Virus record (IMG/VR): IMGVR_UViG_3300009160_000050
Span: 1 to 58,369 of that record
DNA: 58,369 nt
From: a virus
Direction: 5' to 3' (one strand)
The stretch's first letter is position 1. Every line of letters begins with the position of its first letter. This document shows, one piece after another, positions 1 to 58,369 of this stretch. Below the pieces are notes generated by a model. It saw only the letters and a program-made list of their open reading frames with translations, ran no database searches and was not told the DNA's origin. The translations under genes and the position numbers were made by a program.

Positions 1-1
1 A

Positions 2-2134
2 GTACCAATCATTGAGGAAACTACTGAATTTACAGTAAATGAAATCTTCTACAAGCTTAACTTAATGAATGATAAGTTAAAAAATGAGTTTTTACCAGTA
101 AACGTTAAAATAAAAGACATTATTGGAGAATTCATCTACTTTCAAAAACTTACTATTAGTTATTGGCGAGACGATACTCATATTTTTGACTATGACCTAA
201 ATGAAGATGCAACAATTGATGTTTATCCTGATTTAAACGTAAATCTTACGCTTCGTGCTCTTGACCCATTATATCGTCGAGTTAGCACAAACGGAATTGA
301 CTTTGGTGTTGCTCGAATAAATGAAATTGCAAAGAATCCATTTGAATTTGGTCAAAAATACCTTACTGCTGAAGAAAATACACGAGTGATTAACAATATT
401 GAAACGTTCTATTCTGAGATTAAGGATCAAAAATTTCCGAGTCTTAGACAAAAACTAACTTGGGAATCCGGCGACGATCCTCAACGAATTATTGGAGCAC
501 CAGCTGTTTTTACAGTAGATATTGGAAAGTTTACAATTGCTGATCTAAAAGGAGTAAAACTAGAAGACTTAGACGAAATTGCCCCAGGTTTATTTCCCTA
601 TTGGACTCTAAATAATATTGACTTTAAAAACTATTATGAAATAACTTGGAGAATCACAAAAGACTCTCCAAATCCCTATAACTTTGAACACAGAGGTAAG
701 ATCGTCGATCTATATCGTATTGCACACTTCCTACCGTATGCTGGAAAATATAGAGTTACAGTAGAATTACATGACTTCTATGGAAACACTAGTGTATTTA
801 GTCGATTTGTAACAGTACAGGACGACATGAAACCTGAGATTATTGCCTATTCTAGACTTGAAGACAAGTTTGAATATTCAGTCGGTAACTTAGCTAATGT
901 TCAATTACAAGATTTTGGTGCCTCGCCAATCTATTATCCAAAAGTAAACGTTTTGGATAACGAGGACTCTGCTGTAAAAATTGATATTTACAAGAATTTA
1001 ATCGAGTGGATCTCTTTCTATAAAACTAGATATGGAATGGGACAAAATCTTTATGATGTTGAACTTTGGGACACAGATTTAAACATTTATGTTCCATATA
1101 CTAGCCCTTTCCAAAAACACCCAAAGAAACTCTATTGGGGATTAGGAGAAGATGACACTCCAGTCAAGATCAAAGATCTTAGAAGTATTAAACTTGGTGA
1201 GCTATATTGGATGCGATTGACTGATCTCATCTATTTAGATGATTTTGAAGCAGGGTTCTACCTTAGAAATCCAACTCCTGGTGACGTTATTCAAATTTCC
1301 CTTTTCTCAGACTATATCCTACCTAATTTCTCTACACTAGATGAATTAGTGCAGATACTTAATAATAGTGACCATCCTGGAATAAAATTATTTAATTACG
1401 AGATAATTAACGGGCGCCAGTCGGATAACCAATACATTATCCATGCTCAAGCTAATTACTTAAGTAAGGAAATGTATCACATCCTTAATATTTCTGGAGC
1501 AGGTAGTCCAGCGAGTCCAACTAGTCCAGGCATAGGTAGCGGTTTACGCGGCGACAAATATACATTCTTCTTACCGAAGAAAGTATTTTCAAAGTCGCTT
1601 ATCGATTACATGAAATCAATATCTCCAGTATTTGACGACGAGACCATGTTCCTTCTTGCAAAAACCAGTGATGTTCTCTCTGGTGCGGTGCAAGATCCAG
1701 GATTCTGGAGAGATGAAAGGTACTGGAAATTTGTTAATGACGAGCAGATCGGTTACTTGCCAACCACTATTGACCAAAATGCATTTAATATTACAGATAT
1801 TAAGTTATATGAAGAAACCTTTACTGTGCCAGAAAACGGTATTATCTTTTTCGTAATTAACAACTTAGATGGAAAAAGTGACTTTATTTGGAAATTAACA
1901 AACGTTGTGACTGGAGAAGAGATAGTAAAAGCTAAATCCGTGCCGTTCTTTGTATGGAAATTTAAGGATCTCGGTAACTTTACTCTTAGCGTAGAAGTTT
2001 TTGATAACCGAAACACAAGATATGTTTCAGAGATTCAAAACTTTATACAAGTTCTTGATAAAAAACAATATACTGGAAGAATCGAAACTCGGTTAAACGA
2101 CAGAAAGCGTCGTTTATTAAAGAGTCGAGTTTAA
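2..2134 (+). CDS. Large virion structural protein with Ig/PKD-like domains (5' truncated)
   Basis: The reading frame is open to the left edge of the window, with no stop upstream of the ATG at 65, so the gene almost certainly begins outside and at least 710 residues are seen. The protein is acidic and beta-rich. Two segments look like Ig/PKD-type modules, one near nt 590-820 (aromatic-rich, ending in a GKYRVTVELHDFYGN-like strand pair) and one at the C-terminus (nt 1790-2080). A Ser/Pro/Gly linker lies near nt 1495-1545. It heads a run of seven co-oriented genes for very large proteins, which suggests a tail, baseplate or fibre component. No specific family was recognised; the structural role is inferred from context and composition. 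Confidence 0.7.
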   Translation, partial: VPIIEETTEFTVNEIFYKLNLMNDKLKNEFLPVNVKIKDIIGEFIYFQKLTISYWRDDTHIFDYDLNEDATIDVYPDLNVNLTLRALDPLYRRVSTNGIDFGVARINEIAKNPFEFGQKYLTAEENTRVINNIETFYSEIKDQKFPSLRQKLTWESGDDPQRIIGAPAVFTVDIGKFTIADLKGVKLEDLDEIAPGLFPYWTLNNIDFKNYYEITWRITKDSPNPYNFEHRGKIVDLYRIAHFLPYAGKYRVTVELHDFYGNTSVFSRFVTVQDDMKPEIIAYSRLEDKFEYSVGNLANVQLQDFGASPIYYPKVNVLDNEDSAVKIDIYKNLIEWISFYKTRYGMGQNLYDVELWDTDLNIYVPYTSPFQKHPKKLYWGLGEDDTPVKIKDLRSIKLGELYWMRLTDLIYLDDFEAGFYLRNPTPGDVIQISLFSDYILPNFSTLDELVQILNNSDHPGIKLFNYEIINGRQSDNQYIIHAQANYLSKEMYHILNISGAGSPASPTSPGIGSGLRGDKYTFFLPKKVFSKSLIDYMKSISPVFDDETMFLLAKTSDVLSGAVQDPGFWRDERYWKFVNDEQIGYLPTTIDQNAFNITDIKLYEETFTVPENGIIFFVINNLDGKSDFIWKLTNVVTGEEIVKAKSVPFFVWKFKDLGNFTLSVEVFDNRNTRYVSEIQNFIQVLDKKQYTGRIETRLNDRKRRLLKSRV

Positions 2135-2167
2135 AAATAATAAATAAACTAAAATAATTTAAAGAAC
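2135..2167 (+). promoter_or_regulatory. A/T-rich late-promoter-like box
   Basis: The 33-base gap before the next gene holds AATAATAAATAAAC, matching the TAAATA core that recurs before other transcription units here. It resembles the T4 late promoter TATAAATA. In such an A/T-rich gap chance occurrence is possible. Confidence 0.35.
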
Positions 2168-3145
2168 ATGGCATTTTTACCTGTTTCGTTACCCATTCAA
2201 GAAATCCTGTTGACCAATTTCGTTACTGATATTGCAACAATTAGTAATGCTAACGATTTAATCCTTAAAGATAAACTTGAAGACTTAATTAATAACTTCG
2301 AGTTTGATCTTACTGCGCTATCAATTGGAACGGATAATCCGATTAATTATGTAAGAGCACAGTCATTTATCGTTCAAGATACGGGAATTACATTCCAAAC
2401 AGGAACTCCAACCCAAATTATTGCACGATTAGAAAAAAATGCAAGTACTGAGTCAGTATTTACAGTAGATCGTATCAATGTTAACGTATTAACAACGACC
2501 GATCAAGTTAATGTAAACTCCGCAGTAGTTAATGATACTCTAGTAGTTGATGGAACTGCCTTATTCAACAATTCAATTGAATACAAAGCATCCATTATCG
2601 AATCAAAAGAAACAGTTACTGCAACTTTAACGAATGCCGGAACTCAAGCTGAGGCTAGAATCACTTTAACTAGCTCTTCTAGAAAAAATATCTTCGTTAA
2701 ATTAAAAGCAGTTACTGCACCTAACTTAAGTTTTGTGTACGATGGTGTTGGTGGATTTGATCCAGCAATCACTCAATTCGTGCTTTATATTGATTTCGAT
2801 GCAATTAACCCACCAGTTCAAAATACTGCATTTACTATCCATTTAGTAGATATTATTGAAGAAATTACTTCAACAAGTATATTACCATTTGTTTCAAGTG
2901 CGGCTCTTCCAACTATTATTAGAGGAGGAGACAATTTAAGTGCATTACCTACCACTGTTCCAGTGTATTTACACAATAATTTAGGTACAGCAACATACGA
3001 TATCGGAATCAATCCAGCTAGCTTAACCGTAGGTAACAACGTTGTTTCTTACTATGGCAATAATTTATCTCTTCTCTATATTCTTGATGAAAATACAGAC
3101 GACCGATTAATTATTACAAGTTCAGTTGGAATGGAATTCTTTTAA
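2168..3145 (+). CDS. Hypothetical virion-associated protein, 325 aa
   Basis: This protein has no signal peptide or membrane segment. The N-terminal third is mixed helical (residues 1-60). The rest is rich in Thr, Ser, Asn and Val with beta-strand periodicity, as in phage tail and fibre proteins. An aromatic-poor VTATLTNAGTQAEARITL-type segment lies near residue 155. It sits between large structural genes with gaps of 33 and 23 bases, and no Shine-Dalgarno sequence precedes the ATG. No family was recognised; a virion structural role is inferred only from neighbours and composition. Confidence 0.65.
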   Translation: MAFLPVSLPIQEILLTNFVTDIATISNANDLILKDKLEDLINNFEFDLTALSIGTDNPINYVRAQSFIVQDTGITFQTGTPTQIIARLEKNASTESVFTVDRINVNVLTTTDQVNVNSAVVNDTLVVDGTALFNNSIEYKASIIESKETVTATLTNAGTQAEARITLTSSSRKNIFVKLKAVTAPNLSFVYDGVGGFDPAITQFVLYIDFDAINPPVQNTAFTIHLVDIIEEITSTSILPFVSSAALPTIIRGGDNLSALPTTVPVYLHNNLGTATYDIGINPASLTVGNNVVSYYGNNLSLLYILDENTDDRLIITSSVGMEFF

Positions 3146-3168
3146 TTTATAAAAAATATAAAAGTTAA

Positions 3169-5256
3169 ATGGCAGTTACTCCATTAATTAAACCAGTACA
3201 AGACAAAAAGGGTATTTTCTACAACTTTCAGAGTGCGCTAGAAGACATCAATATTACTTTAAGTAATAGTGAGAATGCAGTGCGCTTTTCAAAATTTGCT
3301 CTTCTTCGTATTCCGGAAATAGGTACTCCAAACACATTAGCTACTGATAATAAAATTCAGTTTTTAGCTCAAGGAGAAACACCGTTAATTGATGGTTTAA
3401 ATCCAGACAATAATGTAAATCTTGCACAAAGCTTTCAAAATTATGCATTAAACTTTGAAGCGTTACTTTTAAATCGTCCACAATACAAAAGAGACGAGAA
3501 ATTAACAGTATCTGAACGTGTTTTTTGGAAGTGGATAAAAGAGCTTGGTGCAATTAGATTTCAAGATGCAAATGCATTAGAGAAAAATACTGCAGTTTTA
3601 GGAACCACTCCTAGATTCGTAGAAAAACCAGAAACTTCTTCTACATATAAGCGCGTTGTAAAATACATTGGTGATATTGACGTAGTAAACTCCTTAAAAT
3701 CAAAGGATAATTCTTACACTGAAATTTATATTCACGTACCAACTAACGTTGGTACAACCCCACACGTATTATTCAAATCAATTAGTGATTATAACTATTA
3801 TGAGAACATGACAGTTGCAAATAATGCAGCTGATCCTCTAAATATTGAATATCTTGCTGGAAGAAAATATAATGAGACTCATCCATTTGGACTTTCCATA
3901 AAGGCTTCATATGATTTAGATGACTCTACTGTTTTTGCACAAATCAAAAATACTATTCCTGATACTTATGCTCCAGGAAACTGGTTTACCCAAACTATTC
4001 GTAATGCATACTATACAGACAGTGTATTTAATATTGCAGCAGATCAAGTAATTTCAAAGCAATCTGGTTTATTTACAGTAGAATATTTAAGATCTAAACT
4101 TGATGGAATCTCTCTAGATTTTGATCTTGCAAATTATAAATTAGCTTCTGAAAATCCAGAAATAAAAGTATTTGCACAGTTTAACGATTATGTTGCAAAC
4201 CGCGACTTTGAATTTAATGCTGTTCTAATTTATTATGATACATACGATCCAAACAACCTAGATTCAAACGGACTACCTGTTGATTTTAGAACAAATCTAT
4301 ATGGTGTCCTTTTCCTAGATAAAATACAACAGAGCGGACTTGAATATCAAATTCCAGTAATTCAAAAATTCAAGCCAGATCCTTTAAATAAAATCAATGG
4401 AAACGCGTTCTCATTTAAGATGAACCTTAAATTAGATACATCAATTGAGAATGTTATTGTTGAAAAATCAATAAATGACTACTCTACTTTTTCATTAGAA
4501 TTGTTTACTGATGTTTTAACTCAATTCAAACAGTTACAACAACGATACAATGATAAGTTATTGGATCTTGAACAGCTTCGTCAAGATGTAGAAGGCCTAA
4601 AGGATTTATTAATTAATACTGAAGATCAAAATGAATTAAAAATTAGAGTAACTAATTTAGAAACTTCAGTTGCTGCAAGTAATGCATTATTTGATAACAC
4701 AAATGCTGTAGTACAGATGATAACTAGTGTAAACCAAAAAGTTGACGATATTATTAATGGAGATTCAAATATTACAGTATCTTATGACCTAGACACAGTT
4801 CGTCCAGGTGAAGGTATTTCAATTGATCGTAGAACTCCTAACCGTATTAGAGTAATAAATACAGATCAACAGTACAATATCTCAAATAATTCAATTACAA
4901 ATATCTTTACAAATAACGTATTAGAATTATCAAATTTCACAAACTACTTTGTTCACCAAAATAGTGGAGTACAGACAGTATTAGTTAGAGACTTAAATAT
5001 CTTTATAAATGATACAGTAGTTGCTTGGAAAAAAGGCCAAGTAGTAAGATTAGTATTTGATGATGAATTAGTTGCAGACGTATATAATGTAAAAATTTAT
5101 ACTGATGCATTAAATAAAAAGAATACTGGAGTGTATGGAGTAAATATAACAGTCTTAAACGACTTAGATTTTCTTCCATCACTAAATAAACCAATATTCG
5201 ATATTGTATGTATTGATGAAACTCTACTTACTTTCAGAATCGATAAAATAAGATAA
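3169..5256 (+). CDS. Large virion protein with central coiled coil, 695 aa
   Basis: Residues 1-440 are mixed alpha/beta with many aromatic strands. Residues about 448-530 form a clear heptad-type coiled coil rich in Leu, Gln, Asp and Lys (FKQLQQRYNDKLLDLEQLRQ onward). The C-terminal 160 residues return to beta structure, including a GISIDRRTPNRIRV motif like those that begin fibre shaft or knob modules. The layout of head domain, coiled coil and beta tip suits a trimeric fibre or baseplate-attached spike. It is preceded by an A-rich gap and followed 7 bases later by another large structural gene. The family is not recognised. Confidence 0.65.
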   Translation: MAVTPLIKPVQDKKGIFYNFQSALEDINITLSNSENAVRFSKFALLRIPEIGTPNTLATDNKIQFLAQGETPLIDGLNPDNNVNLAQSFQNYALNFEALLLNRPQYKRDEKLTVSERVFWKWIKELGAIRFQDANALEKNTAVLGTTPRFVEKPETSSTYKRVVKYIGDIDVVNSLKSKDNSYTEIYIHVPTNVGTTPHVLFKSISDYNYYENMTVANNAADPLNIEYLAGRKYNETHPFGLSIKASYDLDDSTVFAQIKNTIPDTYAPGNWFTQTIRNAYYTDSVFNIAADQVISKQSGLFTVEYLRSKLDGISLDFDLANYKLASENPEIKVFAQFNDYVANRDFEFNAVLIYYDTYDPNNLDSNGLPVDFRTNLYGVLFLDKIQQSGLEYQIPVIQKFKPDPLNKINGNAFSFKMNLKLDTSIENVIVEKSINDYSTFSLELFTDVLTQFKQLQQRYNDKLLDLEQLRQDVEGLKDLLINTEDQNELKIRVTNLETSVAASNALFDNTNAVVQMITSVNQKVDDIINGDSNITVSYDLDTVRPGEGISIDRRTPNRIRVINTDQQYNISNNSITNIFTNNVLELSNFTNYFVHQNSGVQTVLVRDLNIFINDTVVAWKKGQVVRLVFDDELVADVYNVKIYTDALNKKNTGVYGVNITVLNDLDFLPSLNKPIFDIVCIDETLLTFRIDKIR

Positions 5257-5263
5257 AAATTAA

Positions 5264-8200
5264 ATGGAAGTTAAACACACATTATCAGACGTTTTAAAAA
5301 GACTTGTTGTTGACATCGACAACATGAACTCTTTTTTGTATAGCTTAGAAAACGTACTTGAATCAAAGTCAGAAAATGTAAATGTTAGCCAAACAAATAG
5401 TGATGGCTCAACATATTCCATCAATGTTCCATCTTTTGGATATTTAAAAGGAAAGATTGAAGATATTAATACTCGATTTGAAACTTTACTTTCAACAAAT
5501 AGCGATGTTATTGGAATCAAATCTGCAAACGGAGATGTTCGTAAATTTGAATTAAAGAAAACATCACAGTTATTACAAGAATTAGAGAGCATTTCAACTG
5601 CGTCATTTACACTACCTACTGAATTTGGAGTTAAAAACAACTGGTTCTTTGAATCATTTTTAAATCCATTACTTTATGTGAGCTTAGATATTTCAGGAGT
5701 TTTAACTGATGATATTGATAGTTTTGTAGTAAAGAGACTAATTGTAAACTCAGTAAATAACGATGATATTGCTACCTTCTTTGATAGCAACTACAAAAAC
5801 AGAAACGATATTTCATTAGAGACATTAAAACTTGATCTTGACGCAAATTCAATCGATTATTTTGAAGACGATAATATTGTTGATGTACAAACTGCAATCA
5901 ATCGATATAAAGGATCATTTGATGTATTGCGTATTCTTGAAGAAGAAGTAGCGCAAACTTTAACTAATCAAACAGTTACTGTAGTCCGACGTCGTTATAA
6001 ATTAAGCAGCTTAAACTATACAGATGTTCTTTCCGGTGTAAAAAATACTAGAATCCTAGCTGAAGGTGATACCTTAATTACTTCAAATGATTCTGAATAT
6101 AGAGTAACCACAGTTGACAAAACAAATACTGAAGTTGTATTAGAAAGAATTTTCGGAATTGACCCGATTACAATTGGTGCAAGCTCTCTTAGAATAAGAC
6201 CAGTTCCTTATCGCGAGCCTAAATTACAAATTAATGTAGGTTTCAATGAGCGTCAAATTCTTTTTATTAAACCTATTAGTAAAGCTAAAAACCTAACAGT
6301 TGATGACTATTCAACTGGTGTTGCACTTTACACAAATGATCTTACTATTCCATTACCGGATAGCACTACTGCTACGCTAGAAAATTATTACACCAATTTC
6401 GTTTCTGATTTTGGTTTAATTCTATTAAACATGGCAAAAGAGCGTAAACTACCTGCGATTGTTGCAAGTACCCCTACTGCTCCTACCTTATCTACTGCAA
6501 ACTTTAGTGTTATTCAAGTAGATCAACACATACAGGATGATAAGAATGTCACTCAAGTTCAAAACACAATAAAAGAAAAAGCAACTACTGAAAAAGAAAT
6601 TCAAGAGTTGAATAAAAAGATCGATGACATTAAGTCAACGATTACTACTACGGCTAAGTCTGAACCTGAGGTAAAGAGACTTAAGAAACAATTAACTGAG
6701 GTTCAAAAAAATAGAGATGAAAAAACAGTAAGCCTATCAACAGTAGTTACTAACCTTACTCTACAGATTTCTACTACTCCTCAATTTGTTGTACCTAAAA
6801 AATATGCAGTTCGAGGATTTTGGCAAATTCCTAGTCCAGTTAAAACAGTATACGGCGAACAAAACATAGTTCAATTTAAGTATCGTTACCGATATTTAAG
6901 TCAATCTGGAAATCAGCCTACTGCTCAACAACAAACGTTTGTAGATGCAGATGGAACACAGAGATCTGCGTCATTTTCACCATGGAAAGAAGTATTAAGC
7001 AAGCCGCGTACAAAATCATTAGATGCAACAACCGGTTTATATGTTTGGGATACTGAAAATGTTGCTGATTCGGAAGTTGTAAATTCTAATCAATTAGATA
7101 TTACAATCCGTAAAGGCGAAATCGTAGAAATACAAGTAAAATCCCTATCTGAAGCGGGATGGCCGGATAACGCTGCTGAATCTGCTTGGTCAAATTCAGT
7201 GCAAATACCTTTCCCAGAAAATATTTCTTCTGAGGAAGAGTCAACTGTTATCACACAACGTGCATTTGCAGATAAGACTAAAATCGATTTTGAAAGGAGT
7301 TTAATTGCTAGAGGATTAGATACTCACTTAGCACACCAATTTACAACTGGTGAAAAATTCTTTGCGCATACTGCCGAAGATATTTCAAGTGGATTCTTTA
7401 CGGATCAGGGCAACGTAATTAATATGTACGAGCAGATTAAAGCGTTAAGATCTACTGTAGAAAGTTTACAACAAGCAATCGCATCTGACAATGGAGTTAT
7501 TAAGCTTAGTATCATTGACCCAGACGGAAACACTACTGAGGTTGCAAATGGTGATACCATTAACTTATTTGCCGGCTATTATAAAGACTTAATCAAGGAC
7601 ACTACTGGCGGAACCACTGTTTATAACGAAGGTAGAATTATTACAAAACAATATGTAATTTCAATTCAAAATACATCAGCAAGTACGCTTGAACTTATTT
7701 CATTCTTATTTGGTGGAGTTGATGAGCTTTCGCTTGGTGTAAATTCACTAGGTAACCCGATTGCAACTGATCCGAATGGATACTTAACTTCAGATTATCA
7801 TGTAAATCGCCGTTACGATATTGTACCAATTGGTGTAAACAAAAATGCAACACCAATTATTGGTAATTTTAAACAAGCTGCAAGCGCACAATCTGGACAA
7901 GTAAAGAGTCAATATCTTACAAGTCGTATTAAAAATTACGGACTTTCAGAAGAGCTCTATGCAGATACAAATAATGGTTCAACTACTCCATCTTATCCAG
8001 CAACTGGATATATTGGCGTCAGTTATTATGCTAGCGGTTATACATGGTTAGGTCGCACAATTGGTACTACTTTAAATGTGCCAGCAAACGGGGCACACTA
8101 TTTACCATTTGACCCACAAATTGCGCCATACGGTTCAGTAAATACTAAGGTGTGGAACGGAACAACTGACTCTAGCTCAAATGGAGTCGGTGGCGGAAAA

Positions 8201-8896
8201 TTAACAGAATTCTGTATTAGTAAAGATCACCCTAGTATCAAAACGCTATGTGGTGCAAGTTACACCTACTCAGTTGCAAATATACGTTCAATATTTAGAC
8301 CGACCTTTGCGTCTGCAGTTCCACCTACAGTTGATGCTACTGCACCTCAACAATATTTACCATTTTCTCATGCACTACACTTTGAAACAACTGTGCAGGA
8401 GGATACAAATGTATATGGGGTAAAATATTATAAACAAGCATCTCGAATTACGCCAAGTACGCCAAGTACAACTACTGCTAGAAATGAATCACATTATCCT
8501 GTTAAATTAGGATTTAAACCAAACGATGAATATCTAATCGGTAAATATACGTGCGGTTCGTACTTATACTTATTTCCACAAGAATATGATACCGTTTCGG
8601 TTCAAGGAAATTTCCCAGCAACATCGTCTAAACAAATTAAATATGGTACTGAAAATACTTATAACATTCCTGTACTATTTCAATTTAGATGTTCAGACAA
8701 GTTAGGATACGTAGGAGGATTTAGACAAGCTGGTGCACTAAATAATGTTAAATATCAGAAAAAAATTGGAATCGACATCAATGTTAAGAATGATGTGCCT
8801 TTTTCTTTTGATCTTGAAATAAGCGCTCAGTATACTAAAGAAACTTCATTAGATGCACCATTAGTTCAAGGAAAAGGAAAAATTAGCACATTCTAA
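5264..8896 (+). CDS. Giant virion protein with coiled coil and fibronectin-like region, 1210 aa
   Basis: The N-terminal 60 residues are helical and resemble in style the start of the preceding protein. A long coiled coil spans about residues 436-500 (KEIQELNKKIDDIKSTI and following heptads). It is followed by a region at about 510-650 with fibronectin-III-like spacing (FWQIPSPV ... QFKYRYRYLS ... EIQVKSLSEAGWP). The C-terminal half is Gly/Ser/Thr/Tyr-rich beta sequence ending with FDLEISAQYTKETS. It is probably a tail or baseplate appendage. The gap to the upstream gene is 7 bases and to the downstream gene 4 bases, so co-transcription is very likely. Function beyond a structural role is not determined. 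Confidence 0.65.
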   Translation: MEVKHTLSDVLKRLVVDIDNMNSFLYSLENVLESKSENVNVSQTNSDGSTYSINVPSFGYLKGKIEDINTRFETLLSTNSDVIGIKSANGDVRKFELKKTSQLLQELESISTASFTLPTEFGVKNNWFFESFLNPLLYVSLDISGVLTDDIDSFVVKRLIVNSVNNDDIATFFDSNYKNRNDISLETLKLDLDANSIDYFEDDNIVDVQTAINRYKGSFDVLRILEEEVAQTLTNQTVTVVRRRYKLSSLNYTDVLSGVKNTRILAEGDTLITSNDSEYRVTTVDKTNTEVVLERIFGIDPITIGASSLRIRPVPYREPKLQINVGFNERQILFIKPISKAKNLTVDDYSTGVALYTNDLTIPLPDSTTATLENYYTNFVSDFGLILLNMAKERKLPAIVASTPTAPTLSTANFSVIQVDQHIQDDKNVTQVQNTIKEKATTEKEIQELNKKIDDIKSTITTTAKSEPEVKRLKKQLTEVQKNRDEKTVSLSTVVTNLTLQISTTPQFVVPKKYAVRGFWQIPSPVKTVYGEQNIVQFKYRYRYLSQSGNQPTAQQQTFVDADGTQRSASFSPWKEVLSKPRTKSLDATTGLYVWDTENVADSEVVNSNQLDITIRKGEIVEIQVKSLSEAGWPDNAAESAWSNSVQIPFPENISSEEESTVITQRAFADKTKIDFERSLIARGLDTHLAHQFTTGEKFFAHTAEDISSGFFTDQGNVINMYEQIKALRSTVESLQQAIASDNGVIKLSIIDPDGNTTEVANGDTINLFAGYYKDLIKDTTGGTTVYNEGRIITKQYVISIQNTSASTLELISFLFGGVDELSLGVNSLGNPIATDPNGYLTSDYHVNRRYDIVPIGVNKNATPIIGNFKQAASAQSGQVKSQYLTSRIKNYGLSEELYADTNNGSTTPSYPATGYIGVSYYASGYTWLGRTIGTTLNVPANGAHYLPFDPQIAPYGSVNTKVWNGTTDSSSNGVGGGKLTEFCISKDHPSIKTLCGASYTYSVANIRSIFRPTFASAVPPTVDATAPQQYLPFSHALHFETTVQEDTNVYGVKYYKQASRITPSTPSTTTARNESHYPVKLGFKPNDEYLIGKYTCGSYLYLFPQEYDTVSVQGNFPATSSKQIKYGTENTYNIPVLFQFRCSDKLGYVGGFRQAGALNNVKYQKKIGIDINVKNDVPFSFDLEISAQYTKETSLDAPLVQGKGKISTF

Positions 8897-8900
8897 ATAG

Positions 8901-11900
8901 ATGGCAACAGATTTACAATACACTAAAACTCTATCACCCGAGTCAAGCTTTCAATTAGTTAGGACAAATCCTAAGCTAACTGGCAATATCAAACTAACTC
9001 TTAATGAAGCTGGCGACATGTGGTTAGATTCAATTAAGGCAAATTTAGAATTAGCAAAGGACGACTATTCTAGATTTCCAATCGATATTACTCAATCCCT
9101 TGCGGCAAACGTATATCAATTTTTTAAGAACGGCGAAACTCCAAATGAAATTATATTTGGTCTTACTGAAGGTGTAGATGCAACAAAAACCTCAAAGGAT
9201 TACAAAGATCAATATGATTTTTCTAATTATTTTAGCGGAGTCAAATATTTTCCTTCTAACAAGTATGACGAGCGTCTTTCTTATTTTGCTCCATTATATC
9301 TTAAAAAAGAGATTCCTAAGTATTTTGTTATCCTAAAAATCAAGGATCCATTAAACGATCCAATCAATATATCTAAAAGTAATTTTGAAAATGGTCAAAG
9401 CCGAGCAGATTACTTAATTGGATTATTTAAGGACGCATCAATTATCAAGACGTTTGACCTAAGCGAAAACTCTAAGCCAGGAAAATTTATTCGTGATTAC
9501 TTAAACAACAAAAATTTTCCAATTAGTCCACTTACTGTTTCTTTTGAAGAGGATGAATTTACTACATGGAATGGTATTGTTGTTAATTCTGGAACTTTAG
9601 GTAATCGCGGTGAATTACTCTATTCTCAATATAAAAGCTCAACTCCTCTAAAGTTTTTTGAAGAAAACATAACTAAGGGATTTGAAAGGAATGGAGTTAT
9701 CTTTCCAAATATCTTAAACTTAGAATTTATTTTCGATGATGATACTTCTGAGAATTATGATTTTAACCGATACTTAGGATTATATGTTAATTCAATTGAA
9801 CTTTCTGAGTTAGATATTGACCTTGAAAGAATGTATAATGAACGTGCAATCTGGTTAAATACCCCTCGTTTAAGAAGACCGTATCTTGAATCAGAAGAAA
9901 CGACGCTAGCTCAAACTAATACAGATGGAGTAGTCGTTCCATATAAGAATCTTAATTTTAACATGACTGAATTTGAAGATATTTTCTCAGATTCAGAAAC
10001 TCTATATTTTAACTACCTTACTGATAAAGACAATCGTCTTTATCTACCAAAGCTTGAGCAGCCATACTCGGTTGACTTGTCAGCGGACCTTTCAGTAGAC
10101 CTGGTTGGCGGCGGTACAACAGTTACTGTAACTTCAGTTACTCCACATGGATACGCAACTGATGATTTAATAATTATTACAAGTAGCGTTACTGGATTAA
10201 CTGGAAGTTATTTTATTACAAAGGTTTCAGATACTCAATTTACTTACCTAAACTCTACAGTTACCGCCAGTGTTACTGGTTCTGCTGCAACGGCTATTGG
10301 AGTAGGTAAGATGATTTTAAGTAACACTAATGTGGATGTTGCTAATTTCTTCGGTCCGTCGAATAACTTATTTTTACAGGATAAAGGATTTGGCAGTAAT
10401 TCAGCGGGTTTTTCATATGGTGTTATTAAAGTTAAGACAAATCTAAGTAACTTAGATGAGATTAAATTTTATCATCCAAATGGAACAAATGTAGATACTG
10501 TAGGCAAATATGATTACTTTACTGCGGCTACTGGTTATAGCTTAACTCTTAATCCTGGAGAATATTATGCATATAATGATTATGAAAATATTGTTGGACA
10601 TGACGTATTTTATTTTAATCCAGTAGGGCTAGCCAATGAGGTTGCAACTGCAATTGCAGGTTGCTTTAATTCACTACGTAATCGTACTGTTACTGCTTAT
10701 GCATATGATGAATACGTATTCATTAAATGTGCAGCTGCTGGTGACTTTGATAGTTTACATAAATTAAAGTTTACCTCACCATCTGCTCAATACTCTTCAG
10801 TTGAAATAGATGAGACTGGCGGGACGCAATTAGTTGGAACATATTTCCAATTTAAGGGCGGATCTAAAGCTACTAATAATCGTCTAGTAATCGATAGGGA
10901 TCACCTAGCTAAAATAGATCAGGAACTTGATAACTTATTAGTTAAAACAAATGGTAGCTGGTCAAAGATCAAGAAAACTTCAGGGTATGTTGACTTGATT
11001 ACTGAAGAGAACCTAACTTCTATTAAGGCTAAAAAATCTGCAATTGATAACTTCCTAAATAAAATGGTAGTTACTCTTGAGAATGAAGAATCACCAAATA
11101 TTCAATATGGAGATTTTATCATGCGAAAAAAATTTAGACCTGAATTTGGTTTAATTTCTCTTTTCCCAATCAAAGATATTGATTTTGATTTTTATACAAG
11201 CGGATACTTAAACTTTCCTCTAATTGATCTATATCAATATTACTATATTCCTTCAGACTATCCTCTATTGGAGCCTGGAACACAGTATATTTGTATTAAT
11301 TCTGGTACTGGAATTATTAATGATCCAACTATGCAGGCAACATCAACGACTGCAATTAATTTATCAGCGATTCTATCACTATCTATAGTTACGGTAAATG
11401 TTGGTACCGCTACTACATATGGATTTGCTAATGCATTTCAAACAATTCAAGTACAGTATGATGCTGAAAACTATTTTTACGGAACGGTTAACACATATAA
11501 CCCATTAACTGGAGATCTATTACTTGATGTAGCAAATTCACTTACTCAGGTTAAGTATACATCAGCTACTGCTCTTTCTTCATGGACGATATTTCAAATT
11601 GCAGCACCAACCATATCTTCCGGTGGATTTTTTCCATTTAAAGTAAATCAAACATGCTCTTATTCTAATCTTGTTGGATTTCCAGTAGTTTCATATTCTA
11701 GTGGAACTGCAGTATACAATCCATTAACCTATCCTATACACGATGAAAATTCAGAGCTTAAAAATTTCCCAGGATTCTCAATATTGAAGGATCCAGCAAA
11801 AGTAATTGCAGCAGATTTATCAGATGAATATACAATCAAAACTAAATATACAAACGGTTTAACTAATACTGAATATGATTTCTACAAAGAAAATGAAGCA

Positions 11901-14465
11901 ACTGATTTTGCATTACGCTCTAAGATAATTCCATATATCACTAAATGGGGAATCAAAAATGGACTTGATTCTCGCGATAATCCATATCGATTAAATACTG
12001 AAATTGTGTTTGGTAGAAATAATTTTTCACCTGACCATACAGATCGTTCTCAAAATCCAGATAACTTTACCCACGAGTGGTTTTATATAGAGAGCAAATT
12101 TAATTATGTAGATGCGCTAGAATCAATAAAACAAAATACATATTATTTTGATACACCGTTTGATCTTACTCAATTATTAAGCGACCCAGAATATTTTATC
12201 AATTATTTTACTTATTCACCACAGTTTGGAACAGATACTAATGGTGAACCGATTGACGTTGCTAGTGCACAATTTAGATATTCAAATATCTTTAAAAATG
12301 CCGCAGGTCAATATGAAACTTTCTTTAAAGGCTTTAAAGTCTTATTTAAAGACGTACATGATTCCGCTGTGCTTGGTGAAGACGGAAAACCTGTTGCAAA
12401 AAAGGAAACTTCTAGATTTGATAATTATAAATTTAGCTGTATCTTAAAACCAGTAAAAGAAGATTTTTTCAATCGTACTCAACCTCCTATAAGTTTTAAA
12501 TTTATTGAGCACAAAGACTATAAGTTTATTGTGCTCGTAATTGAGATAGCAATAGGATCAATTGATGATATTGGCGCTTGGTGGTTAGGAGATTTTCCTC
12601 CAGGCTTCTATATTCCTCGACAAAGACTCGTTAGTGGCGATCCTGCAGTAGTTTCCACATCAACCAATGTACACTGGGCAACCAGCGCATTCTCTAATTT
12701 TGAAACTATCTATGGAGATTACAGAATCAAGTTTGACCAAGTAGACGGTGTCGACATATCAAACATTAATCATAACTTACTCTATTCGCTAAAGAATAAA
12801 AAATATAATATTCGACTAGATAATTTTTCAAACATTAAATTATCATCTCAGCTAGGATTAGCAGTTGGTGGTATCGAATTTTTAACTTCAACTAACGGAA
12901 CTATTAAGAAGAGCGAAATTGCACAAATTACAAATTATCCAGACTCGCTATCTGATGAGTTTACTCCAACCTCAAACTTGGGATTATTTGCAATGAAGAA
13001 TATGTCAAGTGGAGTATTTTATATTATTGATCAGACTCAAGCACTAGTTCCAACTAACTCAAATCCAATTGATGCTGCACTCGATGATAAACTTATTTTT
13101 AACTTAGATATTACTACGCCATCTAGTGATTTAAGCCTAGTTACTCTAGTTGCAGGCCCACCATACACTACAATCTATCAGACTCTTCCGTTGTCTACTG
13201 GTTTTGCTGCTACTATACGAAATTATTACTCTTTCTTTGTAATCGGAGGTGGTAAAAATTACTTTGAAAAATTATTCCAAAAGCTTTCTTTTTCAAAGTT
13301 TAAAAGCTATGTAAATTCTCTTGATCCAATTATTAAATTTGAATCATACTCACTAGATTCAAATGGAGTGAGTCAATTAGCCACAAATCCTAGATACTAT
13401 ATTGAAGTGCCAGACATTTCTCATGTTCAACTTACTAGTCAAATTATTGTTAACTCTGATATTGATACTCCAACTCAATTTTCTTTTGACAAAGAAATAG
13501 GATACCAGTACGAGCAAGCAGCTCTAAATAATGTAATCGAATTTAATAGATATAAAGGAGAATATGAACCGCTCGTAAAAGACGTACTCTATTGCAAATC
13601 TAATTTCAAGTTTTTCAAAAATAAGATTAACGACTTAAAATTAAGTAACGTTCGTTTAAATTCTCAAATTAGTGAGCTTTTAACCCTATCTAACTTTAAT
13701 CATATTAAAGTTTCAGATACAAAGATTTTAGACCTCGAATCAGACTCTAAGTATACTCCAATTTATCCTAAGATTGGAGAAGTTGCAATCGGTCAAGCTG
13801 ATTACTTCTTACTAAATAGTAACTGGGATTGGGGCTTCCATCATAAATATTCTAGCAAAACAGTCTATTCTCCAGTATCTGGAGCACTACGCGTAGAAGA
13901 GGACGAAAACTTCCTTGGTAAAATCCTGATCGTGCCAAATACTATTAACTTAGAACAGTTTACTATTACTACTCTTACACCTAACCAAAAGTTAGAGGAC
14001 GTAGATTTAACACAAATTGAAATGGTAGTAAAAGAAAACGAGTTGCAAGTAGACGGATACCTTAACTTAAACAATGCAATCACGACCTACTTGCTAAATG
14101 ATGGAATTGAACAAAAGTTTAACCAATACCTAGTTGACTCTAGCGCCTACATTGGAAACTATGGGTCGATCCAAGAATACGTTAAAGATTATATTAAGAT
14201 TAATATTTTAAAATTATATGACATAACTACTGCAGACTTTTTTAGTAAAAGAGATGCTAAACTATTTTCTACAAGCAAAGTAAAAAATTCTAATACCGTT
14301 TCCTTTGATTTCTTAACTGACGCTCAGCGAGTTAAACTAGGATATTCAGAGTTTAAGAATGTACAAATAAATAAATCAGAACGACTCATACTCAAATTCA
14401 GTATTCCAAAATCAAATGATGCCGGATTAAGTATTAGTCCAACGATAAAAATTAAATTCATCTAA
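8901..14465 (+). CDS. Giant virion structural protein, 1854 aa
   Basis: This is the largest gene in the window. The N-terminus (SFQLVRTNPKLTGNIKLT, residues 16-33) is followed by a long aromatic-rich region with many Tyr/Phe/Asp loops. Residues about 400-455 contain the TVTVTSVTPHGYATDDLI signature of a small beta module often inserted in phage tail proteins (the HGL/HGY loop). No transmembrane segment or catalytic motif is evident. The size and position, between other giant virion genes and just before a collagen-like fibre, suggest a peripheral baseplate or tail appendage scaffold. I have the impression that similar N-termini occur in other Bacteroidota phages, but this was not checked. Confidence 0.65.
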   Translation: MATDLQYTKTLSPESSFQLVRTNPKLTGNIKLTLNEAGDMWLDSIKANLELAKDDYSRFPIDITQSLAANVYQFFKNGETPNEIIFGLTEGVDATKTSKDYKDQYDFSNYFSGVKYFPSNKYDERLSYFAPLYLKKEIPKYFVILKIKDPLNDPINISKSNFENGQSRADYLIGLFKDASIIKTFDLSENSKPGKFIRDYLNNKNFPISPLTVSFEEDEFTTWNGIVVNSGTLGNRGELLYSQYKSSTPLKFFEENITKGFERNGVIFPNILNLEFIFDDDTSENYDFNRYLGLYVNSIELSELDIDLERMYNERAIWLNTPRLRRPYLESEETTLAQTNTDGVVVPYKNLNFNMTEFEDIFSDSETLYFNYLTDKDNRLYLPKLEQPYSVDLSADLSVDLVGGGTTVTVTSVTPHGYATDDLIIITSSVTGLTGSYFITKVSDTQFTYLNSTVTASVTGSAATAIGVGKMILSNTNVDVANFFGPSNNLFLQDKGFGSNSAGFSYGVIKVKTNLSNLDEIKFYHPNGTNVDTVGKYDYFTAATGYSLTLNPGEYYAYNDYENIVGHDVFYFNPVGLANEVATAIAGCFNSLRNRTVTAYAYDEYVFIKCAAAGDFDSLHKLKFTSPSAQYSSVEIDETGGTQLVGTYFQFKGGSKATNNRLVIDRDHLAKIDQELDNLLVKTNGSWSKIKKTSGYVDLITEENLTSIKAKKSAIDNFLNKMVVTLENEESPNIQYGDFIMRKKFRPEFGLISLFPIKDIDFDFYTSGYLNFPLIDLYQYYYIPSDYPLLEPGTQYICINSGTGIINDPTMQATSTTAINLSAILSLSIVTVNVGTATTYGFANAFQTIQVQYDAENYFYGTVNTYNPLTGDLLLDVANSLTQVKYTSATALSSWTIFQIAAPTISSGGFFPFKVNQTCSYSNLVGFPVVSYSSGTAVYNPLTYPIHDENSELKNFPGFSILKDPAKVIAADLSDEYTIKTKYTNGLTNTEYDFYKENEATDFALRSKIIPYITKWGIKNGLDSRDNPYRLNTEIVFGRNNFSPDHTDRSQNPDNFTHEWFYIESKFNYVDALESIKQNTYYFDTPFDLTQLLSDPEYFINYFTYSPQFGTDTNGEPIDVASAQFRYSNIFKNAAGQYETFFKGFKVLFKDVHDSAVLGEDGKPVAKKETSRFDNYKFSCILKPVKEDFFNRTQPPISFKFIEHKDYKFIVLVIEIAIGSIDDIGAWWLGDFPPGFYIPRQRLVSGDPAVVSTSTNVHWATSAFSNFETIYGDYRIKFDQVDGVDISNINHNLLYSLKNKKYNIRLDNFSNIKLSSQLGLAVGGIEFLTSTNGTIKKSEIAQITNYPDSLSDEFTPTSNLGLFAMKNMSSGVFYIIDQTQALVPTNSNPIDAALDDKLIFNLDITTPSSDLSLVTLVAGPPYTTIYQTLPLSTGFAATIRNYYSFFVIGGGKNYFEKLFQKLSFSKFKSYVNSLDPIIKFESYSLDSNGVSQLATNPRYYIEVPDISHVQLTSQIIVNSDIDTPTQFSFDKEIGYQYEQAALNNVIEFNRYKGEYEPLVKDVLYCKSNFKFFKNKINDLKLSNVRLNSQISELLTLSNFNHIKVSDTKILDLESDSKYTPIYPKIGEVAIGQADYFLLNSNWDWGFHHKYSSKTVYSPVSGALRVEEDENFLGKILIVPNTINLEQFTITTLTPNQKLEDVDLTQIEMVVKENELQVDGYLNLNNAITTYLLNDGIEQKFNQYLVDSSAYIGNYGSIQEYVKDYIKINILKLYDITTADFFSKRDAKLFSTSKVKNSNTVSFDFLTDAQRVKLGYSEFKNVQINKSERLILKFSIPKSNDAGLSISPTIKIKFI

Positions 14466-14467
14466 AG

Positions 14468-17400
14468 ATGCCAATTAGAATAAACCTAAAAGAACTTTTT
14501 CCTGCTGATGCTCAAGAGATAACAGTAGATAAACTAAATTTTAACTTCAACAAGCTACTTGAACTTGGTATTGGAGAGCAAGGATTAAGAGGATTCTCTG
14601 GCGTCCAAGGTTCACCTGGACCTGGAGGTATTCCTGGTCCAACTGGCATTAGAGGTAATGCTTGGTTCCTGGATTCAGTATACGATCCAAATACCCTAAC
14701 TTTTACTGAACCTTTAATCGATGGAGATTTTTACCTAGATTCAACCACTTTTACGGTATGGCAATACAATGGCGCTACTTGGGATTTTGTATTTGACCTT
14801 ACTGCAATTATTAATTCATACTTAGCTGCATCACCTTCTCCTTTTTCTAGAGGATTAGGTATTGGTACACCAAAGGATGAACGATTTATTGTTTTTGGTC
14901 GTCGCGATGACAATATAAATGATAGTTCATTCGGTCAATCAAATAGTGCAAATAATGACGTGCTCTTCTTAAATAACTTTAATGAAGATGTACTAGCGGC
15001 ATTAATTCCTCCCGGATTTGATTATGGTCCAGCAACTAGCCCAACCGGTAGCCAGATTCCAGTCGGCGATCTTTTTACGTCATTACTTACAGTATACGTC
15101 GATCACCGAAATGGTATTCCAGGCAGATATCACCTAGAGTTTGGTGAATTGTATGAAGATAATACAGTTCCTGATCCTAACCCAATTTTAACTCAGGTTA
15201 CTCAAAACTTTAAAATGAAGTATCTTCGTGAGCAATCACTAATTGATACTGATATCTTTAATATTGCCCAGTTTTCAGTAGACGCTCCAGACACTTTTGC
15301 AGATAGTTCTAGAGTATTCAATGCGGTATTTCAATTTGATTCACCGCGTTGGGACGGAAGTTCTGCATCTGGCAAAACCAGTTCTCTCTATTTTGGTTCA
15401 CGATATGGACTAGACGAAATTGCTGGTTCTGCAAATACTATTGAAACGGATGGTATTCTTTTTTATGATCCTGCAGGTACACTACGTACCAACATAGGTA
15501 TTGCAAAAGAATATACTATTGCAAATTTTCCAACCGAGACTGGTTACGTAACGAACGATGGAACTGACAGCTATTTTATGCTCGATCACGCTGCAAATAT
15601 TTCATCAATATTCCTAAAAAATAAGACTTTACAGGACGGCGGTAATTTTATTCAATTAGGAACAACTGCACCTCGTACAATTGATACTGCAGTTGCACCA
15701 CTGGTTCCTACGTCAAGCCATGTTTTTTCTGCAATCGTTTCAGATAATGGAACTCTATATCATGTTGGTGGAGCTAAAAATTCTACACTAACCGTTGTAG
15801 ATGGAGGTGGCGGATACATGACAAAGTATTCAATACTTAATCCAAACAAACCACTTGCTGAGTGGTCTCAAAAATTATATGGAATGACCGATAATTTCAC
15901 TGTTGGTCTACCTGACTGCAGTAATACTTATCCATATCCACAATATCAAGGCTCAGATTACCCAATTCTTTCTAGTGTAGCAGATATGGCAATTGCTGGA
16001 GAAACAATGTATTTAGTAAACAACCAGTGTACCTTGCTTACTGCAAATTACTCAGACTTTAGTTCCTATTATTACCGTACCTATTTTCAAATATTAAAAT
16101 TAAATAGTATTGGCGAAACCGCACCAACTAGGCTTTCTAGATTAGGTTATGGAGAAACTGCAGGTACTGAAACTTTTCCTGTTTATGAAGACGATCCGTC
16201 AGAATTAAATTGTGCTTGGAGAATTAAGCTCAATGGTAATACTGCAATTGTTGCACGAAACGGTCTTCCTTGGGGAACAAATATCGTTACTCCAATGGGA
16301 GGTGCTTCAGGCTATATTTCAATGGCAACCGATAAACCATATACTGGAGGACTTGCTGCAATTGATATTACGGATCCTGCTAATCCAGTTATTATAGAAA
16401 ATGTAGACCTACCACTAAAAACCAGTCAAGAGGATATTTCTTCAATCCTAGATATTACAATCAATGATAATAAATTATATGCATTGACAGTTCGTCAGTC
16501 TATGGTGCCACTGATCACCAATACAGTATACTGGGGAGTTTTCATGGATGTATATGATATTTCTGGATTATCTAGTCCTACTTCAGTTCGCAGTTCTCGA
16601 ATGGTATGGTTTGGTCGCTCAGGTACCGCTATTGATGCAAACGTAGCACTCACAGATATTCAATGGAAGGCTAAGTCTAAATATGGTGCAATTGCAGCAA
16701 ATGACAAATACGTCTTTACTGGATACAGGGATAAAATAACTATTTATAATGCTTATCCTGGCACAAAGGTCCAAGCATATTGGGATCCAGCCGAGTGTCA
16801 ATACAACTACTCTCAAATTTCACCAACCGTGACACTAGACTTTGGAGGAAATCCTCAAGGTTGGGGCGGTAAAGAAATTTATGACATTAAGGTTCACGGA
16901 AACAGCTTATATGTATTAGCAAAAGCAGTTGACTTTGGAGGGGCTCGATACTTTGTGTTTAAGTACGATATCTCTGGAGGTTTATCCAATACTACTAGTT
17001 CCATTCCAAATGGAATCATTAAAGTTTGGCAAAAAGAGCTTTCTGCTCCTTGTTACAGATTTGAAATTATTGGTAAACATATTTATGCTCCTTTAACTTC
17101 AACTTCAGATAGTGACACAGGGTTACCATCATTAGATACTCTTGAATTTGATGGAATTTACACAAGCGGGGCGCATATTGAATCCTTACGTGCAGACAAA
17201 GCGGTAGTTGTTGGACCTGCGGAAATTGGTACTGACCTGAAAGTTAATAATAACTTACAGGTTGGTGGAGACTCTCTAATCAGCGGTAACTTATCTGTGA
17301 GCGGTAATTTAGAAGGTAATTTGACCCACGTGATAGTGAATCAGACTGCAAACCAGACATTTATATCAGATCTATTTACAACTAATTACGTTTCATTTGC

Positions 17401-17872
17401 CACAAAAGAGTTAGATACACTTAGCGAATTTACAGTAACAGGACCAGCAATCAATCGAGTATTTACTGCAAAAAATTCTGGTGTATATCAATTTAATTAT
17501 ACTACACGTTGGACTGCTGACACAGCGCTACAATTAGCTACATGTATAATTACGGCAGTCCTTAATGTGACTCCAAATACTTCCCTTGCTGCATCAGTTT
17601 CGCCATATACTAAATTACTTCATTTTACATATGAACTCGATGATTTAACTATACTTGGAACATCATTTCCTGGAGGAAGCACACCTAGCGATGACCTTAC
17701 GATATCTACTGGCAGTAAGGTTGGTATACGAACTCTTTCTGGAAACACTTCAATTTACCTTAATGAAGGAGACAAAGTAGGAATCGTAATGGGTTGGGTC
17801 GGTGGAGATTTAGGCGGTGACGTTGATTTAATCCTAGACGCCGTTGAACTTACTATCTCTAGACTAATTTAA
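14468..17872 (+). CDS. Tail fibre with collagen-like stalk, LVIVD-type propeller repeats and C1q-like tip, 1134 aa
   Basis: Residues about 37-62 are Gly-X-Y collagen-like repeats (LRGFSGVQGSPGPGGIPG and on). A large central part shows repeats such as GLAAIDITDPANPVIIENV (near 625) and DVYDISGLSSPTSVRSS, typical of LVIVD beta-propeller blades. Near residues 905-955 a short NNNLQVGGDSLISGNLSVSG repeat resembles a triple beta-helix shaft. The last 180 residues (GVYQFNYTTRWTAD ... SIYLNEGDKVGIVMGW) look like a C1q/TNF-type trimeric jelly roll. This order is what one expects of a host-binding fibre: stalk, body, shaft, tip. It starts 2 bases after the preceding stop. Domain calls are by eye; receptor binding is inferred. 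Confidence 0.75.
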   Translation: MPIRINLKELFPADAQEITVDKLNFNFNKLLELGIGEQGLRGFSGVQGSPGPGGIPGPTGIRGNAWFLDSVYDPNTLTFTEPLIDGDFYLDSTTFTVWQYNGATWDFVFDLTAIINSYLAASPSPFSRGLGIGTPKDERFIVFGRRDDNINDSSFGQSNSANNDVLFLNNFNEDVLAALIPPGFDYGPATSPTGSQIPVGDLFTSLLTVYVDHRNGIPGRYHLEFGELYEDNTVPDPNPILTQVTQNFKMKYLREQSLIDTDIFNIAQFSVDAPDTFADSSRVFNAVFQFDSPRWDGSSASGKTSSLYFGSRYGLDEIAGSANTIETDGILFYDPAGTLRTNIGIAKEYTIANFPTETGYVTNDGTDSYFMLDHAANISSIFLKNKTLQDGGNFIQLGTTAPRTIDTAVAPLVPTSSHVFSAIVSDNGTLYHVGGAKNSTLTVVDGGGGYMTKYSILNPNKPLAEWSQKLYGMTDNFTVGLPDCSNTYPYPQYQGSDYPILSSVADMAIAGETMYLVNNQCTLLTANYSDFSSYYYRTYFQILKLNSIGETAPTRLSRLGYGETAGTETFPVYEDDPSELNCAWRIKLNGNTAIVARNGLPWGTNIVTPMGGASGYISMATDKPYTGGLAAIDITDPANPVIIENVDLPLKTSQEDISSILDITINDNKLYALTVRQSMVPLITNTVYWGVFMDVYDISGLSSPTSVRSSRMVWFGRSGTAIDANVALTDIQWKAKSKYGAIAANDKYVFTGYRDKITIYNAYPGTKVQAYWDPAECQYNYSQISPTVTLDFGGNPQGWGGKEIYDIKVHGNSLYVLAKAVDFGGARYFVFKYDISGGLSNTTSSIPNGIIKVWQKELSAPCYRFEIIGKHIYAPLTSTSDSDTGLPSLDTLEFDGIYTSGAHIESLRADKAVVVGPAEIGTDLKVNNNLQVGGDSLISGNLSVSGNLEGNLTHVIVNQTANQTFISDLFTTNYVSFATKELDTLSEFTVTGPAINRVFTAKNSGVYQFNYTTRWTADTALQLATCIITAVLNVTPNTSLAASVSPYTKLLHFTYELDDLTILGTSFPGGSTPSDDLTISTGSKVGIRTLSGNTSIYLNEGDKVGIVMGWVGGDLGGDVDLILDAVELTISRLI

Positions 17873-17885
17873 AAAATAGAAAAAC

Positions 17886-18221
17886 ATGAGCAATATATCA
17901 CATACACTAAAAGCAATCCGGTCAATTAATAATAAGGCAATGCCGCTCATTGATTTTACTGGAGAATTTCAAGATGATAAATTCGTACTTCTCTCTTGGA
18001 ATACTGAAAAATTGGGACCTGCTCCAACTCAAGAAGAAATTGATGCAGCAATTGCTACAGTTACTGAAGATATTCGATTAAATGGGTATAAAGAACTAAG
18101 AAAACGAGAATATCCTCCAATGACAGACTATCTTGATGGGGTAGTTAAAGGAGATCAGGCTCAGATTCAAGCCTATATTGATGCCTGCCTTGCGGTAAAA
18201 GCTAAATACCCAAAGCCTTAA
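17886..18221 (+). CDS. Small fibre-associated protein, 111 aa (possible fibre accessory or chaperone)
   Basis: The N-terminus (TLKAIRSINNKAMPLIDFTGEF) resembles the first residues of the fibre encoded at 27562-29043 on the other strand (NLKAIRKLSNSS), suggesting a shared attachment module. The C-terminal half (KREYPPMTDYLDGVVKGDQ ... AVKAKYPKP) matches a short tail common in phage proteins encoded beside tail fibres. It ends the first structural operon. Its last 20 bases overlap the 3' end of the convergent gene, so the two stops are interlocked. The exact role is unknown; association with the upstream fibre is inferred from position. Confidence 0.6.
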   Translation: MSNISHTLKAIRSINNKAMPLIDFTGEFQDDKFVLLSWNTEKLGPAPTQEEIDAAIATVTEDIRLNGYKELRKREYPPMTDYLDGVVKGDQAQIQAYIDACLAVKAKYPKP

Positions 18222-19194
18222 AGGAACCTTCTCCAGAACCACTTACTTTTGCAGCAAGCTTGCGATATAAGTATTCTCCTCTAGAGTTAATGTAGGGTTC
18301 AAAGTATCTGAGCACATCTAATAGATTTGCAGAATCTTTTAATTTAAGAATTTTTGGGTCAATCTTAATCGTCTTGCTCGGTACTGACTGAATATAGTTC
18401 TTTACAAAAAATTCTCCAAACTTCTGATCCATATAGTCTGCATATGGACTATCTGCCAGCTGCGACAAGATAACTTCGCGATATTCTTCTGCATCAAATT
18501 CTCGCGCAAGGGCCGACCATTTGTAACCATTATACTTTCTAAGTTCATCCTGGTCTTTAAACTCTGCGCGTTCTCCAGCAATCGCTTTAATTTCTTCATC
18601 GGTTAGCACATAAAGTAGGTCAAAAAATGTCTTTAACGTAGGCGCCTTCATGAGATACGGGTATGCCTGTGCAGTATACCTATTCATTAGTCCAAGTCGA
18701 TAATTTCTTAAAAAATTAGGATCTTTATAATCGTTGTATGCATGTGTAATTTCATGCTGTAAAATATCAGTTAAGTAACCTTTAATTTCAGATAGGTCAA
18801 CCTTTTCTCCATGACGGTGTACTGTGAACTTACAATAAATCTCAAGCTTTACTTTTTCTCCCCTGCCTCTAACCAATCTCACTTTATTATAGTTTCTTTG
18901 ATAGTGTGCATCATAGGGAATTGGATCCTTCTGGTCGACTGCTGCAATCCGCAATATAATCATAAGTTCATCTATTGGAAAGTCACCAGCAGCCTTCTGG
19001 GAAACTTCCTGATAGGCATTATCGATTAATACGTCTTTACTAAAATTAGTAAAGCCTTTTTTAAATTTAAAGGCCGCGTATCGTTCAAGATCAGCCATTA
19101 TCTTTTTCTCAGCAATAGTAGCATACTCAGCTACAGTATTAGAAAAGCCTCTGGCTTCTAATATAAATTGATTAAATCCTTTAAGCATTTTCAA
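18202..19194 (-). CDS. Putative capsid-packaged zincin-like metallopeptidase, 330 aa
   Basis: The N-terminus MKMLKGFNQFILEA aligns with the T4 capsid-targeting peptide (MKTYQEFIAEA) over the YxxFIxEA core and ends in the LxE signature cut by T4-type prohead proteases. A HEITH motif (residues 147-151, within DILQHEITHAYND) matches the HExxH zinc site of metallopeptidases; the third ligand is not obvious. The body is basic and helical, with no membrane segment. It overlaps the upstream reverse gene by 14 bases and the convergent forward gene by 20. I infer a protein packed in the head, matured by proteolysis and perhaps ejected with DNA. Peptidase activity is plausible but unproven. Confidence 0.55.
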   Translation of the reverse strand: MKMLKGFNQFILEARGFSNTVAEYATIAEKKIMADLERYAAFKFKKGFTNFSKDVLIDNAYQEVSQKAAGDFPIDELMIILRIAAVDQKDPIPYDAHYQRNYNKVRLVRGRGEKVKLEIYCKFTVHRHGEKVDLSEIKGYLTDILQHEITHAYNDYKDPNFLRNYRLGLMNRYTAQAYPYLMKAPTLKTFFDLLYVLTDEEIKAIAGERAEFKDQDELRKYNGYKWSALAREFDAEEYREVILSQLADSPYADYMDQKFGEFFVKNYIQSVPSKTIKIDPKILKLKDSANLLDVLRYFEPYINSRGEYLYRKLAAKVSGSGEGSFKALGI

Positions 19195-20002
19195 ATTTCC
19201 ACTGGTCTAGCGTGAAAGGCATCATTTTTTCTAACCAGACATGCTGGTATAACTCTGCAATAATTAGGGGCTCAAAGTTAACCTTTTTTGCTATTCCCTT
19301 GTTTAGGAGCAGAGTGTCCTTTACTGTTTTAGCTACAAGTCTCTCGTCCTCGTCTTCTTGAATAACTACAAAGCAGACATTCTTTTTACTGGACAGGTTT
19401 TTGAGTTTTAGATCTTCGAGTCTTTCTATCTCGTCGCTAACTGCGTTCTTTTTAATTTCAGGCACAGTAATTGTTCTCACCTTTGAAAAAGTATAACCAA
19501 AGTTTCTTTTTCGGTCTTCGTTAAACTTCCATACTTGATACGCAGTTGTGCCTAACCTGTTGGTTACTACAAATATCTCTTTTTCAAGATGGATCTTTTC
19601 ATTCATGTGGAAAAGTTTAATCTTTCCAAGTATATCGAGATGAACCTTCATGTAGTCAATAATTAGGTTTAAAAACACATAGTTTGCATTCTTAAAAATG
19701 TCAGCAGTCTCTTCCGGCAGGTCATATAGCTTTTTTAAGTCATCCTGAATCTGTTTAATTCTTTCGTTTTTCCAGATCTCTTTAAATTTAGCAGTAAAGA
19801 TATTGCCATTTACTGCCAAGTTATTTAGGTTAAGCATATGGAACATGACCTCGTAAAAACGGTCAATATTATCAGCTTCAATTTCTTTCTTGTATTTTAG
19901 ACTTGCATCTAATAGCACATAGTTAAAATACTCCGCATCTAGGTAGGTTCCTTTGGTAATCCAAAGTGGGTCTAATATAAATTCTTTCTTCACGTGAGTC
20001 AA
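19181..20002 (-). CDS. Hypothetical protein, 273 aa
   Basis: A soluble, Lys/Glu/Leu-rich, mostly helical protein with no motif I recognise. The longest reading frame starts at a TTG (20002); a GTG three codons in (19993), giving MKKEFILDPLW, is an equally good start. The 3' end overlaps the metallopeptidase-like gene by 14 bases, so the two form a coupled reverse-strand pair driven from the divergent region 20003-20092. The pairing with a putatively packaged protein hints at a shared role (inhibitor, chaperone or co-packaged factor), but nothing in the sequence shows this directly. Confidence 0.6.
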   Translation of the reverse strand: MTHVKKEFILDPLWITKGTYLDAEYFNYVLLDASLKYKKEIEADNIDRFYEVMFHMLNLNNLAVNGNIFTAKFKEIWKNERIKQIQDDLKKLYDLPEETADIFKNANYVFLNLIIDYMKVHLDILGKIKLFHMNEKIHLEKEIFVVTNRLGTTAYQVWKFNEDRKRNFGYTFSKVRTITVPEIKKNAVSDEIERLEDLKLKNLSSKKNVCFVVIQEDEDERLVAKTVKDTLLLNKGIAKKVNFEPLIIAELYQHVWLEKMMPFTLDQWKFENA

Positions 20003-20005
20003 GTA

Positions 20006-20022
20006 TTTTTATTATTTATTTT
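20006..20022 (-). promoter_or_regulatory. Late-promoter-like box for the reverse gene pair
   Basis: Read on the minus strand this is AAAATAAATAATAAAAA, a close match to the box repeated before many units in this window. It lies just before the 20002 start and is back to back with a plus-strand copy 40 bases away, marking a divergent promoter region. Confidence 0.5.
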
Positions 20023-20060
20023 ACTACAGGTTGAATATCAGTTTAGTTTAGTATTGACAA

Positions 20061-20073
20061 ATAAATAATAAAA
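20061..20073 (+). promoter_or_regulatory. Late-promoter-like box for the 20093 operon
   Basis: ATAAATAATAAAA lies about 20 bases before the ATG at 20093. It is the same motif as at 37408, 51841 and 56579, and similar to the T4 late -10 element TATAAATA. Confidence 0.5.
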
Positions 20074-20092
20074 AGTAAATAGCGACAGTAGA

Positions 20093-22237
20093 ATGACAAA
20101 AACTACAGTAAAGATATTAATCGACCCACAAAAGAATTCATTAACTTTTAGTCAAAATTTTAGGATTTTCTCAACTCTTGAGCCAATTACTGGAATTATT
20201 GAATTTACTGACTTCGTTGAAGATCTCATCCTAACCTCACCAGCGGCAATTGATTTAACTAATCTAAAGCGATATATTAGATACTCTAGAAATAGACTAG
20301 ACTGGTCTCTATGGTATGAAGTTGCACCAGGTAATATTGGTGATGCTGGTTCCATGTTCTTGGATAAAAATGACCACTTTTATTTTGAAGTAAAGTATGT
20401 ATATGATGACGGCACAGCAAATGAATTAGCTTCCCCAATTCAAATTAATGAAATTAAGCTAAGATTTGCAAACGGAGTTAGCTTGCCGACTACGTATGCA
20501 CCATCGACTGCGTGTTCAGACGAAAAATGTAATTCGATTATTAGTAATCGTGACCCAAGTTTTAGACCATATGAAGTAGGCAGTGCAGTTGGAATGTTCC
20601 AAGAACTTTCGTACTATACAAACCAGCTATATGGACACCAGGTTGTCTACTTTAGAACTTTACCTGAACTGGACAGTGCAGATTATGTATTTAAGGAGTG
20701 GACACTATATAAAAACGTAGATCGTAAGTGTATTAAAGTTTTAGTACCAAAGAACGCGTTTCCAAGTAATGCTCCAAAATATACTGAGTTTGGAATGGAC
20801 TTTCAGTTACCTTTTGAAATCCACCTTGACCACCGATATTTTCAATCTATTTTTGGTGCCAACTCTGAACCTAGAAAGAGGGACTTCTTGTATTTTCCTC
20901 TAATCAATCGTATGTTTGAGATTCAGGGTTCATACTTACACCGAGGATTTATGATGACTCCTACTTTCTGGAAGATTCAACTTAAGAAATTCAATCCAAA
21001 TATTGATATGTTGCTGAAGGACGAGACTCGTCACTTCCTAGACAACGTAATCACCAACGCTGAACAGTTATTTGGAGATGAGGTAAAGAAAGACATACAG
21101 GATGGAACTATGCCAGAACAATACAAAACTATTTCAACTACATTTGATTCTTCAAGAAGAGCAATCCATCCAGATGTTTCAATTAAACCGCTAAAATATA
21201 CATTTAATTTTGCAAGCTTAATTGAAAATTATTATGACTTTACCCAAATTCCTTTATCGGATCTAAGTTACGAATTGACCTCAACTCATCCACCAGTGGC
21301 AGAGAGCATGAATATTGAAAATCTGCGATCTCTTGATCCGCTGAGTGCACAGTTAAATGATGTAGTATTAGCATATCAAGGCAGTCAACTATTTACTGCA
21401 TGGAAAAATGGAGCGTTACTAACAAATGACAAAAACGTAAAAGGAACTTCTACTCTTTTCTGTAGAGTCAGAGGACCGTTTGATACTATCCCAAATAACG
21501 AAGGTCAATCAGTATCAGGAAGATATGTTAGAGTGGAAGGTTATCGTAATCTTTCATTTAAAGATCAACGCGATTTATTAATCGATACTATTGGTGTCAA
21601 CAAATATATTAAATTTAAAGTGAGACAGACCGGTGTAGTTTATTCAGCTCAACCTAAGTTTAATAAAACAGATTCTCAAAATCTTTCTTATACTAGCTTA
21701 TTTAATGTTCCTTCTACATCAGACGTAGTTAAATTTCTAGATGGATTTGATAACGAGACTGGTACTGGCGTTAAGATTGAAGGATTATTTACCCGATATT
21801 TTGCAACTCACCCAGAAGGAGACCTTGACTTGACAGTTACGATTAATTCTCAAGTAAAGAACTATACAATTGTAAACTTTAAGAGCGATGCATGGCATGC
21901 AATAGTAGTTTCTATTTCAAACGAGTTTAAACAGTGTGGAGTTTACGTATATTCAATTCAAGAGGATCCATCAGATATTATTAATCACAATGATTTTAAA
22001 ACTGTTTTCTCTAGTATCTCGTCTTTAGTTCAAACTGAATTTAATTTAGAGTCATACTATACGTTACCGGTTTCAAACTTGTTAATAACTAATTTACGTC
22101 TTTTCAATACAATGATTAAGGAAGAACAACATGACTTTATTCTAAGTCAACAGTTTATTAAGGACGAGTCAATGTTGCTATTGATTGATAACTGTAAACC
22201 TCAATTAAATCTTCCATACATCGCAAAAAATAGATAA
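20093..22237 (+). CDS. Tail/baseplate structural protein, 714 aa
   Basis: The N-terminal 140 residues are beta-rich with a WSLWYEVAPGNIGD loop. A Cys-containing loop (STACSDEKCNSII) lies near residue 142. Around residues 250-300 the phrase RKRDFLYFPLINRMFEIQGSYLHRG suggests a conserved structural core. The C-terminal 260 residues, with alternating strands and NYTIVNFKSDAWHAIVVSIS, resemble a concanavalin/laminin-G-like sandwich. It is the first gene of an operon followed by a gp15-like tail protein 5 bases later, so a tail or baseplate role is likely. I cannot assign a T4 equivalent with confidence. Confidence 0.65.
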   Translation: MTKTTVKILIDPQKNSLTFSQNFRIFSTLEPITGIIEFTDFVEDLILTSPAAIDLTNLKRYIRYSRNRLDWSLWYEVAPGNIGDAGSMFLDKNDHFYFEVKYVYDDGTANELASPIQINEIKLRFANGVSLPTTYAPSTACSDEKCNSIISNRDPSFRPYEVGSAVGMFQELSYYTNQLYGHQVVYFRTLPELDSADYVFKEWTLYKNVDRKCIKVLVPKNAFPSNAPKYTEFGMDFQLPFEIHLDHRYFQSIFGANSEPRKRDFLYFPLINRMFEIQGSYLHRGFMMTPTFWKIQLKKFNPNIDMLLKDETRHFLDNVITNAEQLFGDEVKKDIQDGTMPEQYKTISTTFDSSRRAIHPDVSIKPLKYTFNFASLIENYYDFTQIPLSDLSYELTSTHPPVAESMNIENLRSLDPLSAQLNDVVLAYQGSQLFTAWKNGALLTNDKNVKGTSTLFCRVRGPFDTIPNNEGQSVSGRYVRVEGYRNLSFKDQRDLLIDTIGVNKYIKFKVRQTGVVYSAQPKFNKTDSQNLSYTSLFNVPSTSDVVKFLDGFDNETGTGVKIEGLFTRYFATHPEGDLDLTVTINSQVKNYTIVNFKSDAWHAIVVSISNEFKQCGVYVYSIQEDPSDIINHNDFKTVFSSISSLVQTEFNLESYYTLPVSNLLITNLRLFNTMIKEEQHDFILSQQFIKDESMLLLIDNCKPQLNLPYIAKNR

Positions 22238-22242
22238 AGTTA

Positions 22243-23028
22243 ATGAAAAATACAAATCAAGAAAATATAAGAAACGAAAATGTGCAAGACATTTTCATGA
22301 GAAATGCAACTCTTACTGTATTGGATTTACTTAATCGTAATGTGATTATCGATCTTAAACGAGGCGACGCTGTGGAAAAACATGAAGTGCCTTTCTTCTA
22401 TAATTTTGGTGGAGATGAAGGATTCATGAAAGATTTCTTTTTAGAACTTCCAACTGACTGTAAATATCCAAACCATGCAGAAGGAAACTATGAAATTATG
22501 CCAAGAGGAGTAGTAACATTAAGCTCATTTGCGATTCGTGCAAACGATATTACTAATAAATTCGTAAGAGGAACTTTTAATCAGGAGGTAAGAGACATTA
22601 ATGATCAAAAACAGCTTAAGGCATATTCGGCTCGACTTTTTACCTTACCTATTACTTTGAAATATGCTTTAAAGATAGAGAGCGATAACATCAATAAGAC
22701 TTTTAAAATTATTGAGAAAATATTTGATTTTTACTATAAGAATCAGGTAAAGTACTTTCAGTTTAGAGGAGTTAGAATTCCAGCGCAAATTACTTTTCCA
22801 GAAAGTGCAGATTTTCAAAAGCTTTACAACTTTACATATACTGACAATAACATTGTCTCAATTACCTTGAATTTAGATATGGAGACGTATTTCCCTAGTT
22901 TTGACGATCACTCTACTTTCTATAAAGGAAATACAATTCACCAAATTAACCTTAGAGAAACACAAACTGGTTCAAATGCAGCTCTTGATGATTCATGGAT
23001 CGATAAGGACTATCCACCAGCTGAATAA
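22243..23028 (+). CDS. gp15-like tail sheath stabiliser/completion protein, 261 aa
   Basis: The length is close to T4 gp15 (272 aa). The general pattern fits that family: an early basic strand leading to VPFFYNFGGDEGFMKDFF (residues 50-67), then MPRGVVTLSSFAIRANDITNKFVRG, then a helix FKIIEKIFDFYYKN, and a closing strand LNLDMETYFPSFDD. In T4, gp15 caps the tail and joins it to the neck. The gene lies 5 bases after the preceding structural gene. The match is by remembered pattern, not alignment. An alternative is another tail-terminator-fold protein. Confidence 0.55.
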   Translation: MKNTNQENIRNENVQDIFMRNATLTVLDLLNRNVIIDLKRGDAVEKHEVPFFYNFGGDEGFMKDFFLELPTDCKYPNHAEGNYEIMPRGVVTLSSFAIRANDITNKFVRGTFNQEVRDINDQKQLKAYSARLFTLPITLKYALKIESDNINKTFKIIEKIFDFYYKNQVKYFQFRGVRIPAQITFPESADFQKLYNFTYTDNNIVSITLNLDMETYFPSFDDHSTFYKGNTIHQINLRETQTGSNAALDDSWIDKDYPPAE

Positions 23029-23038
23029 ATAATACAAT

Positions 23039-23608
23039 ATGGAAACAAGATTAAAAAGTTTTACCCAATTTATAGGCAAACACCTAGAAATTTCAGAAGA
23101 ATTAAACTATCATGTCACTCGTGATCTATCAATTGCTGAGTCAGTTTTTAGACCGGGCAGCTTTGCCCACATGAAACTATTAACTGAGACCAGGGATCTT
23201 TATGAAGCTGGTAAAATAAAACTTGACGAATTAGATAATATTCTTTTTGAACAGACCGATCTTGGAAAAGTTGCTCTATATGAGGGCAAAGTAGTTCCAT
23301 TGGATCTAGTACTTGAAGCTGAATACCATGGTAAAAAAGTGGAAATCGGTAAGCCTCAGCGTGGTGGTGCTAAAAAGTATCACGTATATGTGTTAAATCC
23401 CAAGACTGGTAAAGTAAAATTAATCTCCTTTGGTGATGTACATGGAGGTCTTACTGCAAAGGTAAGTAATCCTAAAGCTAGAAAATCATTTGCTGCAAGA
23501 CACAATTGTGCTGAAAAAACAGATCGTACTACTGCTGGATATTGGGCCTGCCGAATTAATCGATATGCTCACCTTTGGGGAGGAAAAACTTATCCTGGAT
23601 ACTGGTAA
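23039..23608 (+). CDS. Conserved phage protein with capsid-targeting-like N-terminus, 189 aa
   Basis: The N-terminus carries LKSFTQFIGKHLEISEE, similar in its FxxF core to the capsid-targeting peptides of neighbouring genes, but the LxE spacing is less regular. The C-terminal 75 residues (KYHVYVLNPKTGKVKLISFGD ... FAARHNCAEKTDRTTAGYWACR) form a basic Cys-containing domain that I recall as widespread and uncharacterised in tailed phages. Its stop overlaps the ATG of the next gene (TAATG), implying translational coupling. I infer a packaged or virion-associated protein; its function is unknown. Confidence 0.6.
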   Translation: METRLKSFTQFIGKHLEISEELNYHVTRDLSIAESVFRPGSFAHMKLLTETRDLYEAGKIKLDELDNILFEQTDLGKVALYEGKVVPLDLVLEAEYHGKKVEIGKPQRGGAKKYHVYVLNPKTGKVKLISFGDVHGGLTAKVSNPKARKSFAARHNCAEKTDRTTAGYWACRINRYAHLWGGKTYPGYW

Positions 23609-23862
23609 TGATATACAATGACGAAAATTGGGAAGCTGGAGTAATCCGAACTTTTACTGAAGATGTTGAGCCTGAGAAGTTAATATGGCATCGTGATGGA
23701 GAAGACCGGATAATTGAGGCAACTGAACAAAGCGATTGGAAAATACAACTCGATAATCAAGTACCAATTGGATTAAACCGAAAGGTTTTAATTAAAAAGG
23801 ACGAGTGGCATCGCTTAATCAAAGGAACTGGAGAATTAAGGTTGAAAATAATTAAAAAGTAA
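23608..23862 (+). CDS. Small conserved phage protein, 84 aa
   Basis: The ATG at 23608 overlaps the previous stop (TAATG). A longer frame from 23575 exists but lies inside the upstream gene and is not needed. The sequence EKLIWHRDGEDRIIEATEQS followed by VLIKKDEWHRLIKGTGELRLKI resembles a small cupin-like beta fold with paired His residues, which I recall from other T4-like phages as an uncharacterised family. It overlaps the next gene by one base. Function is unknown. Confidence 0.6.
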   Translation: MIYNDENWEAGVIRTFTEDVEPEKLIWHRDGEDRIIEATEQSDWKIQLDNQVPIGLNRKVLIKKDEWHRLIKGTGELRLKIIKK

Positions 23863-24485
23863 TGAACGAAGAAATAGTACACAGCGGAAATAAGTGGAAA
23901 GTATTTCCTAGAAAACCTAAACCAGGCGATAAAAAAAGAAAAGCCCTAGGTACTCATACAACAAAGGAAGAGGCAGTAAAACAATTGCGTGCAATCGAAA
24001 TTTCAAAGCATGAAAGTCAAGTTCTTACCTATTCTCAATTCTTAAATGAAAAAAGAAAAAGTCTAAATCCTGCTCAATATAAAGCACCAGAAGGTAGTGC
24101 TAGAGATAAAAAACTAGACGCTGCAAAATCGTTATTGAAAAAGGGTAAAAAGGAAGAAGCATATGCTCTTCGCGATAAGATGGAAGCTCAAGTAAGAAAA
24201 GATCCAGATTGGCATAATACTCCACGTGAAGATTCAAAAGTAAACGAAGCAAAGAAAAATACTGGTAAAAATTTAAGCAAAGAAACTCTTGCTAAAATTA
24301 GAAAAGTTGCTCTTAAGAAAGGCTATTCTTTTGCAAGTCTTAAGCAAGAATATATTAAAGGATTAGGTGCATATTATTCTTCGGGTTCTAGACCTGGAAT
24401 GACTGCTCATCAATGGGCAATGGCCAGAGTAAATGCAGCAAGTCCTAGTAAATCATGGGCAAACGTAAAAAAAGCAGATAAATAA
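23862..24485 (+). CDS. Two-domain phage protein with internal capsid-targeting/protease site, 207 aa
   Basis: Residues 8-50 form a small basic domain (NKWKVFPRKPKPG ... GTHTTKEEAVKQLRAIE) that I recall as common in T4-like phages. Residues 57-66, YSQFLNEKRK, repeat the capsid-targeting pattern (YxxFLxE) in the middle of the protein. The C-terminal domain (LAKIRKVALKKGYS ... GSRPGMTAHQWAMARVNA ... WANVKKADK) matches another uncharacterised phage family. If prohead protease cuts after LNE (residue 63), the chain would split into its two domains. The start and stop each overlap neighbours by 1 base. Confidence 0.65.
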   Translation: MNEEIVHSGNKWKVFPRKPKPGDKKRKALGTHTTKEEAVKQLRAIEISKHESQVLTYSQFLNEKRKSLNPAQYKAPEGSARDKKLDAAKSLLKKGKKEEAYALRDKMEAQVRKDPDWHNTPREDSKVNEAKKNTGKNLSKETLAKIRKVALKKGYSFASLKQEYIKGLGAYYSSGSRPGMTAHQWAMARVNAASPSKSWANVKKADK

Positions 24486-25045
24486 TGTTATTAAATTCAA
24501 GACAAAACGGATTTGTATTCTCTTTTCCGCCAGATTTCTTTAGCGATGCGGTGAAAGAAAAATACAAGAAATATTATCAAAGCTTAATTTTGCCATACGA
24601 CAGTATTAATGACTTTATGTCATCTACTATTCAATCTGTTGATTTTCCAGGCTGGAACATGGATCCTGCAGTTCAAACTAGACTATTTGGTAAGAAACAG
24701 GATTTTAAAAATGCAATTCAGATTCCAGACTTATTTAGTAGAGAATTTACGATCACCTTTAAGTTAACTGATGCCTACCTAAATTATTTCATCTTTCTTG
24801 AGAACAGCTTAAATTTCTTGGATTTTGAAAAAAATAAAACGTTACCTACCTTTCCACCAATGCGACTTTCCTTATTAGATAACCAAGGATATTTAGTTGC
24901 ATCAATCATATTCAATCGACCTATCTTAAAGGGTCAAGATGGATTTAAACTTTCCTATAGTGCAGGGACTCCTGACTTCAAAACGTTTAATGCAAAGTTT
25001 TCATACTTTGATTTCGATATTGAATTAGACTTTAATCGAGTTTAA
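24485..25045 (+). CDS. Tail-tube-fold or baseplate protein, 186 aa
   Basis: The size and beta pattern (TIQSVDFPGWNMDPAVQT, then a KNAIQIPDLFSREFTITFKL hairpin, then FKTFNAKFSYFDFDIELDF at the C-terminus) are reminiscent of tail tube and tube-initiator proteins such as T4 gp19, gp48 and gp54. It closes a coupled gene string that includes the gp15-like protein, and its stop abuts the stop of the convergent fibre gene with no gap. The call is by fold impression only. A different small baseplate component is possible. Confidence 0.4.
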   Translation: MLLNSRQNGFVFSFPPDFFSDAVKEKYKKYYQSLILPYDSINDFMSSTIQSVDFPGWNMDPAVQTRLFGKKQDFKNAIQIPDLFSREFTITFKLTDAYLNYFIFLENSLNFLDFEKNKTLPTFPPMRLSLLDNQGYLVASIIFNRPILKGQDGFKLSYSAGTPDFKTFNAKFSYFDFDIELDFNRV

Positions 25046-27553
25046 TTAGATTGAGAGTTGAACGCCAGCGATATGGGCAATCCATTTAATTGTCGAACCG
25101 ACAACTCCAGTTACAGCAATCTTTAAAGCATCATTTGGGTCATCTGCAGTAATTGCAATTGCAGTACCAGCTGCAATATCTGTACCTAGTGTAATTTCTG
25201 CGCCTACTGGTAATGTTGTGGTACCGCCAATATTTGAAATAGTAATTTGACGTAAATATCTTGCGATCACTGTGCCTGTTGAGTTAACACCTAAAATATT
25301 AATTGTTCCTGAAAATATTTGACCTGCAAGTAAGGTAAACCCTTCACTAACTCCGTCCAAATATAAAGTTTTAGTTTGTGCGCCATCTGTCGAGTTTCTA
25401 GCAATTACTTGTACATGTTGAGCATCTCCCTGTGCAGAAAATTGTCCAGCTGCATATGTACGTTCGCCATATCGTGAAGCAATTGCAAGATTTCCACCCG
25501 CAGTTGAATAACATCCACTTGCAGCATTACACCTTCCTCCAAGAATAGCTGATCCGCATTGAGTTACGCAATTACAATTTCCTCCAGCTATTACTGATAC
25601 AGTACCACTTGCAGTATGACATCCTCCGCCTCCAATAAATGAGCCAACTCCGCTTGCAACATTACATCTTCCGCCAAATACACTTGAATTACAACCAGAT
25701 GCAACATTACACCTTCCTCCGCCTATGTTTGCATAACAACCTGATGCTATGTTACATAGTCCTCCAGCTACTATAGAACTGTCTCCACTTGCAGTATTAT
25801 TATATCCGCCACTAACTGCTGAATAACAATTGGATGCAACATTATTACGACCTCCACTTATTGTGGAATAACACCCTGATGCCGTGTTGATATATCCTCC
25901 ACTAATTGTGGAAGAATAACAAGATGCAGTGTTGCTAAATCCTCCGCCGACTGTAGAACAATTATTTGATGCAGTATTGCAATATCCACCGCTAATTGTG
26001 GAAGAATAACAAGATGCAGCATTACAATATCCGCCACTTACTGTGGAACAATAACCTGATGCAGTATTATCCCTACCTCCACTGACTGTGGAATTATTAC
26101 ATGATGCCGTGTTGTTTAACCCGCCACTTACTGTGGAATAATAGTTAGATGCAGTATTATTAACACCTCCGCCTACAATTGATGCAGGTCCACTAGCAGT
26201 ATTGCCGCTTCCTCCAGCAACTGATGCACTATCACCGGCTGCGACATTAAATCCTCCTCCACCAATTGTAGAGTAAAGACCAGAGGAAAAATTTTCATCT
26301 CCACCAGATATTGTTGAATTTATATTACATGCAGTATTATAGCTTCCTCCACCAATTGTAGAGTAAAGACCAGAGGCAAGATTAGCATACCCTCCGCTAA
26401 CTGTCGAGTTTGCAGAAGATGCAGTATTACCAGTTCCGCCTCCAACCGTTGAGTTTGCATCAGATGCAGCATTTGATGTTCCGCCAGCAACAACTGAGCC
26501 GCTACCAGAAGAAGTATTTGATCCTCCGCCTCCAATAAATGAGCCGTACCCAGAAGAAGTGTTATATCCCCCGCCACCAACCGTTGCAAACTGTCCTGCG
26601 TCATTAAAGTTTCCGCCACCAACCGTTGCAAAATAATCAGATGCCGTGTTTCCACCTCCACCGGCAATAGTTGCAGAATAGCAAGATGCAGTATTACAGA
26701 ATCCTCCGCTTACGGTTGAATAATTGGCAGAGGCAGTATTTCCATTACCGCAACGAACCGATGAACCAGTGCCGCTGTCTAATACAATAATTCCATATCC
26801 TCCGCTTCCTGTGGCATTTGCAGTAAGAGTTCCAAGACCATCATTATATGTCCATGTAACAGTTGCCGAATCCTGAATTAATAGAGAAACTCGATCGTCT
26901 ACTCGTTCGTTTGTAAAATAAAGATTTGTGCCTTCGGCTAAGTTGCTAGTTGTAAATGGCGCAAGTGACACAGTTGGTGTCAAGGTATTTAGACCATCAC
27001 TATAATTCCAAGTAATACTATTTGCTCCACTACCAGCTAGGCCAGGTTGAAGCAAAAGAGCAACTCGGTCGTCTACTCGTTCATTGGTAAAATATAAATT
27101 AGTTCCTTCTGCTAAATTTGTTGTGGTAAATGGAGCAAGAGTAACGCTTAAGGTAAGAGTATTGGCTGGGTCATTGTAACTTTTAAGTATTCCCGTGCCA
27201 TTAATCAGCATTGTGTTAATACGATCATCTACTCGTTCATTTGTAAAATATAAATTAGATCCTTCTGCTAAATCTGTTGTGCTAAATGGAGCAAGAGTAA
27301 CGTTACCTTGTAAACTATCTGGAATTGGAAAATATGTCCAGTTGATTCCAGTTCCATTAATAATCGTACTTGCAACTAGTGCACCAGTTGAGGTGACTGA
27401 TTGAAAAGTAACATTACCTGCGCCATCAGTAACAAGTACTTGGCCAGAGGTTCCATCTGATATAGGTAAAGAATATTCACCAGCAATAGTAAATTTATTT
27501 GCGGTTAATTCTCCAAATACCTCGTGGTCTGAATATTTTTTGGTTAGTCCCAT
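25046..27553 (-). CDS. Cys-rich YadA-head-like tail fibre/adhesin, 835 aa
   Basis: Residues about 87-222 hold three copies of a roughly 55-residue module containing LAPFTTTNLAEGTNLYFTNE. Residues about 272-690 are some 28 tandem repeats of 15 residues with consensus NTASxxxSTVSGGxx, the pattern of the left-handed beta-roll of YadA/Hep_Hag heads, which forms trimers. Cys is abundant in these repeats, which is unusual. The C-terminal 130 residues are a non-repetitive domain that probably forms the tip. The gene is transcribed against the upstream tail operon and ends one base from it. Its probable role is receptor binding. The start MGLTKKYSDHEVFGELTANK follows an A/T-rich gap after the companion fibre. 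Confidence 0.75.
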   Translation of the reverse strand: MGLTKKYSDHEVFGELTANKFTIAGEYSLPISDGTSGQVLVTDGAGNVTFQSVTSTGALVASTIINGTGINWTYFPIPDSLQGNVTLAPFSTTDLAEGSNLYFTNERVDDRINTMLINGTGILKSYNDPANTLTLSVTLAPFTTTNLAEGTNLYFTNERVDDRVALLLQPGLAGSGANSITWNYSDGLNTLTPTVSLAPFTTSNLAEGTNLYFTNERVDDRVSLLIQDSATVTWTYNDGLGTLTANATGSGGYGIIVLDSGTGSSVRCGNGNTASANYSTVSGGFCNTASCYSATIAGGGGNTASDYFATVGGGNFNDAGQFATVGGGGYNTSSGYGSFIGGGGSNTSSGSGSVVAGGTSNAASDANSTVGGGTGNTASSANSTVSGGYANLASGLYSTIGGGSYNTACNINSTISGGDENFSSGLYSTIGGGGFNVAAGDSASVAGGSGNTASGPASIVGGGVNNTASNYYSTVSGGLNNTASCNNSTVSGGRDNTASGYCSTVSGGYCNAASCYSSTISGGYCNTASNNCSTVGGGFSNTASCYSSTISGGYINTASGCYSTISGGRNNVASNCYSAVSGGYNNTASGDSSIVAGGLCNIASGCYANIGGGRCNVASGCNSSVFGGRCNVASGVGSFIGGGGCHTASGTVSVIAGGNCNCVTQCGSAILGGRCNAASGCYSTAGGNLAIASRYGERTYAAGQFSAQGDAQHVQVIARNSTDGAQTKTLYLDGVSEGFTLLAGQIFSGTINILGVNSTGTVIARYLRQITISNIGGTTTLPVGAEITLGTDIAAGTAIAITADDPNDALKIAVTGVVGSTIKWIAHIAGVQLSI
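25480..26740 (-). repeat. Tandem 45-bp coding repeats (YadA-type roll)
   Basis: About 28 diverged 45-base units encode the 15-residue Gly-Gly repeats. Some stretches are identical between units, for example around 26259-26285 and 26349-26375, which suggests recent duplication or gene conversion. Such arrays can expand or contract by recombination. Confidence 0.85.
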
Positions 27554-27561
27554 TTATCTGT

Positions 27562-29043
27562 TTATATTTTTGCCTGGAATACAATACTTCCACCAGTAAC
27601 GCTTGCCGTAGTCATTAGAGTAATATTATTAGTATCTACATGTACAATATCTACGTCAATTAATGTATCTCCGTCACGAACAGTATAAGTAAAGTCTTTT
27701 GTTCCTAATCCATGATTAATATTTATTGGAATCATTGCAGTCGTGGTAAACGATCTGATTACTACTTGCATGCTAATGCCAGTTGCAAGATTAACAACTG
27801 TTAATATACCTACACCGAGGTTATTAAATTGACCGCCTGGAAGAACAGTCAAGTTGCCGTTAGCAATCGTAACTTCTCCATAATTATTAACCGTGCCAGC
27901 AACTGTTAAGTTTCCATAAATAAAATATTGATAATCCTGAAGCACAGTTAACGTTTCTGCAGCATAAATATATTTCTTATGCCCAGCATCTCCAGTGCCT
28001 CCGCTGCAACCTGCAGCAAGGATAACAATTTTAATTCCAATAATACTTTGAGTTAGCGTAATATCTACGGTAGTTGGTGTATAGTTATCAACATATGCTT
28101 CAATTAATTCGTTAGTGTCTGTTCTAATTAACTGAACAATAATGCTACTTGTACCCAAATTATGTGTAATTGTCTGAGTAACATTTGCGGTAAAACTTTG
28201 GATAAGTACATAAGAACATGCACCTCCGCCGCCTCCGCCTCCACCATTAGATGGTTGCCATGAAGCGTTACCGAAGGCATCTGATGTTAATACATAGCCT
28301 GGAGTTTGATTTCCATCAACGTATTGTAATTGTCGAGTATTTGTAGTATCGCCAATAATTACTTTACCAGGGAGTTTAAACTTACCGTCGTTTCCTAACT
28401 TTTCCCAAATAAAATCGGTAGTAAGATCGAAAATATCGCAGTTTTCATCAGTATAGTAAAGAGATTGAGTGGTTGGCGTGTATTGAGTCTCATAACCTGG
28501 AGGACCTATCCATAGGACTCCAGTGTTTGGTGCTGGACATGCTGGAATCGGTGGACTACCTGCAAGTTCTTTTAAGAGTAAGGTTCCGTTGCCGCCTTTA
28601 TCAGTAAGACTTACCCAGCCTTGACCTTGCAAATAACCGATAAAGTCTTCTCCAAATTCTGGACGCTGATTTTGGATACCGGTGTAAATTATTTCACCAG
28701 GAACACCAATATCTGGCCAGTCGTTAAAATCAGTTAACCGAAGTCGCTTTGTTTCAGCAACCTTAACTAATAGTGTCTGTCCTTCTGCATTACCTAATGA
28801 GTTAATGGTGAAGGTAGGAATTCCATCTAGAGTTAAGCTTAGTGTGTCAGTAATATTGACAAAATCAAAAGTACCTCGGTATACCTGAAAACTATTTAGC
28901 GTTTCATCATACTGAATATTGCTCAAAAATTCCAAATTTGCATCAGAAAGGCTTCTGAAGTTTAAATTTGTAATATCTATAATTGAGGTTAAACTTGAAT
29001 TACTTAGTTTTCGTATGGCCTTTAAATTTTTGTAAACAGGCAT
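27562..29043 (-). CDS. Tail fibre protein with duplicated beta domain, 493 aa
   Basis: The N-terminus (YKNLKAIRKLSNSSLTSIID) resembles that of the protein at 17886-18221 and probably anchors the fibre. Residues about 205-250 (KLPGKVIIGDTTNTRQLQYV, then PGYVLTSDAFGNASWQ) are a typical phage fibre shaft-to-tip transition. An eight-Gly linker follows near residue 269. Two related modules then occur: VLIQSFTANVTQTITHNLGT and, at the C-terminus, VVIRSFTTTAMIPININHGLGT. The gene lies 8 bases upstream of the Cys-rich fibre in the same direction, so the two are probably co-expressed parts of one adhesion apparatus. Confidence 0.7.
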   Translation of the reverse strand: MPVYKNLKAIRKLSNSSLTSIIDITNLNFRSLSDANLEFLSNIQYDETLNSFQVYRGTFDFVNITDTLSLTLDGIPTFTINSLGNAEGQTLLVKVAETKRLRLTDFNDWPDIGVPGEIIYTGIQNQRPEFGEDFIGYLQGQGWVSLTDKGGNGTLLLKELAGSPPIPACPAPNTGVLWIGPPGYETQYTPTTQSLYYTDENCDIFDLTTDFIWEKLGNDGKFKLPGKVIIGDTTNTRQLQYVDGNQTPGYVLTSDAFGNASWQPSNGGGGGGGGACSYVLIQSFTANVTQTITHNLGTSSIIVQLIRTDTNELIEAYVDNYTPTTVDITLTQSIIGIKIVILAAGCSGGTGDAGHKKYIYAAETLTVLQDYQYFIYGNLTVAGTVNNYGEVTIANGNLTVLPGGQFNNLGVGILTVVNLATGISMQVVIRSFTTTAMIPININHGLGTKDFTYTVRDGDTLIDVDIVHVDTNNITLMTTASVTGGSIVFQAKI

Positions 29044-29057
29044 CCCAATGTCAGTTA

Positions 29058-29077
29058 TTTTTTTATTATTTATTATT
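29058..29077 (-). promoter_or_regulatory. Late-promoter-like box for the fibre pair
   Basis: On the minus strand this reads AATAATAAATAATAAAAAAA, containing the recurrent TAAATAATAAAA box, 15-35 bases before the ATG at 29043. Confidence 0.5.
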
Positions 29078-29127
29078 GAATTCCTTCTTTATTTAAACTG
29101 AAGGGAATCACCGTCTAAATAGTTAGA

Positions 29128-30447
29128 TCATCTCTTAATGATCTTTGTATTTTTATCAATTGATGAATTTATAGTAAATTTTCCTCTATTTACCAAACAT
29201 TCTTTAAGTTCAGCATTAATCATCTTCTTATTAGAATTGTCGAGGTAACTTGAGCTAATTTCATTTAGTCCACCTAGATAATCACACTCAATAATTTTTG
29301 AGTTCTTAATAAAATTGTTTGAAAAAATACTACACTCTACCAATTTTGAATGTTTTATTGTGCACCCTTCAAAGAGACACTTTTTAGCATCTGCCTCGAT
29401 TTGGCACTGATAAAACTCAATACCTTCGATCAGGATACTCTTTTTAAGTACAGTGTCTTTAACTTGTAAAGCTTTTCGGCGAGTATCATAATTAATAACT
29501 GCCTCAGTAATTCCTCCACCGACAATAAGCTTAAAGATCTTGTCCCTAATGATTCCATAGTTTGCCTCAATTAATCTAGAATCATCTCTAAGATCAACAT
29601 AAAGAGAAATATTAGGATAAAGCATCTTGAAATTAAAGTAATTTCGGGTACCATCTATTGAATTTTTAAATTCTTCGGCAATTCTAGAAATTCTCTTCTT
29701 TTCTTCTGGAGTATATTGATAATTATGCGCAAGGGTTTCGTATAGGTGTTCAATCACTAAATTAATAGCAGTTACTGCCTCTTTCTTCTTTTTAGTATAA
29801 TCCTTACCTCCAATATAATTAATTACAAGCTTTCCTTCTCCTAATTCGGAAAAGTCATTTGCAAAGAAATCAGATTCAGGAAACTTAAATTCAATTGGAT
29901 CCATTCGTTCGATAAAACTCTCAGTAACAACAGTATTATAAAGATCTCTAGGCTGAATAAAGTTTAGGTGATTTTGATAAATTTTACGATTTTCATTTTC
30001 CTGAACTGGCCAAAGCTTAAATAACTCTTCTTCGTTAATTCCCAATAAGTATTTAAACTTATTGAGCTTGTCTAGTTTCACTGAAAGATTTAACTCTGAT
30101 TCGTTTAGACGAATACGAGTCTTAACTGAGCATCGATTTGTGGTGTGGCCAACTGTGTCGATAAGGTTCATTGTTTTTAAAAACATGTGAACTGCTTCAT
30201 GGTAAGGTAAAAACCCAGTAGAAAGGCTAATTTCTTTATAGCCATTTGAATAGATTGGAGCAATCTTAAAGGATTCGTAAGTCGGTTCAAATGTTGATTC
30301 TACATCTGAGAACCATTTTACATTTTTGCCTAGTGCACGTGCAAACTTTGCAGCGGCTTCTCTTTTATTTAGAGGAGTAAAAAATTCAAAAACAAATGAT
30401 AGACTTGAATTATCATAAATTTCCTTACTTGAAATAGATTTAAACAT
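29128..30447 (-). CDS. Putative amidoligase-like (COOH-NH2 ligase) phage protein, 439 aa
   Basis: The N-terminus has the FEFFTPLNKREAAAKFARAL motif (residues 19-38), followed by a Gly/Ser-rich YKEISLSTGFLPYHEAVHMF segment and KTRIRLNESELN. This order resembles phage proteins annotated as putative amidoligases, a glutamine-synthetase/ATP-grasp-like group that joins amines to carboxylates. I matched it from memory, so this is tentative. Residues about 340-425 switch to a pentapeptide-like repeat region (GIEFYQCQIEADAKKCLFEG) that probably forms a right-handed beta-helix. It is followed by a lipoprotein gene and tmRNA upstream. If active, it could modify a peptide or wall component; it might instead be a virion protein with a degenerate enzyme fold. 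Confidence 0.45.
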   Translation of the reverse strand: MFKSISSKEIYDNSSLSFVFEFFTPLNKREAAAKFARALGKNVKWFSDVESTFEPTYESFKIAPIYSNGYKEISLSTGFLPYHEAVHMFLKTMNLIDTVGHTTNRCSVKTRIRLNESELNLSVKLDKLNKFKYLLGINEEELFKLWPVQENENRKIYQNHLNFIQPRDLYNTVVTESFIERMDPIEFKFPESDFFANDFSELGEGKLVINYIGGKDYTKKKKEAVTAINLVIEHLYETLAHNYQYTPEEKKRISRIAEEFKNSIDGTRNYFNFKMLYPNISLYVDLRDDSRLIEANYGIIRDKIFKLIVGGGITEAVINYDTRRKALQVKDTVLKKSILIEGIEFYQCQIEADAKKCLFEGCTIKHSKLVECSIFSNNFIKNSKIIECDYLGGLNEISSSYLDNSNKKMINAELKECLVNRGKFTINSSIDKNTKIIKR

Positions 30448-30476
30448 GAATCATGTCTTTATTCTATTTATACAAA

Positions 30477-30502
30477 AATCGGGCTCCAATTGGAGCCCGA
30501 TC
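30477..30502 (-). terminator. Rho-independent terminator after the lipoprotein gene
   Basis: Positions 30478-30501 form a perfect 24-base palindrome (half-site ATCGGGCTCCAA). On the minus strand it is followed directly by TTTTTG, the usual U-run. It lies 20 bases past the stop of the lipoprotein gene. Confidence 0.8.
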
Positions 30503-30521
30503 AAATTCAAAGCAGTAAATA

Positions 30522-30713
30522 TTACTTTACTTCTTTTACTGAATCTACAGCAAGTGAATCAACTGTAGCACATTCGCTAGAGTCAACTTTTACCGCTGTT
30601 GAGTCTACTGCTGGTGCAGTTGCTTCTCCTGTTCCGCTTTGACATGATGTTAAAGCAAGAGCAGAAATTACTACGAATAGTGCAATAATCTTTCTCATGG
30701 TACGTTCTTTCAT
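30522..30713 (-). CDS. Small lipoprotein, 63 aa
   Basis: From the ATG at 30713 the product is MKERTMRKIIALFVVISALA, then LTSC, a lipobox, with the acylated Cys followed by an acidic, Ala/Thr/Val/Ser-rich tail carrying repeated VDS motifs. The longer open frame from 30848 runs through the tmRNA 3' end and is not credible. The 30713 start is preceded by an A-rich stretch typical of Bacteroidota starts; 30698 (MRKIIALF) is an alternative. It is probably anchored in a host membrane during infection. A superinfection-exclusion or lysis-related role is possible, but not shown by the sequence. Confidence 0.7.
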   Translation of the reverse strand: MKERTMRKIIALFVVISALALTSCQSGTGEATAPAVDSTAVKVDSSECATVDSLAVDSVKEVK

Positions 30714-30806
30714 TTTTTTTATTAATTTATTATACAGTATTATGTATACCTTGGTTTTGGAAGTTTTTGCACTCTGACCCAACAAAGTGCAAAAACTTTC
30801 CTCGTG

Positions 30807-31212
30807 TGGACACGGTGGGATTCGAACCCACGTCCAAACAGTTGTCAAATTGACTCTTTCACAGGCTTAGTCCATTTTTCTAAAGGGACAAAATATTCAA
30901 CTGGTTCTTCACCATCGTCAGCTGACCACCAATGGGTGTGCGTTTCTTTTAATGACTTAACTGCTCAGTCAGGTTTACTCTCCAGTTATTAGACCGAATT
31001 TCACCAGTTTGCAACTTTCTTTTAAATGGGCAGTTGCCGCACCATTGGTTAGGCAGCTACTGCTACTTCACCGCTTACGAAAGACATTGCGTCTTCGAAA
31101 GTAAAAGTTGACTTTTCGTCAGTTGTTGTTTGATAGGTAGTTAAGGATTTCCATCTAACCCTGCCTGCATCATCTCAAAGAACTTACCTGCCTGTCAAAA
31201 CCGGTCGTGCCC
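30807..31212 (-). ncRNA. ssrA: Transfer-messenger RNA (tmRNA)
   Basis: On the minus strand the 5' end GGGCACG pairs with CGTGTCC at the 3' end to form a 7-bp acceptor stem (one G-U), followed by discriminator A at 30807. The D-loop analogue (CCGGTTTTGACAGG) and the T-arm (GTGGG TTCGAAT CCCAC) match tmRNA. CCA is not encoded; the next bases are CAC. About 90 nt from the 5' end a reading frame opens near GAC (31120) and ends at TAA (31049), ending in SFVSGEVAVAA, a typical hydrophobic ClpXP-type degron end. The exact resume codon is inferred. tmRNA rescues stalled ribosomes with SmpB; no smpB is seen here, so host SmpB would be used. Confidence 0.92.
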
Positions 31213-31278
31213 ATATTAATAGATCTAAATTATCTATCCGTAGTATTATATAGAAACGGGTAAAAAAAGTTTTCCGAA

Positions 31279-31286
31279 TATAAATA
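31279..31286 (+). promoter_or_regulatory. T4-late-type -10 box TATAAATA
   Basis: This is an exact match to the T4 late promoter core, 20 bases before the ATG of the baseplate wedge gene. Its presence next to a gene for a small sigma factor at 36307 makes late-promoter function likely. Confidence 0.55.
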
Positions 31287-31306
31287 ATCTAAAGAAATTA
31301 TACTAA

Positions 31307-32965
31307 ATGGCTAGTGCAACTGAAAATTTTAAGGTATTTAAACGACTTAGTGTTTATATCGAGGACATTTTAAGTCAGTCGATCAATTACTTAACGAGTA
31401 AGTTCGACCAAAACAGAGTAGTATTTACTGCAGCCTCACCATTTGGGCAGTTATTATTAGTTGTTGAAAATTTAACTCAATTAGTTTTTTACTATATCGA
31501 GGACTCAATTACCGAACTTAATATTAATGAAGCAACTCGATTGACTTCAATTTATTCCCTATCAAGTTTATCTGGACATAATCCTAGTCGAGCAGTATCT
31601 GCAGTTGGCGAAGTAAAACTTTCAACTAATGCTGGTGCAATCGATGCTGAATACGATTTTGTAATTATCCCAAACTTAACCCGATTACGTTGTTTAAATA
31701 ATGGATTAACATATATTTTAGACCTTCCACAAGACGAAGTTAGATTTTCCTTTAGCGGAAAGGATAATGGTCTAAAATTACAGATTCGTCAAGGAATCGT
31801 TGAGACTCAGACTGTTTCTGCAAAGGGCGTCCCGACTGACAGTTTTTCAATCGGCAGTCCACAAAACTTCTATGTAGATAACTTTTATGTAAACGTTTAT
31901 GTGAATGGAGAAAAATGGACCAAATATGATTCAATCTTAGATATGCCTCGTGGAGAACGTGCATACATGATAAAAACAGGAGTTACTACTGGAATAGATT
32001 TATACTTTGGTAATAATAACTATGGTAAAATACCTGGATATGGAGCTGATGTTACTGTTGAATACTTAGTAACTGAAGGAGCCAACGGAAATATTAGAAC
32101 GAATGATCCGTCTAAAGTTCAATTTGAATTTATTGATACTGGGTTTAGTATCCTAGGTGATGAAATTGATCTTAACGAATTTATTGATGCAATTACAACG
32201 CATCCTCCATTCTTCGGTTCAAATCCAGAAGACTCTAACTTAACGCGGCTTATTGCGCCTCGTATGTCAAAGAGCTTTGCTCTAGTTAATGCAGATCATT
32301 ACGAGATCTTATTGAGAAAACTTAAATTATTTTCAGTAATTACCGTTTACTTAGACGAACTAGACAATCGTATCCTAAATTTATTCCTGATTCCAGATAT
32401 CAGAAAAACTTTTAATACTGGCCAAGATTATTTTAATGCGAATATTGATCGCTTTATCTTAAGTGATTACCAAAAACAGGAACTACTAAGATTTATTGAA
32501 AAATCAGGATCTAAATTAATTTCAACAGATATTGTAATTATTGATCCTGCTCCATCTAACTATGTAATTAATACGTCAGTTATCGTTTTTGATGATGTAG
32601 ACACTGAAATTATTAAGCGCGATATTCTCAATGCCTTAGGAACTTTCTTTATTGAAAACACAAGAAGAAGTAGAATTCCAAAGAGTGACTTAATTAAAAT
32701 TATTGAGGGCGTAAATGGAGTAGACTCAGTGTCAGTTAATATTATTTCACAAAAGAATGAACTTGCAAAAATTGCAAACCCAAATGCTGTCGACGTTGGA
32801 CTTGATGAATTTAACGATATTGTGACTCTAGCAAACGAGCTTCCTCTAATTCGAGGAGGATTTAGCGATCGTTACGGAAACGTGTATGCTACTGGAATTT
32901 CAGAAGAGTCCTTAGGTGCAGTAAATATCCAGATCAAGGCAATTATGCCAAGACCAAAAATGTAA
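31307..32965 (+). CDS. Baseplate wedge protein, gp6/baseplate-J-like, 552 aa
   Basis: The segment FGNNNYGKIPGYGADVTVEYLVTEGANGNI (residues about 234-262, broken here by family wildcards) is the hallmark of baseplate J-like/gp6 proteins, which form the dimeric ring of the contractile-tail baseplate. N-terminal helices (residues 1-100) and the C-terminal region of repeated small alpha/beta domains (about 350-530, including SVITVYLDELDNRILN) agree with that family. Length is somewhat under T4 gp6 (660 aa). It is the first gene of the packaging operon, preceded by a T4-late-type box and followed 7 bases later by a small gene. Confidence 0.75.
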   Translation: MASATENFKVFKRLSVYIEDILSQSINYLTSKFDQNRVVFTAASPFGQLLLVVENLTQLVFYYIEDSITELNINEATRLTSIYSLSSLSGHNPSRAVSAVGEVKLSTNAGAIDAEYDFVIIPNLTRLRCLNNGLTYILDLPQDEVRFSFSGKDNGLKLQIRQGIVETQTVSAKGVPTDSFSIGSPQNFYVDNFYVNVYVNGEKWTKYDSILDMPRGERAYMIKTGVTTGIDLYFGNNNYGKIPGYGADVTVEYLVTEGANGNIRTNDPSKVQFEFIDTGFSILGDEIDLNEFIDAITTHPPFFGSNPEDSNLTRLIAPRMSKSFALVNADHYEILLRKLKLFSVITVYLDELDNRILNLFLIPDIRKTFNTGQDYFNANIDRFILSDYQKQELLRFIEKSGSKLISTDIVIIDPAPSNYVINTSVIVFDDVDTEIIKRDILNALGTFFIENTRRSRIPKSDLIKIIEGVNGVDSVSVNIISQKNELAKIANPNAVDVGLDEFNDIVTLANELPLIRGGFSDRYGNVYATGISEESLGAVNIQIKAIMPRPKM

Positions 32966-32972
32966 AATAAAA

Positions 32973-33218
32973 ATGGTAAAAGGAAGCATATTTCGACCTG
33001 TACTTCAGCGTCGAGAAAAAAGAAAACACGTAGGTTTTGAGTATAAAGGTCAGATCCTAAAGCGAACCCTCTCTTCACAGATGTTTGGTGTAAATGAGAC
33101 TCTTACTACTTATATTTCACAGATTGAAAAGATCGTATATGAGTGGGTCGAGGCAGTAAAGCAGATTAAGATCCACGCAAATCCTGCAGTGGACAAGTAC
33201 GAAGAGAAAATAAAATAA
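32973..33218 (+). CDS. Small basic hypothetical protein, 81 aa
   Basis: The first 30 residues are very basic (MVKGSIFRPVLQRREKRKHV) and the C-terminal half is amphipathic helix (YISQIEKIVYEWVEAVKQIK). It lies between the wedge gene (7 bases upstream) and the TerS-like gene (4 bases downstream), so it is clearly part of the operon. No family was recognised. A small baseplate or head-completion component is possible from position. Confidence 0.55.
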   Translation: MVKGSIFRPVLQRREKRKHVGFEYKGQILKRTLSSQMFGVNETLTTYISQIEKIVYEWVEAVKQIKIHANPAVDKYEEKIK

Positions 33219-33222
33219 TCGC

Positions 33223-33957
33223 ATGGCAGAGCATAATCAAAAAATGAGTAAAGAAAGTCGGCACCATTTAAAGGACGAGATTCAGGCTTTGCTCGGATCC
33301 ATTGGCGCTGAGAATAATCAAAATGATTTAGTAATCGATACTGAGATCTCAAATAAAACTAAGGCAGAGAGCCCCTATGATTTTGAGGCAATGAGTAGTC
33401 AATTTACTCTAAAAGCTAGAGAAATAACTGATTCTCTTTTTAAGAATTTTGTAGATATTGGAATCTTTGAAGAAAACGATTATGCAAAACATAAAAAGGA
33501 ATTAGATACAATTAACATTTCCAATTTCTTTTTCCAGTTAAAAACCCTAAAGATAACGATTATTAAGGTGATGGAAGAAATTACTTCCGGCAATACTCAT
33601 CCTCGTCTAATTGAAGTAATGGGGCAGTTACAAGATAAGATGGCTGCAATTACTAAAATGCAGGCAAACTATATAATCTTCTTAGAAGATACTTATCAAA
33701 AATTAAATCGAGATAAGCCAGTAAACGATGACGACCAGAAGATAGGTTCGAGTCCAGAAGAGGGACAGTTTTTTATTACAGTAGGAACTAAAAACCTTAC
33801 TAAAAGCTTACCAGCTTCGTCTCTAGAACGCCCGAGTGGTAAAACCTCCGGCTCTCTTATTAATCCAAGTAACAAGCACGAACTTATGCGAGAAAAAAAC
33901 ATTGAAATCGAATCTGATGATTCAGACGATTTTATCGATCTCACTGAGATAATCTAA
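33223..33957 (+). CDS. Terminase small subunit-like protein, 244 aa
   Basis: The central helical region with GNTHPRLIEVMGQLQDKMAA (about residues 124-143), followed by a long helix FLEDTYQKLNRDKP, fits the core of T4-type small terminases (the PRxxEVxGxL pattern). It precedes the large terminase gene by 7 bases, the usual order. Acidic, disordered ends flank the core, and the C-terminus is strongly acidic (IESDDSDDFIDLTEII). TerS binds DNA and regulates the packaging motor at the portal. It is longer than T4 gp16 (164 aa). Confidence comes from both motif and position. Confidence 0.65.
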   Translation: MAEHNQKMSKESRHHLKDEIQALLGSIGAENNQNDLVIDTEISNKTKAESPYDFEAMSSQFTLKAREITDSLFKNFVDIGIFEENDYAKHKKELDTINISNFFFQLKTLKITIIKVMEEITSGNTHPRLIEVMGQLQDKMAAITKMQANYIIFLEDTYQKLNRDKPVNDDDQKIGSSPEEGQFFITVGTKNLTKSLPASSLERPSGKTSGSLINPSNKHELMREKNIEIESDDSDDFIDLTEII

Positions 33958-33964
33958 ATTACGT

Positions 33965-35944
33965 ATGAGAGATATAATGTCAAATAGCGGCGCATTCACG
34001 TCTCGTAAGATTTCTAGAATAGGCGGAGATGACGACGATACTAACACCTCGATATGGACCACACTTCGTATTCAAAAGATTCTTGATGAAATCGATAATG
34101 GATTAGATATTAAAGGTCTACATAATTCTCCATTTAAGGATAATGACGTTAACTTGAAACGTGCAAATCTGCCGTTTGAATATACACCCGACGAGTGGAA
34201 AGAGCTTTCAAAATGTAAAGAAGATATTATCTATTTTGCACAGAATTACTGTTATATTCAAACTGGAGATGGAGTTAAACTAATTAAAGAAGCTGGAGGG
34301 TTACGTGATTTCCAAGAACAGATCCTTCTTGCATTTATGAATAATAAAATGAATATTTTAATGGCAAGTCGACAAACTGGTAAATCAGTGACCTCTGCTA
34401 TTTTTATCTTGTGGTTCTTGCTTTTCCATGCTGAAAAAACTGCACTAGTTGTTGCCGATAACTTTACAACTACTCGAGAATTATTAGATAAGTTTAGAAT
34501 TTCATTAGACAACCTTCCATTTTTTATGAAGCCTGGAATCAAGCACGTAAATACTGGAAATATTAAATTTGATAACGATAGTCGTATTGTTTGTAGAACA
34601 ACAACTAAAAAATCAGGTATTGGTCTTACTGTAAACTTACTATACATTGATGAGTTTGCGCATATCGACCAGGCAAAATTAGATGAGTTCTATCGAGCAA
34701 TCTTTCCCACTATCACCGCTGACCCTAATTCCAAATCAATTATTACTTCCACGCCAAATGGTAAAAACAAGTTTTATGATATTTGGGTAGATGCAATTGA
34801 AGGAAAAAGCAGTTATGTTCCTCTTCGTGTGGATTGGTGGCAGGTTGCTAATCGTGGTGAAGAGTGGAAACAGCAAGCGACTGCAGATATTGGAGGAATC
34901 GAAGATTTTAATCAGGAATATGGACTACAATTCTTCTCTTCTGATGAACTCTTATTAGGCTCGACTGAACTTAAGAGATTAAACAATATTAAAGTTGAAT
35001 ACATGCATTCACGACTTCCTCTTAGCGAGGATCGCGTGTATATTAATGACTACTTATTATTCCATCCAAAATACGTAACTCGAGAAATAGACGATTGGAA
35101 AAATGATCCAGCCAATTATGTATTTACTATTGATACTGCAGATGGAGTAGGCGGCGACTATTCAGTTTTAAATATTTACAAAGTAGTGGCGATGCCAGTT
35201 TCTGAATTACTTAAGAAAAAAGATGCAGTCAGAAACGAGTTAGACACGATTTCGCTTGTACAAGTTGGAGTTTTCCGATCTAATGAACTAGACGTAACTC
35301 AATTTTCAGCAGCAGCCGAGTTCATTACATACAGAATATTTAACCCAGACAAAGTCCGTATTGTGCTTGAGATGAATCATAAAGGAGAGATCGTTCACTC
35401 TAGATTCTCAGATAATTCTAATTATTGGACTGGGCAGTTTGTACATAGTAAACACACTGAAATGGCAGTGCAAGCCAAACTTGGATTAAGACTTGGACCG
35501 ACGAACAAAATAAAATACTGTGAGAGATTCAAATATCTTATCACTATGAATAAAATTATTCCAACTGATTACTTAACTTTTATGGAGTTAATGTCATTTG
35601 GAAAAACAAAAGGCGGGTCATACCGTGGTCAAAATGGAAACGACGATCTTGCCATGACATCAGTTAACCTGGCACCATTTTTTGACTCTCCACAGTTCTG
35701 GGATCTAGGAGTAGACACCTATGAAAATATGCCTCCTGCATATAGAAAAGAGATTGAAGAAAAAATATTTAACATATATCGTGAAAATAACACGAAGAGT
35801 TTGTATAATTTTGAAGAGCTGAAACGACTAAACACAATACAAGACACATCCGTTCCTGCAGCTAAACAGACCGCAACCAATGTATTTGATTTAGAATCAC
35901 TTGAACAAATGAGAAAAATAAAGAACAGATTTTTTAATTCTTAA
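33965..35944 (+). CDS. Terminase large subunit (packaging ATPase/nuclease), T4 gp17-like, 659 aa
   Basis: Walker A is ASRQTGKS (residues 134-141) and Walker B is LLYIDEFAHI (225-234), followed by a coupling motif ITSTPNGKNKFYD. The C-terminal RNase-H-like nuclease domain shows the first acidic motif TIDTADGVGGDYSVL (near 390) and a later GNDDLAMT motif. Length fits gp17 (610 aa). The enzyme pumps DNA into the prohead and cuts concatemers. Two ATGs (33965 and 33977) are possible starts; neither has a Shine-Dalgarno sequence. It ends the packaging operon, and a new promoter region follows. Confidence 0.95.
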   Translation: MRDIMSNSGAFTSRKISRIGGDDDDTNTSIWTTLRIQKILDEIDNGLDIKGLHNSPFKDNDVNLKRANLPFEYTPDEWKELSKCKEDIIYFAQNYCYIQTGDGVKLIKEAGGLRDFQEQILLAFMNNKMNILMASRQTGKSVTSAIFILWFLLFHAEKTALVVADNFTTTRELLDKFRISLDNLPFFMKPGIKHVNTGNIKFDNDSRIVCRTTTKKSGIGLTVNLLYIDEFAHIDQAKLDEFYRAIFPTITADPNSKSIITSTPNGKNKFYDIWVDAIEGKSSYVPLRVDWWQVANRGEEWKQQATADIGGIEDFNQEYGLQFFSSDELLLGSTELKRLNNIKVEYMHSRLPLSEDRVYINDYLLFHPKYVTREIDDWKNDPANYVFTIDTADGVGGDYSVLNIYKVVAMPVSELLKKKDAVRNELDTISLVQVGVFRSNELDVTQFSAAAEFITYRIFNPDKVRIVLEMNHKGEIVHSRFSDNSNYWTGQFVHSKHTEMAVQAKLGLRLGPTNKIKYCERFKYLITMNKIIPTDYLTFMELMSFGKTKGGSYRGQNGNDDLAMTSVNLAPFFDSPQFWDLGVDTYENMPPAYRKEIEEKIFNIYRENNTKSLYNFEELKRLNTIQDTSVPAAKQTATNVFDLESLEQMRKIKNRFFNS

Positions 35945-35949
35945 CGTTT

Positions 35950-35970
35950 TCTTAGTATTATTATATAGAC
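35950..35970 (+). promoter_or_regulatory. Possible promoter before the sigma-factor operon
   Basis: The string TCTTAGTATTATTATATAG lies about 20-40 bases before the ATG at 35989. The first nine bases recur at 47910-47918, also about 30 bases before a gene that follows a transcription end. It lacks the TAAATA box and may represent an earlier expression class. Confidence 0.3.
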
Positions 35971-35988
35971 CGAAAAAATCAATCAGTT

Positions 35989-36303
35989 ATGCAATCTTTA
36001 AAATTCAATGGAGATATTACGTTAGACGAAGTCTTCAACCAACACCGAATCTTAATCTATAACAATGTGTTGGATGCAATTCAAAAGAATTACAAAGATC
36101 AGACAATTGAAGAAATAAAAGTCGTAACCATTACGTTAAACAACATTGAGTATTCAATAAACCTTTCTAGAAGTAAATTTGTTAGTGGTCTCGAAAACGC
36201 CATCTCTTTTTACGAAGCAGCTGAGGAATATGAGAAATGTCAAAGCTGCGTGGACATCATCAAAGATCTTAATAAGAAAAAAAAGAGAAAAGCAACTAAC
36301 TAA
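35989..36303 (+). CDS. Hypothetical protein upstream of the sigma factor, 104 aa
   Basis: This is a small mixed alpha/beta protein. The C-terminal helix FYEAAEEYEKCQSCVDIIKD followed by a KKKKRK-type basic tail resembles the UVR-like helical hairpin motif (YEEAAxLRDxI) of nucleic-acid-associated proteins. It opens the operon containing the sigma factor, which starts 3 bases after its stop. A role as transcription cofactor (by analogy with T4 gp33 next to gp55) is tempting, but there is no sequence likeness to gp33, so this is only a positional guess. Confidence 0.6.
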   Translation: MQSLKFNGDITLDEVFNQHRILIYNNVLDAIQKNYKDQTIEEIKVVTITLNNIEYSINLSRSKFVSGLENAISFYEAAEEYEKCQSCVDIIKDLNKKKKRKATN

Positions 36304-36306
36304 CAT

Positions 36307-36933
36307 ATGGGATACGAAGAAATAAATGGTAAAATCAACTTACGCATTCAGGAAATATCAGAAAAACTACTAAATGGAGAAATAACTGAGCCTGAAAGAA
36401 ACGAATTAGCACAACTCATCTATCCAAAATTAAAGTTCTATGTCTGGAAATTCTGTAAAAATGAATTTGATACAGAAGAGGCTTTACAATATGCGTTAAA
36501 ACGTATATTTAAAAATGTTGCTCAATTCAATTTTGAAAAAGGTAGATTTACTACATGGATTTATACAATTGCCCGTAATGAGACTTTATATTATCTTTAT
36601 CACAAGAAAAAACACAATCACCTTGACATAGATGATCTTTATCCAAAAGTAGATCGTCCTGATGACTTTGAAGATAATAAAACTTATCATCTTGATATTG
36701 AAGAACTTTATGCAAAAACCGTACATGAGATATTTAATATTAATGATGAGGTGATGAAGAATATTGCAATCGACAAGATGATAAAAAACAAAAAAGTTAA
36801 GCAGATTGCAACTGATTATGAAATGAATGAAAACACTGTAAAAACCAAACTTCGAAAAATAAGAATCGATATTCGAGATGCAGTAATTAAAGAAAATCCA
36901 GACCTAGAAGAAAAAATAAGAATGTTAATATGA
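36307..36933 (+). CDS. RNA polymerase sigma factor, ECF/gp55-like late sigma, 208 aa
   Basis: Sigma region 2 is seen at about residues 44-105: [20 protein letters not shown], then [19 protein letters not shown], the core- and -10-binding helices. Region 4 is the C-terminal helix-turn-helix [20 protein letters not shown] (about 165-184). The length and lack of regions 1 and 3 fit ECF sigmas and T4 gp55 (185 aa), which directs late transcription from TATAAATA. It overlaps the next gene by 4 bases. The window's recurrent TAAATA boxes are its probable targets. Anti-sigma control is not visible. Confidence 0.85.
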
Positions 36934-37391
36934 TGTTTGATAAAACTAATCCAATTAGAGTATTTAAGAATCTCAAAGATTCAATTGAAGACCTAGCAAA
37001 TTTCTATAAATACCAAAAAATTATCTTTGAGCTTCAACGCGAAGGCAAGTTAGAGGCAATCGGTTTCTCATTAGATTCTGATGCAAACCTATATCTTGGG
37101 ATAAACTTAAATCCTGAAATTTTGCTCTATTCTGAAACTTCATCCGGGCCTGCCGAACTTAGAATGGTCAGTGAACGGATGAAAAAATACACAGATTTTC
37201 TAACAAAAGAAGGTATCCTTGACTTTGTTAAAGTAGAGTATGATCGCATCCAGACAGAAGCATATTATGGATATATCCTTCAAGTAAAATATGACTTCAA
37301 AAAGTATAGAAGAGGTAGTTTTATTTATGGAATCAGCTACTTTCTTGCAATGATAGCCTCTATTGCAACCCTAGTATTATTTTTAATCTAA
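36930..37391 (+). CDS. C-terminally membrane-anchored protein, 153 aa
   Basis: The first 125 residues are soluble, with amphipathic helices and a short strand region ([20 protein letters not shown]). A single hydrophobic segment closes the protein ([19 protein letters not shown]), so it is a tail-anchored protein. ATG overlaps the sigma factor stop by 4 bases, indicating translational coupling. A membrane anti-sigma factor would be expected to sit here, but those usually have an N-terminal sigma-binding domain of known type, which I do not see. Function is unknown. Confidence 0.55.
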
Positions 37392-37407
37392 TATTTTCTT
37401 AAAAACC

Positions 37408-37423
37408 AAATAAATAATAAAAA
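37408..37423 (+). promoter_or_regulatory. Late-promoter-like box
   Basis: AAATAAATAATAAAAA ends ten bases before the ATG at 37433, the closest match to the box at 20061-20073 and 56579-56594. Confidence 0.5.
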
Positions 37424-37432
37424 TCAAATACT

Positions 37433-37747
37433 ATGAAAAGATTTGACGAATTTTTAACTAAACACTGGACAAAAATTGTATTAATTCTATTAATTACAAT
37501 TTTTGTAAATACTTGCAGCAATCCAAATAAGACTGTAAACAAACGTATTGACTCTCTTTCAGTTAAGGTAGATTCACTTACTACTGAAATCAATACTATT
37601 AAAGCTTCAACTTTAACTAAAACTGATCTTCAGATTGAAGGACTAAAGGTTGAAAAAAGAATGATTCAATCAACTGATCGCCGCATCCTAGATGTAAACA
37701 GGCAATCTGAAATTGACCAAGAGTTGAAAAAATTAGAAGGAAAATAA
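37433..37747 (+). CDS. Membrane-anchored coiled-coil protein, 104 aa
   Basis: The N-terminal hydrophobic helix (WTKIVLILLITIFVNTC) follows a short charged stretch and acts as a signal anchor; the Cys does not sit in a standard lipobox. The remainder is coiled coil (IDSLSVKVDSLTTEINTIK). Its last base is shared with the ATG of the next gene (AATGA). The arrangement resembles small phage inner-membrane proteins such as spanin subunits, but no partner outer-membrane lipoprotein is adjacent. Function is uncertain. Confidence 0.55.
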   Translation: MKRFDEFLTKHWTKIVLILLITIFVNTCSNPNKTVNKRIDSLSVKVDSLTTEINTIKASTLTKTDLQIEGLKVEKRMIQSTDRRILDVNRQSEIDQELKKLEGK

Positions 37748-38412
37748 TGATAGAGTGGATTAAGAGAAACAAGGAGGGGATCATTCGAGCAATGTTCCTC
37801 ATTCCTATTTTATCAGTTGCAACTATTTCTATTTCTCACGTAGTTAGCTGGTACGATTTAGCTAACCCAATTAGCTGGGCAGTATATCTTTCAGTTGCTG
37901 TAGAAATTGCAGCAATGTCTGCAATCGCGGCGGCCTCAGTTAAAGTAAAAGGATTTTCAGTATGGTTTGTGTTCATTATCGTGACACTTATCCAATTTAT
38001 TGGAAATATCTTCTTTTGTTATTCTGAGATCGATATTACCTCAACTTCATTTAAAAATTGGTCAGAATTAACCGGTCCAGTTTTTGAAATGATTGGCAGT
38101 GATATTGCTGATACTATTGCGCAAAGAAGATGGTTAGCCCTTCTAGAAGGCGGGCTCCTTCCTCTAATTTCGCTTACTTGTCTGCACTTTTTTATTAAGT
38201 ATGGCGAAATAGATAATATTGAATCAACTAAACAGGTTGAGGAAGAAGCATCAATTGAAGAAGAGTTACCAGTTACTGAAGTAATTAATGGAGAACAGGT
38301 TGAAGAAGTAAAACCACCTGCTCCAATCAAACCTTCAGTCGGAGGAGCTTTTCCAAAAATTGAAAGACGCTCTGAGCTAAGCGAAAAAATGAAAAAAATC
38401 CAAGGAAAATGA
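37747..38412 (+). CDS. Polytopic membrane protein, 221 aa
   Basis: Four hydrophobic segments are visible, at about residues 14-34, 42-62, 70-90 and 134-150. A cytoplasmic acidic/Pro-rich tail (residues 160-221) ends in a basic helix. The WYDLANPISWAVYLSVAVEI segment and a SDIADTIAQRRW loop look conserved in style. It is coupled to the preceding coiled-coil gene and overlaps the following gene by 4 bases. No transporter family was recognised. A holin is unlikely given the size and the long tail; a membrane-remodelling or exclusion protein is possible. Confidence 0.55.
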   Translation: MIEWIKRNKEGIIRAMFLIPILSVATISISHVVSWYDLANPISWAVYLSVAVEIAAMSAIAAASVKVKGFSVWFVFIIVTLIQFIGNIFFCYSEIDITSTSFKNWSELTGPVFEMIGSDIADTIAQRRWLALLEGGLLPLISLTCLHFFIKYGEIDNIESTKQVEEEASIEEELPVTEVINGEQVEEVKPPAPIKPSVGGAFPKIERRSELSEKMKKIQGK

Positions 38413-38942
38413 TTCCTAATTTAAACGACGTTTGCACATGTTGTGGAGGATATGAAGATCAACCACTACTTCAAATATTCGGAGATAACTGCTTTAGAGT
38501 AGTAGAGGGTAAAGCAACACATGGTGAATTTTGCATAGGAGATTTTGCATTTCCAGTAGACGGTTATCAGTGTACTGGATTGAATGTAGATATCGATGGT
38601 GGCGAAATAGTTCTATTTGATAATCAAATATTTGCTGCATCACCAAGCCAAACTCTAGAAAGCGAAAAACTTTATGTTAGAGGCCTAATGCTCAGGATAA
38701 TTTATCCTACAAATAACACAGACGGAGAAGAAATTCAACTTGTTGATAAATCCGTGAAACTTGTAATGGAAAATGCTGACTTGATTTCAGCAGAATACCC
38801 ACTATATGACTTTTTTACAATCTTTACTAATCCAAAGTCAAATAAGGCCGAAGATTTAATAAATAAGATAAAGATAGTCAATCCTAACCTATTGTACAAA
38901 ATTAGAGTTTCTGCTCTAATCATATATGGAAAGGCTATATAA
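38409..38942 (+). CDS. Hypothetical protein with N-terminal Cys cluster, 177 aa
   Basis: The start MIPNLNDVCTCCGGYEDQPL has a CxCC cluster that could bind metal, with further Cys at FGDNCFRV and HGEFCIGDF. The remainder is beta-rich and acidic. It overlaps the membrane protein gene by 4 bases, so it belongs to that operon. No family was recognised. A small virion or head-tail joining protein is possible since the next two genes look structural. Confidence 0.5.
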   Translation: MIPNLNDVCTCCGGYEDQPLLQIFGDNCFRVVEGKATHGEFCIGDFAFPVDGYQCTGLNVDIDGGEIVLFDNQIFAASPSQTLESEKLYVRGLMLRIIYPTNNTDGEEIQLVDKSVKLVMENADLISAEYPLYDFFTIFTNPKSNKAEDLINKIKIVNPNLLYKIRVSALIIYGKAI

Positions 38943-38957
38943 AAAAATAAAAAACAA

Positions 38958-39359
38958 ATGCTAGATAGCGGAGTTGAATTAATAACATTAATAGCCGGAA
39001 TTAATTACGAGCCAACCTTTGTTAGTACGGATAAAAGAGTTCCAGCAGGCACGCCAACTAGTCTTGGCTACTTACAAATTGGAGAAATTCAGCAGTATGG
39101 ATTTGCAAAGGGTCCAATATTTAAAGTTGGTTTCTTGGATTTAAGCAGTGTTGCAGTTGCATCCCATGTAAAAATCTGGGGAATCAGCAATAAAAATAAT
39201 GATGCTCCTCTTTTCCCAATTAGTTATTTCACACTAAACCCTGATGTTACTGTGTACCTAAAGAAATTTATTTTCTGTGATGCCTTTGGAGAAGAGGTAG
39301 TAGAGCCTGATTACACTGTAATTGGGTATAAAAAATCAGCAGTACCTTTATCTTGGTAA
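38958..39359 (+). CDS. Hypothetical beta-rich protein, 133 aa
   Basis: This short, hydrophobic but soluble protein has regular strands (FKVGFLDLSSVAVASHVKIWG) and no motif I recognise. It follows the previous gene by 15 bases, and its stop overlaps the next ATG (TAATG). Size and strand pattern would suit a neck, tail-terminator or decoration protein, but this is inference only. Confidence 0.5.
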   Translation: MLDSGVELITLIAGINYEPTFVSTDKRVPAGTPTSLGYLQIGEIQQYGFAKGPIFKVGFLDLSSVAVASHVKIWGISNKNNDAPLFPISYFTLNPDVTVYLKKFIFCDAFGEEVVEPDYTVIGYKKSAVPLSW

Positions 39360-39820
39360 TGAAGAAGCTTAACGAAAATAGTATTTCACCAATGGTTTCT
39401 CGAGGAGATTTTACTCGAGGATTACCTTTCTATGGCTCAAAAGGGGACTTTAACTTTACTGTTTCCAGAAGTAGATTTACTCCAGGTATCTCAGTAAGTC
39501 AAGCTCCATTAACGGATATGTCAGTTAAAGGTGACCCAGGATTCTCAGAATTCGATATGAGTGTTGCTAAACTTAAGATGTATTTTAAGCCTGGTGATAG
39601 AATTAGAGGTATTGCAGTCAATTCTATGTTAGACCATGAAAATGGAAAAGTAGTAGTTGGCAAATTACAGAAAATTGTTCCTGACTATTCAAACAACACT
39701 ATAAAAGTTTGGGTTAAAAATCCCAAAACCTTAGAAATACAAGAAGTTTACCCTGAATCTATTGAGAGAATATATGAATCCCATAGAGCAATGTCATTCA
39801 CTCAATTTATAAATTCGTAA
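39359..39820 (+). CDS. Hypothetical protein ending in a capsid-targeting-like peptide, 153 aa
   Basis: The ATG at 39359 overlaps the previous stop; a TTG two codons earlier is less likely. The N-terminus MKKLNENSISPMVSRGDFTR contains an LNE tripeptide, and the last residues are SFTQFINS, repeating the FxxF core of the capsid-targeting motif at the wrong end. The centre includes a basic beta stretch (KVVVGKLQKIVPDYSNNTIK) suited to a small SH3-like domain. A rho-independent terminator follows. It may be a virion or head-core protein; function is unknown. Confidence 0.55.
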   Translation: MKKLNENSISPMVSRGDFTRGLPFYGSKGDFNFTVSRSRFTPGISVSQAPLTDMSVKGDPGFSEFDMSVAKLKMYFKPGDRIRGIAVNSMLDHENGKVVVGKLQKIVPDYSNNTIKVWVKNPKTLEIQEVYPESIERIYESHRAMSFTQFINS

Positions 39821-39843
39821 ATATTTAACCTTTAATTGATTTG

Positions 39844-39876
39844 AAAGCAACTAGTTTAAGAACCAGTTGCTTTTTT
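39844..39876 (+). terminator. Rho-independent terminator
   Basis: The stem AAAGCAACT / AGTTGCTTT (extended by GTT/AAC across one mismatch) is followed by TTTTTT. It lies 24 bases after the stop at 39820 and closes the 37433-39820 operon. Confidence 0.85.
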
Positions 39877-39905
39877 GCTTATATAAGATAAAAAAATAAT
39901 TAGAC

Positions 39906-40913
39906 ATGAGTCAAAAAATTGATCCAGAAGAAGCAGAACGGTTTCTTAATGCACAGGATGAAAAGTATGGAGTCAACAAAGCTGCCGAACTTGTTGTTGA
40001 AACTGGAAAGGAACCGGAAAAGATAACTAGCTTAGGTAAAGCACAAAGCCATCAAAATCTAGTAGAGCTTTCTGCCGCGGAAGAGTCTCCATGGAAAATA
40101 CTAAACTTGCAAAATCTTCCTTCTCAGGGATTATTTTATCCAGAAGGAGTGGAATTACTTATTCGTTCAGCCAAGACTAAAGAAATTAGGCATTGGTCGA
40201 CAATCGATGAGACTGATCCGATTGATGTCAGAGAAAAGATTAATTTCGTGCTCAATGCTTGTACTAAATTTAAGATTAAGGGTCAAGCAATGTCTCTTAA
40301 CTTTAATGATTTTCTTGAAATAGACAAGTACCATATTATCTTTAGAATATATGAACTTACTTTCCCAAATCAGGAAAATAAGTTATGGGCATACATCAAG
40401 TGTTCGAATACTCAGTGTAACCACGTAAATCAAACCCAAGTTACAAGTAAGAACTTATTAGGCTTTCTCTTTCCTGAAGAGCTCATGAAATGGTATTCAC
40501 CAGAAGAAAAATGTTTTGTTATTGTTTCTGAGAAACTTGGAGAAACATTTAGAATCTTTTTACCAAATATTGGAACCTCTGCAAAATTCAGACAAAAGCG
40601 TAGAGAAGAACAAGAAAAAGGAATCCCTATTGATGACTCCTTTTATTCATATGGACCATATTTGATTAGAGAATGGCGAAAGATCGACATGACTATGCTC
40701 ACTGAACTAAAATTTGCGTCTATTGACTGGAAAGAAAATAAGTTTGTAGTTATCCACAAATTTACTGATTCTCTAGAAAAACAAAGCCTTAATAAAGCTG
40801 CTAGTGTTTGCGAAAAATGTAAAACACAAACTGAGAGCCATATTTTTTTGGGAGGAAGCTTCACTGTTAAAGATATTTTCATTATTTCAGCTGGACTTGA
40901 TGAACTTATTTGA
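39906..40913 (+). CDS. gp26-like baseplate hub/assembly protein (T4_baseplate family) with zinc-finger cysteines, 335 aa
   Basis: The segment LPSQGLFYPEGVELLIRSAK followed by TKEIRHWSTIDETD (about residues 70-105) and VLNACTKFK matches the conserved start of the T4_baseplate family, which includes gp26. Two Cys pairs, CSNTQC near 165 and CEKC near 301, could bind zinc. It is longer than T4 gp26 (208 aa), with a disordered N-terminal extension. The start of the next gene overlaps its 3' end by 14 bases, and a T7 run lies in the shared region. Probable role: baseplate hub assembly or tail-length machinery. Confidence 0.6.
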   Translation: MSQKIDPEEAERFLNAQDEKYGVNKAAELVVETGKEPEKITSLGKAQSHQNLVELSAAEESPWKILNLQNLPSQGLFYPEGVELLIRSAKTKEIRHWSTIDETDPIDVREKINFVLNACTKFKIKGQAMSLNFNDFLEIDKYHIIFRIYELTFPNQENKLWAYIKCSNTQCNHVNQTQVTSKNLLGFLFPEELMKWYSPEEKCFVIVSEKLGETFRIFLPNIGTSAKFRQKRREEQEKGIPIDDSFYSYGPYLIREWRKIDMTMLTELKFASIDWKENKFVVIHKFTDSLEKQSLNKAASVCEKCKTQTESHIFLGGSFTVKDIFIISAGLDELI

Positions 40914-41112
40914 GCTTAATGCTCGATTAGCGGTGAAGCTGGGTCAATCCCTAGACACTCTGTATAATTTAGAATACATGGAATATTCATTACTCTTAAA
41001 TATTCTTAAAAAAGATATTGACGAGAAGAACGATGTTCTGACTCAAGAAACAAAAACGGTATACAACAACCCAATTAAAGTCAATCTACCCGAAGGCTTA
41101 AAGTTAAAATAA
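40900..41112 (+). CDS. Small helical protein overlapping the gp26-like gene, 70 aa
   Basis: The ATG at 40900 gives MNLFELNARLAVKLGQSLDT; the frame is open back to 40804 but overlaps the conserved upstream gene. A helical protein with a LYNLEYMEYSLLL segment, like the C-terminal extensions of tail-assembly chaperones. It is in the +1 frame relative to the gp26-like gene, and the overlap could be simple coupling or a frameshift fusion. No family is certain; a tail-assembly chaperone part is the leading guess. Confidence 0.55.
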   Translation: MNLFELNARLAVKLGQSLDTLYNLEYMEYSLLLNILKKDIDEKNDVLTQETKTVYNNPIKVNLPEGLKLK

Positions 41113-41131
41113 ATAACAAAAAGAAACAAAG

Positions 41132-42805
41132 GTGGCTGACAACAAATATAAAGTATCCAGTGAATTTTTAGATGCATGGTCGAAGAATTCTGCAGAAAGA
41201 TTAGCAGAGGCAAAGGCACGCGTTGATGCCTACTCTGTTGCATATTCAGCTGCAAGTAAATTAGTCGATGATTATATTAAGGCTACTCCTGGAGATGCTG
41301 CAGAAAGAGCTAGATTTGATGCACAATATACCCCAACTGGTACAGGTATTGATTTTGATAGAAGTGGAATTCGATTAGAACCACTTGTCAACAAAATTAA
41401 GGACTGGAACGGAAGTTTATTACCGACTAAGGACTTAAAATCAAATCGGGGTGCAAATACATGGTACGCAAAGCTTCAAGCGCTAATTGCAAAGTCGCCA
41501 GATGATATTTTTGCAGCAGATGCTCAACTGATTCGTGCAAAAACATTAGCCATTACTCCACCTTTTACGGGTGACCTTGATGAAGATGCGTTCGACGCAC
41601 TAGAATTAGAAAATACCCAAATTGATAATATCATGCCTGTTGGGTTTTTGGTTAATGAATACAATGCCTTTAATAAGAGTACGCCAGCTACTTCTACTTC
41701 TGAGCCGGTAAATGAAGCAAAGCCAGCTGAACCTACTCCAGCTGCTTCTCCGATCAATGCTGCAGAAAAGGGAGAAAAACCAAAAGCTGCTTCGACTTTA
41801 AATCCAGAAAAAGAAAGTGCAACTCCAGTTGAGGCAACTACTGGCACAGTAACTACCGCAAAACCAGAAGTTCCAAAGGAGGTGACTCCAGTCAAACCAG
41901 AAACTGGAACTACTGTAAATGTAACAGTTGCTCCAACTCAGCCGGCCGCTCCATCAGCCGAGCCAACGCCAACTGCTCCGGCTACTCAATCTACACCAAC
42001 GACACCGCCTGCTGCATCGCCAATTAATGCTGAAGCTAAAAAAGAAGAAAAAGTTGGTGGAGTAAATAATACTTTTCTTACTAAATTATTAGGTAAGGAA
42101 AATGTAGAAAAACTTGCAAGTAATACGTCAACCTTAAATGAAAGTAATGCGAGTTCTGCTATAGAAAAATCAAAGGAAACTATACAGAGCACAACGTCGA
42201 CTAACGAATTAAATAAAGAAACTAATACTTCTTCGGTCACTTCAACTACTTCAACTCTTAATCCAGCTGATGTCGCTAAAGCTAAGCCAAAGATGGACAT
42301 GACGGCTCTTACTAGATTACTAGGTAAAGATAATGTAGATAAGCTTACAAATACTACTTCTGAAAAAATAAGCTCATCTGTTGTAAATGAAACAAAGAAG
42401 GTTGACGAAATAACAAAATCAGCTGAGTCCATTGCAGCCGGAGAAACTGGTAAAATTGGCGGAGTAACTGCCGAGCTTGGCGCACCGACTCTACCTAAAG
42501 AAACCAAGACTTCTACTGAAATTACAAAAACTGCACCTACTCTGCCTGCTGCTCCAAAACCTGCTGAGAAAAAAGCTGAATTGGAAAAAACTCAGCCCAT
42601 GACTGCCTCTAAATCAGACGCAGTTAGTCTTACTGAAAGTAAAGAAACAAAGGGAGAAGCAGCAAGTGAAAGTATGGGACCTGCCTCCGCTGAACAAGGT
42701 GCGTCGGCAACGACAAATGTAGATTTTTCAGGAGTTGAATCTCGTCTTGCTCGAATCGAAATGCTCCTATCTGGACCACTTGACGTAAAAATTATTGAAT
42801 CATGA
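41132..42805 (+). CDS. Ala/Pro/Thr-rich virion-type protein with duplicated motif, 557 aa
   Basis: The GTG start gives MADNKYKVSSEFLDAWSKNS. Residues 1-185 are a folded helical domain. Residues about 185-520 are low-complexity Pro/Ala/Thr/Glu sequence holding two copies of a short motif: FLTKLLGKENVEKLASNTS (near 313) and ALTRLLGKDNVDKLTNTTS (near 391). The C-terminal 25 residues form a coiled-coil-like helix. Long disordered linkers with short binding motifs suggest a tether or scaffolding role. It lies between the gp26-like gene and coiled-coil genes, overlapping the next by 4 bases. Confidence 0.6.
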   Translation: MADNKYKVSSEFLDAWSKNSAERLAEAKARVDAYSVAYSAASKLVDDYIKATPGDAAERARFDAQYTPTGTGIDFDRSGIRLEPLVNKIKDWNGSLLPTKDLKSNRGANTWYAKLQALIAKSPDDIFAADAQLIRAKTLAITPPFTGDLDEDAFDALELENTQIDNIMPVGFLVNEYNAFNKSTPATSTSEPVNEAKPAEPTPAASPINAAEKGEKPKAASTLNPEKESATPVEATTGTVTTAKPEVPKEVTPVKPETGTTVNVTVAPTQPAAPSAEPTPTAPATQSTPTTPPAASPINAEAKKEEKVGGVNNTFLTKLLGKENVEKLASNTSTLNESNASSAIEKSKETIQSTTSTNELNKETNTSSVTSTTSTLNPADVAKAKPKMDMTALTRLLGKDNVDKLTNTTSEKISSSVVNETKKVDEITKSAESIAAGETGKIGGVTAELGAPTLPKETKTSTEITKTAPTLPAAPKPAEKKAELEKTQPMTASKSDAVSLTESKETKGEAASESMGPASAEQGASATTNVDFSGVESRLARIEMLLSGPLDVKIIES

Positions 42806-43041
42806 TAACTGACTATTCAGACCAACTAAAAAATGTGTATTTAAAGTATAATCAATTACATAACGAACTTTCAACTCTAGAAAAACTTGCACAGGATCTG
42901 TCAAACAAACAGACTATGTTAAGTCAAGAATTAGATGATAATCGAAAGACTGAGAAATTCTTAATAAATAAGATAGAAGAATCAATTAATCGAAAGATTA
43001 CTCAAGAAGATCTTATGCAAATAATTAATATTAATGAATAA
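42802..43041 (+). CDS. Small coiled-coil protein, 79 aa
   Basis: Almost the whole protein is one heptad-patterned helix (YNQLHNELSTLEKLAQDLSN). It overlaps its neighbours by 4 and 8 bases, so it is a coupled gene. No signal peptide. It could dimerise with the coiled-coil tail of either neighbour. Function is unknown. Confidence 0.55.
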   Translation: MITDYSDQLKNVYLKYNQLHNELSTLEKLAQDLSNKQTMLSQELDDNRKTEKFLINKIEESINRKITQEDLMQIININE

Positions 43042-43450
43042 AGACAAACTCTACTTAATACTAATCAGTATTTTGTTGCTAACCACGTTAATTTTTGGTT
43101 ACAAATGGTTCTATAGCGGTAACTCTGCATCAAAAGAAAGAGTTAAACAGCTTGAAACTGAATTTAAAGAACTAGAAGAAAAGAAGAAAGCTAGTGATGC
43201 TCGAATAAAATATTGGGAGACTCATTTTGCTGCACTGCAAGCAAAATCAGATTCTCTTAAAGCTGAAATTGATGCTCTTGAGAGAAAAACTAAAGTCGCG
43301 GAAGCTGAAGCTAAGAAATCAAAAGCACGATTTGAAGAATTAAGCAAAGAACTTGCTAAAACTCGTCATAATATCGAAGAGTTCAAAAAGAATCCTCCTA
43401 ACCGAACTGGAGACCTTCTACTTGAATCTTTAAAAAATAAAACCAAATAA
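43034..43450 (+). CDS. Membrane-anchored coiled-coil protein (spanin-like), 138 aa
   Basis: An N-terminal signal anchor (LYLILISILLLTTLIFGYKW, residues 6-25) is followed by a long Lys/Glu-rich coiled coil to about residue 125 and a short Pro-containing tail. This layout is like inner-membrane spanins (i-spanins). The following gene encodes a protein with a cleavable signal and a coiled coil, but it lacks a lipobox and has a C-terminal membrane segment, so the pair is not a standard spanin. The two could still form an envelope-spanning complex. Confidence 0.5.
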   Translation: MNKDKLYLILISILLLTTLIFGYKWFYSGNSASKERVKQLETEFKELEEKKKASDARIKYWETHFAALQAKSDSLKAEIDALERKTKVAEAEAKKSKARFEELSKELAKTRHNIEEFKKNPPNRTGDLLLESLKNKTK

Positions 43451-43451
43451 A

Positions 43452-43967
43452 ATGAAAGTAAGCAAAATAGCAATATTCTTCCTATTTATTGTAACTCTAT
43501 TTAGTTCTTCAAGCTTTGCGCAAACACTAGATTATCCAAGATATGAAGTAGATTCGCTTGGGCAAAAAGTTATAGTTATGACAATTGAACAAGCAATGAA
43601 ATTAGATAATAATTCTGAACTCCTAACTCTATTTGAAAAATTAAATTCGCAATTAGGAGAGTATGATAGTGCCTGTATTAAAGTAATAAACGATAAAGAA
43701 AAAGTAATTAGCATACAAACGGTTGAAATTGCAAAATTAAAAGAATCATTAAACACAAAGGACGAGCAAATCGCTTCTTTACAGCATAGAATTGCAGAAT
43801 ATATTGTCAATGTTGGAATTTTACAAGATCAAGTAAAAAATAGAGAAGGCGTAATTTCCGAAAAGGACAAACAAATAAGAGGACTTAAAATTAAAATGAT
43901 GGTCACTGGAATCGGCGGCGGTGCTGCAATTATTGGAGCGATTTTAGGTCTAATCTTCATACATTAA
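43452..43967 (+). CDS. Secreted coiled-coil protein with C-terminal membrane segment, 171 aa
   Basis: A signal peptide (KIAIFFLFIVTLFSSSSFA, probable cut before QTL) leads to a periplasmic domain, a coiled coil (about 75-140), and a Gly-rich hydrophobic C-terminal helix (VTGIGGGAAIIGAILGLIFI). The final Gly-zipper-like helix resembles small membrane-inserting or pore-forming segments. It starts one base after the preceding membrane coiled-coil gene. A role in lysis, envelope anchoring or fusion of host membranes is possible; none is proven. Confidence 0.5.
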   Translation: MKVSKIAIFFLFIVTLFSSSSFAQTLDYPRYEVDSLGQKVIVMTIEQAMKLDNNSELLTLFEKLNSQLGEYDSACIKVINDKEKVISIQTVEIAKLKESLNTKDEQIASLQHRIAEYIVNVGILQDQVKNREGVISEKDKQIRGLKIKMMVTGIGGGAAIIGAILGLIFIH

Positions 43968-43982
43968 AAGAATAGTTAATAA

Positions 43983-45959
43983 ATGAGACAAAGTAGATTT
44001 GTAAGTCTAAGTTCATATTGCATAGCTGAATATATGTTTGACCCATTAGGGTCATTGGATTTCTATACTGATTCGTTCGTATTACTCCAAAACAATCATG
44101 TAGATGCGCATCAAATTTTTAATATTGATGGCTCATACAGCTCAACAAAGAATATTCAGGATTTAACAGCCGTTCCTATTTCAAATAACACGTATGCATA
44201 CTTAGATAGCGAAAAAACGCCAAACTATTTAGTATATGATTCAGAAATTACTCAAACTCCAATTTCTGGATACAATGTTGTGATGGACAAGGTAAGGTTT
44301 CATTTTGTTTCAGGTTTTGAGCTTGACAATTTTAAAGCCCTAATTCTTAGTGTTAAGCACACTGAAAATGATGGTAAAAACAATTTATTTGCCAGTATTT
44401 TACTTGCACCAGAAACGAGTGCGCAATTGATTAGTTACAATCCAAAACCTCTTTTCTTAAGTAATGCTCTATATGATCGATATATCGATATTTTAGTTCC
44501 ATCAATTAAGAATATTAATGAGGAGTATAAAACTGCGCCAGTGCCTTCTGCGACCTTTGTTGCTGCAATCACACCAAACGCAGTAAACTCAACTGGATTC
44601 ATTTATAATAACCAAATTTCAATCGGCTTAGCTGAATGCGGCAAGCGAAATACTCTGTATACAAATATTGGTCAGACGTATGATACTTTTGAGGTAAGCG
44701 AATATTATGAAGCCCCTCTTTCACAGAGTAACGAATTTGACAATGTCGGTGCGTATATTGATGAAGCAACAGATGGAGATTTTATTGAGTTCTATTTAAC
44801 ATTTAATGCTGGTTTTCCAGCAGATCTTATTGGAATCCTAAATGCTAGAAATCCTTCAGATGACTGGATTATCATTCACCAAATCAGCGTATTCGAACAA
44901 ATTGGCACAAGTTTCAATAATACCTCAAGATTTGTATTCTTCCAAGAAGATAGGTTCGATGAACCGAATACATTTAGACCAGTGTTAAGAAATGCAAATG
45001 AAGCAGTAAGCATGTCAGTTGATTACCTTGCTCGATTAACTAATCGCCGTAATGGTGAACAAATTATTCGAGAAGCTTCTTTTTCGCTAGTGTCACCAAA
45101 GAAATACGGTAAGAAATTAATAACTATTCCTTTATTAGATAAACCGCAGTCTCAGAAAATCTACAATAAAATTATTAAGAAGAATTTTGAAGCAACCAAA
45201 TTATTCATTGAACCGACCTTAAATCCATCAGGTTCACCAGTTAATCCAAACCAGGTAGCAACCGTTGTTCGGACTGAATACGTTCCAATTTTCTTCAATA
45301 ATAGCAGTATTTCTATCTCAAATGTAAGTTCTTTAATGAAGGTTAAAGATTCAATGGAAGAAGTAATCTTTTCACAAGGAAAGCTTAGATTTATCCTTTC
45401 GCCGTTTGACAATATAATTAAGCTAAAGGTTTATACTACAAACAGTTCAAGTGATAAGATGACACTTGCTCCACTGGACTTAAATGTAAACTCAGCAAAA
45501 TATCGCCTTGTTTTTGAAACGAATAGTGGAAAAGTCTCAGTCACTAACTTAAACGATGCCAAGATTGAAAACCTTTCTACTGGTGTACTTGGATTCAAGG
45601 TTTCTAAAAAGGATAGTAGCGCTGTTCTTGCGTCAACTACAAAAACAGTATATTTAGTTTCAGTAGGTCAAGATGGTACCGAAACCTTAATTTATACTGG
45701 AGAATGGAGAAAGCCGACTGAACAGGCTGATGTGGATGCGGCAATTGCTGCAGTAAAAGTAGAAGCCAACCAGGCTAGCCAGACACAGTCTATTCTTGCA
45801 GGAATCAAGCAAAATATTTCTATCTCCGAGGTGACAGGATTAGTTAAACCATTAACTGCTATTAAAACAACGGCAGTCGTTCCAATATCTAATAAATTTG
45901 GAGTAAGTAAACCAAAATCAGTATCTGTGAATTCGACTAACGCAGGGAATGGCGTATAA
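43983..45959 (+). CDS. Large virion-type structural protein, 658 aa
   Basis: This is a beta-rich protein with many aromatic strands and Asn/Thr loops similar in composition to the 1-18 kb structural proteins. The N-terminal SFVLLQNNHVDAHQIFNIDG, the mid segment DRYIDILVPSIKNINEEYK (about 160-178), and the more Ser/Thr/Lys-rich C-terminal 200 residues suggest several domains. No known motif was found. It follows the envelope protein genes by 15 bases and is followed by a promoter-like A/T stretch. A tail or baseplate function is inferred from composition. Confidence 0.55.
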   Translation: MRQSRFVSLSSYCIAEYMFDPLGSLDFYTDSFVLLQNNHVDAHQIFNIDGSYSSTKNIQDLTAVPISNNTYAYLDSEKTPNYLVYDSEITQTPISGYNVVMDKVRFHFVSGFELDNFKALILSVKHTENDGKNNLFASILLAPETSAQLISYNPKPLFLSNALYDRYIDILVPSIKNINEEYKTAPVPSATFVAAITPNAVNSTGFIYNNQISIGLAECGKRNTLYTNIGQTYDTFEVSEYYEAPLSQSNEFDNVGAYIDEATDGDFIEFYLTFNAGFPADLIGILNARNPSDDWIIIHQISVFEQIGTSFNNTSRFVFFQEDRFDEPNTFRPVLRNANEAVSMSVDYLARLTNRRNGEQIIREASFSLVSPKKYGKKLITIPLLDKPQSQKIYNKIIKKNFEATKLFIEPTLNPSGSPVNPNQVATVVRTEYVPIFFNNSSISISNVSSLMKVKDSMEEVIFSQGKLRFILSPFDNIIKLKVYTTNSSSDKMTLAPLDLNVNSAKYRLVFETNSGKVSVTNLNDAKIENLSTGVLGFKVSKKDSSAVLASTTKTVYLVSVGQDGTETLIYTGEWRKPTEQADVDAAIAAVKVEANQASQTQSILAGIKQNISISEVTGLVKPLTAIKTTAVVPISNKFGVSKPKSVSVNSTNAGNGV

Positions 45960-45997
45960 TAGCAGTAAGAAATTACGAATATTTAAACAGGATAGCA

Positions 45998-46019
45998 GAT
46001 AAATAAAATAAAATAAATC
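45998..46019 (+). promoter_or_regulatory. Late-promoter-like A/T box
   Basis: GATAAATAAAATAAAATAAA, a variant of the TAAATA box, lies about 10-30 bases before the ATG at 46028. Confidence 0.4.
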
Positions 46020-46027
46020 ATTACGAA

Positions 46028-47617
46028 ATGAATGAATTAGTGCAAAGAATACTAGGTGAGCTTAATAACAATCCAGCATTGCGTTCTCAACCTCTAGTAA
46101 AAATTCTAGCCGAGTCGACTACTAAATCTATTGAATTGGGTGAAAATCCAGCCCATATTTATAATGGTCTTAAAAGCGGTCTAGTTTCAATCAATGAAAG
46201 CCTTAATGATTCTAACTTAACGGCAATAATTCAAAACTTGGATACTGTTGCTAAAACACCAGAAGCAAAAGTTGAAAAAATTGCAAAAGCAGTAAATCTT
46301 AGCTCAAAAATTGATGCTATTAAAGAATCTAACGCTTATGCTAATCCTATTGTTAAAACAAAAGTTGATTCATTTAATGATACGTTAAATCGCGGAGCAT
46401 TAGACTTTGCATTATGCGAATCATTTATCAAAACTTTCAGTCAATATGGATATGATTCAGTTATCAAAACTGCAGTAGAACAAGTTAATACTTATCTTTC
46501 TGAAAATCAATCTACTCTAGCAGTATTAAACACTATTTACAGAATGGATTCTATGGGATCTCCTATGTATGCTGGTGTAAGTTCAGACTTAAAAAACATG
46601 TTAATTACTGAAAGCTATAGTGCAGACGTTGTTAAAGTGAAATACGGAACATCTGTTCCACTAGTTACAGAATTAGTAAATACTTTAAGTATTATTGAAT
46701 CTGCAAATACTGGAAACTTTACACTTGGTGAAGGTAACTACGATACTAAAGTAACTAATTTAATTACTCCAGCTTTAAAAACAGCAGACGGATTATTACT
46801 TTATACTGACAATCGTTTCTTATCAATTCGCGAGTCAAAAGGATTACTTGGAAACGAATCTAAAGTTCATGTAGACGGAGCATTTAAAATTGCTGATGTT
46901 GATCCTAATTATGTAAGAACAACATATGGTAATTTCTATGATGTGTGTGAAGCCTATGCAACATTAGGATTTGCAAAATCAGAAGACGGTCTTGGCGTAG
47001 AATCTAAGTCAATCAGAAACTTTACACTTGGTTTCAAATTAAACGAAGAAAAAGGAGTTGATCTTTATATTAATAATACTAAGATCGGAACGCCGGCTTC
47101 AGTTAACGTATCCGAAGCTCTTGCGCTAGAACCAAATATCACTAAAGCAAAAGTTGCTAAAATCGTTGAAAATACTAACTCTTTGTTCAATTTTGAATTT
47201 ATTAAAGAGATTACAAATGAAAGAATATTAAGCGAAGCTACTTTAGTGAAATTAAATGACTCTTACTTTATTTGTGAAAAAGTAAATTCTGCAGATCGCG
47301 TTTGGAATCAAGTTAATGAATTTGAATTATATGAATTCTTTAAAAACAAATTCGGATATGATGTTAGCCCTATTTTCAAAACTAAAATCGAAGAATCAGT
47401 TGCTGGATTAAAGAAAATCGAAGAAAGTAAAAAGGTAATACTTACAGATATCACAAAACTTGAAGGATCAGTTACTAAATTAACAGAAGCAGTTAATGTA
47501 TCTGGAATAGAAGTATCTGAAATTAAGAAACTAGAATCAATTAAAGAATCTATCGAAGCTACAATCAATAAACTTAAACAAGATTATATTGCTCTTGACC
47601 TTTCAAAAAAAAAGTAA
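46028..47617 (+). CDS. Large virion/head-associated protein, 529 aa (zero-frame product)
   Basis: An acidic, helical and Ser/Thr/Asn-rich protein. The N-terminal helices contain ILGE and ILAE tripeptides (residues 8-11 and about 26-29) that fit the LxE cleavage rule of T4-type prohead proteases. A central beta region (about 230-350) and a C-terminal coiled coil (about 460-525) follow. The frame stops at TAA right after an A9 run (47605-47613), and the -1 frame continues open for 80 more codons, so a longer frameshift product is probable. Preceded by a late-type box and followed by a terminator, it is a single-gene unit, as expected for an abundant protein. Confidence 0.65.
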   Translation: MNELVQRILGELNNNPALRSQPLVKILAESTTKSIELGENPAHIYNGLKSGLVSINESLNDSNLTAIIQNLDTVAKTPEAKVEKIAKAVNLSSKIDAIKESNAYANPIVKTKVDSFNDTLNRGALDFALCESFIKTFSQYGYDSVIKTAVEQVNTYLSENQSTLAVLNTIYRMDSMGSPMYAGVSSDLKNMLITESYSADVVKVKYGTSVPLVTELVNTLSIIESANTGNFTLGEGNYDTKVTNLITPALKTADGLLLYTDNRFLSIRESKGLLGNESKVHVDGAFKIADVDPNYVRTTYGNFYDVCEAYATLGFAKSEDGLGVESKSIRNFTLGFKLNEEKGVDLYINNTKIGTPASVNVSEALALEPNITKAKVAKIVENTNSLFNFEFIKEITNERILSEATLVKLNDSYFICEKVNSADRVWNQVNEFELYEFFKNKFGYDVSPIFKTKIEESVAGLKKIEESKKVILTDITKLEGSVTKLTEAVNVSGIEVSEIKKLESIKESIEATINKLKQDYIALDLSKKK

Positions 47618-47859
47618 TTAGTCTAACTGAATCTAAAAGCAAATTTAACGTCGGAGACCCAGTTGAAGTAAAAGGAAAAATAGGTAAGGTAACTGCAGCT
47701 AATGGAATTACACAAGATTACTTGGTAATGATAGGATTTAAAAACGAACGGTATAAAGAGTCTGAATTAAGTAAACCTACACCAGCTAAAAAAGATACAA
47801 AGAAGAAAGATCTTACTCGAAAGAAGAGACCTAAGGAAAACTCAAATAATATTTCATAA
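47599..47859 (+). CDS. Probable -1 frameshift extension: SH3/KOW-like domain plus basic tail
   Basis: This frame opens after a TGA at 47596 and runs to TAA at 47857-47859. It has no ATG, GTG or TTG near its beginning, so it is unlikely to be an independent gene. Ribosomes slipping back by one on A9G (47605-47614) would join the 529-residue protein to VISLTESKSKFNVGDPVEVK and beyond. That extension looks like a small KOW/SH3 beta domain (KGKIGKVTAANG), then a Lys/Arg-rich tail (KKDTKKKDLTRKKRPKE) suited to nucleic acid. A homopolymer sequencing error that split one gene is the main alternative. Confidence 0.6.
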   Translation, partial: PFKKKVISLTESKSKFNVGDPVEVKGKIGKVTAANGITQDYLVMIGFKNERYKESELSKPTPAKKDTKKKDLTRKKRPKENSNNIS

Positions 47860-47866
47860 CACTAAG

Positions 47867-47895
47867 AAAAGGAGCATTTTGCTCCTTTTTTATTT
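47867..47895 (+). terminator. Rho-independent terminator
   Basis: The stem AAAAGGAGCA / TGCTCCTTTT with a 3-base loop is followed by a T-rich tail. It lies 7 bases past the end of the frameshift extension, which supports that extension being part of the gene. Confidence 0.88.
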
Positions 47896-47907
47896 TATTT
47901 GGCCCAG

Positions 47908-47925
47908 AATCTTAGTATAGTATTC
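47908..47925 (+). promoter_or_regulatory. Possible promoter of the modification island
   Basis: ATCTTAGTATAGTATTCC shares TCTTAGTAT with the element before the sigma operon (35950). It lies between a strong terminator and the next ATG (47945), where a promoter is expected. Confidence 0.35.
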
Positions 47926-47944
47926 CTAAACAAATTCATATACT

Positions 47945-48187
47945 ATGACAAAAACTGTGAAAGTCGGGCCAATTCAACGCCGCAAAAATGACACTGCTAT
48001 TACTGCAGTAATTCGTAAACAAGTTAACAAAATGAAGCTTGGAGACTTCTTTGAAATTTCTGGTGTTGATCCAGAAACTGTGCAAAATCTTCGTTCCACT
48101 CTTTCTTACTTTTCAAAGAAAGACGGCTTCCGAGTTAAAACAAAACATTCTGGCGGAAAATTGACTATTGACCGTGTTAGAAAATAA
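47945..48187 (+). CDS. Small basic conserved phage protein, 80 aa
   Basis: This is a Lys/Arg-rich protein with the pattern MKLGDFFEISGVDPETVQNL followed by RSTLSYFSKKDGFRVKTKHS, reading like a winged-helix or small helix-turn-helix unit followed by a beta hairpin. I have the impression of similar small proteins in other T4-like phages. It is the first gene after a terminator and a new promoter, ahead of the methyltransferase. Possible DNA binding or regulation of the island; not proven. Confidence 0.6.
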   Translation: MTKTVKVGPIQRRKNDTAITAVIRKQVNKMKLGDFFEISGVDPETVQNLRSTLSYFSKKDGFRVKTKHSGGKLTIDRVRK

Positions 48188-48239
48188 TCAAAACTAATCC
48201 TGAGTCGACAGTACAATAATTAAACACTAAATTCAAAAT

Positions 48240-49067
48240 ATGGATACCAGAATAGACTTCAATACTGCAAAAAAGTTCGATCAAGTAGAATTAGTTGATT
48301 GGAAAACTAGATATGCAGACTTTAAATTTTACGTTAGAAAAGGCCTAAATGAGGTAAAATATAACGTTGGAACAAATGTTTCAAGAGGACCAAACAGTGG
48401 CGAGTATATTAAGCCATTTACTTCCAAGACCATGGGTCAGCCATTGAATATCAATGCAGTCCTTAACCAGTCAGATACCTGGTTAGATATCGGTGGCCAC
48501 TTAGGCTTCTTTTCGATTCGTATGGCAAAACAGTTTCCTAACATCAAAAAGGTAATTTCCTATGAAGCTTTACCGCATAATGTAAGCTTTGCATTGGAAA
48601 ATATCAAATTAAACAATGTTGAAGGAACTTGCGAGTTTGTACAAAAAGCCATCGTCCCAAATGAAGAAGAGTCAATTAGCTTCTTTATTTCTTCTGACTC
48701 TGGAAAACACTCAATCCTTCCTGTAAAAGGTCGTGAAAGTATTACTGTGCCTGCAATCAATATTAATGATGCAATTGCCCAAACTGGTGCAACTGCTATT
48801 AAAATGGACGTTGAAGGTGCTGAATACGAATTAATTAAGGCCGTAACTGACTGGTCAAATATCCGAGTAGTGGTAGTGGAATGGCACTTCAATGCTATGC
48901 GAACCATCACTAAGGACAAAAACTACCGAGTTACTCTTTTCCAAGAGATTATGGCAATCCTTGGCAAGAACTTCGACACTATTCGTCAATTGCCAAACGT
49001 TGAATACGGTAAAAACTTCATCACTCACTTTGTTGCTATCAAGACTGATGGTAAAGAGTCCGTATAA
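48240..49067 (+). CDS. FkbM-family SAM-dependent methyltransferase, 275 aa
   Basis: SAM-binding motif I is WLDIGGHLGFFSI (residues 81-93). The following acidic motif with VISYEALPHN (motif II) and the late motif AIKMDVEGAEYELI (about 186-199) are typical of FkbM/Methyltransf_21 enzymes, which usually O-methylate sugars or small hydroxyls. There is no target-recognition domain for DNA. It overlaps the next gene by 20 bases and lies just before a DNA glycosylase and a glycosyltransferase-like gene, so it may modify a sugar attached to DNA, a virion glycan or a host surface molecule. The substrate is unknown. Confidence 0.8.
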   Translation: MDTRIDFNTAKKFDQVELVDWKTRYADFKFYVRKGLNEVKYNVGTNVSRGPNSGEYIKPFTSKTMGQPLNINAVLNQSDTWLDIGGHLGFFSIRMAKQFPNIKKVISYEALPHNVSFALENIKLNNVEGTCEFVQKAIVPNEEESISFFISSDSGKHSILPVKGRESITVPAININDAIAQTGATAIKMDVEGAEYELIKAVTDWSNIRVVVVEWHFNAMRTITKDKNYRVTLFQEIMAILGKNFDTIRQLPNVEYGKNFITHFVAIKTDGKESV

Positions 49068-49464
49068 TTTACTACAAGAAATATACCACGAGCATCCATG
49101 GAGGATGCTCGTGTGTTGTATCATGTTAAACTGTACTTCCCGCAAACAGGTGGATCAAGTACGAGAAAAGTTCTTTCGCAGATATCCAGATGCAGTAGAA
49201 GCAGAACGTGCAGATCCTACTGAAATGGCCGAAATTATTGCTCTTCTTGGATTTAAAAATAAACGTACTCAGACTATAATTCGTTTCTCGAGTGACTGGA
49301 TGACCCTAGATTGGTCTGAACCTAATGAATTATATGGAATAGGTAAGTACGGACAAGATTCCTGGGAGATATTCCAGAAGGGCAACCTGAACGTTGTACC
49401 TACTGATGGCGTATTAGATACTTACTTGGCCTGGGCCAGAACCCAACTTCAAAAAACAATATAA
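49048..49464 (+). CDS. MBD4-like mismatch DNA glycosylase (HhH-GPD), 138 aa
   Basis: From the ATG at 49048 the protein begins with the helix LLQEIYHEHPWRMLVCCIML, which aligns with the start of the MBD4 catalytic domain. LGFKNKRTQTIIRFSSDW, then the helix-hairpin-helix ELYGIGKYGQDSWEIF (94-109) and the PTD with catalytic Asp120 follow in the MBD4 order. It is a compact, complete glycosylase domain lacking the MBD. Family members remove T or U (and 5-substituted derivatives) from G mispairs. A longer frame from 48892 overlaps the methyltransferase and is not needed. In this island it could repair or edit modified bases. Confidence 0.85.
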   Translation: MVKSPYNLLQEIYHEHPWRMLVCCIMLNCTSRKQVDQVREKFFRRYPDAVEAERADPTEMAEIIALLGFKNKRTQTIIRFSSDWMTLDWSEPNELYGIGKYGQDSWEIFQKGNLNVVPTDGVLDTYLAWARTQLQKTI

Positions 49465-49470
49465 GAATAT

Positions 49471-50529
49471 ATGAAATCACTATATGCATACTTTGGCTTA
49501 TTGAATTTACATACGATTGATTCTCCAGGCCATTCACTTTATCAAATTGGTCTAATGGATTCACTTCGTCAAACTTTTGGAATTGACCAATTTGATTTTT
49601 TCTCATATTACCCAGAAGACTTACAAAAGACTCATAGTGAATCTGGTTCGCGAATGTATCCTGCATCGCCGATCGGCAACATATTTGAGCGATATAAAGA
49701 TGAAATGGTTCACGATCATTTGATGTTAGATGAGACGCTCGCCAATATTACTGCCAAAAAATATAACCTGCTCTTTCTTAAAGCTAGATTTAGAAATCTT
49801 TCTACTTTACAGAAAAAATGGAAAGATGCTAAAGCATTTGAACTACTTATTGAAACTGCAATCCATGTCGGTTATACGAAAGATCAAATTATTATCCTAG
49901 ATACTGACCTTTCTCTGCCAGATTCTTTTTCTAGAAGGTATGGTGCTTCAGTAACTATTAGGATTCCTTCAATAGATTTTCCAGGAATATCCAACCGTTT
50001 CTTATTAGACTGTGTTAGCGTTCATACCGCTAACTATATTAGAGATAGAAATACAGTTTTTTATGGAAATATTGATACTTCAAGTTATAAAAGCGGAAAT
50101 TCAAAAAATGCAATTTTAGGAGAAGCTTTATCTTGGATCGCTAACTCTGAAAATAAGTTAATTATTATTAGCAAGCAGAAAGATTTAGACGAGTGGACTG
50201 ATACTGCAGATGGAATTTTACGAAATAATCGCGGGACTATATGGAATGCACTAGAATCAAGTTTAGTAATGCTCAATATTACTAAGGACAAATATGATAC
50301 TGTGCGCTTTATTCCAGCTAGAGTATATGAAGCAATGATCTTTGGCATGATTCCAGTCTCATATAATTTTAATTTCTTATGCGAAACATTTTCTTTTTCA
50401 AACATAGATGATTTAGTAGAAATTATTAAATATCTAAATGACTGTGAACCTGAAGATCAAAAGAAAGCATACATTCACTTTATCGATAATTATTGTAAAT
50501 ACATTAAAAGTTTAAACCAATGGAAATAG
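49471..50529 (+). CDS. Glycosyltransferase-like protein (GT-B type), 352 aa
   Basis: The C-terminal third (ALESSLVMLNITKDKYDTVR, then IPARVYEAMIFGMIPVSYNF) matches the nucleotide-sugar-binding end of GT-B glycosyltransferases, in which R/E residues contact the diphosphate. A KLIIISKQKDLDEW strand precedes it. The N-terminal half lacks clear motifs. It is not obviously like T4 alpha- or beta-glucosyltransferases. It follows the DNA glycosylase gene by 6 bases and overlaps a 58-residue gene. Together with the FkbM enzyme it could build or alter a sugar on DNA or on the virion. Specificity is unknown. Confidence 0.55.
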   Translation: MKSLYAYFGLLNLHTIDSPGHSLYQIGLMDSLRQTFGIDQFDFFSYYPEDLQKTHSESGSRMYPASPIGNIFERYKDEMVHDHLMLDETLANITAKKYNLLFLKARFRNLSTLQKKWKDAKAFELLIETAIHVGYTKDQIIILDTDLSLPDSFSRRYGASVTIRIPSIDFPGISNRFLLDCVSVHTANYIRDRNTVFYGNIDTSSYKSGNSKNAILGEALSWIANSENKLIIISKQKDLDEWTDTADGILRNNRGTIWNALESSLVMLNITKDKYDTVRFIPARVYEAMIFGMIPVSYNFNFLCETFSFSNIDDLVEIIKYLNDCEPEDQKKAYIHFIDNYCKYIKSLNQWK

Positions 50530-50696
50530 GGAAACTTGAAGAAAAAGCAATCCGAGTAATTGACAGCTGCACTAACGCTTCTCAAATCGATGCTGCAACT
50601 CGATACGTAGAATTATATTTTAAGAAAACTGGCAATCTGCCATACCTGAGATACTTAATCACTAAACTTGACGGACTAGCAAATTCTTTTTCTTAG
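50520..50696 (+). CDS. Small helical protein, 58 aa
   Basis: The ATG at 50520 lies within the last bases of the glycosyltransferase-like gene. The product starts MEIGKLEEKAIRVIDSCTNA and continues as two or three amphipathic helices to a TAG at 50696. The reading frame is complete, has normal composition, and fills a gap that otherwise lacks a gene. It belongs to the modification island. No family was recognised. Confidence 0.6.
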   Translation: MEIGKLEEKAIRVIDSCTNASQIDAATRYVELYFKKTGNLPYLRYLITKLDGLANSFS

Positions 50697-50702
50697 CTGC
50701 AT

Positions 50703-50730
50703 TTTCCTAATAAATAATATTATTAGGAAA
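50703..50730 (+). promoter_or_regulatory. 10-bp inverted repeat upstream of the secreted protein gene
   Basis: TTTCCTAATA and its reverse complement TATTAGGAAA flank an 8-base A/T loop that contains part of the TAAATAATA box. It lies 13 bases before the ATG at 50744 and 6 bases after the preceding stop. It may be a terminator of the island, a transcription-factor operator or an RNA hairpin controlling the next gene. Confidence 0.45.
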
Positions 50731-50743
50731 TAACGTAGTTTTT

Positions 50744-51826
50744 ATGAGAAGAATTATTTTAATTGGTTTACTACTAAGTAGTTTAGCTGGGTATTCACAA
50801 ACCTGCAACACCATCACTGCTTATGATTACATGGAAACCTGGAATTGGACAGGTGATTGGTGGATTCCTGCAGCGACGACTAATTTTTACACAAATGCAT
50901 CAGTTAGTCCTAGTGCAAGCGCAGTTTTATATGGAACTGGCGGGGGAAGTAGTGCAAATGAAGCCGACTGGTATTCTATGCCAAACCAAACTGGACTAAC
51001 TCTAAGTTCAGCATATCATTTTAAATTTAGACTTGGATCTTATCGATTTACTTCAACTAGTGCTACTAGAGGAGTAGACGTTGGTGATTTTATCGAAGTT
51101 CAACTGAGCACAAACGGTGGAGTTACCTATACTTCTGAAATCAGAGTCACTGGAAACAGCAATGCCTATTGGTCATATAATACAAATGGTACAATAAACA
51201 AAATCGCAAACGGCACCCTAACTACTTATTCACCAACTGGTGGAGGTGATCGTACCTTAACTGGAGACGGATACTCAGTAATAGATCTTACTCTTCCTTC
51301 TGGGATAACCCAATGCGCAGTTGATATTTACTGCAGAGCCAATGCTGCCGGTGAAGAGTGGTGGATCGACAATATAGAATTAATTGAATATTTTACATGC
51401 GCACCTCTTCCAATTGAACTTATTTACTTTACCGCACAGCCGGTCGGCTCGCGTGTCGTTTTAGATTGGACAACTGCTTCTGAACTTAATAATGACCATT
51501 TTATACTTGAACGATCAACTGATGCTTTGCGATGGACAGAAATAGGAAGAGTCGATGGAGTCGGCACCACTTCACAGCTTTCTACATATCATTTTATTGA
51601 TGCTCACCCAAATATTGGCGCAAACTATTACCGACTTTCTCAAGTAGACTTTGATGGAACTCAAGAGTTTTTCAATTTAGTATATGCAGAAATTAGTGAT
51701 CCACGAATAAACTGTAAATATTCATATTTCGATATAGCTGGACAGGAAGTAGATTATGATTTTGCTCCTCCTGGAATATATTTTAGGTTATGTGGTGAAA
51801 CTATTGAAAAGATAATTAAGAACTAA
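50744..51826 (+). CDS. Secreted protein resembling Bacteroidota type IX secretion cargo, 360 aa
   Basis: A signal peptide (MRRIILIGLLLSSLAGYS, cut before QTC) leads to a beta-sandwich domain (about 20-215). Next is a region starting LPIELIYFTAQPVGSRVVLD, then WTTASELNNDHFILERS, and ANYYRLSQVDFDGTQEF (about 222-320). That region matches the fibronectin-like segment preceding T9SS C-terminal sorting domains in Bacteroidota exported proteins. The last 35 residues (YFDIAGQEVDYDFAPPGIYF) resemble a T9SS type A sorting signal. Such a protein is host-like and unexpected in a virion gene cluster. It was probably acquired from a host and may be exported to the infected cell surface. Confidence 0.7.
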   Translation: MRRIILIGLLLSSLAGYSQTCNTITAYDYMETWNWTGDWWIPAATTNFYTNASVSPSASAVLYGTGGGSSANEADWYSMPNQTGLTLSSAYHFKFRLGSYRFTSTSATRGVDVGDFIEVQLSTNGGVTYTSEIRVTGNSNAYWSYNTNGTINKIANGTLTTYSPTGGGDRTLTGDGYSVIDLTLPSGITQCAVDIYCRANAAGEEWWIDNIELIEYFTCAPLPIELIYFTAQPVGSRVVLDWTTASELNNDHFILERSTDALRWTEIGRVDGVGTTSQLSTYHFIDAHPNIGANYYRLSQVDFDGTQEFFNLVYAEISDPRINCKYSYFDIAGQEVDYDFAPPGIYFRLCGETIEKIIKN

Positions 51827-51840
51827 CCAATTCGGCTAAG

Positions 51841-51852
51841 ATAAATAATAAG
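51841..51852 (+). promoter_or_regulatory. Late-promoter-like box
   Basis: ATAAATAATAAG, 15 bases before the ATG at 51867, matches the recurrent box. Confidence 0.45.
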
Positions 51853-51866
51853 AAAGATTTCTTATA

Positions 51867-53828
51867 ATGAAATATGTTTCACCTTATGGAAACACTCCAG
51901 AATCTGCACAATTAATTTGCGAATATTTTAAAGGCAATGAGCAAATATTTGCTAAAGTAGTAACTTTTGAAAACGTTGAATGGGAAAGCCGCATGTTAAA
52001 TATTGCAGAGTCTGCAATTTCAGAAAAAGCATTAATTGATCTTCACTTTGATATGATTGTTAATGATGGTGCTCGTGCAATCACTAAATATTACAAAAAC
52101 TTAATTTCTGGTAAAAATGATGTGCTTGAAAGAGCTAAAATCAAATTTACTAATCTTAATAGCCACCGAATCGACGAATCTGCCGATATCTTTAGACAGC
52201 GTGCAAAGAAGAGAATGACTAACATGCTTGCTGAATTGGACCTAAATACTATTAATTGGGCAACTAATCCTGGCGGAGCATTACAAACTCAATTAACGAA
52301 TACTACTGGGCAAACTGTTCCTACTTCCGATCTTCAAAATCAATTAAAAGCTGCCCTAACTGGAGGTGCAAAACCTACCGTGACTGGAGCAATTGCTACT
52401 ACACCGGAAGAATTTGATAAAGCCCTTGCTGGAGGAGAATATGCAGGTAAGAGTGAAGGAAGCACAATGGGGTTTTTGCATGAATTATGGAGTGCACTTA
52501 CTGAGGGCGGATCTACTATTGGAGTTATTCACTTAATTTTAGATATAGTTGGAGTAGTCGGAGACATATTCGGGCCAGCAATACCAATTGGTTTAATGGC
52601 AGACGTACTGAACGCAATCATTTATTTTGTCAGAGCAGCGACTGCTCCAGAAGGAGAAAGCGGCAAGTTCTGGTTACTTGGTTCTATTTCATTAATTGCA
52701 GCATTCATATCTGGTGCAGGTGATGCCCTAAAATTACTTAAACCTGCTGCAAAATCTGCTGCTCCAGTAATGGAAGCCATTCTTAAAGGTGGATCTAAAG
52801 CAGGTGGTGAAGCTCTTGCAAAAGTATCAGCAAAAGAAGCTGGTCCAGTAATGAAATTATTACAATTTATTTCGAAAAATATTAGCGGAGTTTTAGGAAA
52901 AGCAAGTGGTCTTCTTGGAAAATTCTTTGATGGCTTTATTGCAAAATTAGTAGGGTGGATTCCATTTATTGGAAAACCTCTAAAAGGTTTCTTTGAATCA
53001 ATTGGAACATCATTTGCCAAATATGGAGATAATTTAACAGGTTTTGCAAAAGAATATTCAGCTGCTGAAAAAGCAGCTATTGAAATTGGAGCAAAGGAAA
53101 TTGATACTGGAGTAGAAACACTATTAAAGAACAGCAATCAGTCTTTAGTAATCGACGATGTTACTAAAATGGCAAAAATAGTTGACCAGGATGGTAAAGT
53201 AATAACGAAAGAATTTCCAGCCGACTGGTTGAAAAAGGACTTTGACAAAAAAGCAGCAGGTCTCTTCGGTAACGAAAAAGCAATTGCTAAATATTATTCA
53301 AATGTTGCCTCTTCAAATGCCGTAATGGCAGAAGGAATCGGTAAATACGTTATTAAGAAAGGTTGGAAAACAATCAAAGGTACAGGTAAACTTGCATTTT
53401 TCATAGGCAAACAAATTATCAAACTAATCAATAATGGAAAAGATTGGCAAGATCTAGGATACAAAAAAGAAGAAGTTGAATATCAGGGAAATTCATCATT
53501 AAAGAGCTGGATTCAAGATGAAATCCACAAGAAAAAAGAAGAAACGGGTGCAACTTATCTTCCAGCAATCGACCTTAACTCTGATCAACAGGAAGTATTC
53601 GATAATATTACAAACTATCAAAATAATTATGCTAAATTATTTGGGCAGCCAAGTATTATTCCAGTAATCTACAATAAGTATGGAAATACTGAAGATGAAT
53701 TCAATGAATTTTTCGATGAAGTAAAAAAAGGTACAGTAAAACCAGAAGATTCAGACGAATCTAAAAAAGAAAGTGTGAAAGAATCTATTTCACACTTACG
53801 TTATATTATCCCTTATTCTAAATTTTAA
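51867..53828 (+). CDS. Large protein with hydrophobic core, possible ejected or membrane-acting protein, 653 aa
   Basis: The N-terminal 130 residues are charged and helical (KFTNLNSHRIDESADIFRQR). Residues about 210-300 are hydrophobic and Gly/Ala-rich (VIHLILDIVGVVGDIFGPAI; LGSISLIAAFISGAGDAL), typical of membrane-inserting or pretoxin-type segments, with more Gly/Ala-rich stretches to about 400. The C-terminal 250 residues are charged, with several helical regions. It faces a similar protein on the other strand, stop to stop with 2 bases between. I infer an internal capsid or tail-delivered protein acting on the host membrane. No known toxin family was identified. Confidence 0.5.
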   Translation: MKYVSPYGNTPESAQLICEYFKGNEQIFAKVVTFENVEWESRMLNIAESAISEKALIDLHFDMIVNDGARAITKYYKNLISGKNDVLERAKIKFTNLNSHRIDESADIFRQRAKKRMTNMLAELDLNTINWATNPGGALQTQLTNTTGQTVPTSDLQNQLKAALTGGAKPTVTGAIATTPEEFDKALAGGEYAGKSEGSTMGFLHELWSALTEGGSTIGVIHLILDIVGVVGDIFGPAIPIGLMADVLNAIIYFVRAATAPEGESGKFWLLGSISLIAAFISGAGDALKLLKPAAKSAAPVMEAILKGGSKAGGEALAKVSAKEAGPVMKLLQFISKNISGVLGKASGLLGKFFDGFIAKLVGWIPFIGKPLKGFFESIGTSFAKYGDNLTGFAKEYSAAEKAAIEIGAKEIDTGVETLLKNSNQSLVIDDVTKMAKIVDQDGKVITKEFPADWLKKDFDKKAAGLFGNEKAIAKYYSNVASSNAVMAEGIGKYVIKKGWKTIKGTGKLAFFIGKQIIKLINNGKDWQDLGYKKEEVEYQGNSSLKSWIQDEIHKKKEETGATYLPAIDLNSDQQEVFDNITNYQNNYAKLFGQPSIIPVIYNKYGNTEDEFNEFFDEVKKGTVKPEDSDESKKESVKESISHLRYIIPYSKF

Positions 53829-53830
53829 AA

Positions 53831-55423
53831 TTACTTCTTAATTCTCTTAAGAATATTTGCGATTGGTGCTTTAAATTCATCACCTTCACCAGTACAACCG
53901 GTCCAGTAAGCTTTTGCTAGAACTGAAATATCTCCACCTAATTCATCGTCTAGAACTGAGTATACAGTATCTTTCGCATCAATTTTTTGATATTCAACGC
54001 TTACTTCTTTTGCCATTTCTGGAGTTAATCCAGTAATTAGAAGCGCAATTGAACACTCTTCTTGGTCAGTAGTGTTTCCAAATAATCCGCTACCATTTTT
54101 AAGATCAAGTAGCATTGATGCGATATCTGATGCTCCTTGTTGTTTTGCATTTGCAATATATTTACTAGGGTCAGCTGCCATTGTATCATAATAACCCATT
54201 GCTTCTGCCCCTTTTGCAAACATTCCAGGTTCTTCTGCTCCATCTGGCGTTTCACCAGTGTTTGTGCCAATATCTCCAGCTTTTTTAGCTGCAAGAACTC
54301 CCATTGGAGTTAAATTAACTCCAGCAACGGTAAATAATTCAGTTGCTTTTGTCGGAGAAAGATATCCTGGTAAATTTGCAAATGATGTGTGAAATTCTGC
54401 ACCTTTTAATGGTTGTAAAATAACACCAGTCGCATTTATTTCTTTAACCGTATGAGATACCATTTTTCCAGATCTAGCATATTCAATGGTTTTTCCTGCA
54501 GATTCTCCAATTTTTTCTAAAGCTGCGAGTTGGCGTGCTTTTTCTAATTTTGCAAATACTTTACTTAATCTAGTTATATCTGCAATAACTCCAACACTCT
54601 TTCCTAATGCGGCACTTGCCGTTGCCATACCGGTCACTCTTGCTAATTTACTAGCTTTAGAGGCAGCAGATGCAACTTCGGCTCCTTTTAAACCTGCGGT
54701 AAATGCCGCAGATCCTCCAAATGAAACTATCGTTAGCGCAACGTCTCCGAGTATACTCCAAATATTTAATCCTCTCAATACAGATGGTTCAATCTTGCGG
54801 CGATATAGATTACATGAAACTACTTCTCCATATCCACCAAATTCGTCTTCCATAAAGTCTTGGATAGACTTTCCATATTTAGACTTAAATATTTCATCTA
54901 GTTTATCAAAATACATTTGAGGATCTACACTTTTCTCTGCAGCAATTTGTGCAAATGCTCCAGCGAGTGATGCAATCGTTTCTTCATCAGTTCCTGCGTC
55001 ACCAGCTGCATTTCCACCAAAGAAGCTACCAATTCCTCCAACGATACCTCGTTCAGTCCAATCAGTTCCTTCACCGCCAGCTTTTAGAATTGCAGCGGCT
55101 GCTTCCATATCAATGTCGCCCCATAAAAATTGTTCATTCATAATCCACATCATGAATTTAGGAGCAGTTTTATTAGACTTATCGACTTTTACAAAAAGTC
55201 GATCATCACCAACTATTCCAAAAGCAGTCTTATCTAAATCCGTAAGTTCGTACTCTCCATCCTCATAGGAATTAAAGTATTCTGCTAATTTAGCAAGAAG
55301 CTGGTCATTCTCTAAATAACCTTTAAGTCTTTCGTTAAGGTCTTCTGAAATAACTGCAGCTTGTTCATTGACTGCGCCTTGGTAATTGTTATAAAAATCT
55401 TGATATTTTCTATCTAGAAACAT
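53831..55423 (-). CDS. Companion large hydrophobic protein, 530 aa
   Basis: The layout parallels its convergent neighbour. A charged N-terminal helical region (DFYNNYQGAVNEQAAVISED) is followed by a Gly-rich SFFGGNAAGDAGTDEE linker, then a hydrophobic Ala/Gly-rich core (about 220-290: ILGDVALTIVSFGGSAAFTA), and a C-terminal soluble domain. An LNE tripeptide near residue 31 would fit a prohead protease cut. It is the downstream gene of a reverse pair with the capsid-targeted gene at 55440-56549 (16 bases apart). A packaged or ejected membrane-active role is inferred; no enzyme motif was seen. Confidence 0.5.
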   Translation of the reverse strand: MFLDRKYQDFYNNYQGAVNEQAAVISEDLNERLKGYLENDQLLAKLAEYFNSYEDGEYELTDLDKTAFGIVGDDRLFVKVDKSNKTAPKFMMWIMNEQFLWGDIDMEAAAAILKAGGEGTDWTERGIVGGIGSFFGGNAAGDAGTDEETIASLAGAFAQIAAEKSVDPQMYFDKLDEIFKSKYGKSIQDFMEDEFGGYGEVVSCNLYRRKIEPSVLRGLNIWSILGDVALTIVSFGGSAAFTAGLKGAEVASAASKASKLARVTGMATASAALGKSVGVIADITRLSKVFAKLEKARQLAALEKIGESAGKTIEYARSGKMVSHTVKEINATGVILQPLKGAEFHTSFANLPGYLSPTKATELFTVAGVNLTPMGVLAAKKAGDIGTNTGETPDGAEEPGMFAKGAEAMGYYDTMAADPSKYIANAKQQGASDIASMLLDLKNGSGLFGNTTDQEECSIALLITGLTPEMAKEVSVEYQKIDAKDTVYSVLDDELGGDISVLAKAYWTGCTGEGDEFKAPIANILKRIKK

Positions 55424-55439
55424 ATTTGTTTATATTATT

Positions 55440-56549
55440 TTATGTAGTTTGAGTTGGTTGTGCGGCAGGTTGAGTAAACGAAGTTTTTAAATTTTCCAAA
55501 CCTTTAATAAACGCTGCTTGATTTGCTTGACTTAAACCCTGTGCTTGAGTCGCCGTTCCTTCTGTACCTGTTGCAGCCGGTGTTGCTGCACCAAAAATAG
55601 ACTTTCCATCTTTATAGAAAAGCATATTTCTAAGATTTTCTGGAGTCAATTCAGTTGATGCATATTTACTATCATATTCATCTAGGATTTTTTTTCTAAA
55701 TGCATCATCCGTAAACATTTTCTCAAGAAAAGATTTATCTGCAGTATTTGTGATCTCCGAATCATAGAAAAGAGGAGCTCCAGTAGCAGTAGATACTTTT
55801 GTATCTTTTGATTGAGCATCATCTAATGTAGTTGCCCACATTACTTTTTTATTAGCGGCATCATATGATACTGTACCATTTGGATCGCTTCCGTCTTTGG
55901 TTTTTGCAATTATCGTACCGTCTTGTGCAAATTCCATAAGATATAACTTACTATTTGCACGCATAGTATACGCAAACTTTCTACCTTTATCAGGTTTAGT
56001 TTCCTTGTTTTCAGTAGGCTTAGCTTCTTCCTTTTCAGGTTGAGGATCTGGCAAAGTGGCTGCAGCTGCAGTTTGGGTAAGATCCGCGATAATTTGTTGA
56101 GACAGGGTCGAAAGAGCTGCAAAACTTGGAGCATCAATAAACTCAGAGGTCAACGACACATTTGGATATTTCGATTTGCCTTCTGCATCCATTCTATCCA
56201 AGATTTCAAATTGAATCTTTTGTTTAGTACGACCAAATATCTCACCATCTTTTAATACTGTGTATACGATAAACTTTGCTTTAAAGAAAGTTGGAGTAAG
56301 TTGTCCAATCTTTTGAGTAAATTGGTTTTCGTCATTAAAGTAAGCTTTAATTGCGGTAAGTCCAATCGTTGTGATTTTACCAGCATTGTCAATTATATCT
56401 AAATCGTTAATAATTTTCATCACGAATTTAGTATTTGACTGAACACTATATGTAATTTTATGCTTTTTGCCAGAAGAATCAACCATTACGTCTTTGCCTC
56501 TAGCCTCTGCCTCAGTTAATGAGGACCATGTGTCGAACGACTTAATCAT
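55440..56549 (-). CDS. Putative capsid-targeted protein, 369 aa
   Basis: The N-terminus MIKSFDTWSSLTEAEARGKD has the capsid-targeting pattern (aromatic, two residues, aromatic, then LTE-A) with the LxE cleavage signature. The mature body is a beta-rich domain (about 25-150), a Pro/Glu/Lys linker, a second small domain (about 195-260) and a Gln/Ala/Thr-rich tail. No catalytic motif was seen. It is first in a reverse pair with the large hydrophobic protein and has a promoter box upstream, back to back with that of the next gene. It is probably an internal head protein. Confidence 0.6.
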   Translation of the reverse strand: MIKSFDTWSSLTEAEARGKDVMVDSSGKKHKITYSVQSNTKFVMKIINDLDIIDNAGKITTIGLTAIKAYFNDENQFTQKIGQLTPTFFKAKFIVYTVLKDGEIFGRTKQKIQFEILDRMDAEGKSKYPNVSLTSEFIDAPSFAALSTLSQQIIADLTQTAAAATLPDPQPEKEEAKPTENKETKPDKGRKFAYTMRANSKLYLMEFAQDGTIIAKTKDGSDPNGTVSYDAANKKVMWATTLDDAQSKDTKVSTATGAPLFYDSEITNTADKSFLEKMFTDDAFRKKILDEYDSKYASTELTPENLRNMLFYKDGKSIFGAATPAATGTEGTATQAQGLSQANQAAFIKGLENLKTSFTQPAAQPTQTT

Positions 56550-56555
56550 GAAAAG

Positions 56556-56594
56556 TATTTTATTTTATTTATTCTCACGATAAATAATAAAAAG
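56556..56594. promoter_or_regulatory. Divergent late-promoter-like boxes
   Basis: The plus strand has GATAAATAATAAAAAG at 56579-56594 before the GTG at 56604. The minus strand has AATAAATAAAATAAAATA at about 56556-56573 before the ATG at 56549. Confidence 0.5.
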
Positions 56595-56603
56595 ACTATT
56601 CAG

Positions 56604-57458
56604 GTGAAACTAAAGAAATTTAATGAATATGCAGCATTTTATTCAAAGGACCCAAAGAACTTTGAAAAAAAGGTATGTTTTGCTTGTTCAGAAGGCACAG
56701 TACCTGATGTGTTTACTCACGTAAACGATTCAGCCGACTCAAAATTTACAAATACAGATGTCCCGGTTATACTATGGAATAATTTTAACTTTCAAAAATC
56801 TCCTCTCAACGAGAGCTCAACTTTTCTTTTTAATTCAAAAGGCCTTCCGCAGTTCGAAGAAGTATCTTCAAAACTTAAAGGGGCAGACTTCTTGCCAAAA
56901 TCGACTAACGAACGGTCACAAGTCAAAGGGTTAAAGTTTCCTATCTTTGGTGTAGACGGAAAAAACAAGACAGAGTTTAAAACATATGGTAAATTTAAAA
57001 AGGGAGAAGAGAGGTTTCCTACATTTACCGAAAAGATCGTTCCTCAAACTAAATTTAACGTAATTGCATTTAAAGGAGAACCTATCCATATTCAAGAGAA
57101 AATTAATAAACTTGGATTTGATGTTGACTCTGCAAGATTCAAATACTCAAATTCTGTAAAAAATATAACAGAATCACTAAATGCCGAGTATCCATTGGAT
57201 TTCTATCATGTTGAACTATTAGAATCAAATGGTAAATTATATCTTAACTCTCTTGATACTTCGATAAACCTAAGTCCTTCACAAAGTATAAAAATGTATG
57301 AAAAAGCATACGAAGAATATTTTGCGGCTCACTTGCCAGGATGGTTTAAGAAGCAGATATTTGAGTCTCATGTAAAGCCTTATTATGTAAAGCGATATTA
57401 TGATGCGGCTTTAATTAAACCAAACCACTCAATAGATTTTAAAAAATATTTAGACTAG
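56604..57458 (+). CDS. Hypothetical, possibly packaged protein, 284 aa
   Basis: GTG start. The first residues MKLKKFNEYAAFYSKDPKNF include an FNEY pair like the capsid-targeting motif, but the LxE follow-up is absent. The rest is Lys/Phe/Asn-rich with a conserved-looking stretch VPVILWNNFNFQKSPLNESS and a C-terminal helical region with many Tyr. Its stop overlaps the GTG of the bS21 gene (TAGTG), so the two are translationally coupled. No family was recognised. Confidence 0.55.
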   Translation: MKLKKFNEYAAFYSKDPKNFEKKVCFACSEGTVPDVFTHVNDSADSKFTNTDVPVILWNNFNFQKSPLNESSTFLFNSKGLPQFEEVSSKLKGADFLPKSTNERSQVKGLKFPIFGVDGKNKTEFKTYGKFKKGEERFPTFTEKIVPQTKFNVIAFKGEPIHIQEKINKLGFDVDSARFKYSNSVKNITESLNAEYPLDFYHVELLESNGKLYLNSLDTSINLSPSQSIKMYEKAYEEYFAAHLPGWFKKQIFESHVKPYYVKRYYDAALIKPNHSIDFKKYLD

Positions 57459-57643
57459 TGATTATAATTAATTGTACTAACCGAAAGATTGAGACATGTC
57501 TTAAAGAGTACAGGCAAAAGACTGATAAGATCGCTCAGACTCAAGAACTTAGGGATCGTAAAACATATGAACCGCCTTCTCAAAGGAAGAGAAAACAAAA
57601 GAACTTTGCAAAATACAAACAAAAAAAGTATGGGAATGCTTAA
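57458..57643 (+). CDS. rpsU: Ribosomal protein bS21 homologue, 61 aa
   Basis: The product, MIIINCTNRKIETCLKEYRQ and on, shows the bS21 layout: a short N-terminal strand, helix 1 with Lys/Arg, a TQELRDRKTYEPPSQRKRKQ turn (matching the LRxRxxxxxPSxxRRR of Bacteroidota bS21), and a basic C-terminal tail. The length is typical. bS21 sits on the 30S platform near the anti-Shine-Dalgarno end of 16S rRNA. GTG start, overlapping the preceding TAG. The 8-base overlap with the Nudix gene completes a coupled trio. It is expected to incorporate into host ribosomes; the effect on initiation is inferred. Confidence 0.85.
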   Translation: MIIINCTNRKIETCLKEYRQKTDKIAQTQELRDRKTYEPPSQRKRKQKNFAKYKQKKYGNA

Positions 57644-58115
57644 CTTCAATCAATATCTAAAAGAAAATTCAAAGGCTAGCCACGATGCAGCTGGGGTTGC
57701 AATAATCTATAATAATAAAATACTCTTAATTCATCCGACCAACGCTTCATGGAAAAGGGGTACTTGTGGAATTCCTAAGGGTGGAATTGAACCTGGAGAA
57801 GATCTTATGGAGGCAGCATTGCGCGAATTAAGGGAAGAAACTGGAATAATATTACAACCTGAACAATTGGATCCTTCTTCAGAATCTGTACATATTTCTC
57901 GAAAAAATGTAGAATGGATGCTATTCTATTTTATATGTAAAATAACCGATCTTTCAGAAATAGGTTTAGACTCAGAACGATTACCGAATGATATGTTACA
58001 ACTTGAAGAAATTGACTGGGGAAAATTTGTTACTGCAGAAGAGGCCTATCCAATAATGACTAGGGCACAACTAATTATTTTAGACCGACATTTAACTCTT
58101 GATCAAAATAAATAA
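57636..58115 (+). CDS. Nudix hydrolase with capsid-targeting N-terminus, 159 aa
   Basis: The ATG at 57636 (57630 is possible) gives MLNFNQYLKENSKAS, which fits the T4 capsid-targeting peptide residue for residue in spacing (aromatic 4, aromatic 7, Leu 8, Glu 10). The Nudix box GGIEPGEDLMEAALRELREE then TG, with the pattern GX5EX7REUXEEXGU complete, is at about residues 47-69. The domain hydrolyses nucleoside diphosphates linked to another group, for example nucleotide sugars, dinucleotides or RNA caps. Packaging would deliver it at the start of infection. The specific substrate cannot be told from sequence. Confidence 0.85.
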   Translation: MLNFNQYLKENSKASHDAAGVAIIYNNKILLIHPTNASWKRGTCGIPKGGIEPGEDLMEAALRELREETGIILQPEQLDPSSESVHISRKNVEWMLFYFICKITDLSEIGLDSERLPNDMLQLEEIDWGKFVTAEEAYPIMTRAQLIILDRHLTLDQNK

Positions 58116-58131
58116 AAGAAAAAGAGCGTAG

Positions 58132-58369
58132 ATGACATATCTTTTAAATTACTCAAACTGGCAAAAATTACATGAAGCAGCAAATGGAGAACTTCCGACT
58201 GCTGATCTTGAGTCTATTCCAGTATTACCGACTGAATCTGGTGAACGTCACTCTTTAAATCCGATTGCAGCAGAAGCCTATTCAAAAATGGTAGCTGCAG
58301 CAAACGCTGATGGAATTGACTGGGGAATCACAGATTCATATCGCCCATTAGAAGTCCAAAAGCGATTAG
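58132..58369 (+). CDS. VanY/M15-like peptidoglycan peptidase with capsid-targeting N-terminus (3' truncated)
   Basis: The N-terminus MTYLLNYSNWQKLHEAANGE has the YxxW-LxEA capsid-targeting pattern. From about residue 41, SLNPIAAEAYSKMVAAANAD, then GITDSYRPLEVQKRL, matches the start of D-Ala-D-Ala carboxypeptidase/L-Ala-D-Glu endopeptidases of the M15 family. The zinc-binding residues lie beyond the window edge. It would cut peptidoglycan as a virion-borne or late lytic enzyme. It starts 16 bases after the Nudix stop, with an A-rich box between. Confidence 0.75.
   Translation, partial: MTYLLNYSNWQKLHEAANGELPTADLESIPVLPTESGERHSLNPIAAEAYSKMVAAANADGIDWGITDSYRPLEVQKRL

Follow-up and report, generated by a model that had tools for sequence, protein, structure and literature searches.

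The window analysed here, a 58-kb IMG/VR virus record (58,369 nucleotides) that may be a fragment, carries a tmRNA gene whose 23-residue tag, DEKSTFTFEDAMSFVSGEVAVAA, is more than twice the length of a bacterial tag. We consider it probable that the gene specifies a working phage tmRNA, which carries out trans-translation in infected cells with factors of the host, and that an insert within the tag is a second, phage-specific recognition element, likely read by the host. The idea of a working tmRNA is supported by an intact tRNA-like domain, including the alanine identity pair, and by PK1, a resume codon and a tag frame; selection has kept all of these in related phages, and the tag peptide itself is constrained. 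That the tmRNA element is real was confirmed by evidence far beyond chance.

The tmRNA gene and its surroundings

ARAGORN predicted a single tmRNA, at 30806-31212 on the minus strand and with the 23-residue tag given above, and the Rfam model RF00023 matched 31212-30804 over its whole length (1-374), scoring 88.5 bits where the gathering score is 47 (E = 4.8e-33). An earlier note on this DNA had described a complete phage tmRNA between 30807 and 31212 and had proposed the covariance-model check; the prediction and the end-to-end match bear out its completeness, the ends are exact and the strand, which had been left unstated, is minus (Table 1). The match is collinear with the one-piece model, which rules out a two-piece (circularly permuted) tmRNA.

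Read from the sequence, the acceptor stem GGGCACG/CGTGTCC consists of seven pairs that include the alanine identity pair G3.U70. The genomic sequence continues with CAC right after the discriminator A, so that CCA is not encoded and would be added post-transcriptionally. The resume codon GAC (31118-31120) lies 11 nt 3' of PK1, a spacing that is also found in E. coli tmRNA. The tag frame is open, is terminated by a stop codon and specifies a small hydrophobic C-terminus. The mid-part of the Rfam alignment (helix 5 and the PK2-PK4 region) has low posterior values, and the MFE fold of the RNA gives z = -1.65.

Table 1. Coordinates of the tmRNA gene, its parts and two phage genes in the window
Feature	Coordinates	Strand	Basis and remarks
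tmRNA (ssrA) gene	30807..31212	minus	5' end 31212, discriminator A 30807; ARAGORN, Rfam RF00023, sequence reading
Acceptor stem, 5' strand GGGCACG, with G3	31206..31212	minus	RF00023; 61/61 relatives, compensatory changes
Acceptor stem, 3' strand CGTGTCC, with U70	30808..30814	minus	RF00023; relatives
T arm GTGGG-TTCGAAT-CCCAC	30815..30831	minus	RF00023; relatives
PK1 stem 1, 5' strand AGGGUU	31157..31162	minus	Pairs with AAUCCU at 31144-31149; covariation
PK1 stem 1, 3' strand AAUCCU	31144..31149	minus	Covariation
Tag frame DEKSTFTFEDAMSFVSGEVAVAA, resume GAC to stop TAA	31049..31120	minus	ARAGORN; relatives
Putative phage-specific tag insert STFTFEDAMSFVSG	31070..31111	minus	dN/dS; missing from host tags
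Near-host C-terminal degron EVAVAA (putative) and stop	31049..31069	minus	ARAGORN; host-tag comparison
AT-rich box TATATAATACT, candidate promoter element	31242..31252	minus	Upstream of tmRNA; conservation in close relatives only
Baseplate wedge protein, divergent neighbour, synteny anchor	31307..32965	plus	PHROG 219; same place in relatives
Terminase large subunit, basis of phage tree	33965..35944	plus	PHROG 5989

The structure is conserved. Each of 61 relatives retains the seven acceptor pairs, the five T-stem pairs and G3.U70, and a single position may be occupied by as many as five pair types; extraction of these sequences demanded at least six acceptor and at least four T-stem pairs, so that the percentages are partly built in, but the diversity of compensating pairs is not. 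This extraction replaced a strict 5' pattern for the gene ends, which had recovered only nine sequences; nine sequences dropped out of it, some through an unusual T loop (L006 and L007). For PK1 stem 1, in an alignment of 33 sequences picked by eye as alignable, 97.5% of cells are paired and 43 double changes are seen, compared with 11.1 in shuffles, while slid versions of the stem pair in 40-56%.

Two peculiarities of the automatic calls were observed among the relatives. The T loop of L006, L007 and L022 is without TTCGA (GGGGCTATCGTATGCCCC), which is why ARAGORN misses these tmRNAs; they were found by Rfam. For L090, L099, L119 and their relatives the tags given by ARAGORN are wrong (for example, APVPLMGL), and the conserved frame reads DNKSTWTFEDAMSFVGADLAVAA.

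Matches in the window include terminase, baseplate wedge and further genes for head and tail. Its tmRNA is flanked by the divergent baseplate wedge gene, which syntenic tmRNAs in related contigs also adjoin, and by a small lipoprotein-like ORF just downstream (30522-30698, minus). Low-complexity ORFs resembling the latter were seen close to the tmRNA at 19 of 70 loci; a search for recurrent neighbours across related loci found no constant one. Upstream (31213-31260, minus), the TATATAATACT box and GATAGATAATATAGATCTA-like boxes are kept in close relatives, and a consensus scan gave a result no better than chance. By the baseplate protein, the nearest named phages are mainly those on Bacteroidota (Prevotella (Lak), Tenacibaculum, Chryseobacterium and Flavobacterium). 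The closest terminase matches are to the same set of named phages and to huge metagenomic phages, with weak matches to many others. From these nearest named phages we infer that the host belongs to the Bacteroidota.

The phage tag family and selection on the peptide

A tmRNA is present in 147 of 148 Bacteroidota genomes and, like that of the window, the Bacteroidota RNA described by RF00023 is one-piece with a G3.U70 acceptor and PK1. The 66 tags predicted by ARAGORN in this phylum comprise 33 of ten residues and 32 of nine, typically ADDYSYAMAA or GENNYALAA, and follow the consensus [GAD]..[NS]YA[LM]AA; two odd ones (one of 33 residues and DQVDKLNSVP) are probable mispredictions. One Bacteroidota genome holds a second tmRNA-like copy (L375, G203:C1:772761-773172) with the tag GENNYALAA and an Rfam score of 49.3 bits. 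The earlier note had held the phage tag to be longer than, and different from, host tags, and so it is, with 23 residues compared with 9-10 in 65 of the 66 predictions; assignment to the host type was rejected on these grounds. The starts are similar and the ends nearly identical (host YA[LM]AA, phage xA[VIL]AA), but the host tags have no FEDAMSF insert. The phage tag thus reads as a host-like tag into which a phage-specific insert of some 12-14 residues appears to have been placed, ahead of a C-terminal degron close to that of the host. Two close relatives of the window, L026 and L008, illustrate this in that their tags are without the insert or most of it.

The tag is a member of a family known from viral contigs, with 70 distinct coding sequences and the consensus [ST]x[TS]FEDAM[SA]FVGAD[YL]AVAA. 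A search of viral sequences with a degenerate DNA pattern encoding FEDAMSFV gave 73 stretches, nearly all of them tmRNA tags. The same pattern, applied to 84,980 species of bacteria and archaea with one genome per species, gave three matches only, and a motif check found no T arm or tmRNA 3' motif near any of these three, which have no tmRNA features. A second survey was based on a pattern for the 3' region of the RNA, so that sequences were not picked by their tag, and yielded 76 unique tmRNA regions. A FEDAM-type tag is encoded in 44 of these: 41 were recognized by a regular expression, which missed the other three (L115, L151 and L281) because they have S-D or S-N instead of S-T. Other long tags in the survey include YN[ST]ED[MI]MSIPTS[IL]T and NVW[ED].IN.FG.PV; seven regions have short tags (13-14 residues) and seven have no resolved tag.

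A tblastn search with the tag found nothing in annotated phages and plasmids, and the family is therefore known here from metagenomic contigs only. No similar peptide was found among solved structures. FEDAMSF is absent from the open-access main texts searched, and these gave no account of the tag family.

We compared 39 coding sequences that had been collected independently of the tag. For these dN/dS is 0.21 over the whole tag (bootstrap 0.19-0.24), with values of 0.066 for FEDAMSFV, 0.30 for ST.T and 0.40 for the C-terminus, and codon-position entropy is 0.97 at third positions compared with 0.34 at first and 0.26 at second (permutation p = 1e-4). A larger set of 67 coding sequences, in which FEDAMSFV is partly fixed by the search pattern, gives a dN/dS of 0.19. 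Pairs of sequences share 76.5% of their nucleotides in the tag and 57.5% in the rest of the tmRNA, the latter a rough figure as the divergent middle aligns poorly. Judged by these substitution patterns, the tag is constrained as a peptide by purifying selection.

Such constraint bears on two alternatives. Firstly, the insert might be kept for reasons of RNA, such as spacing, a hairpin in the mRNA-like part or pseudoknot folding, with the peptide incidental. A hairpin can be folded from the insert sequence, and codons are used unevenly, so that some constraint on the RNA is possible; nevertheless, changes concentrate at synonymous third positions, and close relatives of the window without the insert, L026 (tag GNTKLAMAA) and L008 (GNSFVGAEMAIAA, without STFTFEDAM), still match the tmRNA model. 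We regard this explanation as highly improbable. That L026 and L008 dropped the insert also indicates that it is not indispensable. Secondly, the tag might be an ordinary degradation signal, alike among phages through recent gene exchange and drift, in which the insert does nothing special. The terminase tree places FEDAM tags in clades with only some 30% identity between them and requires the tag type to have changed at least five times, so exchange or repeated loss has occurred; the distribution is compatible with ancestry with losses or with horizontal exchange. Yet in all parts of the tag dN/dS lies well under 1 and the tmRNA body is far more diverged than the tag, and we consider this second alternative quite unlikely. 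An amphipathic helix was also considered for the insert and is unsupported: except in one sequence (VWEAINSFGAPV), the hydrophobic moment does not exceed that of shuffles.

Candidate readers of the tag

SmpB was found in none of 27 long-tag or related contigs, although it is encoded in six huge-phage records, and this phage family therefore likely uses host SmpB. No ClpX above the cutoff was found in long-tag contigs (only Lak-B5 and LR756504 gave such matches), no Lon or FtsH in the phage records searched and no SspB in 26 contigs. ClpP-like matches occur in four of the 27 contigs. ClpS homologues occur in three of 26 (L391, G051:87849-88034; L392, G089:148603-148785; and G054:82523-82669) and are too rare for ClpS to be a general partner of the tag. 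When five long-tag contigs were set against three short-tag ones in an incomplete, blastp-based comparison, no small protein proved to be confined to the long-tag set; the only proteins in all five of the former and none of the latter are terminase and a replicative-helicase-like protein. As contigs may be fragments, the absence of SmpB and proteases is not proven and these are weak negatives, but the missing phage-encoded partners tilt the balance towards a host receptor. Phage GroEL and GroES genes were also noted (L446:10709-12343 and L405:529-828), with homologues in G048, G050, G059 and G084 and GroES only in G083.

The lack of SmpB in the related long-tag contigs would also suit a decoy, in which the phage RNA sequesters host SmpB or blocks trans-translation by the host, and mycobacteriophage DS6A offers a precedent in a short tmRNA-like molecule reported as a tmRNA inhibitor (PMC4131195, PMC11915505). 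A decoy, however, would have no need for a tag frame that is complete, under selection and provided with a resume codon and a stop, and we find the idea extremely improbable.

The earlier note had suggested that proteases might handle tagged products differently. Taken further, the long tag could divert stalled proteins from ClpXP to another protease, or delay their destruction so that the phage keeps partial proteins. The insert is conserved as a peptide, several different long inserts are found more than once among related phages, and in Mesoplasma florum a long ssrA tag goes with a changed protease partner, mf-Lon (PMC9382460, PMC3439342). Against this, the C-terminus, x-A-[VIL]-A-A, is near host YA[LM]AA and not the NYAFA of Mollicutes, so that host ClpXP could probably still act, and the phage records searched hold no Lon or FtsH. 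A switch of protease is thus unlikely in our view; the suggestion of the earlier note is supported in part only, the difference from host tags being the conserved internal insert and not the ending.

We therefore return to the working tmRNA with a second recognition element. Host alanyl-tRNA synthetase, EF-Tu and SmpB would load the phage tmRNA, which would enter ribosomes stalled on truncated mRNA during infection; alanine and the 23-residue tag would be added and the ribosome freed. Rescue of stalled ribosomes, which the earlier note had envisaged, is supported as the natural function of such an RNA; host shut-off or the decay of host mRNAs, which that note had named, may be the trigger. The last five or six residues of the tag would be a host-like Clp degron, and the insert, ST[FMW]TFEDAM[SA]FVG, would be bound most likely by a host factor (an adaptor or protease) rather than by a phage protein, so as to direct or accelerate the removal of tagged chains in infected cells.

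tmRNA tags are commonly seen as short signals for degradation, different in different bacteria. This is not the situation here, where a long, near-invariant, peptide-constrained tag is spread across deeply diverged phages and missing from the bacterial genomes searched, which points to a specific partner in the infected cell. It is possible, and we propose it only tentatively, that several Bacteroidota phage lineages share a second tag code: an address of some 12-14 residues that precedes the normal degron and is read by a putative host receptor, so that proteins from stalled ribosomes would meet a different fate in infected and in healthy cells. YN[ST]ED[MI]MSIPTS[IL]T and NVW[ED].IN.FG.PV might then serve as other addresses, recognized by this receptor or a different one. 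With a binder of FEDAMSF (peptide STFTFEDAMSFV) one could test directly why phages carry tmRNA, and the tags would supply natural, possibly orthogonal degradation signals for Bacteroidota.

Comparison with other tmRNAs

Phage-encoded tmRNAs are already known (PMC4131195, PMC9004378, PMC7162821). Those of mycobacteriophages and Bacillus phage G (PMC4131195) share with the window the carriage of the gene by a phage. The tmRNAs of marine Melnitz-like phages and pelagimyophages are thought to act in infection (PMC9004378); the Melnitz tmRNA is two-piece, of alphaproteobacterial type, whereas the window gene is one-piece.

Mesoplasma florum has in common with the window a long tag and is a precedent for reading by a different partner. 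Its tag ends in NYAFA and is read by Lon, whereas the phage tag ends in AVAA; this ending and the lack of Lon in the phage records searched rule out a Lon-type long tag of the Mollicutes kind.

The huge phages (PMC7162821) and Lak phages also encode tmRNA, some with long tags, although the parts of that paper's text consulted do not describe tag sequences. They differ from the window family in that their records encode SmpB as well: SmpB and tmRNA occur together in the huge phages LR756501, LR756502, LR756504, Lak-A1 and Lak-B5, several of which also have ClpP or ClpX. The tags of Lak and LR756500 are short (10 aa) compared with the 23 residues of the window, while those of LR756501, LR756502 and LR756504 have 24-33 residues. 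The tag of LR756501, NAEDMMSIPTS..., has ED.MS in common with that of the window.
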